Below are positions 1 to 28,621 of a stretch of 28,621 nucleotides of DNA, in pieces. The notes under the pieces are model-generated. The model worked only from the letters and a program-made list of their open reading frames with translations, searched no databases and was not told where the DNA came from. The translations under genes were made by a program, and so were the position numbers. The first letter of the stretch is position 1. Each line of letters opens with the position of its first letter. The DNA comes from a virus: the IMG/VR virus record IMGVR_UViG_3300027320_000041, positions 1 to 28,621 of that record, one strand, 5' to 3'.

Positions 1-32
<32 letters not shown>

Positions 33-71
33 AATGTGTTGTTTCCTATCGCTTTACGCTAGTTGTTTTTT

Positions 72-551
72 CTACGCCAGAACGTCGATTTTTTTGGACA
101 CTCGGTTGCGGAGGGTGGCGAGCATGTCGCGCTCGGTCATGCCAAGCGCCCACTTCGGCCGGAGTTGGTAGTGGGGCTCGTCGTTAAATTTCCAGCGGCC
201 TCCCCACTCGAATCCGAGGGATTCGCCTAGGGGTCCGATCTCGCGATAGAATGGGTGGTCGCCGTGGTAGGTCTTGCCGTCTTTGGAAAATACGGCGACA
301 TCGAGAGCCAGTGAGTAGTTGTGCATGGAGGCCCCACCGCTGGAATTTGTTACCCTAGGGCCGGGCGCGGTGCGGCCTTTAGCGTAGAGGGCGTCTTGCT
401 CGGCCCATGTGCGGAGGCCACAGATGCACTTGACGTCTAGGTTGAGCGGCGCGGCAAGCTTTTTGGCTGCGAGGATAAATGAGGCGGCGCGGGCGTACAC
501 ATCCGGATGCAGAGTGGAGAGGTTGCGCTCGGATCTTTCGTCTAGGTTCAT
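72..551 (-). CDS. Endolysin, M15-type L,D/D,D-peptidase (CwlK/VanY-like)
   Basis: A 159-residue cell-wall peptidase, expected to cut peptidoglycan peptide cross-links or stems and release progeny. Residues about 40-130 carry the M15 pattern: a GLRTWAEQ segment, then SMHNYSLALD with candidate zinc ligands His77 and Asp84, and EPHYQL with His127. No signal peptide is visible, so export would depend on a holin. It is the last gene of the leftward late operon and follows the lipoprotein gene by 4 bases from ATG 551. An in-frame ATG at 602 would add 17 residues and overlap that gene by about 47 bases; neither start has a clear ribosome site. The single domain, with no separate wall-binding module, is usual for phages of Gram-negative hosts. 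Family assignment is firm; exact bond specificity is not shown. Confidence 0.88.
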   Translation of the reverse strand: MNLDERSERNLSTLHPDVYARAASFILAAKKLAAPLNLDVKCICGLRTWAEQDALYAKGRTAPGPRVTNSSGGASMHNYSLALDVAVFSKDGKTYHGDHPFYREIGPLGESLGFEWGGRWKFNDEPHYQLRPKWALGMTERDMLATLRNRVSKKIDVLA

Positions 552-555
552 TTGA

Positions 556-804
556 TCATTTGTCGCGGAGGAGTTTGGCTTCGCCGTATTTCTGCCATGC
601 AAAGGCCATGCCGTTGTCGCCGGGCGATTCTGGTGGCGTGTGGGGAATGTATTTTGCGGAGAGAGCGAGCTGGAGGTTGCCGAGCTCGCCGATGCGGTCG
701 CCGAATGGAGGGATGGGCACGTTGACGCAGGAGGTCAGGAATGCCATGCCCAGAAAGACGAAGGACAAGAGGACCATCAACAGCGCGATCCGGCGGGCGT
801 TCAT
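556..804 (-). CDS. Small lipoprotein, candidate outer-membrane spanin
   Basis: An 82-residue protein with a basic start, a hydrophobic stretch (about residues 6-24) and a lipobox ending FLTSC, so Cys26 is the likely lipidated residue. The mature part (about 56 residues) is rich in Pro and Gly and has no enzyme motif. Its ATG overlaps the stop of the holin-like gene (ATGA), and the endolysin gene follows directly. Position and architecture fit an Rz1/o-spanin paired with the TM/coiled-coil protein encoded two genes upstream. Spanins have little sequence conservation, so the role is inferred from lipobox and context. It could instead be an unrelated lysogenic-conversion lipoprotein. Confidence 0.6.
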   Translation of the reverse strand: MNARRIALLMVLLSFVFLGMAFLTSCVNVPIPPFGDRIGELGNLQLALSAKYIPHTPPESPGDNGMAFAWQKYGEAKLLRDK

Positions 805-974
805 TTGCCTTTGCGGAGGACGTTGATGATGCCGACTAAACCGAGCCCGGTCGCCACGATTTGGTTCTGGATCTCTGGCTCGAGGTGCACGCCTGCCGCT
901 GTGGCTAGCAGGATGAGCCCACGCCACGTTGAGTTCTGTGACAGCGAATCTATGATTTTAAGTAGGATGACCAT
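801..974 (-). CDS. Small membrane protein, candidate holin
   Basis: A 57-residue protein with two short hydrophobic segments (about residues 14-26 and 36-50) and a basic end, RKGK. It starts one base after the TAG of the upstream coiled-coil protein and its TGA overlaps the ATG of the lipoprotein gene, so translation is coupled in the lysis block. A tiny membrane protein beside an unsecreted endolysin is most simply a holin, forming the pore that lets the endolysin through. There is no family signature I can name with certainty. An upstream in-frame start (1082) exists but would lie inside the preceding gene. Confidence 0.5.
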   Translation of the reverse strand: MVILLKIIDSLSQNSTWRGLILLATAAGVHLEPEIQNQIVATGLGLVGIINVLRKGK

Positions 975-975
975 A

Positions 976-1251
976 CTATTGGGGGCGGGTGTCAAGTTTG
1001 CGCTCGACTCGCTCGATGACGGATCTGGCGCTGGCAATGACTGAGAGCATTTCGGAGTTGGCTGTTTTGAGGTGCTCCACAAACTCCTCTGTCTGTTTGT
1101 CCATGCGGGTTTGCAGCACGTCGAGGCGTCCGGTGAAGTAACGAAAAAGGGTGAATACGGCGGCGAGGCCGATGACGAGCAGGCAGACGAAGAGCCAGCG
1201 GTCGCTTTGACCGCTGGCGTAGTTCGTCAGATCGAGGATTTCCTTTTGCAT
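976..1251 (-). CDS. Membrane-anchored coiled-coil protein, possible inner-membrane spanin
   Basis: A 91-residue protein with one membrane segment (about residues 19-40, RWLFVCLLVIGLAAVFTLFR) followed by a charged helical region of about 50 residues that looks coiled-coil (LDVLQTRMDKQTEEFVEHLK). An N-terminal anchor plus periplasmic coiled coil is the i-spanin (Rz) plan, and a lipoprotein gene lies two genes downstream. Its ATG overlaps the stop of the adhesin gene (TAATG). A tail-associated or holin-related role cannot be excluded. Confidence that it is a real gene is high; confidence in function is moderate. Confidence 0.55.
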   Translation of the reverse strand: MQKEILDLTNYASGQSDRWLFVCLLVIGLAAVFTLFRYFTGRLDVLQTRMDKQTEEFVEHLKTANSEMLSVIASARSVIERVERKLDTRPQ

Positions 1252-2918
1252 TAGCTGTTAGCCTGGGCGATGAGATTTCCGACGATGGCCGTTGTGGCCA
1301 CATTGGCGAGGCGGTCCGTGTTGAGTGCCGAGACTTTTGCAAGCTCCACAGCCAACTCTGATCGGACGGCGCTGGCATTTGCGGCTGCGGTCGGTGCTGT
1401 TGGGATGCTGTCGATCTTTCCGCCGACGCGCTCGAGATCGGCGCGGACTGCCGCGACGAGCGAGACTTCGGAGAGGTTCTGGTTTCCGATGGCGCCGACG
1501 ATGGCGTTAAGGACCGCTTGCCCGTCTGCTTCGTTGAGGAGGCTGCCCTCGACTGCGGTGGCGATCTGTGCGGTGGTCGGGGCGGCGCTGTATGCCGAGC
1601 TTGCGAGTCTGCTTGATACGCTGGCGTCGAGATTGACGAGCTTTGTTGAGTTGCTGTCCATTTCCTGCCGGATGGCTGTGACCGTTGGCGCGGCACTTGG
1701 GGCTGTGTAATCAGCGGCAGCGAGTCTGGATGAGATGTTTTGATCCACTCGACCAAGCTCAGCCGAAAGCTCGGTGCGGACCTGGCTGGCGATGGCGATG
1801 GCGGTGGGGACCGTTGGCGCGTTGGTCAATGTGGTCGCGGTATCGACGAGTCCGCCGGTGATGGTGCGCGTTGCCGCGCCCCAGACTGCCGAGGCCACGG
1901 CGGCGGGATCAAGGACTGCCGTGCCAGTGCCGGACCCTACAGGGACTCCCAGACTAACTGACCCTGCGGCTGGGACGGCGCATGTGCCTGTCAGATTTCC
2001 GCTCGCGTAGACCGTGCCGCTGCGGACATCGCTTGGGACGGCTTGTCCGAGCGTGTTGTCGGCGGTGAACATATCGACATAGCCCCCGCTGCCGTTTAGT
2101 GCGAATCTGACTTTTGCTAATGTTGGAGTCGTGTTTAAAATAATTCTAGGAGCAGACACGGGTATTAAGCCATCAATCGCATGAATAAATGATCCACTTA
2201 CGCGAACGGTAGCACTCGTAGAAGATACTGCATTTATGTTTGTTGCCGTTACATTTCCAATTATCGTGACAAGTCCCGTGCTAGTGTTCCACACCCCTTG
2301 AGCAGCCGTTCCCCCTGTAACATTGCCGATGATGTTTATTGCGCCGACAGAACTATTATTTATTCCGTAGCTTCCCCCTCCAGTTCCACCTACCAAGTTC
2401 CCCGTAAGATTAACGACTCCACCCGCGCTGTTGGTAAGCAACGGCGTTGATCCTCCTGCCCCAGATGCGGTGCAGTTGCCAGTTATAGTCAATGTGCCTG
2501 TGCTATTATTTGCAAAAGCGCGACCAGTATGCGTTCCAGCCGAAGTAACGATTAACGTGCCTGTGCTATTATTTGATACCCCAATAGCCGAACCTGTCAC
2601 CGTCCCAACTATTGTCGCTGAGTTTGGCGAAGCTCCTGCATAATTTACGCAATTTGCCGAGCTGGCACTAACTGCGGAAGTTAATGTGACTCCATTGCTC
2701 ATCGTAAACGATCCGTTTGCTGCCGCTGTTCCGCCCCCGACAAACGTCCCAGCATTTGCGGCATTTGTGACCAATGCGACATCCGCATCTATATCCACCG
2801 TGACCGTAAATGTATTTGAATATATGGAATGTCCAGCACCATTCGGAGGGACTGCACCGCCAGCCCATGTTGCTCCTGCACTCCAGAGTCCAGTTGCGAT
2901 TGCGCGATAGTTTGCCAT
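1251..2918 (-). CDS. Tail fibre/adhesin-like protein, repetitive beta-rich
   Basis: A 555-residue structural protein with two visible parts. Residues about 1-270 are Gly/Ser/Thr/Asn-rich and repeat short strands such as NNSTGTLTITGN, typical of beta-helix or beta-roll adhesins. Residues about 330-550 contain phrases common in phage tail fibres (VASAVWGAATRTITGG, ISSRLAAADYTAP, SSRLASSAYSAAP) alternating with helical stretches. The ATG has an AAAGGA ribosome site about 11 bases upstream and lies 3 bases after the preceding gene. The DNA for the N-terminal part (about 2090-2900) is clearly more AT-rich than its surroundings, suggesting domain exchange. It lies last in the fibre array before lysis genes. 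Receptor binding is inferred; no catalytic motif is seen. Confidence 0.7.
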   Translation of the reverse strand: MANYRAIATGLWSAGATWAGGAVPPNGAGHSIYSNTFTVTVDIDADVALVTNAANAGTFVGGGTAAANGSFTMSNGVTLTSAVSASSANCVNYAGASPNSATIVGTVTGSAIGVSNNSTGTLIVTSAGTHTGRAFANNSTGTLTITGNCTASGAGGSTPLLTNSAGGVVNLTGNLVGGTGGGSYGINNSSVGAINIIGNVTGGTAAQGVWNTSTGLVTIIGNVTATNINAVSSTSATVRVSGSFIHAIDGLIPVSAPRIILNTTPTLAKVRFALNGSGGYVDMFTADNTLGQAVPSDVRSGTVYASGNLTGTCAVPAAGSVSLGVPVGSGTGTAVLDPAAVASAVWGAATRTITGGLVDTATTLTNAPTVPTAIAIASQVRTELSAELGRVDQNISSRLAAADYTAPSAAPTVTAIRQEMDSNSTKLVNLDASVSSRLASSAYSAAPTTAQIATAVEGSLLNEADGQAVLNAIVGAIGNQNLSEVSLVAAVRADLERVGGKIDSIPTAPTAAANASAVRSELAVELAKVSALNTDRLANVATTAIVGNLIAQANS

Positions 2919-2921
2919 AAC

Positions 2922-3203
2922 TTAAAGTCCTTTCGCGGTGATGTAGGTTTGGAGGGCGGCTTGGATCGCGCCCACGGCTTGCTGGGTGGCTTCGTCGCTT
3001 CCTGCCAGTGATCCGAGAGCGATGCCGATGGCGGCAGAGTCGGCGGTGATGACCTCGCCGTTTTCGATGCGGGTCGGGACAAGCCGCATGGCGACATTGG
3101 CGTCCGAAGTACCATCGCCGTTATACTTGCCGGTGATGGCCAAGTTGAGAGAAAATTTCGCGTAGGGTTTGCCGTCGATTTGGAGTGGGTTGGTAGCGTT
3201 CAT
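2922..3203 (-). CDS. Conserved-looking small tail-region protein, function unknown
   Basis: A 93-residue acidic protein without membrane segment or signal peptide. It begins MNATNPLQIDGKPYAKFSLN and ends in a helical AIQAALQTYITAKGL stretch. It sits between two fibre-type genes and is read with them, so a role in the distal tail or in fibre assembly is plausible. I do not recognise a named family. Start is ATG 3203, 18 bases after the stop of the upstream gene, with no strong ribosome site. Confidence 0.6.
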   Translation of the reverse strand: MNATNPLQIDGKPYAKFSLNLAITGKYNGDGTSDANVAMRLVPTRIENGEVITADSAAIGIALGSLAGSDEATQQAVGAIQAALQTYITAKGL

Positions 3204-3221
3204 GGTGTTTGGATTTTTGGG

Positions 3222-3587
3222 TTAGGAGTAAGAAAGGGATGTGCGGTTGCTCCACGCGCCGGTGGCGCTGGCTTCGGCGGTGACTTCGCCAGCGGCGTCG
3301 GTGGTGGTGCGGGAGATGTCCCAGAGGGCCGAGTCGTAGATGCTGCCGCTGTTTGGGAAGTCGGCGTAGGCGAGTTTGCCGTAGAAGAGATTTGATCCGA
3401 TGATGTCGAAGACTTCGACTTTGTCGGGCACGGGACGAGTGCCGATGCGGAAGACGGTGCCGCTTGCGTCTTTCGAGTATAGGCAATGGTCGGCGAGGTT
3501 TTGGACTAGCTCTCCGACTGCGAGATCGCCAGCGAGTGGGATCTTGCCAAGGACGGAGGATTTTTTGGGTATGATTTGTGTGGCCAT
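3222..3587 (-). CDS. Short tail fibre protein with shared C-terminal module
   Basis: A 121-residue protein. The N-terminus (PLAGDLAVGELVQNLADHCLYSKDASGTVFRIG) matches the attachment-type segment found at the front of many phage fibre proteins. The last about 40 residues (WDISRTTTDAAGEVTAEASATGAW, then SNRTSLSYS) closely resemble the C-terminus of the large fibre at 4836-6461 (VRRSTTDAAGRVLATSSATG, then SWLNRETLVYA). The two proteins therefore share a module and may bind the same partner or receptor. The gene follows a 78-base spacer that contains a hairpin pair. Confidence 0.65.
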   Translation of the reverse strand: MATQIIPKKSSVLGKIPLAGDLAVGELVQNLADHCLYSKDASGTVFRIGTRPVPDKVEVFDIIGSNLFYGKLAYADFPNSGSIYDSALWDISRTTTDAAGEVTAEASATGAWSNRTSLSYS

Positions 3588-3612
3588 GTGGCTTGTTTAT
3601 TTCGCGGTGGAG

Positions 3613-3652
3613 ACCCCCGCGTGGCGAGGCGCTATGGAGCGCCCCGCCGGGG
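3613..3652. repeat. Double-hairpin element, copy 1
   Basis: Between two fibre genes. A 10-bp stem with one mismatch (3623-3633 with 3638-3648, GGCGCT/AGCGCC core, loop ATGG) is followed by an overlapping CCCCGCCGGGG mini-palindrome (3642-3652). A similar arrangement recurs at 13021-13062, suggesting a REP-like repeat or mRNA-stabilising element. Confidence 0.5.
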
Positions 3653-3665
3653 TTGGTTGGCTGGG

Positions 3666-4559
3666 TTAGTAGGTGCCGCCGTCGATGCTGGCCTCGAGGC
3701 TGTCCAGGCGTGCGTCGAGTGCGTCGTCTGCACTTGCGCGGGCTGTTGCCTCACTTGTGATGTTGGTCTGTAGGCTGGTGTCAGCACTGGCGCGGGTTGT
3801 CGCTTCAGCGGTGATGTTGCTTTGCAGCGTTGTGTCGGCGCTGGAGCGTGTGCTTGCTTCGGCGGTGATGTTCGACTGAAGAGTCGTGTCGGCGGCTGCG
3901 CGTGCGGACTCTTCGGTGTTGATGTCTGCTTCGGCTGCGGTGACGCGGGTAGCGAGTGCTGTCGCGGCGGACTCCACGGTGTCGATGCGGCCACCGAGGG
4001 CTGTGTCGGCACTGGTGCGGTTCGTGACTTCCGAAGCGAGCGCGGCGTTGTTGCTGGAAACGTAACCAGCGAAGGCGGTGTCGTTGGTCGCATCAACCGA
4101 GTTGATGAGGGTGACGATCTCGGCGAAAGTGTCGCTGTTTGCGCCTGCTGCGGAGAGGATCGCGTCGATACGGCCTTTTTCCGTGCTGATCTTGCCGTCG
4201 AGGGTCGTGTCTGCCGAGCTACGAGCGGAGGCTTCTGAGCTGATCGCGGCGGCGCGGTCTGTGAGCTCTTGTGCGAGTCCTGCGGCGATGCCACTTTCAG
4301 CACTTTGTGCCCGTGAAATTTCCGAATTCAGCGAGGAGGTGAGTGTCGAGTCGCCTGAGCTGCGAAGCGCTCCTTCAGCGGCTACGGCGTCACTGACGAA
4401 GGTCTTTTTTGAAAAGATGTGCTCGCCACCGATTGGCAAGACGCCTTCGGCTGTTCCGATGAAAAGTGACTTGTTTGTGGAGTCGAAGGCTACTTCCCCG
4501 ACTTGAAGCGAGACCGGACTGCCGGAGCCGCGTTTGATTTTGATGATGGGATTAGGCAT
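3666..4559 (-). CDS. Tail fibre protein with 18-residue repeats
   Basis: A 297-residue fibre protein. The N-terminus (KIKRGSGSPVSLQVGEVAFD, then a SLFIG motif) is a typical fibre head domain. The middle has the phrase TFAEIVTLINSVDATNDTAF, often seen in fibre shafts. Three near-identical 18-residue repeats (ADTTLQSNITAEASTRSS and variants, residues about 223-276) are followed by a diverged fourth, and long Ala/Ser/Thr/Glu-rich helical segments precede them. This suggests a trimeric coiled-coil shaft. It lies between the 75-residue fibre protein gene and the short fibre gene. The start has no ribosome site but a C/A-rich leader resembling that of the capsid gene. Confidence 0.75.
   Translation of the reverse strand: MPNPIIKIKRGSGSPVSLQVGEVAFDSTNKSLFIGTAEGVLPIGGEHIFSKKTFVSDAVAAEGALRSSGDSTLTSSLNSEISRAQSAESGIAAGLAQELTDRAAAISSEASARSSADTTLDGKISTEKGRIDAILSAAGANSDTFAEIVTLINSVDATNDTAFAGYVSSNNAALASEVTNRTSADTALGGRIDTVESAATALATRVTAAEADINTEESARAAADTTLQSNITAEASTRSSADTTLQSNITAEATTRASADTSLQTNITSEATARASADDALDARLDSLEASIDGGTY
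3732..3893 (-). repeat. Three tandem 54-bp repeats inside a fibre gene
   Basis: Three in-frame 54-bp units encode 18-residue repeats beginning ADTTLQ/ADTSLQ. They are coding repeats of a fibre shaft, prone to copy-number change by slippage or recombination, and not a CRISPR. Confidence 0.75.
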
Positions 4560-4611
4560 GGCTAATTAGGTGGTGTTTGTGGTTGGTTGGGTGTTCGTGG
4601 TAGGGAGATTG

Positions 4612-4839
4612 TCAAAAATTGCCGCAATCGATGATCGGGATCATGAGGGCGTAGGCGGTTGCGGTGGGCGACCACCGGTAGGGCATGCCTTCGTCGAGGG
4701 CCATGTAGAGGCGGTCGGCTTTGCCAGTGCTGGGGAAATTGGAGCGCGTGGGATACTCGACGACGATGCCTGGCAGGGTGAGGTCGAGCTGAGAGAGATC
4801 GAGCTGTTGGCTGAGGTTGCTCTCGGTGATTGTTGTCAT
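4612..4839 (-). CDS. Small fibre-associated protein
   Basis: A 75-residue protein whose ATG overlaps the stop of the large fibre gene (ATGA). Residues about 31-62 (FPSTGKADRLYMALDEGMPY then RWSP) follow the G-x-LY-x(7-9)-YRW pattern found in small modules at the ends of phage fibre and baseplate proteins. Its stop codon TGA lies inside a TTTGACA box. Likely a fibre tip or connector, inferred from motif and neighbours; it could also have arisen by splitting a longer fibre. Confidence 0.6.
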   Translation of the reverse strand: MTTITESNLSQQLDLSQLDLTLPGIVVEYPTRSNFPSTGKADRLYMALDEGMPYRWSPTATAYALMIPIIDCGNF

Positions 4840-6461
4840 GCGTAAACGAGAGTCTCCCGGTTGAGCCACGATCCGGTGGCGGATGAGGTGGCGAGGACGC
4901 GCCCGGCGGCGTCGGTCGTGGAGCGGCGGACGGTCCACGATGTGGCGGTGTCTGGCAGGGCTGGTAAAGCGGGGCGGTTGGCGTTGAGCAAGCGCCCGCT
5001 GTAGGTCGTGAGTCCGTCCGTGCTAGTGGCAAAGGCGAAGAGATAGAGGGTGGGATCGATGGGCGGCTGCACGCTGCGGAGGCCGAGTGCGGTGGCGGCG
5101 ATCTGGGTGCCGATGGAGGGCGCGGCGTCGAAGGTGATGGTGCCGCTGGCTTCGCTGACCGTGTAGTCGCTGCCAGGTGTCTGTGTGACGCCGTTCAACG
5201 CGACAAGGACATGCTCGGGGTCGTTGCCTGCGAGGCCGTCAATCGGGAATGTAAGGGAGGTGCCATTGCCAGTGCGGACGGTGGTGTTGATGCTGAGGCC
5301 GGGGGCGCTGGCGACGATGAAGGACGAAAGGCCGGTGATGTCGGCGGCGGGGTGGGTGTGGACGGCGTCGGCTTTGGAGAGATCCACCCAGAGTTTAAAT
5401 GCGGGCGAGGCGGAGGGGTTGAATGGTCCCCAATAGCTGGTGCCGGGTGGATAGCCGGGGTTTGGTTCGCCAATGCGGATGTATAGAGCGCCGCCGTAGC
5501 TGACGACTTGTCCGGGCCAGTAGTCGGCCCCGTTGTCGTAGGCTCCCCGATAGTCTGCGGGCTCGGGCTGGAGGGCGGTGTCGGCGAGCGCGCCTTGCGC
5601 GGCGGTGGCTTTGCCGTTGAGGGCGGTCTGGATGGTGCCGATGCTGGCGGCGGCTTCGGCGATGGAGTCGAGCGCGGCGGGATCGAGATTCGCGGCGAGG
5701 TAGTCGATCCTCTGGCCGAGGCTAGTATCTGCTGAGGCAAGGGCGGCGAGGTCGGCATTAAGGCCGGTGATCTCGCCTTTGAGGTGCGTGTGCGCGGACG
5801 GCGCAAATGTGGCTGGCTTGCCGGTAAGGCTTGACCAATCGACGGGCGGGGAGACGGCAACGACGGCGCTAGCGAAGTCGGTGATCTGGCTGGCGGTGTG
5901 CGTGTGGGCGGATGGGGCGAATGTGGCGGGCTTGCCGGTTACGCTGGCCCATGTGGGAGGAGGGGCGAGAAGCGCGATGGCCTGCGCGGTGCGGAGCGGG
6001 GTCATCCACTTGTCATTGTCCGTTCCTGCCTCGGCTTGCGCTTGGGTGGCCTTGCCGTCGGGCATGGCGGCGGGCGTGGCTTCGGTGCCGATGATGACGG
6101 AGTTCTGAACCTCGACGGGGAGAGTGGCGGTGCGCGTGGCTTCGCCGGTGGCGGTCCAGCGGACCTCGAGAAGGGCGAGGACTACGGCGGGCGCGGTGGC
6201 GAAGGCGGCCTCGAGGGGGATGGTGTTGAGATCGAGCACTCCGGCGGCGGCGAGGGCGAGGAAATTGGCGTCGGCGTATGTGGCTTTGAGCGCGGTGGTG
6301 AAGGTCGTGCCGACAGGCGTGGCGACGGCAGCCCCGCGTTGCACAAACTGGATCTCGATGGGGAGGAGGTCGCGGCGCTTGAGCGTGAGCGAGGCGAGGG
6401 CGGCGGAGGATGCCGCCGACTTAACGAACCGCCGAGATGTGATGTCGATGAATAACTTCAT
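4836..6461 (-). CDS. Large tail fibre / receptor-binding protein
   Basis: A 541-residue fibre. Residues about 1-130 look like a head or attachment domain. Two copies of TGKPATFAPSAHTH and a further VHTHPAADITGL are His-x-His motifs of the kind that bind metal along trimeric fibre needles. About residues 300-345 (YRGAYDNGADYWPGQVVSYG, then a GALYIRIG segment and W) resemble a CBM5/12-like carbohydrate-binding fold. Around residue 400-450 the phrase VLVALNGVTQTPGSDYTVSE is common in phage fibres. The C-terminus shares a module with the short fibre at 3222-3587. Start is ATG 6461; a TTTGACA box lies 19 nt upstream and there is no Shine-Dalgarno. This is the best candidate for host recognition. 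Confidence 0.8.
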   Translation of the reverse strand: MKLFIDITSRRFVKSAASSAALASLTLKRRDLLPIEIQFVQRGAAVATPVGTTFTTALKATYADANFLALAAAGVLDLNTIPLEAAFATAPAVVLALLEVRWTATGEATRTATLPVEVQNSVIIGTEATPAAMPDGKATQAQAEAGTDNDKWMTPLRTAQAIALLAPPPTWASVTGKPATFAPSAHTHTASQITDFASAVVAVSPPVDWSSLTGKPATFAPSAHTHLKGEITGLNADLAALASADTSLGQRIDYLAANLDPAALDSIAEAAASIGTIQTALNGKATAAQGALADTALQPEPADYRGAYDNGADYWPGQVVSYGGALYIRIGEPNPGYPPGTSYWGPFNPSASPAFKLWVDLSKADAVHTHPAADITGLSSFIVASAPGLSINTTVRTGNGTSLTFPIDGLAGNDPEHVLVALNGVTQTPGSDYTVSEASGTITFDAAPSIGTQIAATALGLRSVQPPIDPTLYLFAFATSTDGLTTYSGRLLNANRPALPALPDTATSWTVRRSTTDAAGRVLATSSATGSWLNRETLVYA

Positions 6462-6576
6462 GCCGCTACGAGGGGCGAGATGTCAAATGCGCGGGGGGCG
6501 CGGAACTAGGTCAGGAGCGGAGCGGAGGACTCACGCGGAGGCGCGGGGGTCGCGGAGGGGGGATAAGTTTTAAGAA
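6462..6576. other. Intergenic block with dispersed and AT-rich repeats
   Basis: This stretch holds a TTTGACA box (6481-6487 on the minus strand), copy 1 of a 35-bp GC-rich repeat (6524-6558) and the start of an AT-rich repeat (6565-6596). No gene is seen. Confidence 0.6.
6524..6558 (+). repeat. Dispersed 35-bp repeat, copy 1
   Basis: A 35-bp GC-rich sequence starting GGAGGACTCACGCGG is 32/35 identical to 18473-18507 in the same orientation. Both copies are intergenic. It contains an internal CGCGG periodicity and looks like a host-type dispersed repeat. Confidence 0.8.
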
Positions 6577-6596
6577 TTAAGAATTAAGTTTTAAGT
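6565..6596. repeat. AT-rich TTTTAAGAATTAAG repeat, left copy
   Basis: A 32-bp AT-rich run built from AAGTTTTAAG and AATTAAG units. Close copies lie at 7518-7548 and, inverted, at 7577-7612. It overlaps the 3' end of the zinc-ribbon gene and encodes its terminal LKLNS. Confidence 0.8.
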
Positions 6597-6855
6597 CGGG
6601 AGCCACTGCATCCCACTTACCTATTGGGCAACGCTCGGTTGCCATGCGGAGTTTTGCCCAAGTGCTACAGCCACACTTGCGGCAACGGCCTGTGGCGTTC
6701 AAGGCGGTGGCGTCCCATTCGGGGCAGGCGCGGCACGTTGCTTCTCGGCTGGCGAGTGCTTCGGGTGGCGTGGTGGCGAAGCCGGAGGCCGTCCACTTTG
6801 CTCCAGCGGAAAGAACGCTTTCAATCGCCATCCGGTGCGCCTCTAGATTTCTCAT
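6577..6855 (-). CDS. Small zinc-ribbon-like protein
   Basis: A 92-residue protein. The second half has the metal-binding pattern C-x2-C, then C-x2-C-x-C, then CPIGKW (ATCRACPEW ... GRCRKCGCSTW ... ERCPIGKW). This cysteine pattern recurs in small proteins of many phages, often among tail genes; its biochemical role is not established to my knowledge. ATG 6855 lies one base after the stop of the upstream gene, and an in-frame TTG at 6870 is less likely. The C-terminal LKLNS is encoded by an AT-rich repeat and looks like a recombination scar. Confidence 0.65.
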   Translation of the reverse strand: MRNLEAHRMAIESVLSAGAKWTASGFATTPPEALASREATCRACPEWDATALNATGRCRKCGCSTWAKLRMATERCPIGKWDAVAPDLKLNS

Positions 6856-6856
6856 A

Positions 6857-7510
6857 TTAAGATAAGACAACGGTGAAGGCTGGATTTAATTGCACAGAAT
6901 AAGGATTACAAAAAGGGAAATGAAATTCAGTAAATGGCATGGTTGCATTATACGTTCCGTATCCTGTGATAGGAAAAGATACAGACCCGCGTTTTGTTAT
7001 GGTTGCTGTTTGGTAATTGGTGAATCCACCTCCACAAATACAACAACCTGGCGGGAAATTCCCGGATGAATCACAAGCATCAAAATTTTGATTTATAATA
7101 ACGTCTGAAATATTTGTGTTTTCCTCAAAGTCAATACGACAGATGCACCCTTGGATTGAATATCTCCACGTGTAACGGTAAAACCAATCTTCGTAATCTT
7201 CTCTAATATCCTGAGGCACACATTCCGATCCGGTGTTTCCATCGCTGAATGTCCATCTAGTTTTGTATCGGATAAAAACCTGATTTTCCCTCTGCTCTGA
7301 AATATCCCCCCAACACGGAACAGGCCCGTGAGAAGTTTGACCTATGGTAACGGTGCTGGATTTGCCAAAAGCGGAGATTGTAACAACATCCCCGTCAGAA
7401 AAAACGCAAGTGCAAGGCCCACAACACCCACACTCAACAGCGCGAAGGCCGCCGCCTTCTTCGTCGGTTTTGATTTTTACTGCGCCGGTGGATGTGAGGC
7501 CGAGGGTCAT
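6857..7510 (-). CDS. Cysteine-rich tail-region protein of unknown function
   Basis: A 217-residue protein with about 15 cysteines, many in tight clusters (ECGCCGPCTC near residue 30, CDSSG...PGCCICGG near residue 155), suggesting metal binding or disulfides. It begins MTLGLTSTGAVKIKTDEE and ends in a beta-rich, aromatic segment. It lies among minor tail genes but its DNA is distinctly AT-richer than the flanks, and it is bracketed by AT-rich repeats. There is no signal peptide or membrane segment. It may be a baseplate component or an inserted accessory gene; I cannot assign a named family. Start ATG 7510 has no convincing ribosome site. Confidence 0.6.
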   Translation of the reverse strand: MTLGLTSTGAVKIKTDEEGGGLRAVECGCCGPCTCVFSDGDVVTISAFGKSSTVTIGQTSHGPVPCWGDISEQRENQVFIRYKTRWTFSDGNTGSECVPQDIREDYEDWFYRYTWRYSIQGCICRIDFEENTNISDVIINQNFDACDSSGNFPPGCCICGGGFTNYQTATITKRGSVSFPITGYGTYNATMPFTEFHFPFCNPYSVQLNPAFTVVLS

Positions 7511-7517
7511 GGCAGAG

Positions 7518-7612
7518 AGTTTTAAGTTTTAAGAATTAAGTTTTAAGTGGCGGTTTGCGGGCTTGCCTCGGTGGTCAGTCTTAAAACTTACAAACTTAAG
7601 ACTTAAGACTTG
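7518..7612. repeat. AT-rich TTTTAAGAATTAAG repeats, right direct copy and inverted copy
   Basis: 7518-7548 repeats the AAGTTTTAAGAATTAAG unit of 6565-6596 in direct orientation. 7577-7612 carries the reverse-complement form (CTTAAAACTTAC, ACTTAAGACTTAAGACTTG). They lie in the spacer upstream of the Cys-rich gene and with the left copy bracket a segment of about 0.95 kb. Confidence 0.75.
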
Positions 7613-7614
7613 TT

Positions 7615-7938
7615 CTAGCATTCCTCGGTTGCGATCCATTGCAGCACTCCGTCCACGGAGCCGAGGACGTGGGTGCCGGTGGTGGGCGGAATAGGAATAT
7701 CGTCTTTCCATGTCATGGCGGAGCCTTCGCAGCCGAGCACTTTATTTGACCCGCTAGGGGCTGGGATCGTGAGCTTGCGCGTGCCGCCTGACTCGGTGAT
7801 AAGACCTGCCTCGGCGTCGAGGGCGGCATATTTGAAATCTTTCATGAGGTCGGCGGCGGAAATTTGTATTGGGTATCCGCCGCCGGAAGCGCTTTTCGCG
7901 CCTTTTGCTAAACCTTCAAAATCGACCGGAAATTTCAT
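7615..7938 (-). CDS. Minor tail-region protein, function unknown
   Basis: A 107-residue protein beginning MKFPVDFEGLAKGAKSASGG and ending in a segment with phrases frequent in small fibre-like proteins (SNKVLGCEGSAMTWKDDIP, THVLGSVDGVLQWIATEEC). The two VLG...W half-repeats suggest a duplicated small beta unit. It starts two bases after the TAG of the upstream tail gene, consistent with co-translation. Probably a distal tail component; no enzyme motif is seen. Confidence 0.6.
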   Translation of the reverse strand: MKFPVDFEGLAKGAKSASGGGYPIQISAADLMKDFKYAALDAEAGLITESGGTRKLTIPAPSGSNKVLGCEGSAMTWKDDIPIPPTTGTHVLGSVDGVLQWIATEEC

Positions 7939-7940
7939 AG

Positions 7941-9167
7941 CTATAAAACCTCCGGTCGGAACTCTGCGCCTCCAGTAACTGATCGAGTTTGGCCGAACTC
8001 ATTGATCAATGTCCACCTAAAAGAGGCACCGAGTACTGACCCTTCGAGGTTGTAACCATAAGTGTTGTAGCCCCCCCCTGAGTCCGAGCCGCTGCTCGTA
8101 ATGCGGGGCCGCCACACAGCGGCCCCTTGAGTCACTGCCGGTGGTGGTGTTTCGGCTTCTCCGTATGTGCCGCCCGGTGGCCGGGTAAAAGGCAAGAAAT
8201 TTTGGGTGGTGCCGCCGCCCGATGAAACGAAATACCCAAACTGGTTGTTAATTGAGCAGGTAACTCCACTGAGTTGGAGCTTTGCGCGCCCCGTCGCTAT
8301 CGGTTGGAATTCTTCGGTAAGCTGGACATTTTCATGGAAGACATCGCCCAGAGTCTCGGTTTGAACAGTATCGTTGTAGGGCAACAAGTTGTCTATAGCG
8401 GAAAAAGGGGAAATGCGAGCGGGTGTCCAGAACCCGGATAGGTCTTGGAAATTAAAAGTTGGGGTGGGTTGCGTATAAGTGACAGTCCATTCATCAAAAG
8501 ATCCGAAATTTGATTTTTCGATGGATTTGACCTCGAAAGATTTAATGATCTGGCGCACTACAGTTGAGGGCGCTTTTAACCCCCCCTCGTTGAAATAACC
8601 CACCTGATTACCAGAAAGCGGGGAGGCCTGAAGTGCCTGGAGGAAATTTCGCGAGAGAAGCTCGCTGCCGTCGTAGTTGTAAACTCGAGGGGTGTCTGTC
8701 GGCAAAATCGAAGTCTGCACGTTTTTTTTAGCGCAAAAAACCCAGATCAAACGGTCTACGGTAACTTGTTGAAAAGAAGGCACGTCATTAATAGCGGTCG
8801 ACTCACTTTGGCTATCAATATGCCAAATGAATTCTTTTACAGAAAAAGTTGAAATGCAACTACTCAGATCCTGCTCGAATGTTTTTTTTCCGGTTGTGTT
8901 GACGCGCCCATAGGCAGTGACGAGGTACTCCGTCATGCCATCTTCGCGGGCGCGTTCCTGGACTTCGGGGAAGATTTTAAGGCCGTCGATGCACGGGGAG
9001 GAATTGCCGTCAGGCATGTCGGACCCTACGGCAAGGAGGGCTCGGTGGCTGGCCTTGAGAGCTGTGCGCCCGATGTAGGTCTGCGTGACGCGTACGAGCC
9101 CGCTTGGGAATGTATCCACGGTGCGCGGCTGCGGAATGAGGGATGTCGATTTCGTTAGAATGTTCAT
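7941..9167 (-). CDS. Minor tail / baseplate protein downstream of tape measure
   Basis: A 408-residue protein immediately following the tape measure gene, with ATG 9167 overlapping its TGA. In siphoviruses this position usually encodes distal-tail or tail-associated proteins. The sequence is rich in aromatic and beta-forming residues (EWTVTYTQPTPTFNFQDLSG) with a Gly/Ser-rich stretch before the C-terminus (ITSSGSDSGGGYNTYGYN). There is no recognisable enzymatic motif. Codon use is somewhat more AT-rich than in the tape measure. Function is inferred from position only. Confidence 0.6.
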   Translation of the reverse strand: MNILTKSTSLIPQPRTVDTFPSGLVRVTQTYIGRTALKASHRALLAVGSDMPDGNSSPCIDGLKIFPEVQERAREDGMTEYLVTAYGRVNTTGKKTFEQDLSSCISTFSVKEFIWHIDSQSESTAINDVPSFQQVTVDRLIWVFCAKKNVQTSILPTDTPRVYNYDGSELLSRNFLQALQASPLSGNQVGYFNEGGLKAPSTVVRQIIKSFEVKSIEKSNFGSFDEWTVTYTQPTPTFNFQDLSGFWTPARISPFSAIDNLLPYNDTVQTETLGDVFHENVQLTEEFQPIATGRAKLQLSGVTCSINNQFGYFVSSGGGTTQNFLPFTRPPGGTYGEAETPPPAVTQGAAVWRPRITSSGSDSGGGYNTYGYNLEGSVLGASFRWTLINEFGQTRSVTGGAEFRPEVL

Positions 9168-11326
9168 GCGGCGAGGGCGGCGGTTGGGAGCTTGGGTTCT
9201 ATTTTTGTAACGAGCTCGAGGATTTTTTGCACGATGGCATCGAGGGATTTGGGCTTGCTGTCGGAGGCGGATTTTCCGCTGGCGGTGCCGTCTTGGCCGG
9301 GCTTGTCTATGCTGGGTTTCCCCTCGCCCATTCGCCTAGGTTTAGCTTGTCCATAGTCGCCGTCTTCGCGGGCGGCTCGGACTCTCTCGCGGAAATCCTG
9401 CGAGCTTTCTCCGAGCTTGGCGCTGAGGCCGTAGTCCGCGCCGATGTCGGCGAGGGCGCGGCGGTCCTTGTTTGCGCCGAAGCCTCGGAGGTTGGTCTCG
9501 GCTTCATTGTTGGCGATCTTGGCGGCGGTGCGGCGGGCTCCGGAGAAGTCGCCGGAGGCCATCTGGTCGGAGGCTTGCTTGGCGAGCTTGCCGCCTTTGT
9601 CCACGGCGTCTTTCGCCTCGGCCTTGGTGACGTCCTCAAGGAGCTTCGCGGAGGCGGAGAGTTCCTCTTTCATTTTTTTGGCGCTGCCTTCGGCTTTAGA
9701 AAATGAGGTTGCGACGGATTCGGCATCCCCGGCTGCGCCTTTGGTATTGCCCTTGGCGTCTTCGGCGGATTTGGCGGATGCCTCGAAATCCTCGCGTAGC
9801 TTGGTGCCAGCGTCTTTGACTTCGCCGAATTTGTCGGCGGCGGCGGTGGCGGTTTCCTTTGCGCCGAAGAAATCTTTATCCGAGGCCTCGAGGGAGGTGA
9901 CTAATTTTCCGAACTCATCTTTGGCTGCGGTCGCACCGCCGACGATCTTGTCGCCGTATTCTGCCGAAACGGCACCGAGCCCTGCGGAAATCTTGTCGAG
10001 GGAACTGCCACCGGCTTTGTCGAAGGATGTCTGGAATGTGCTGCCTCCATTTTCCATGACTCCTTTGAGGGCGCTGTCGAGCTTGCCGGAGACAAACCCG
10101 ATGGGGTCGGTCATCGCGGCTTTGAAATCCTGCGCGACGGCATTGAGCACGGCAGAGAATTTCGTTGTGAAAAATTCCACTACGTTTTTGATGGCGGCTC
10201 CGAGCCATGTCTCGAAGGCGGTGATGACCCCACGGATGGCGTCGATGAAGGCCTTGCAGCCGTCGATGAAGACTTTGATGACCGTATTGCCAAGGACGCC
10301 AGCAATGATGCCGGGGAGGGTTGAGGAGAAAAATGCGGAGGCGAACTTGCCCGCGTCGATGAGGGAGTTGAGGTAGTTATTCCCTGCGATTTTCACACCA
10401 GCAAGAAGGCCAAGGCCGATGGCCTCGATGGCAGGCATGGGGGCCTTGAATGCTCCAATCAGGAAATCAGCCACGCTCATCACTTGCTTCATGAGGGCTG
10501 CGCCCCAACCGGCGGCATCGACGCCACTCAGGGCGCTGGTAAATGAGTTGAGGGCAGGGAGGGCGCTTTCGATAAATCCGGCGGCGAACTCCATCGTTTT
10601 TGAACCCATCGCGGAGAGGTTGTCTCCGAGGCTGTCTAGAGCTCCGGCGCTGCGGTCCATGACGTTGGGAAGGTCGCCGAGTTGACCTTTTGCCCCTTCG
10701 ATCTCGGCACCGAAATTATTGAGGAGCGGGAGGAGCTCGCCGCCGGATTTGCCGAAAACCTCCATCGAGGCCCGAGCGCGCTCGGCGGGGTCGGAGATGC
10801 TGGCGATCTTGCCAGCGAGGACGCCCATCTGCTCGGTCGGCGTCTTGCCTGCGAGGTCCGACATGGATACGCCAAGTGCATTGAGGGTGGCGGTCTGATC
10901 GGCTCCGCCTGCGGCTGCTTCGGTCATGAATTTTTGCAGCTTATTGACGGAGGTGCCGACCTTATCGGCTCCCACGCCGGTGTTTTCAAAGGCGCGTTGG
11001 AGCACCAGGAGATTCCCTGCGCTTTCGCCGGTTCGTGAGGAAAGGTCGTTGAGCTTGCCGCCGAGATCGATGGCGTCGCCGAATCCATCTACCACGGCGC
11101 GAGCGCCTGCGGTCGCGGCCTCGATGGCCAGCATGCCGACCTTGACTGCGGCACCGGCGACGGCGGCGGCACCGGCGATCTTGCCGAAGGACATATCGAA
11201 GCCCTTAGACGAGTTTCCAGCAGTAGATTCTAAATTCTTTAAAGAGTTTTGAATGCCTTTAATGCCTTGCTCAATGCCGTCTGTCTCGGCTCCAATTTTT
11301 ACTGTGATTGCGTTTCCTTCGGCCAT
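9164..11326 (-). CDS. Tail tape measure protein
   Basis: A 720-residue protein that sets tail length and is packed inside the tail tube. Residues about 1-30 (AITVKIGAETDGIEQGIKGI) are a typical tape measure start, followed by helical Ala/Gly-rich sequence, the phrase LNDLSSRTGESAGNLLVLQR characteristic of these proteins (about residues 92-111), hydrophobic segments in the middle (about 270-380) and long charged coiled-coil stretches (about 480-620). It directly follows the 11329-11973 gene and overlaps the next minor tail gene by 4 bases. At roughly 1.5 angstrom per residue, 720 residues suggest a tail near 0.1 micrometre; this is an inference from family behaviour. No lytic transglycosylase or peptidase motif is apparent. 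Confidence 0.9.
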   Translation of the reverse strand: MAEGNAITVKIGAETDGIEQGIKGIQNSLKNLESTAGNSSKGFDMSFGKIAGAAAVAGAAVKVGMLAIEAATAGARAVVDGFGDAIDLGGKLNDLSSRTGESAGNLLVLQRAFENTGVGADKVGTSVNKLQKFMTEAAAGGADQTATLNALGVSMSDLAGKTPTEQMGVLAGKIASISDPAERARASMEVFGKSGGELLPLLNNFGAEIEGAKGQLGDLPNVMDRSAGALDSLGDNLSAMGSKTMEFAAGFIESALPALNSFTSALSGVDAAGWGAALMKQVMSVADFLIGAFKAPMPAIEAIGLGLLAGVKIAGNNYLNSLIDAGKFASAFFSSTLPGIIAGVLGNTVIKVFIDGCKAFIDAIRGVITAFETWLGAAIKNVVEFFTTKFSAVLNAVAQDFKAAMTDPIGFVSGKLDSALKGVMENGGSTFQTSFDKAGGSSLDKISAGLGAVSAEYGDKIVGGATAAKDEFGKLVTSLEASDKDFFGAKETATAAADKFGEVKDAGTKLREDFEASAKSAEDAKGNTKGAAGDAESVATSFSKAEGSAKKMKEELSASAKLLEDVTKAEAKDAVDKGGKLAKQASDQMASGDFSGARRTAAKIANNEAETNLRGFGANKDRRALADIGADYGLSAKLGESSQDFRERVRAAREDGDYGQAKPRRMGEGKPSIDKPGQDGTASGKSASDSKPKSLDAIVQKILELVTKIEPKLPTAALAA

Positions 11327-11328
11327 AA

Positions 11329-11973
11329 TTATGAGGCTTTCAATCCAGGGTATTTTGCAGCAATGTCAGAGGTTTTTTTAAAGACTCCGAAGCGCAAGTT
11401 TTCTTTGAAAAATTTAGTGCGTCCGCGCATGGCTGCTCGGATCCCATCTATGACGCTCGGGGAGTATGTTCGGTTGTTCGTTATTTCTATATAAAACGCA
11501 TCCCCGTCTATTTTTTCGGCACCTGTTGCGTTCTGAGGAAAGTCACCATAAATCGTTTTAGATTTTTCGACATACGACGGCGATGTGATTGAGATGCCTA
11601 GAGATTGAGCTGCTTGCATCCAGCCTTTTTTTGCCATGCCTCGTGATTGTTTGCGGCGTGAAATGCTGTTTTTTATTTGAGTCTGCACCGCTAACCAAAT
11701 GCTATCTGGTAGCTTCCAGCCTTTTTTTGCATATAGGCTGCCTGGCAGTAGGTAGGTTTTGCTATTTATAGTTCTAGCAATACGGCTCTCGACCCCTTTT
11801 GTAATGGTTTTAACTTGAGCCGACTTAGTCTTTTTTACAGCGGCCTCGAGGATTGATTTTGTCTCGTTTCGAATAATCTCTTTAAATGAAACGCCTGTGA
11901 TTTTAGACATCTCCCGCATTGCTCGGGTGAAGTCGCTGGATAGGACATTAAAACTGGGGACTGCCTTTGCCAT
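11329..11973 (-). CDS. Tail-region protein of unknown function
   Basis: A 214-residue basic, helix-rich protein (many Lys/Arg; SRRKQSRGMAKKGWMQAAQS) between the tail chaperone pair and the tape measure. Its DNA is more AT-rich than its neighbours, suggesting separate ancestry. It starts MAKAVPSFNVLSSDFTRAMR at ATG 11973 and ends two bases before the tape measure start. The position suggests a minor tail or tail-completion function. I see no reliable family motif. Confidence 0.6.
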   Translation of the reverse strand: MAKAVPSFNVLSSDFTRAMREMSKITGVSFKEIIRNETKSILEAAVKKTKSAQVKTITKGVESRIARTINSKTYLLPGSLYAKKGWKLPDSIWLAVQTQIKNSISRRKQSRGMAKKGWMQAAQSLGISITSPSYVEKSKTIYGDFPQNATGAEKIDGDAFYIEITNNRTYSPSVIDGIRAAMRGRTKFFKENLRFGVFKKTSDIAAKYPGLKAS

Positions 11974-11977
11974 TTTT

Positions 11978-12603
11978 TTAGAGTTTCGAGAAGACGCTTT
12001 CTATTTCGGCAAGGGAGTCAAAATGCGCCTGTGGATTCTCGCGCAGATAAACGCGAGGAATGCCGCGAGCGAATGAATCGGCGTCCAGTATTTGCAGCCC
12101 GGCAGCATACGGGATCTTCCACATGATCTCGTGAAAACCCCAACCGGTGACACTGGCGAGTCTGTAAACATAGGAGGATAGCCAGTTGGGGCTCGCTACT
12201 TTCCCGAGGTGGTGCTCCCGGGGGATTGGTGTTGGGCTTTGGTCTCGGCAGCGTTCACGCGATTCCATGCGGCTCCGACAATGGCGGAGAGCTCGTCCTG
12301 TGCGGCGATGCTGTCGAGGTTGTCGAGTTGCCAGTGCCGGACGGCGCGGTTGAAGGCAATGGCGTCGTTGTCCACGGCGAGCACGTCCTCGAGTGGGGCG
12401 ATGTGAACGAAGGCGAAGGCAGCTACGAACCAGAACTCGTCGCGCTTCTCGAGCATGTTCGAGCGGATGATGGAGATCGTGCCAGGCACGCAGGGGCGCA
12501 TCTTCCATTTCCCTGCTTTGCGGGTGCCTTCGCGCATGCCTGCTTCGCGGAGGGCTTCGTCGTCAGTTTCGAGGTCGTCGATGGTATCGGTGTTTTTTTT
12601 CAT
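11978..12603 (-). CDS. Tail assembly chaperone GT fusion made by -1 frameshift
   Basis: Predicted 208-residue extended product. Ribosomes read the G gene from ATG 12603 to a GGGAAAG heptamer (12199-12205), slip back one base, bypass the TAG, and continue in the -1 frame to 11978. The added part of about 73 residues (VASPNWLSSYVYRLASVTGW, then GFHEIMWKIPYA) has the W/L/GW-x-EI-W pattern of phage T-type extensions. In lambda, G and GT act as chaperones that load the tape measure and recruit tail tube subunits, and GT is made at the same GGGAAAG heptamer. The -1 reading frame has no plausible independent start close to the junction. The frameshift is inferred from sequence and homology of arrangement. 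Confidence 0.85.
12196..12603 (-). CDS. Tail assembly chaperone G-like protein
   Basis: A 135-residue protein upstream of the tape measure, ending at a TAG placed directly after the slippery GGGAAAG. It is helical and acidic at the start (MKKNTDTIDDLETDDEALRE). It contains a central FWFVAAFAFVH helix and a Gln/Asn-rich end. Location between the tail tube region and tape measure, and the frameshift into a T-like extension, identify it as the G analogue. ATG 12603 follows a short spacer; an A-rich stretch precedes the coding DNA with no strong ribosome site. Confidence 0.8.
   Translation of the reverse strand: MKKNTDTIDDLETDDEALREAGMREGTRKAGKWKMRPCVPGTISIIRSNMLEKRDEFWFVAAFAFVHIAPLEDVLAVDNDAIAFNRAVRHWQLDNLDSIAAQDELSAIVGAAWNRVNAAETKAQHQSPGSTTSGK
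12199..12205 (-). other. Programmed -1 frameshift site, GGGAAAG
   Basis: On the minus strand the frame-0 codons are TCG GGA AAG TAG. The heptamer G GGA AAG is the X XXY YYZ-type slippery sequence used by lambda G/GT. The stop codon follows immediately. No stimulatory stem was verified. Confidence 0.85.
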
Positions 12604-12618
12604 GGTTTTCGTTTGGTT

Positions 12619-13008
12619 TTAGATAAATTTTGCAAAGCGCTTTTTGTCGGCTTCGGTGGCGTCTTCGGAGATCGAGATGATTTTGCCGTTGCGCTCGAAG
12701 ACGATCTGGCGAGGGGTGGATTTAATGACGGCAACGAGCGAATCGCGGTTGCGTAGGACGGCGAGCATGTAGGCCAGTGGCGACTCGGGGGCGGCGGCAA
12801 CAAAGTCGGCGCCTTCCGAGAAGGAGCGCATGACCTCATCGGCTATCTGACCTGACGGGGAGGTTGAGATGAAGTGGAAGACGGTGGACTCTTCGCCGGA
12901 TTCGCGCCGAATGCGGGAGGCGGGGGAAGTGGGAGATTCAAACTCGAAGCCGAGCGTGCAAAGAATCGCGGCTAATTTTATGTCGCGAGTGGAAAATACA
13001 GATTTCAT
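12619..13008 (-). CDS. Tail-region protein of unknown function
   Basis: A 129-residue protein between the tail tube and the G-type chaperone genes. It begins MKSVFSTRDIKLAAILCTLG and has a central acidic, Ser-rich stretch and a basic end (EADKKRFAKFI). There is no membrane segment. The gene lies between the hairpin element at 13021-13062 and the chaperone start at 12603. In this position many siphoviruses have a tail-assembly or minor tail protein, but I do not recognise a family. Confidence 0.6.
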   Translation of the reverse strand: MKSVFSTRDIKLAAILCTLGFEFESPTSPASRIRRESGEESTVFHFISTSPSGQIADEVMRSFSEGADFVAAAPESPLAYMLAVLRNRDSLVAVIKSTPRQIVFERNGKIISISEDATEADKKRFAKFI

Positions 13009-13020
13009 ATATTTCGTAAG

Positions 13021-13062
13021 CCACCGGGCGCAGCGCCATGAAGGCGCCGCACCCCGCTGGGG
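13021..13062. repeat. Double-hairpin element, copy 2
   Basis: Between the tail tube gene and the next gene. GCGCC (13033-13037) pairs with GGCGC (13043-13047) around an ATGAA loop with additional pairs outside two mismatches, followed by CCCCGCTGGGG (13052-13062). The plan matches 3613-3652. It may be a REP-like element or limit transcription past the tail tube gene. Confidence 0.5.
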
Positions 13063-13063
13063 A

Positions 13064-13426
13064 TTAAGTCATCGTTGCCACGTAGGACTTGGCGGACAGG
13101 GAGACGGTCTCGAATTGCTCGGAGGCGAATTTGGATTCCAATCCGGTCACGATTGTCGTTGCCCCAAGAGTCACTGAGGCAGGCATGACCACGGCGAGGG
13201 TCGCGCCGACCGTTGCGGTGAATGTGCCGGTGCGCATGCCCTCGATGGAGATTTCTTTGATCGGCTCCGCGACGGCGATGGCGACCACTGATCCTTGGTC
13301 ATCTTTGACCTCGGTGACGCTGGCGGATTCGTTAACGGTGAAAGATGTGACAATGAGGCCTGAGATCGTTGGCGTGCCGTAAGTGGCAGATCCGAGGGCG
13401 GTGGTGGTAAAAAGATTTGCGGCCAT
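13064..13426 (-). CDS. Major tail tube-like protein
   Basis: A 120-residue protein rich in Val, Thr and Ala with alternating beta-strand pattern (VTEVKDDQGSVVAIAVAEPI, ISIEGMRTGTF, ATTIVTGLESKFASEQFETV). It sits after the tail-completion protein and before the chaperone genes, the place of the tail tube subunit. It is shorter than many tube proteins but close to the single-barrel minimum. It starts at ATG 13426 after a C/A-rich leader containing AACCAACC and no Shine-Dalgarno, a leader type shared with the capsid gene, which fits a high-copy structural protein. Confidence 0.65.
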   Translation of the reverse strand: MAANLFTTTALGSATYGTPTISGLIVTSFTVNESASVTEVKDDQGSVVAIAVAEPIKEISIEGMRTGTFTATVGATLAVVMPASVTLGATTIVTGLESKFASEQFETVSLSAKSYVATMT

Positions 13427-13467
13427 TTTTTTGAATTGGTTGGTTGAGGTTCACCAATTTCGGCGTG

Positions 13468-13869
13468 TCAAATTTCGATGACGGCGAGGCTCAGATCCGC
13501 TGTGGTGGTGAATCGCTCGCTGCCGATGGAATCGCCGAATGAATTGAGGTCGGCACCGGCGAGGATGAGGCCCGAGGGGAGGTAGGCGACGAGGCCAGCG
13601 ATGCTGAGGAGGGAGGCTTTGACTGCACCGGAGATGCCTTGGTGCGCGGAAAGTGAATCTTCGATGACGGCGGGGGTCGAGACGATGAGCTGGGCGCGGA
13701 CTTTGTAGTGCTTGAGGGCGAGCGTGTCGGTGTTTTCGCAAGAAACGAAGATCACGGGCTGGTCGCCGGGGATGATCTCGGGACTTTGTCCGGTCAAGAT
13801 CGTGATGTCGGCGAGGTCGGGATCGGCTAGGAGCCAATCGCGGATGGCGAGTTCGAGGGCTGCGTTCAT
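13468..13869 (-). CDS. Tail completion / terminator-like protein
   Basis: A 133-residue protein starting MNAALELAIRDWLLADPDLA, a start common in small phage tail-terminator and minor capsid proteins that cap the tail at the head end. The ATG overlaps the stop of the preceding head-tail joining gene (ATGA), and the tail tube gene follows. Its TGA stop lies within a TTTGACA box (13466-13472). Alternating strands and helices (HYKVRAQLIVSTPAVIED) fit the gpU/gp17-like fold, but the assignment rests mainly on gene order. Confidence 0.6.
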   Translation of the reverse strand: MNAALELAIRDWLLADPDLADITILTGQSPEIIPGDQPVIFVSCENTDTLALKHYKVRAQLIVSTPAVIEDSLSAHQGISGAVKASLLSIAGLVAYLPSGLILAGADLNSFGDSIGSERFTTTADLSLAVIEI

Positions 13870-14189
13870 AAGGTCGAGCCCGGGGAGATCATGGCGACGA
13901 ATTCGCCTGGGGTGGTGACCACTTCTTTGAGGGTCTGGATCGTGTAGGCCTTGCCGCCGATGAGGATCTGCTCGCCACGGCGTGGCGGGGTGGCGAGGGA
14001 CGTGGCCAAAAATCGGCAAGTGAACTCTCCGCCCTGGCGAAGTCCGCCGGTCTCGAGATCAAGGCCGATGGCGATGGGCGAGAGCACGACGCGGAGGGGC
14101 TGGCTGCGGAAGGTGGCCGTGGTGCCAAGGGCGGAGTTCCGAAGCGCGGCGGCGGTGAGAGTGAAGGTGCGGATCGCGTCGGGCGACAT
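13866..14189 (-). CDS. Head-tail joining protein
   Basis: A 107-residue protein directly downstream of the capsid gene and terminator. The segment RRGEQILIGGKAYTIQTLKE is typical of small beta-barrel head-tail connectors (FII/gp17-like). ATG 14189 has no Shine-Dalgarno; a TTTGACA box sits 13 nt upstream at the end of the terminator U-tract. It overlaps the next gene by four bases. Function is inferred from position and motif. Confidence 0.6.
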   Translation of the reverse strand: MSPDAIRTFTLTAAALRNSALGTTATFRSQPLRVVLSPIAIGLDLETGGLRQGGEFTCRFLATSLATPPRRGEQILIGGKAYTIQTLKEVVTTPGEFVAMISPGSTL

Positions 14190-14202
14190 ACCCGTGGCGA
14201 GG

Positions 14203-14247
14203 TGTCAAAAAGAAAAGCCCGGCAGGGAAAGGCTCCTGCCGGGCTTT
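14203..14247 (-). terminator. Rho-independent terminator after the capsid gene
   Basis: A perfect 13-bp stem (14214-14226 with 14235-14247, AAAGCCCGGCAGG/CCTGCCGGGCTTT) with an 8-base loop is followed on the minus strand by TTTTCTTTTT. This is a strong intrinsic terminator for leftward transcripts ending after the capsid gene. A TTTGACA box follows immediately. Confidence 0.9.
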
Positions 14248-14278
14248 GCGGGTTGGGCGCTGTGAGGCGCGAGGAAGA

Positions 14279-15130
14279 CTACGCTGCTGGCACGATGAGG
14301 GCCATCGTTCCGCCGGTGATGCCTTTGGCAGCACCGAACATCACTTCCAAGGAAGCGATGATCGAGCGGGTGCTCTTGTCGCTGTACACGTTGTAAGCGA
14401 TGGTGAGGCCGATCTGATCGAGGGTCACGCTGTCGGAGACCATGTAATCGTTGTCTGCAAGTGCTGGCACGGCGGAGGCCATGACGAGCGCTTCAGGTGA
14501 GCAAGCGAATCCAGCCAGGTTGGCTTGGCCGCCGAATGAGGATGCGTAATGCACACCATTCTCAAAGCCGTAAGCGCCTTCGCTGAGGCTGATGTTCGTT
14601 GTGTTCGTTGGGATGAGGTTCGAGTAGATCACGGGATTCACTACGAGGCCTTTGCGTGCGCTTTTCGATACTGCTGCCCAGAGGTCAGGAAGATCGCCGC
14701 TCGATGCGTTGATGCTGCCGGAGGCTGTGGTGACGGTCGCTGCGCCGAAGTTAGCAACGGTGATCGGAGCGGTAACGAGCGCCCAAATTTTGTCTGCCAT
14801 CGCGTCCAAGTTGATCTGGATGAGGCGGTCCAAGCGGTGGGCGCTTTGGAGGTCGCTGTATGCCAAACCGAAAGGCTGATAGATGTGATCGAGAACGACG
14901 GAGGCTTTGCCGACGGTCGTGCCGCCGATGCTGTTGAAAACAGATGGGTTGACCTCTGTGCTCGCTGTCGCGCTAGCGATAGGAACGTGGACGGTGTCCT
15001 TGGGTTTCTTCACGTCGGACGAGAAGTCGGACGCAAACAGGTTAAGAGCCGTGAGGCGCTTGCTGAGGATTGTCTTTGTCTGTGCGGCGATGGAGTCCGC
15101 AACCAGAGCGCTGTCGAATGTATTGGCCAT
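14279..15130 (-). CDS. Major capsid protein
   Basis: A 283-residue protein forming the head shell, placed after the protease/scaffold gene and before the head-tail genes. The N-terminus is helical (MANTFDSALVADSIAAQTKT). The body includes a putative E-loop region (DTVHVPIASATASTEVNPSV) and a phrase typical of HK97-fold capsid proteins (AYSDLQSAHRLDRLIQINLD, about residues 90-109). The separate small protease suggests processing or scaffold removal, but no obvious delta domain is cleaved. The leader is C/A-rich with AACCAACAACCC and lacks a Shine-Dalgarno. A strong terminator follows, consistent with elevated capsid expression. Confidence 0.85.
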   Translation of the reverse strand: MANTFDSALVADSIAAQTKTILSKRLTALNLFASDFSSDVKKPKDTVHVPIASATASTEVNPSVFNSIGGTTVGKASVVLDHIYQPFGLAYSDLQSAHRLDRLIQINLDAMADKIWALVTAPITVANFGAATVTTASGSINASSGDLPDLWAAVSKSARKGLVVNPVIYSNLIPTNTTNISLSEGAYGFENGVHYASSFGGQANLAGFACSPEALVMASAVPALADNDYMVSDSVTLDQIGLTIAYNVYSDKSTRSIIASLEVMFGAAKGITGGTMALIVPAA

Positions 15131-15180
15131 AATGAGGTGGTGTGGTTGTGTTGGGTTGTTGGTTGGGTTCTCCTCGGCGC

Positions 15181-15690
15181 TTAGGCCTTGGAAATCTTTT
15201 GGCGGGCTTGCCAGATGAGAGCTTTGTGTTTCTCAAAAAGGGCGGATGCGGCTTTGCGGTCGCCGGACTCTACGGCGGCGAGATACTCGGCGACGGGGTC
15301 GAGGGCTTCGGGTGCTGCATTGGAAATGATGGGAACGACGCGGGCGGCGGAGAGGCCGAGGCTGCGCTCGAGGCGGGCGAAGGATTCGCGCTCTTCGTTG
15401 AGCTCGTCGCGGAGGGTCTCCACTTTGGCGGAGTAGGCTTGCAGGGCGAGGATGGCGCCGTCGCGCTCGGCTAAGATGGCGTTGTATTTTGCCAAGATCG
15501 AATCGGCGGCGGCGAGGGATACGGGGCTGACAATGGGCTGGGGTGTTGCATCTACTGCGACTTCGCCTTGGTCGGCGGGCGCGATCTCTTCGATGATCTC
15601 GATCTCTTCGGCGGGAACGGAGTCGCTGACGATGCTATCGGCGATGACTTCTTCGACGATCTCGGGCTCGGGTGTGATTTCTATTTCCAT
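15181..15690 (-). CDS. Possible nested scaffold protein from an internal start
   Basis: In-frame ATG 15690 (residue 206 of the protease gene) would give a 169-residue acidic, coiled-coil protein starting MEIEITPEPEIVEE, without the protease domain. A TTTGACA box (15706-15712) lies 15 nt upstream, the same spacing as at the protease start. Lambda makes its scaffold Nu3 from a nested start within gene C, so the arrangement has precedent. This is inference; no protein evidence is available. Confidence 0.4.
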   Translation of the reverse strand: MEIEITPEPEIVEEVIADSIVSDSVPAEEIEIIEEIAPADQGEVAVDATPQPIVSPVSLAAADSILAKYNAILAERDGAILALQAYSAKVETLRDELNEERESFARLERSLGLSAARVVPIISNAAPEALDPVAEYLAAVESGDRKAASALFEKHKALIWQARQKISKA

Positions 15691-16305
15691 ACGATGGGGC
15701 TGGGCTGTCAAATTGGCGGGGGCGTTTTTGAATTTCGCCATTCTGGCGAATTTATTGGAGGAGGCGGCGAGGGAGAGGGTGTCGGTGATCTCGTCGATGA
15801 ATCCGGCGGAGTGGGCTTCGGCGGCGGTGAACCATGTCTCGGCGTCCATCCACTCTTGAATCTGCTCGGGGTCTTGTCCGCTCTTGGCGGCATAGGCTCC
15901 GACCATGTTGGACCGGATCTTGTCGAGCAACTCGGCTTGGTCGCGCAGCTCGGCGGCGTCTCCCATGGCGACGCCCCAGGGATTGTGAATCATGTAGAAT
16001 CCATTCTCTGCCATCTTGACTGGCATACCGGCGAGGGAGATGACGGTGGCCATGCTGGCGGCGAGGCCTTCGATCTGGACCTCTACGTTGCCGCGACGCT
16101 GGAGGGCGTTGAAGATGGCGTTGCCGTCGAAGACTTCTCCGCCTGGGGAATGGATCTTGAGGACGATCTTGTCGTTGGCGGGGATGGCCTTGAGGTCGCT
16201 GATGAATTGCTTGGCGCTGATGCCATACATGCCGATCTCGTCGAAAATGGAGATTTCGGTTTCGCTGACCGAGGGCTTAGGAGTGAGGGCATACCAGTTA
16301 CGCAT
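15181..16305 (-). CDS. Prohead protease (ClpP/S14-like) fused to scaffold domain
   Basis: A 374-residue protein. Residues about 20-180 are a ClpP-type serine protease: SPGGEVFDG (53-61), LAASMATVIS with nucleophile Ser84, FYMIHNPWG with His107, and GFIDE with candidate Asp171. The C-terminal half is acidic (EPEIVEEVIADSIVSD, EIEIIEEIAPADQGE) then coiled-coil (LRDELNEERESFARLERSLG), as in internal scaffolds that are later degraded. It lies between a small head gene and the capsid gene. ATG 16305 overlaps the upstream stop and has a TTTGACA box 15 nt upstream instead of a Shine-Dalgarno. An internal ATG at 15690 with an identically spaced box may make a separate scaffold. Confidence 0.85.
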   Translation of the reverse strand: MRNWYALTPKPSVSETEISIFDEIGMYGISAKQFISDLKAIPANDKIVLKIHSPGGEVFDGNAIFNALQRRGNVEVQIEGLAASMATVISLAGMPVKMAENGFYMIHNPWGVAMGDAAELRDQAELLDKIRSNMVGAYAAKSGQDPEQIQEWMDAETWFTAAEAHSAGFIDEITDTLSLAASSNKFARMAKFKNAPANLTAQPHRMEIEITPEPEIVEEVIADSIVSDSVPAEEIEIIEEIAPADQGEVAVDATPQPIVSPVSLAAADSILAKYNAILAERDGAILALQAYSAKVETLRDELNEERESFARLERSLGLSAARVVPIISNAAPEALDPVAEYLAAVESGDRKAASALFEKHKALIWQARQKISKA

Positions 16306-16612
16306 GTGATTGGGTGGGGTTGTCAAAAAGGGCGGCGTTGCGGATTTTATTGGCGGGGAGATAGAGGCGGCGGCAGATGCCTCGGTAGATGCGGGAGTCG
16401 AGGAAGGTGCGGGCGGTGGACTTATCAAATGCGACGGCATCGTTCATTTGCTTGCTGCGGTAGGTGGCGGTGACGCGGAGATCCTCGACGGCGCGGTCGA
16501 TGAGCGCACAGAGGAGGGCGCGGATGGGCTTGCTCTCAGCGTCGAGCTTCTCGTCGGCTGCGGAGATGGTCGGCAAGGTTGAGCTGAAAAATTCTTGGTG
16601 GTTCTTTATCAT
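16298..16612 (-). CDS. Small head-region protein, function unknown
   Basis: A 104-residue helical protein between the portal and protease genes. It starts MIKNHQEFFSSTLPTISAAD and its stop overlaps the protease start by 8 bases. It contains no membrane segment or enzyme motif. In several lambda-type phages a short gene lies here, but I cannot name this one. The A-rich stretch upstream (plus-strand reading TTATCATTTTCTTTTTG) gives no clear ribosome site. Confidence 0.55.
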   Translation of the reverse strand: MIKNHQEFFSSTLPTISAADEKLDAESKPIRALLCALIDRAVEDLRVTATYRSKQMNDAVAFDKSTARTFLDSRIYRGICRRLYLPANKIRNAALFDNPTQSHA

Positions 16613-16689
16613 TTTCTTTTTGTGGTGGGAGTGGGGCCATCAAGGGGCGCTGGAACTTGGTCCGCAGCGCGTTGATGAAGGTGATGTGC

Positions 16690-18135
16690 TCAGGGGATGG
16701 GGTTGTCTTGAATGGAAGAGGCATGGCTTGGGAAGACGTCGGAGGGGTTGAGGCCGAGGGCGGCGCATTTTTGCTGGCGGCGGATGTAGGTATTTAGGAT
16801 GTCGTCTTCCTCGGCTTGGGCATCGAGGCCGTGGATGTTGCAGTAGCGCTCCCAGCTCATGTAGCCGGAGTCGAGGAGCTGGGCGTAGAGACGGCCGTCG
16901 CGGCCGTTGTCGACGGTGATTTTCTTTGGGGTGACCCATTCGTGCCTCCACCAGTCGTCGCCGGGGTAGGGCAAGTTGCCGGATTGGATCTCATGCCAGA
17001 GCCAGTATTTCCAGAAGGGGCGGCAAAATTGATCGACGAGCATTTGCTGGAGACGCTCGAGGAAGTTCTGCGCGACTTCGAGGAGGCCTCGGAACTCGGT
17101 GCCTGCGGTGCCGACGAAGACCATGAGTGCCTCGGGGGGAAGGCCGATGCCTCGGGCGATCTCGCCCATGATGGTGCGGATGAATGGCTCGAAGGCGGTG
17201 CCGGGGTGTTCGTTCTTGAAGGATTGGATGGATTCGCCGGGCTTGAGCTTGGGAATGATGGTGCCGTTGTAGAGGGTCTCGGCGGAGATCTCCTGGTTGT
17301 CGGCGGTCTGAAGATTCGACAGGCCGCCGCCGAGGCGGACGGCTTCGTCGGAGGTGATGGCGAAGGCGACTTGGGCTCCGGCTTTGGCGGATCCTTTCTC
17401 GTAGGCCATATACTCGGCGAGGTCGTGGCAATTTATGATGGCGTTGTGCAGCCAGGAGATGCCGCGTGGGTAGCCGCTGCGGCGGACGTGGCGGAAGTGC
17501 AGCATGTCGGCGGCGGGGACGTCTTGGTATTTCCCATTGGCGCGGTCGGTGATGACGCGGTAGCTGGTAGGCGCGCCGAACTTATCGAGTAGGACGCCGT
17601 CGTAGGCGCGGTCGGAGGAGTCGGCGGTGCTGCCTATGGCTTCGCCGCCGATGAAGCGGACGCGGGTGCCGCCTGCTTCGGTGCGGATGAACTGGGCGAA
17701 GAAGTCGCCGTCGACGGCGACTTGCCGAAGGATGAGAGACTGCGCGCCGTAGAAATTCACCTGGGCGCTGGCGTCGAAGGCCCAAGACTCGGCGCAGGCG
17801 CGATCCTCGAAGAGTCGCTCGGCGCGGCGGTTCCACTCGGGATCGGATGTGCGGGCCTGGGGGACGATGCCGGTGCCGACGGCGCGCTGGGCGAGATGCT
17901 CGATGAGGTAGGAGGCGATGCCGACGTTATTGTAAAGCCAGCGGGATTTTTTAAGAAGCTCGAGGCGGGTTGCGGGGGTGGCTTCGCGCTTGGGCTCGAG
18001 GGTGTTTAAAACGATGAGGCCGCGATTGCGGGAGAACTCGGCGGCCTCGAAGGCGGCGGCTTTGGGTTTGCGACCGGCTCCGGGACGGGGACCGCCTCGG
18101 TTTGATTTATTTGAATTCGGTTTGATTGCGGACAC
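16690..18135 (-). CDS. Portal protein (lambda gpB family)
   Basis: A 481-residue portal that forms the dodecameric DNA channel at one vertex and docks the terminase. Family phrases are visible: YNNVGIASYLIEHLAQRAVG (about 69-88), DGDFFAQFIRTEAGG, ADMLHFRHVRRSGYPRGISW and GEIARGIGLPPEALM. The N-terminus has GGPRPGAGRKPK, a basic patch more often seen at the start of terminase small subunits, so this portal carries an unusual added tail. The start is GTG 18135, with a TTTGACA box 13 nt upstream and an 8-bp inverted repeat (GACACGCC/GGCGTGTC, 18131-18152) spanning the start. No Shine-Dalgarno is seen. Confidence 0.88.
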   Translation of the reverse strand: MSAIKPNSNKSNRGGPRPGAGRKPKAAAFEAAEFSRNRGLIVLNTLEPKREATPATRLELLKKSRWLYNNVGIASYLIEHLAQRAVGTGIVPQARTSDPEWNRRAERLFEDRACAESWAFDASAQVNFYGAQSLILRQVAVDGDFFAQFIRTEAGGTRVRFIGGEAIGSTADSSDRAYDGVLLDKFGAPTSYRVITDRANGKYQDVPAADMLHFRHVRRSGYPRGISWLHNAIINCHDLAEYMAYEKGSAKAGAQVAFAITSDEAVRLGGGLSNLQTADNQEISAETLYNGTIIPKLKPGESIQSFKNEHPGTAFEPFIRTIMGEIARGIGLPPEALMVFVGTAGTEFRGLLEVAQNFLERLQQMLVDQFCRPFWKYWLWHEIQSGNLPYPGDDWWRHEWVTPKKITVDNGRDGRLYAQLLDSGYMSWERYCNIHGLDAQAEEDDILNTYIRRQQKCAALGLNPSDVFPSHASSIQDNPIP

Positions 18136-18152
18136 GCCGAGGCGGGCGTGTC
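18131..18152. repeat. Inverted repeat over the portal start codon
   Basis: GACACGCC (18131-18138) and GGCGTGTC (18145-18152) form an 8-bp stem with a 6-base loop covering the GTG start of the portal gene, and could restrict or set translation. Confidence 0.5.
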
Positions 18153-18162
18153 AAAGCGGGGA

Positions 18163-18444
18163 TCAAAGCGGGGTCTCGTAAAGGGAGCGATCGATGACGG
18201 AGGATAGGGAGCGGATGCCGTTGCCTTCGGTGTAAACCTCCATGATGGCGGAGAGGCGGTCGGTCTTGGTGAGGGCGGATAGCTGGGCGGAGGTGCCGGT
18301 GCCGTCGGTGTTGAGGTTGGTGATGATGGTCTCCTCGATGCCGCTCTCGAGGGCGGATGCCATGGCGAGCAACTCGGCTTTGGTTTTTCCCTGGGCTTTG
18401 AGCAGGGCTTTGTAGGCCACGCGGGCGATGGAGTTGTCGTTCAC
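18163..18444 (-). CDS. Small head protein between terminase and portal (gpW position)
   Basis: A 93-residue helical protein (VAYKALLKAQGKTKAELLAM, then a Thr/Ser/Gly-rich link and RLSAIMEVYTEGNGIRSL). In lambda-like phages the head completion protein W lies between the terminase and portal genes, so a head-completion role is plausible, though the sequence does not clearly match W. Start GTG 18444 has a TTTGACA box 13 nt upstream; a CCCC-rich spacer replaces a Shine-Dalgarno. Confidence 0.5.
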   Translation of the reverse strand: MNDNSIARVAYKALLKAQGKTKAELLAMASALESGIEETIITNLNTDGTGTSAQLSALTKTDRLSAIMEVYTEGNGIRSLSSVIDRSLYETPL

Positions 18445-18472
18445 ATGGGGCGGGGGGTGTCAAAGGGGAGGG

Positions 18473-18507
18473 GGAGGACTCACGCGGTGGCGCGGAGGGC
18501 GCGGAGG
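18473..18507 (+). repeat. Dispersed 35-bp repeat, copy 2
   Basis: 32/35 identical to 6524-6558 and in the same orientation. It lies immediately upstream of the plus-strand TM2 gene, separated by an AAAAGGCCTTTT palindrome (18508-18519). Confidence 0.8.
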
Positions 18508-18558
18508 AAAAGGCCTTTTTGCTGGCGGCAAGGCGATGGGGGTGTAAGTCTAAAGGGT

Positions 18559-18870
18559 ATGGCCCTTTCAAATGCGATCTTACTGAGTCTCGATAATTGT
18601 CCCAAAGATTTCCAAGATGCTTTTTTGAAGGATTACTATCGGCGTAAAAAATCGGTGATTGTGGGATACTTGGCCTGGTTGTTTTTGGGATGGCATTATT
18701 TGTATCTGGGGCGGGTGGGATTCCAGTTTGCCTTCTGGTTCACGGGAGGATTTCTTATCATCGGATGGTTGGTGGATTTTTTCCGAGTGTGGGGAATGGT
18801 CTCCCGTCACAACCAAGATGTGGCGCGGGAGCTGGCGATCCAATACAAGGCGATGTCTAGCGGGATGTGA
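18559..18870 (+). CDS. TM2-domain membrane protein, likely lysogenic-conversion gene
   Basis: A 103-residue protein with a TM2 domain: two membrane helices (about residues 32-50 and 56-76) around a short turn, SVIVGYLAWLFLGWHYLYLG and FAFWFTGGFLIIGWLVDFFR, with charged ends. TM2 proteins are widespread in bacteria; their function is mostly unknown. It is the only plus-strand gene within the late region, wedged between terminase and portal. It ends exactly one base before the last base of the convergent terL gene. AAAGGG lies directly before ATG 18559. A 35-bp dispersed repeat sits upstream. Opposite orientation and context suggest a moron expressed in the lysogen, possibly altering the host membrane or excluding other phages. 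Confidence 0.8.
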   Translation: MALSNAILLSLDNCPKDFQDAFLKDYYRRKKSVIVGYLAWLFLGWHYLYLGRVGFQFAFWFTGGFLIIGWLVDFFRVWGMVSRHNQDVARELAIQYKAMSSGM

Positions 18871-20577
18871 TTATTTGATAACCCACCAAGCGACGCCGTG
18901 GAGCTTGGTGCAGTCGCCGTAGTGATCTTCGGCGACTTTCTTCCAGTAGAATGGGGCGAGGCGGGAGTGTTTATTCTGGAGGAGTTGCTGGCCGGAGTGT
19001 CCGACGATGAAGTCGTTGCCTGCGTCGGAGGGAAGATGGAAGGGGGGCGGCATTTTTTTATTAATGCGCTCGAGGTACAGCTCGATCTTGGCTGTGTGGT
19101 CGACGTAGGTGACGAGGCGGAGGCCGGGGTAGCCATTAATGGTGGATTGATTCCATGTGCCGAATGCGGCGGACGAGCCTTTGGAGGGGATGTATAGGCC
19201 GCCACTCTTGGCGCAGACGGAATAGACGCGCTCGGCGGACCAACCGGAATCAATGAGGCCGAAGCGGGGGGTGAATGTTTTTTCGCCGAAGGTGTAGGAG
19301 CGCTGCGCGAGGAAGTCGGGGGAGATGAGATCTTCGATGGCGAGGACGGTGCCGTAGTCGATGACCCAACTCTCGCCGGTGGCGATGCGGGCCTCGACGG
19401 TCCAGTGGGTCTGGCGCTCGCCGGGGTCGGCACAAAGGGTAAGGATGACGGGCTCGATGGGTAACTCGCGGATGCGGTAGTCGGTGGACCGCAGCGCGAG
19501 GATGGACGACTCTTTGACGGTGGCGGCGCGGTTCTCCCACGGGATGCCGAGGAAGTTGTTATGAAAATCGTGGAGGCCGCCGGGGCTGTCTTTTTTTTGA
19601 AGGAATGTCCTGGCTAAATCGCCCCAAGACATCTGGGGGGAATAGAGGGCGGAGATGTGCGCGGAGATGTGATCGGTGGGGGCCTTGGGATTCCCTGCTA
19701 TCCACTCGCCTGCGCGGATGAGATCGCTCTGCATGGACTGGGGCCAGTGAGATTCGCAGGCCTCGCAGGCGTAGGTGGTCTCGTCGGCGACTCCTTCGAG
19801 ATCCCAAGCACCGGCGAGATCGCGGTGATGCTCGGGCCACTTGAGCTGCTCGAAGCGGAGGGGCTGGGCGGTGCCGCAATCGGGACACTTGATGTGGTAG
19901 CGGTGCTGGCTACCGGCGAGGAAGTTCTGCCAGATCGCGGCGGACTCGACGGTGGGCGTGGAGGTGAGGCAGACCTTGGCGATCTTGCGGTAGAAATTCG
20001 TCCGAGCGATGGCGAGCTCGAGGGCGGGGGCTTCGAGGGAGGAATCGTCGGGCCACTTGTCCACCTCATCGGCGAATAAATAACGAATCGCGCGGGAGGC
20101 TAGGTTGCCTTCAGAACAGGCCCCGACGAGCTTGATGGTGCATGTGGAAAAGTGCATTTCCGTTTTTCGGAAGTCATCTTCGTTGGCAGGAAGGAGGTGC
20201 TTGATGGCTTTGCAGGCGCGCAGCCGGGGGTGCAACTCGCGCTCAGACCAGCTCTTGGCGTTCTCGTTGGTCGAGGTGACGTAGAGGATCGGGCCGGGGT
20301 CTTCGGAGATGGCCCACATGAGGCAGTTGGCCAGCCAGGTGGTGCCGCCGACTTGGGCGGACTTCACAAAAGTGAGCTGGCGGACGCGGGGATTGGAAAA
20401 CCAAAGGTGAAGCTGCCGAAGATAGGGAGTATAATCGGCGTCGTATTTCCCAGGGCGCGGGGTGAAGCGCTTGTCGAGGGTGACATTGTCCTGTGCCCAC
20501 TCGAGGGCCGATGGACGGCGGCCCGGGTCCCAGATGCGAGCGAGTTGCTCGCGGATATCGGTCTCAAGCGATGGCAT
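18871..20577 (-). CDS. terL: Terminase large subunit (lambda GpA family)
   Basis: A 568-residue packaging motor. The ATPase has a Walker-A-like KSAQVGGTTWL (about 72-82) and Walker B YLFADEVD (about 166-173). A zinc-binding insert has CPDCG and CEAC. The nuclease part shows acidic positions in LCADPGE, GLIDSGW and EDHYGDCTKLHG. This matches the GpA family, usually linked to cohesive-end cutting. It overlaps the small subunit by 14 bases at its start (ATG 20577) and its stop abuts the convergent TM2 gene. Identification is firm; cos-type packaging is inferred from family. Confidence 0.93.
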   Translation of the reverse strand: MPSLETDIREQLARIWDPGRRPSALEWAQDNVTLDKRFTPRPGKYDADYTPYLRQLHLWFSNPRVRQLTFVKSAQVGGTTWLANCLMWAISEDPGPILYVTSTNENAKSWSERELHPRLRACKAIKHLLPANEDDFRKTEMHFSTCTIKLVGACSEGNLASRAIRYLFADEVDKWPDDSSLEAPALELAIARTNFYRKIAKVCLTSTPTVESAAIWQNFLAGSQHRYHIKCPDCGTAQPLRFEQLKWPEHHRDLAGAWDLEGVADETTYACEACESHWPQSMQSDLIRAGEWIAGNPKAPTDHISAHISALYSPQMSWGDLARTFLQKKDSPGGLHDFHNNFLGIPWENRAATVKESSILALRSTDYRIRELPIEPVILTLCADPGERQTHWTVEARIATGESWVIDYGTVLAIEDLISPDFLAQRSYTFGEKTFTPRFGLIDSGWSAERVYSVCAKSGGLYIPSKGSSAAFGTWNQSTINGYPGLRLVTYVDHTAKIELYLERINKKMPPPFHLPSDAGNDFIVGHSGQQLLQNKHSRLAPFYWKKVAEDHYGDCTKLHGVAWWVIK

Positions 20578-21163
20578 CGTCGAGGCGGATCTCTTTGGCC
20601 GAGCGCATCACGTCGGTGATCTCGGCATGGATTTTTGCGGCGATGTCTTCGCCGATCTGAGGGAGGAGGCTGAGGATGCGGTCGGGGAGATTCGAGACGG
20701 CGGCGGCCACCCCGGCGGAGTATTGAAGGAGCGCTTGATGGAAAAGCCGCTTGCTCACCACATCTCCCGAGGCGGTGGCAATCCCAGGCGCGTCTTTTTC
20801 GAGACGACGAAGGGCTTCGGCGTGCTGAAGCCACATCCGGCGGAGAGTCATCTCGGAATCAAGGTCGCCGACGCTCTTGGCAAGCTCGGCACGCTCCCGC
20901 AAATCGGCAGTGGCTTCCTTGAGTTTGCGGATCTGGGTGTCCAAGGTCAGTTCCTCATCGGTCCACTCCCGGGGATTGGCGCTTTGCGCCGGAGCCAGAG
21001 TAGCCGAGCCCATAGGAACCATCCCGGAAATCGCCCGATCGGCTATAAATTTTCCCCAACGAGGGTCCGCAGCATCCCGCCACTTGCGAACAGCACGCGG
21101 CGTCACGCCGTGGCGCGCCGCGCATGTCTTGATTAGTTCTGCCTGTTCCCTTCCGTGTCGCAT
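20564..21163 (-). CDS. terS: Terminase small subunit
   Basis: A 199-residue protein with an N-terminal helix-turn-helix (AELIKTCAARHGVTPRAVRK, about residues 8-27) that should bind the packaging start site, a coiled-coil centre (LRERAELAKSVGDLDSEMTL) and a C-terminal part that would contact the large subunit. It is the first gene of the late operon and overlaps terL. ATG 21163 has a TTTGACA box 23 nt upstream, and a cluster of GGAAC repeats lies within 70 bases, a plausible binding region. Confidence 0.82.
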   Translation of the reverse strand: MRHGREQAELIKTCAARHGVTPRAVRKWRDAADPRWGKFIADRAISGMVPMGSATLAPAQSANPREWTDEELTLDTQIRKLKEATADLRERAELAKSVGDLDSEMTLRRMWLQHAEALRRLEKDAPGIATASGDVVSKRLFHQALLQYSAGVAAAVSNLPDRILSLLPQIGEDIAAKIHAEITDVMRSAKEIRLDDAIA

Positions 21164-21172
21164 ATTGCTTTA

Positions 21173-21230
21173 CGGAACAGGCCGCGTGTCAAAGGAACGG
21201 CAACGGAACGGGTGCCGCAGTTCCAGTTCC
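21173..21230. promoter_or_regulatory. GGAAC repeat cluster, candidate terminase-binding (cosB-like) site
   Basis: Five GGAAC pentamers occur in 58 bases directly upstream of terS: plus strand at 21174, 21194 and 21205, minus strand at 21220-21224 and 21226-21230. Repeated short sites beside terS resemble the R-sites of cosB in lambda. The cohesive end itself was not located. Confidence 0.45.
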
Positions 21231-21334
21231 GTATGCTTTTGGCCTTACTCGCTCAAAAACACCGATCGTCTGGCTAAACTGCAAGAACGCCCACGCTGAA
21301 AAGATTCCTTAGCACGCCAGTGGAAAACCCAAAC

Positions 21335-21350
21335 GCATAGGTGCGTAGGT
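21335..21350 (+). repeat. Iteron pair 1 (GCATAGGT, GCGTAGGT)
   Basis: Two octamers, 21335-21342 and 21343-21350, directly abutting, followed by an AT-rich stretch. Confidence 0.85.
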
Positions 21351-21403
21351 CAAAAACTTTATTCTCTAACGATACCCATACCCTCAATTAAAAAAGTCAA
21401 AAG

Positions 21404-21427
21404 ACCTATGCTACCTATGCCACCTAG
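21404..21427 (-). repeat. Iteron pair 2, inverted (ACCTATGC x2)
   Basis: Inverted copies at 21404-21411 and 21413-21420, plus a partial ACCTAG at 21422-21427. They can pair with the first group. Confidence 0.85.
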
Positions 21428-21480
21428 TTCAGCCATCACAGAAGAAATGCGTGGAGAACAACTTACAACACAATGAAACT

Positions 21481-21507
21481 GCATAGGTACTGCGTAGGTG
21501 CATAGGT
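21481..21507 (+). repeat. Iteron group 3 (GCATAGGT, GCGTAGGT, GCATAGGT)
   Basis: Three direct copies at 21481-21488, 21492-21499 and 21500-21507. Confidence 0.85.
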
Positions 21508-21567
21508 CATCTGCGAACTCTGTAATGAAGGGTCAGGGAATGAGACGAGAGGAGCGGAACCGATCGG

Positions 21568-21586
21568 ACCTGTGCTTGACCTATGC
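21568..21586 (-). repeat. Iteron pair 4, inverted (ACCTGTGC, ACCTATGC)
   Basis: Inverted copies at 21568-21575 (one mismatch) and 21579-21586, just before the terminator of the replication operon. Confidence 0.8.
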
Positions 21587-21618
21587 AAACAAAAAGGCCC
21601 GCCGTGATGGCGGGCCTT
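21586..21618 (-). terminator. Rho-independent terminator of the replication operon
   Basis: A 10-bp stem AAGGCCCGCC/GGCGGGCCTT (21594-21603 with 21609-21618) with a 5-base loop is followed on the minus strand by TTTTTGTTTG. It ends transcripts leaving the helicase gene, isolating them from the iteron block. Confidence 0.88.
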
Positions 21619-21644
21619 GTGAGGTATGGAGTCAATGGGCTGGG

Positions 21645-23270
21645 TTAGTTGAGGACCTCGAGGGTGTAGAGTCGCTGGCGGTTCTTTCCCTGCTGCCCCC
21701 ACTTAACGACGCGCCCAGTCGGCAGCGTGAACTTCTTGCCGCCATAAGCTTCAGCGAGGAGCTTACCGAACTTCGACTTGGCGCGAGCCGTGAGGACGTA
21801 ATGACGAGGGCCATCCTTGCCTTCACGCTCCTCCTTGCCTTCTAACAACCAGGTGAATGAGTTCACATCGAGGGCGGCCTGCACCACGGTTTGGAAGTCG
21901 AACTCAGCCACATCGTCCACACCTTTTGCCAACTCAGCCACCAGGGCGACCATATCAGCCAACTCCGAGTTGCCGGACTCCTCGACAGGAAGAGGTTCGA
22001 TAGGGTCTCCGAACCCAGCAAACTCCACCATGCCAGCAAAGATCTGGCACCATTGCTCGTACCCACGCACCAATCGCTTGGCATGGGGACGGCCTGCTGC
22101 GTCCCACTCGCGGACGATCGCCCACAGACAGGCGAGGAGTTGAGATCTCACCTCGGGCCGCTCGAGCCACTCATCGCTCATGACATTCTCGATCTTGCGC
22201 GCCTGGGGATCGGACTCATCCGTCATCATCTTGCAATGAAGGAACCGTCGGGCCACGTCAGGCGAGACCTCGAGGTTGTTCCCTGTCAGGAACACACTGG
22301 CAATCTTTGGAACTGCAAACTTCTGTTGGCTGTGCATACGGCGGCCAGACCATGTGGGAGCAGTCAGAAACGCATTAAGGATCTGGCTTTTGAAAAAACC
22401 ATTGCAGTCATCGAATAGGATATAGGGAGAGCCTGCTAGGGATTCCGTATCGAGGATCTTCCTCCACTCTTCCTCGGCAGACGGCACAGGCTGCACGTCA
22501 CATGAGCCGATCGTGGTTATGATAGCGAGCTGTGCCAGCAACGTCTTACCCGATCCAACTGAGTTCGAGCTGAACATGAAGTTGAGACGCCGAGCCGATG
22601 GGCGGAGCAGTGGGGCCGCATACATGCCCAGCATAGACGCCAGGACGATGGCCTCATTGCGCGATCCTCCATCTGATCGACGATCCCCAAATGGGAACTC
22701 CTTGAGAATATTACGCAACACCGTCTTTGCCTCATCGAGCGGCATATCATGTGCAAACTCCACTCCCGAGTTTTGTGTGTATGTTTGAGCCTCGGCATCA
22801 TACCCATAGTCCAGCAACTCCACTCGGCCATCCTTCCTCTTCACCGGTTGGCGCACCGTAGCCACCCGCATGAGCTCACGTTGCCGAGATAGGAACTGAT
22901 CTGACTCCAGTATAGTCGCTGCCGACTCCACCGTCATGGTTTGCGCCTTTTTTTCAAAAACATTCGGCGAAGGTGTGGCCCACTTGAAAGTCACAAGGTG
23001 CTCCTCGCAATAGGTACGGAAGCGGCGCGCCGTCATCTCCACCAACCGACCATCAGGCGAGACTGTCATGGCCGCACGCTGCCGGACAAAGACTCCATTC
23101 TGCGAGAGCACCCCACCGATTTCTCGGGCCATCGATGAGATGACCGGCACCAGCTCGATATACGGGAGAGTATTCGTCTCCGATTTGGGTTGCGTCTCTT
23201 CCTCACTAGGGTGAGGGGTGATTCCATATTCCGCCAATTTGCTGTTAATAGTATCAGATAATTTACTCAC
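21645..23270 (-). CDS. Phage replicative helicase, P-loop/SF3-like
   Basis: A 541-residue ATPase. The N-terminal about 190 residues have no clear motif. The helicase core has Walker A SNSVGSGKT (GSGKT at 239-243), Walker B YILFDDCNG (Asp287-Asp288), a sensor-like VFLTGNN (about 326-332) and the Arg-finger candidate DVARRFL (341-342). It follows the PrimPol-like gene, overlapping it by 8 bases at the GTG 23270 start with an AAAGG ribosome site. It ends about 26 bases from the terminator. Together the pair should prime and unwind DNA at the iterons. SF3/D5-like assignment is by motif layout; an alternative is a DUF927-type ATPase. Confidence 0.72.
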   Translation of the reverse strand: MSKLSDTINSKLAEYGITPHPSEEETQPKSETNTLPYIELVPVISSMAREIGGVLSQNGVFVRQRAAMTVSPDGRLVEMTARRFRTYCEEHLVTFKWATPSPNVFEKKAQTMTVESAATILESDQFLSRQRELMRVATVRQPVKRKDGRVELLDYGYDAEAQTYTQNSGVEFAHDMPLDEAKTVLRNILKEFPFGDRRSDGGSRNEAIVLASMLGMYAAPLLRPSARRLNFMFSSNSVGSGKTLLAQLAIITTIGSCDVQPVPSAEEEWRKILDTESLAGSPYILFDDCNGFFKSQILNAFLTAPTWSGRRMHSQQKFAVPKIASVFLTGNNLEVSPDVARRFLHCKMMTDESDPQARKIENVMSDEWLERPEVRSQLLACLWAIVREWDAAGRPHAKRLVRGYEQWCQIFAGMVEFAGFGDPIEPLPVEESGNSELADMVALVAELAKGVDDVAEFDFQTVVQAALDVNSFTWLLEGKEEREGKDGPRHYVLTARAKSKFGKLLAEAYGGKKFTLPTGRVVKWGQQGKNRQRLYTLEVLN

Positions 23271-24414
23271 ATTTGCCTTTCAGTTCACCCGCTGCGCCAA
23301 GCAGCCAAGCGTCAAATTTTCGATAGAAGTCGCACGCGGCAGCCGCCCTCGCCGTATCTGGCTGAGGGTAGTTTTGTTCTGCCAACCGGATTGCCTCCCG
23401 ACGCCAAAAGCCCAGGACATCCCGCCGAGGCATAAGGTCGGACAACGTCAAAGACGGAGCCGACGGCGCAAAATAAAGTAGCTTCTGGACTTTCTCTCCA
23501 CGCAGACACGCCGGTAGACGAGTCAAGCGCACGGCACTGAGAGCGCCCGGGTCAGCCCCTGCGACCACAAGACCCATGACCTTTCGCTTTTCGTCATCCC
23601 ATTCCTTCTTCGATCGAGCATCCACCCTGACCAGTGCATGGACAGAGCGGCCCCCTGAAGTCGTGATGGCCGCGATCCTCGGCATGATACGAGCCAAAGC
23701 TGCGAGCCAGAGCTTCACCGGAGCCTCATCAGACTCGAGGACCATCCATCTCCAGGCCAACACCGACTCCTCGGAGCGGCGGGACATTTTCCCCAGGCGA
23801 GGATTTGGGCGAGACTTCCCATCCACCGGCTGGGCGAGAAACCAAATGCCTTCCGGTCCCGAAGTCGGTATCCGATCAGTCGGCCAGATCGCTTGGCCCT
23901 GGCTTTTGTATTCAGAAAAGACAACCACCCTCTCTCCGGCTGGAGCATTATAAAGCCGAGCAAGGAACTCTTCAGCCGATACGGTAGCAGGATCGACCTC
24001 GGAACGATTCGCAAGCCAGACCAGATCGACCTTATCAGCCAGATCACCGGCAAGACGAGAGAGAGCATTGACATCAAAAATTCTTTTCTCTGGAGGCCTC
24101 GCTGGGCGGGTGGGAGCAAAGTGAGTTGACTCAGGAGCCGAGGCCGACCCGAGCAGATAGCCGTCAGCACCAGGACCATTCGCGGCGGAGCGGATCTTGT
24201 GCTCGAGTTCGTGCTCGGTCCAGCGATCCGCATTGCCTTGGTTCCACTCAGCCAACAAAGCCAAAGCATCCGAATGAGGAATCATAAATCCCTTCACCAG
24301 CGATTTGGCCGCCAGCAGTGTATGGGTATGTCCACCAGCCCCAGATATAGCCGGACCCACCTTTGCCAGATAACGACGCGCGCGCTCGATGACTGGAACT
24401 TTTTCCTTGCTCAC
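23263..24414 (-). CDS. Primase-polymerase-like replication protein
   Basis: A 383-residue protein. The N-terminus (ERARRYLAKVGPAISGAGGH, followed by an AEWNQG...W-x-EHEL pattern) matches the helical domain seen next to phage primases. The later part has a candidate AEP primase layout: motif I WRWMVLESDEAP (Glu227, Asp229), motif II SGGRSVHALV (His259), motif III SAVRLTRLPACLRG (about 293-306). It likely makes primers for the downstream helicase. I chose GTG 24414 over the longer start at 24462 because GGGGAGGGG lies just before it. The region upstream holds the putative attP and, divergently, integrase. Confidence 0.68.
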   Translation of the reverse strand: MSKEKVPVIERARRYLAKVGPAISGAGGHTHTLLAAKSLVKGFMIPHSDALALLAEWNQGNADRWTEHELEHKIRSAANGPGADGYLLGSASAPESTHFAPTRPARPPEKRIFDVNALSRLAGDLADKVDLVWLANRSEVDPATVSAEEFLARLYNAPAGERVVVFSEYKSQGQAIWPTDRIPTSGPEGIWFLAQPVDGKSRPNPRLGKMSRRSEESVLAWRWMVLESDEAPVKLWLAALARIMPRIAAITTSGGRSVHALVRVDARSKKEWDDEKRKVMGLVVAGADPGALSAVRLTRLPACLRGEKVQKLLYFAPSAPSLTLSDLMPRRDVLGFWRREAIRLAEQNYPQPDTARAAAACDFYRKFDAWLLGAAGELKGKCE

Positions 24415-24470
24415 AATCCCCTCCCCGTGCAGAGTCGGATCTTGTTGCACACCGGCGACCACCCTAAAAA

Positions 24471-24492
24471 TATGGGAGCCGTGTGGGAGTAT
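24471..24492 (+). repeat. attP arm-type site pair, left (TGGGAG x2)
   Basis: TGGGAG at 24473-24478 and 24484-24489, spaced 11 bp, in a context nearly repeated at 24617-24639. Paired direct sites one helical turn apart fit the arm sites of a tyrosine integrase. Confidence 0.55.
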
Positions 24493-24523
24493 CCCGCAAG
24501 TGCAACAAAATCAAGAAGTTTAA

Positions 24524-24604
24524 CTGCCCTGTGGTGTAATGGTAAGGATGGCGACACCGCATAAGATGCTGATTCACAGCAATAGCTTGCATCGTTTTGC
24601 AACA
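24524..24604 (+). other. Putative attP core with tRNA-like segment
   Basis: About 24525-24562 reads like a tRNA 5' half (acceptor and D-arm: GTGGTGTAATGGTAAGG), but no T-arm or 3' acceptor follows, so it is not a complete tRNA. An imperfect stem (GATGC/GCATC) lies inside, and TGCAACA sites occur at 24501-24507 and 24598-24604 with an inverted copy at 24443-24449. The location between paired arm sites and next to int suggests the crossover region, possibly targeting a tRNA gene. Confidence 0.4.
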
Positions 24605-24616
24605 TTTTCATTGAGG

Positions 24617-24639
24617 TATGTGGGAGCATGTGGGAGTTT
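24617..24639 (+). repeat. attP arm-type site pair, right (TGGGAG x2)
   Basis: TGGGAG at 24621-24626 and 24631-24636, spaced 10 bp, just before the integrase start; the second also serves as the GGGAG ribosome site. It closely resembles 24471-24492. Confidence 0.55.
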
Positions 24640-24645
24640 GATGGC

Positions 24646-25680
24646 ATGGCACACTTGATTCGCAGCGATAAGTCTCGTTTCTGGATTCTGAGGTCCAGAG
24701 ATCTGGATACGGGACGATGGAGGGAACGATCCACCAGATGCGATGCGGAGGACTCTAAGGCGACTCGGCGAGCACAACGGATGGCTGAGGATGCGACGAG
24801 GCTGGAAGCGCAAGTCGGGCCTACCATTAAGGGCGAGTTTAGCGCTTGGGTTCCTGACTTTCTCGAGCGGCACTTCACGAATGTTCGATCGTTGAAGCGG
24901 TATCGGCTGGCTTGGGCGCGGCTCTCGGAGTGGCAACGATTGCGCCGGGTGCGGCATCCGGCTGCGGTACGTTTTGAGCATGTGCAGGACTTCCTTGATT
25001 GGAGAAGGGCGGATGGGGCTTCACAGAATACGGCCCGGCTGGAGTTGAAGTTTTTCTCCTTCATCATGCAGGAGGCCATGCGTCGCGAGTGGGCAGATAA
25101 GAATCCGCTCGCGTTGGCTAAGGTGCCGCGCAAGGCGTCGAAGGTGAAAAAAGAAATCAACGATGATGAGTTCAAGTTGGCTCGGCAGGCGTTTACGGCC
25201 CGCGACGGCGCGCCTTGGATGCTGACTTCTTTTGAGATCTGCGCGAATCTAGGCTGCCGATTCTCCGAGTCGGAGTTTGGAAAGGATGCGGTTGATTTTG
25301 ATAAAGGCATGGTGACTATTGTGGATTCAAAGAGGGAGGACACGGACCCGAGGAAATCTTTTTGCGTGCCTCTTCCTGCTACTTTGGCCGCCCATCTGAA
25401 GGGGGTATTTGAGAAGAGAGACCGCACTACCCCACCGCTCGGACTGAGCGGGGAGCATAATAGGCAGTTCAACAAAACGCTGAAGGAGGCCACGGGCGCG
25501 ACTTCGCATTCGTTGAGGGTCTCCTTTGTGACTCGTTGCCACCGAGCGGGGCTGACGGAAGCGCAGGCCATGCGACTCACGAACCACTCCACGCGTTTAG
25601 TGCATTTGATTTATTCGCGGTTGAATTTTGCGGATGCTCAGGATGCGGCTGCAAAGGTGCCCCCGCCTGGTGGGATATAA
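24646..25680 (+). CDS. int: Tyrosine recombinase (phage integrase)
   Basis: A 344-residue site-specific recombinase that would integrate the phage at attB and, with an excisionase, excise it. The N-terminal about 60 residues form an arm-binding-like domain, followed by a core-binding domain (SLKRYRLAWARLSEWQRLRR) and the catalytic domain. Visible catalytic residues: Arg in CANLGCRFSESEF, the HSLR box in ATSHSLRVSFVT, His in RLTNHSTRLVH and Tyr in HLIYSRLN. I chose ATG 24646 (GGGAG 9 nt upstream) over ATG 24628, which lies within the arm repeats. The 3' end overlaps the convergent HTH gene by 104 bases. Confidence 0.88.
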   Translation: MAHLIRSDKSRFWILRSRDLDTGRWRERSTRCDAEDSKATRRAQRMAEDATRLEAQVGPTIKGEFSAWVPDFLERHFTNVRSLKRYRLAWARLSEWQRLRRVRHPAAVRFEHVQDFLDWRRADGASQNTARLELKFFSFIMQEAMRREWADKNPLALAKVPRKASKVKKEINDDEFKLARQAFTARDGAPWMLTSFEICANLGCRFSESEFGKDAVDFDKGMVTIVDSKREDTDPRKSFCVPLPATLAAHLKGVFEKRDRTTPPLGLSGEHNRQFNKTLKEATGATSHSLRVSFVTRCHRAGLTEAQAMRLTNHSTRLVHLIYSRLNFADAQDAAAKVPPPGGI

Positions 25681-25816
25681 AATTTCGCACCCACCGTACC
25701 GTTGTCTTTCGACCATAAAACGGACACCCTTTTAGCTTCATGTAGGCGATCTCGCGAAGAGAGAGCCCGATGGTCTCTGCGATCTCATTTGGAAAGTGAA
25801 GGCGGTCAGGGTCCAT
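25577..25816 (-). CDS. Small HTH protein, candidate excisionase
   Basis: A 79-residue protein. Residues about 8-40 (FPNEIAETIGLSLREIAYMK, then LKGCPF and a short wing-like TTVRWVRNF) fit the small winged-helix MerR/Xis fold that binds DNA at attachment sites. The C-terminus is Asn/His/Pro-rich and antisense to the last 104 bases of int. It is the last gene of the early leftward operon, with ATG overlapping the DUF551-like stop. Excisionase function is inferred from size, fold and location; a transcriptional regulator is the alternative. Confidence 0.55.
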   Translation of the reverse strand: MDPDRLHFPNEIAETIGLSLREIAYMKLKGCPFYGRKTTVRWVRNFISHQAGAPLQPHPEHPQNSTANKSNALNAWSGS

Positions 25817-26010
25817 CAGATCTCGGGTGGGTTGGGGAATGGGGCCCAGTGGAGGACGGGTTCGTCTATCGCGTCTGCGCTGACGTAGCGCCATTGATCG
25901 GCATCGAGGAAGCCGGTCCAGACTTCCCCGCATTGCAGATGGATGAGCACGGTGGTGTCATCGTCCGGCAGATCTTCATCTACCGATCGCCATTGTACGG
26001 AGGCGCTCAT
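25816..26010 (-). CDS. DUF551-like small protein
   Basis: A 64-residue protein with the pattern W-x-S-V-x(4)-LP-D, VLIHLQCGEVWTGF and a C-terminal VLHWAPFPNPPEI, which matches the widespread phage DUF551 family (W...LP...VL...HW..LP.PP). Function is unknown. ATG 26010 overlaps the previous stop (TAATG). It belongs to the tightly coupled early operon. Confidence 0.75.
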   Translation of the reverse strand: MSASVQWRSVDEDLPDDDTTVLIHLQCGEVWTGFLDADQWRYVSADAIDEPVLHWAPFPNPPEI

Positions 26011-26666
26011 TATTCGGCTCCCTTCTCGAGCGACATGGCGGAGCATGTGCGGTGGATGGCGGCGATGGGCTGGAGGAGGTCGCGGACCATGCGGAGGCGG
26101 CGGGCGTCCCAGGCGTCGGGGAATCCATCGTCTTCTTTGACCTTGCGGAGCCAGAGGTTAAATTGCATGTGGACGCCCTCGATGGTGACGAGGCCGACGC
26201 TGCGGTCGTTGACGTTTAGCCTCGGCTTGGTGTCTTCTTCCCGGGTGACTTCTCCGGCTTTGATGCTGTTTTGGAGTTCGAGCGGGGTGAGTTTTTCCGT
26301 GCGGGCGCGGTCGAGCCACTCTTCGGCATCGTAGGAGTTGGCGCAGAGCTTCGCTGCGACGAAGGCATGGGCATCGCTGGGGGCGGATGGGTGAGATCCA
26401 TCGAGCTTCTCGAGGGCTTCGGAGGCTTTGAGGTCTTTAAATTCAAACTCAAGTTGCTTTTCGGCGGCGAGCACGATGGCGTCGCCAAATTGGCGGCGGC
26501 CTTCCATGCGCCAATCGGTCATCCACCGGAGACTCGATCCCCTGGCGGCGTGGACATAGCGTCCGATTTGCTCCCACTCTTCTTGCGTCGGAGGGCGGGT
26601 AAACATAAGGGCGCCTTGCGAAAACGTGCAAAGGCCTTCTGGTAAGGTGAGTTCTTTATTGGTCAT
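26010..26666 (-). CDS. Conserved phage protein with W-rich DW motif, function unknown
   Basis: A 218-residue protein. The segment TQEEWEQIGRYVHAARGSSL, RWMTDWRMEGRRQFGDAI (about residues 26-65) follows the pattern W-x2-IG...W-x2-DW-x3-G-x-x-xFG that I recall in many uncharacterised phage and plasmid proteins, sometimes annotated as partition-like. The rest is helical and charged. ATG 26666 with a weak AAAGG upstream starts 5 bases after the HTH gene; a much longer in-frame extension upstream reads as a shadow of that gene. DNA-binding or nucleoid function is a guess. Confidence 0.55.
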   Translation of the reverse strand: MTNKELTLPEGLCTFSQGALMFTRPPTQEEWEQIGRYVHAARGSSLRWMTDWRMEGRRQFGDAIVLAAEKQLEFEFKDLKASEALEKLDGSHPSAPSDAHAFVAAKLCANSYDAEEWLDRARTEKLTPLELQNSIKAGEVTREEDTKPRLNVNDRSVGLVTIEGVHMQFNLWLRKVKEDDGFPDAWDARRLRMVRDLLQPIAAIHRTCSAMSLEKGAE

Positions 26667-26671
26667 ATTAT

Positions 26672-27247
26672 TTATGCCTTTCTTTTTGCCCACGATTTGG
26701 TTGCGGCGGCGCGGTAGGTCTCCCGTGAGCTGGAGCCTTTGCGAAATTTGAAGACGTTGATTTTGAGGAGGTCGGCCCATGTGGTGACGTAGTAGCTCAT
26801 GAGGGCGCGGGTGACTCCGAGCTCTCGGGCGACTTCGGCTTGGCTGTGGGTGCCGTTGAGCTCGGCGAGGCCGGTGGCGAGGGCGAGGCCACGCACCAGG
26901 GCGCGGAGGTTTTTTGTCGGCTTGCAGAGGAATGAGACTATGAGGTTGAGCTGCTCGGCTTTGGCCCACTGGATCTCTCGGGCTATTGTGGAGAGGTGCC
27001 AGGCATGGACCTTTTCGGCGTCTTCGAGGCCGAGGCAGAGCTCTTCGGCGAGGATCCACTCGGGGCGGTCCACGTCGAAGGCGGAGTCGGGGTCGGGGAA
27101 AGACTCAAGATACTCGGCATCCACGGTGGACAGGGCGGAGATGGGCGTGAGGGTAGCCTCGATGGTCGCACGATCGAGGGTCTCGAGGCCGTCTAGCCAG
27201 TTGCGAAGGAGGGTCTCTTGCTCGATTTCTTGTGGCGTTTCCTTCAT
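26672..27247 (-). CDS. Helix-turn-helix regulator-like protein
   Basis: A 191-residue protein. Residues about 135-160 (HSQAEVARELGVTRALMSYY) form a clear helix-turn-helix of the sigma/Xre-like kind with a basic tail (FRKGSSSRETYRAAATKSWA). The N-terminal two thirds is acidic and helical. It may regulate early genes or act as a sigma-like or replication-initiator accessory factor. ATG 27247 is chosen; an in-frame TTG at 27256 would overlap the upstream stop. Neither has a good ribosome site. Confidence 0.6.
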   Translation of the reverse strand: MKETPQEIEQETLLRNWLDGLETLDRATIEATLTPISALSTVDAEYLESFPDPDSAFDVDRPEWILAEELCLGLEDAEKVHAWHLSTIAREIQWAKAEQLNLIVSFLCKPTKNLRALVRGLALATGLAELNGTHSQAEVARELGVTRALMSYYVTTWADLLKINVFKFRKGSSSRETYRAAATKSWAKRKA

Positions 27248-27252
27248 AGAGA

Positions 27253-27432
27253 TCAATCTTGGGCGAGTTGGGCGCGGAGTTGGCGGAAGGCTTCGCGGAT
27301 CTCTTCGGGGGTGGCGGGTTCTTCGGGAGGTTGAGGGGGCGCGATGGGCTTCGGGGGAGATTGCCTCCGGGTGAGGCGATCGACGGCGGCGAGGTGGCGG
27401 CGGGCGGCGGATAGGTGGGCTGTGAGGGTCAT
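27253..27432 (-). CDS. Small Pro/Ala-rich protein
   Basis: A 59-residue protein: an Arg/His/Ala-rich helix (MTLTAHLSAARRHLAAVDRL), a Pro-rich linker and a C-terminal helix (PEEIREAFRQLRAQLAQ). No family is recognised. It is tightly packed in the early operon, 7 bases after the 29-residue membrane peptide gene. Confidence 0.55.
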   Translation of the reverse strand: MTLTAHLSAARRHLAAVDRLTRRQSPPKPIAPPQPPEEPATPEEIREAFRQLRAQLAQD

Positions 27433-27439
27433 GGTTTTT

Positions 27440-27529
27440 TTATTGGGTGTCTTCGTCGGAAATGAGCCAGAGGAAGTAGCTGGTGAAGAGGAGAGCGAGG
27501 ATGAATGCGGTAACGATCAGGAGTTTCAT
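27440..27529 (-). CDS. Tiny membrane peptide
   Basis: A 29-residue peptide, MKLLIVTAFILALLFTSYFL followed by WLISDEDTQ: one membrane helix and a short acidic tail. ATG 27529 overlaps the preceding TGA (ATGA). Its reality rests on the string of coupled starts and stops. Confidence 0.5.
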   Translation of the reverse strand: MKLLIVTAFILALLFTSYFLWLISDEDTQ

Positions 27530-27666
27530 TTCTCTTGGTCTTCCTCAAATCGGCGGCGGCGGGCTTGGCGAGCGCGCTCGCGTTCGCACTCGATGCCGAG
27601 TTGAAAGGTCGTGTAGAGCGACATCAGGATAAGGCAGGCCGAGATGATTGCGGTCGTGTCGCTCAT
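27526..27666 (-). CDS. Small membrane protein with charged tail
   Basis: A 46-residue protein with one membrane helix (about residues 6-24, AIISACLILMSLYTTFQLG) and a strongly charged C-terminal helix (ECERERARQARRRRFEEDQE). An AAGGAGG ribosome site precedes ATG 27666, which overlaps the upstream stop. Function unknown. Confidence 0.65.
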   Translation of the reverse strand: MSDTTAIISACLILMSLYTTFQLGIECERERARQARRRRFEEDQEK

Positions 27667-27875
27667 TTTGATGACCTCCTTGCGAGCAGATCGTGGAGGG
27701 CGTTGCGTTGGCGCTCGAGGCGGCGGCTGCATTCGCGGAGTGGGATTCCGAATGTGGAGCCGCTGGCGCGGACGGCTGCCTCGGTCTCTGGTGTCTCCGT
27801 GGTCCAGTCGGTCTCAGGCAGGGCCTCGGCGCGGTCGCGGTTGGCAAGGATTGCGTCCCAATCTTTGCGACTCAT
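27663..27875 (-). CDS. Small charged protein, function unknown
   Basis: A 70-residue hydrophilic protein (MSRKDWDAILANRDRAEALP, ECSRRLERQRNALHDLLARR) with helical, possibly coiled-coil ends. ATG 27875 overlaps the previous TGA and has GGAGG 8 bases upstream; a TTG at 27890 is in frame but less likely. Part of the early operon. Confidence 0.6.
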   Translation of the reverse strand: MSRKDWDAILANRDRAEALPETDWTTETPETEAAVRASGSTFGIPLRECSRRLERQRNALHDLLARRSSK

Positions 27876-27991
27876 CGTGCTATCCTCCAAGCAAAGATTG
27901 CCAGCGATAAGACCGGCACCGTCATGACGAGAAAATCCAGAAAAAAGCCGAGAGAGCGGCAGACGGCGGAGGGGTCGTGGAGGTCGATCAT
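27872..27991 (-). CDS. Tiny membrane protein
   Basis: A 39-residue protein with an N-terminal polar part (MIDLHDPSAVCRSL) and one membrane helix (FFLDFLVMTVPVLSLAIFAW). ATG 27991 overlaps the RHH gene stop by four bases, so translation is coupled. Unknown function; a regulatory or toxin-like peptide cannot be excluded. Confidence 0.5.
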   Translation of the reverse strand: MIDLHDPSAVCRSLGFFLDFLVMTVPVLSLAIFAWRIAR

Positions 27992-28158
27992 AAAATATTT
28001 TCTTTGTCTAAATTATTTTTTGCGAAGTCTTGAGCGATCAGAGATTGGATGTAACTCGAGAGAGTTCTGTGTTCCTGCCGTGCCTTGCAGAGCGCCTTTT
28101 CAAGCATCTCTGCGGGCAGGGAGATTGATTTTTTGATGGTGGTTTGTTGTGTGTTCAT
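27988..28158 (-). CDS. Ribbon-helix-helix regulator, first gene of the early operon
   Basis: A 56-residue protein with the RHH (CopG/Arc/MetJ-type) pattern: strand TTIKKSISLPAEML, helix EKALCKARQEH, turn, helix LSSYIQSLIAQD. RHH proteins bind DNA as dimers through the first strand. It starts at ATG 28158 behind a near-consensus promoter (TTGACC, 17 bp, TACTTT) whose -10 and start lie inside a palindrome, suggesting autoregulation. The next gene starts within its stop codon. It likely controls the early leftward operon. Confidence 0.7.
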   Translation of the reverse strand: MNTQQTTIKKSISLPAEMLEKALCKARQEHRTLSSYIQSLIAQDFAKNNLDKENIL

Positions 28159-28161
28159 TTG

Positions 28162-28182
28162 CTACTTCTTCGCGAAAAGTAG
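28162..28182. promoter_or_regulatory. Candidate RHH operator palindrome
   Basis: CTACTT (28162-28167) and AAGTAG (28177-28182) flank the perfect 8-bp palindrome TTCGCGAA (28169-28176). It covers the -10 and expected transcription start of the leftward promoter. A related CTTACCTAGTGCGAAAGT lies at 28235-28252 near the rightward gene. Confidence 0.5.
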
Positions 28183-28204
28183 GAAAAAGAAGGCATGGGG
28201 TCAA
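28176..28204 (-). promoter_or_regulatory. Leftward early promoter
   Basis: Minus strand -35 TTGACC (28199-28204), 17-bp spacer, -10 TACTTT (28176-28181), about 20 bases before ATG 28158. This is a close sigma70-type match; it overlaps the palindrome. Confidence 0.65.
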
Positions 28205-28257
28205 TACCTTATTTGGGAAAAAGTTGCTTTTTTTCTTACCTAGTGCGAAAGTCCCGC

Positions 28258-28563
28258 ATGCCCAATGATCCGTGTGTAAAAAAATCTATCTCGATGCCTG
28301 AGAGTTACTATCGACTCGCGAATATCCGCATCGAACAAGAGCGCTTGAAAGGCCTCACCGAATACGTTCAAATGCTGATCCGCAACGACACCACTCACCT
28401 GGTGGCCGTGGTAAAGCCAATCGCGGCAACAAAAGAAAAACCCGCGTCCGCAAAGAAAGCGCCGAAGTTCAAAGTTGCTGGTGCCAATACGATCAATCCG
28501 TCCGAGATTTCCGATGGTGGGCCATCAACTCTCCAGAAGGGGAAATCCCGCAGGACTGGATAG
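28258..28563 (+). CDS. Second ribbon-helix-helix-like regulator, divergent
   Basis: A 101-residue protein. Residues about 8-43 (VKKSISMPESYYRLANIRIE, then a LKGLTEYVQMLIRND helix) match an RHH fold and resemble the divergent 56-residue regulator (KKSIS[LM]P shared). The C-terminal half is Lys/Ala-rich. ATG 28258 is chosen over 28195, since the extension lies across the promoter region. The divergent pair could form a lysogeny/lysis switch as Arc/Mnt-type RHH proteins do in P22. Confidence 0.65.
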   Translation: MPNDPCVKKSISMPESYYRLANIRIEQERLKGLTEYVQMLIRNDTTHLVAVVKPIAATKEKPASAKKAPKFKVAGANTINPSEISDGGPSTLQKGKSRRTG

Positions 28564-28568
28564 GAAAA

Positions 28569-28612
28569 GTGATCGACCTTTCCGCGCACCCTGACTCTGA
28601 CCCCGACATGAT
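28569..28612 (+). CDS. Possible start of a truncated gene at the right edge
   Basis: GTG 28569 opens a frame reading VIDLSAHPDSDPDMM and runs into the terminal G run. The same frame is open and protein-like for about 50 residues upstream without a start codon. Either a truncated gene or a frameshifted continuation of the RHH gene. Confidence 0.3.
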
Positions 28613-28621
28613 GGGGGGGGG
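28613..28621. other. Homopolymer G run at right edge
   Basis: Nine G residues end the window, as at the left edge. Probably an artefact; the true phage end is unknown. Confidence 0.7.

Follow-up and report, generated by a model that had tools for sequence, protein, structure and literature searches.

The array of short repeats found in a linear IMG/VR phage contig is most probably a replication origin, read by the C-terminal domain of the helicase encoded just upstream. The window, as the whole analysed stretch is called here, comprises the 28,621 bases of one virus record. In it, the genes for a primase and an SF3/D5-like helicase are followed by the terminator, the array, the putative cos and the two terminase genes, first TerS and then TerL, as detailed below.

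18871–20577, minus strand: TerL, large terminase subunit, gpA type (Pfam PF05876, E 1.1e-55)
20564–21163, minus strand: TerS, small terminase subunit (PHROG 57, E 1.6e-4; position before TerL)
21163–21243, no strand: GGAAC/GTTCC repeats between the putative cos and TerS, possibly cosB, at the position where cosB is expected
21268–21279, minus strand: putative cos with its 12-nt overhang region GTTTAGCCAGAC, left genome end at 21279 (from contig ends)
21302–21310, minus strand: AAGGAATCT block between array and cos, almost invariant, kept in almost every lineage
21335–21586, no strand: iteron array, proposed origin, eight exact GCRTAGGT copies and a one-mismatch ninth
21358–21397, no strand: A+T-rich stretch, candidate melting site, 40 bp, 70% A+T vs 42% for the window
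21594–21618, minus strand: stem of a terminator hairpin between helicase gene and array, conserved in relatives
21645–23270, minus strand: SF3/D5-like AAA+ helicase, proposed initiator, 541 aa (Walker motifs, structure model, Foldseek)
21648–21896, minus strand: last 83 helicase codons, proposed octamer-reading domain (exchanged with the array, covarying with the octamer)
23263–24462, minus strand: primase-like protein, 399 aa (PHROG 2597 DNA primase, E 1.1e-12)

The window has its own TerS, gpA-type TerL, lambda-family portal, ClpP-type protease and tape measure genes, and thus does not qualify as a satellite of the PICI type. The primase-like protein, the helicase and an integrase are encoded on the side opposite to the virion and packaging genes, and the phage is very probably temperate. 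The relatives in assembled genomes belong to Chthoniobacter flavus, to Spartobacteria MAGs and, in one case, to a Burkholderiaceae MAG, and among named phages Akkermansia phage Moulinsart has the best-matching primase; these relatives and this match hint at a host within the Verrucomicrobiota. Elsewhere in the window (3666–4559), a predicted protein contains numerous SADTTLQSNITAEAS-type repeats and is probably a part of a coiled tail fibre.

The octamer array and the neighbouring cos site

Exact copies of GCRTAGGT start at 21335, 21343, 21481, 21492 and 21500 on the plus strand, and at 21404, 21413 and 21579 on the minus strand. The ninth site of the array (21568–21575, minus strand) is the one-mismatch copy GCACAGGT, and a weaker third copy, AACTAGGT, is seen in the second cluster (21422–21429, minus strand), where some relatives have a full octamer. 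The whole window holds nine exact octamers vs 0.67 expected, a number reached in none of 100 dinucleotide shuffles; eight of them lie inside the array, the remaining one, at 19769 within terL, being unrelated. A de novo search gave ACCTATGC as the top 8-mer, with nine sites at one mismatch or fewer vs a shuffle maximum of four. The (++)(--)(+++)(--) layout of the preliminary description is thus real, with start-to-start distances of 8–11 bp within clusters, and so are the AT-rich core, located between the clusters at 21335–21350 and 21404–21420, and the terminator that fences the array on the helicase side. In several lineages the A+T maximum (0.80–0.93) is found between the third and fourth clusters. 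The octamer count over the window revealed no second array.

Other early suggestions about the layout fared less well. Large cruciforms had been envisaged, but the inverted arms are short and imperfect (14–20 nt, 75–86%), and the single-strand DNA fold has a z value of -2.7, which inverted octamers alone may give; a cruciform is accordingly not retained as a mechanism. The idea of initiator dimers positioned face to face is likewise unsupported. As for cumulative skew, which had been advised as a check, the GC skew changes sign close to 21 kb, dropping from positive to slightly negative values with the genes still on the same strand, and is positive again at 24 kb (21001–24000); the sign change is present but not clean, and at best suggestive.

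A physical genome end appears to lie close to the array. Nine contigs from other samples (L011, L013, L015, L016, L017, L019, L024, L026 and L038), whose TerS proteins are 73–97% identical to that of the window, begin at the identical base (GTTT...), about 116 bp upstream of TerS and 56 bp beyond the array. A single contig arriving from the other side, L060, ends in ...GTTTGCCAGTCG, and L019 starts with GTTTGCCAGTCG, so that the two overlap by 12 nt. Such an overlap is the expected remnant of filled-in lambda-type overhangs. The shared start base and the end of L060, 12 nt further in, suggest that a lambda-like cos of 12 nt separates array and TerS, a site that went unremarked in the first description. 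Given this putative cos, the array would occupy the stretch 56–307 bp inside the right end of the packaged chromosome. The AAGGAATCT block stands 15–35 bp before the presumed cut, even with an unrelated TerS, and is also seen upstream of TerL in Akkermansia phage Moulinsart (L047, about 316–325); it is perhaps a cosQ-like or TerL site.

Conservation of the array in relatives

In near relatives, with helicases 55–99% identical to that of the window, the intergenic region can be aligned and the clusters persist. Over a range of helicase identities from 99% to about 34%, the array is retained just 3' of the helicase gene, while the adjacent TerS is swapped for one without detectable similarity. 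This constancy agrees with the first proposal of a likely origin, and it makes the helicase the likely binder, since the array stays beside it over wide divergence while TerS is replaced.

The same picture emerged from a gene-blind scan of IMG/VR DNA, with two adjacent octamers as the query, which yields many chance matches: all mixed-orientation clusters of at least four octamers were 3' of a helicase homologue. Two of the loci found in this way, L095 and L142, have helicases only 38% and 34% identical to that of the window, and phmmer found no similarity between their TerS proteins and the window TerS. Same-strand runs of octamers in L077, L079, L084, L093, L098, L118, L122, L123, L138 and L141 have no helicase neighbour and were considered unrelated.

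A profile search yielded 27 loci with helicases 33–39% identical. In most such remote relatives an array with this layout occupies the corresponding position, though its octamer varies from lineage to lineage. RCRYAGGT is used in nine remote lineages (L095, L142, L217, L221, L222, L224, L225, L226 and L231), with 5–11 sites each in the 900 bp after the helicase vs 0–0.3 expected. Different octamers in a similar pattern occupy the same place in most of the other lineages, namely GCAGGGGT in L228, GGMGGGGGT in L229 and L230, GGAACCGGT in L236, GTCAAGGT in L215 and L232, GTGCAGGT in L233 and GGCAGGT in L237–L239. Counts of the words found de novo exceed those of 20 dinucleotide shuffles in most remote lineages, and are at or near the shuffle maximum in L218, L230, L231 and L237. 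No array was found after the helicase in the remote loci L240 and L241, nor a clear one in Moulinsart, whose helicase is 28% identical. These absences and the low counts speak against the origin reading.

Several loci deserve mention on their own. Moulinsart has an integrase and an att-like direct repeat, present at both record ends, between the helicase and the cos block (L046:4361–5848, L047:1–505). In L145 (1–33), a very different protein of 837 aa, 26% identical over the helicase part, is directly followed by GCTAGGTGGCGTAGGTGGCGTAGGTGG, with which the contig ends; a third lineage may thus use this octamer. The Burkholderiaceae MAG contig L072 (7627–8096) encodes a helicase 73% identical, followed by the first two clusters only and then by an unrelated gene on the opposite strand; it is perhaps a prophage remnant or a misbinned contig.

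The helicase tail as probable reader of the octamer

Pfam and NCBIfam gave no usable name for the primase or the helicase of the window, sequence-profile searches found no solved homologue, the solved SaPI proteins not excepted, and no match to a RepA or Rep_3 family initiator was seen among the window proteins scanned. Structure prediction was more informative for the helicase. An AlphaFold model of residues 170–541 reached a pLDDT of 87.5 and a pTM of 0.69 with 29 diverse sequences as input, eight close sequences giving only a pLDDT of 35.7. The modelled protein consists of an AAA+ core and a C-terminal domain, the latter predicted to be winged-helix-like from its order of secondary structures. 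Foldseek matches to this model include ASFV C962R, SaPI PriRep1 with dsDNA (7pds), NrS-1, the SaPI5 primase-helicase (7ola), mpox E5 and vaccinia D5, with E values of 1e-8 to 1e-5 for PriRep1, SaPI5, D5 and others. Regarding the other neighbour of the array, first described as PrimPol-like, its assignment as a primase is based on the PHROG match, and its membership of the PrimPol/AEP family is putative.

Either this protein or the N-terminus of the helicase had initially been proposed to bind the iterons. The helicase is indeed the likely binder, but probably not through its N-terminus: about 170 N-terminal residues are absent from most remote relatives that retain an array, and it is the C-terminal domain with which the octamer covaries and is exchanged. 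The exchange is best seen in L226, L228, L229, L230 and L236, in which the helicase core is 88–100% identical and the complete TerS 75–94% identical, while octamers and helicase C-termini differ. Over the contigs of L226 and L229 (L243 and L245), the DNA is mostly 97–100% identical up to a point some 250 bp short of the helicase stop codon. Identity is then only about 55% over the gene end and the whole array, and is back at 90–100% from +360, at the cos block. A similar drop over helicase tail and array is seen between L244 and L246. Since the drop spans both elements in the two pairs, the last ~83 helicase codons and the array have been replaced together, as a unit, in these relatives.

Partial Mantel tests, whose p values are rough because the lineages are not independent, point in the same direction. 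The octamer is correlated with the C-terminus given the AAA+ core (22 lineages, r 0.23, p 0.006) and given TerS (18 lineages, r 0.39, p 0.0005), and its correlation with TerS given the C-terminus is negative (r -0.24). As judged from these comparisons, the octamer tracks the last ~83 helicase residues rather than TerS or the AAA+ core. Among the L226–L230 helicases, position x of an LTLxRYAP motif and an RGRK/RHRR alternative split with the octamer: GCA... goes with x = G and RGRK (L226), and GG... with x = N and RHRR (N in L227, L229 and L230). These positions are candidate specificity residues.

The helicase would thus bind the octamers through its winged-helix-like C-terminal domain, by analogy with SaPI, PICI, SCCmec and P4 systems, and assemble on the inverted clusters. 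It would then melt the A+T-rich gap between two clusters and load itself there, with primers laid by the neighbouring primase. As the proposed origin is next to cos, in the terminal ~0.3 kb of the linear chromosome of the virion, initiation would take place after the ends have been joined. A more tentative proposal, which we regard as possible but rather doubtful, is that helicase tail and array form a single recombining specificity cassette under diversifying selection, which would block co-resident phages, or satellites needing foreign initiators, from each other's origins, the conserved cos block and AAA+ core serving as borders for homologous exchange.

Alternative readings and known systems

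A packaging signal (cosB or pac) bound by TerS comes to mind when the array is found between helicase and TerS, 56 bp from the putative cos, and TerS-binding repeats are known beside cos in lambda. This reading looks improbable, given the lack of association between TerS and octamer. The window shares its octamer with L095, L142 and L217, whose TerS proteins are unrelated to its own; conversely, L229, L230 and L236 differ in octamer despite near-identical TerS proteins (88–94%), and the partial Mantel tests do not link TerS and octamer. Moreover, a separate set of GGAAC repeats is available on the TerS side of the cut. The position upstream of TerS could also hold regulator sites, the array then serving to control transcription of TerS and the late genes, or of the replication genes, as an operator or other regulatory region; a repressor might be the helicase itself or some other protein of the phage. 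We give similarly little credit to this explanation, which the linkage of the array to the helicase tail makes less likely: a regulator encoded elsewhere would not explain their joint exchange, a terminator stands between array and helicase gene, and no sigma-70-like promoter was found at 21000–21800, a weak test outside well-studied bacteria.

The phage encodes a tyrosine-type integrase, and integrase arm sites, too, consist of short repeats that face both ways; yet two genes and 3 kb separate the array from the integrase gene, and a change of helicase tail brings a change of octamer, so that arm-type sites seem extremely improbable. A copy-number or incompatibility element resembling P4 crr, or a partition site, with replication starting elsewhere, is a further reading, which agrees with the fact that the data bear on the probable reader of the array and not on the start of synthesis. 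Initiator-bound iterons are control elements too in P4 and in iteron plasmids. The chance of this reading nevertheless appears slim, given that in SaPIs and PICIs the origin itself occupies this position (PMC6092414), and that a single array with an A+T-rich gap is present in the window.

The reading of the array as an origin is further supported by these known systems. In SaPIs, iterons immediately 3' of the rep gene are the target of the C-terminal domain of Rep (PMC7581432), and a plasmid can replicate from a PICI pri-rep-ori segment (PMC6092414). The order of primase gene, helicase-initiator gene and iteron origin directly 3' is the same as here (PMC6092414, PMC7581432), and calling this an unusual minimal replicon was therefore an overstatement. 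Iteron sets beside an A+T-rich region and a D5/SF3-like helicase fold are also shared; the C-terminal domain binds the iterons in SaPIs and PICIs, and covariation and joint exchange of tail and array suggest a comparable reading here. This kind of replicon, with its gene order, iteron position and C-terminal reading, is thus already known. Unlike SaPIs and PICIs, the present elements are complete phages that encode capsid and terminase proteins themselves, the array has four clusters and lies against a cos site, the exchange of tail and array is seen directly, and no sequence similarity to the solved SaPI proteins is detectable.

In P4, according to work cited in PMC4234260, the C-terminal DNA-binding domain of the alpha helicase-primase recognises short iterons in ori/crr, much as proposed here; primase and helicase are two genes here vs one alpha protein in P4, and no counterpart of crr, as a second essential site, was seen here. 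SCCmec Cch2 similarly binds short iterons of a putative origin downstream of its gene through the C-terminal domain of an initiator helicase (PMC7581432), but it belongs to another mobile element, with only three iterons and a different primase system. Lambda cos is matched by the gpA-type TerL, the presumed 12-nt overhang and the repeats between cut and TerS, whereas the origin-like array just across the cut is particular to the present phages and their overhang is known from contig ends only. What appears new is a full-phage replicon, placed against a lambda-like cos, with natural exchange of tail and array between near-identical genomes.

Coincident contig starts in IMG/VR expose physical phage ends, and could be used to map cos in uncultivated phages. 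The natural swap pairs, with helicase cores 95–100% identical and a different tail and octamer, could help to solve the protein–DNA code of a self-loading initiator helicase. With an origin within 0.3–0.4 kb of a cohesive end, one may also ask how the phage separates initiation from end-joining and packaging. More generally, a probable origin and its probable reader are now supplied for a widespread family of mostly uncultivated phages.
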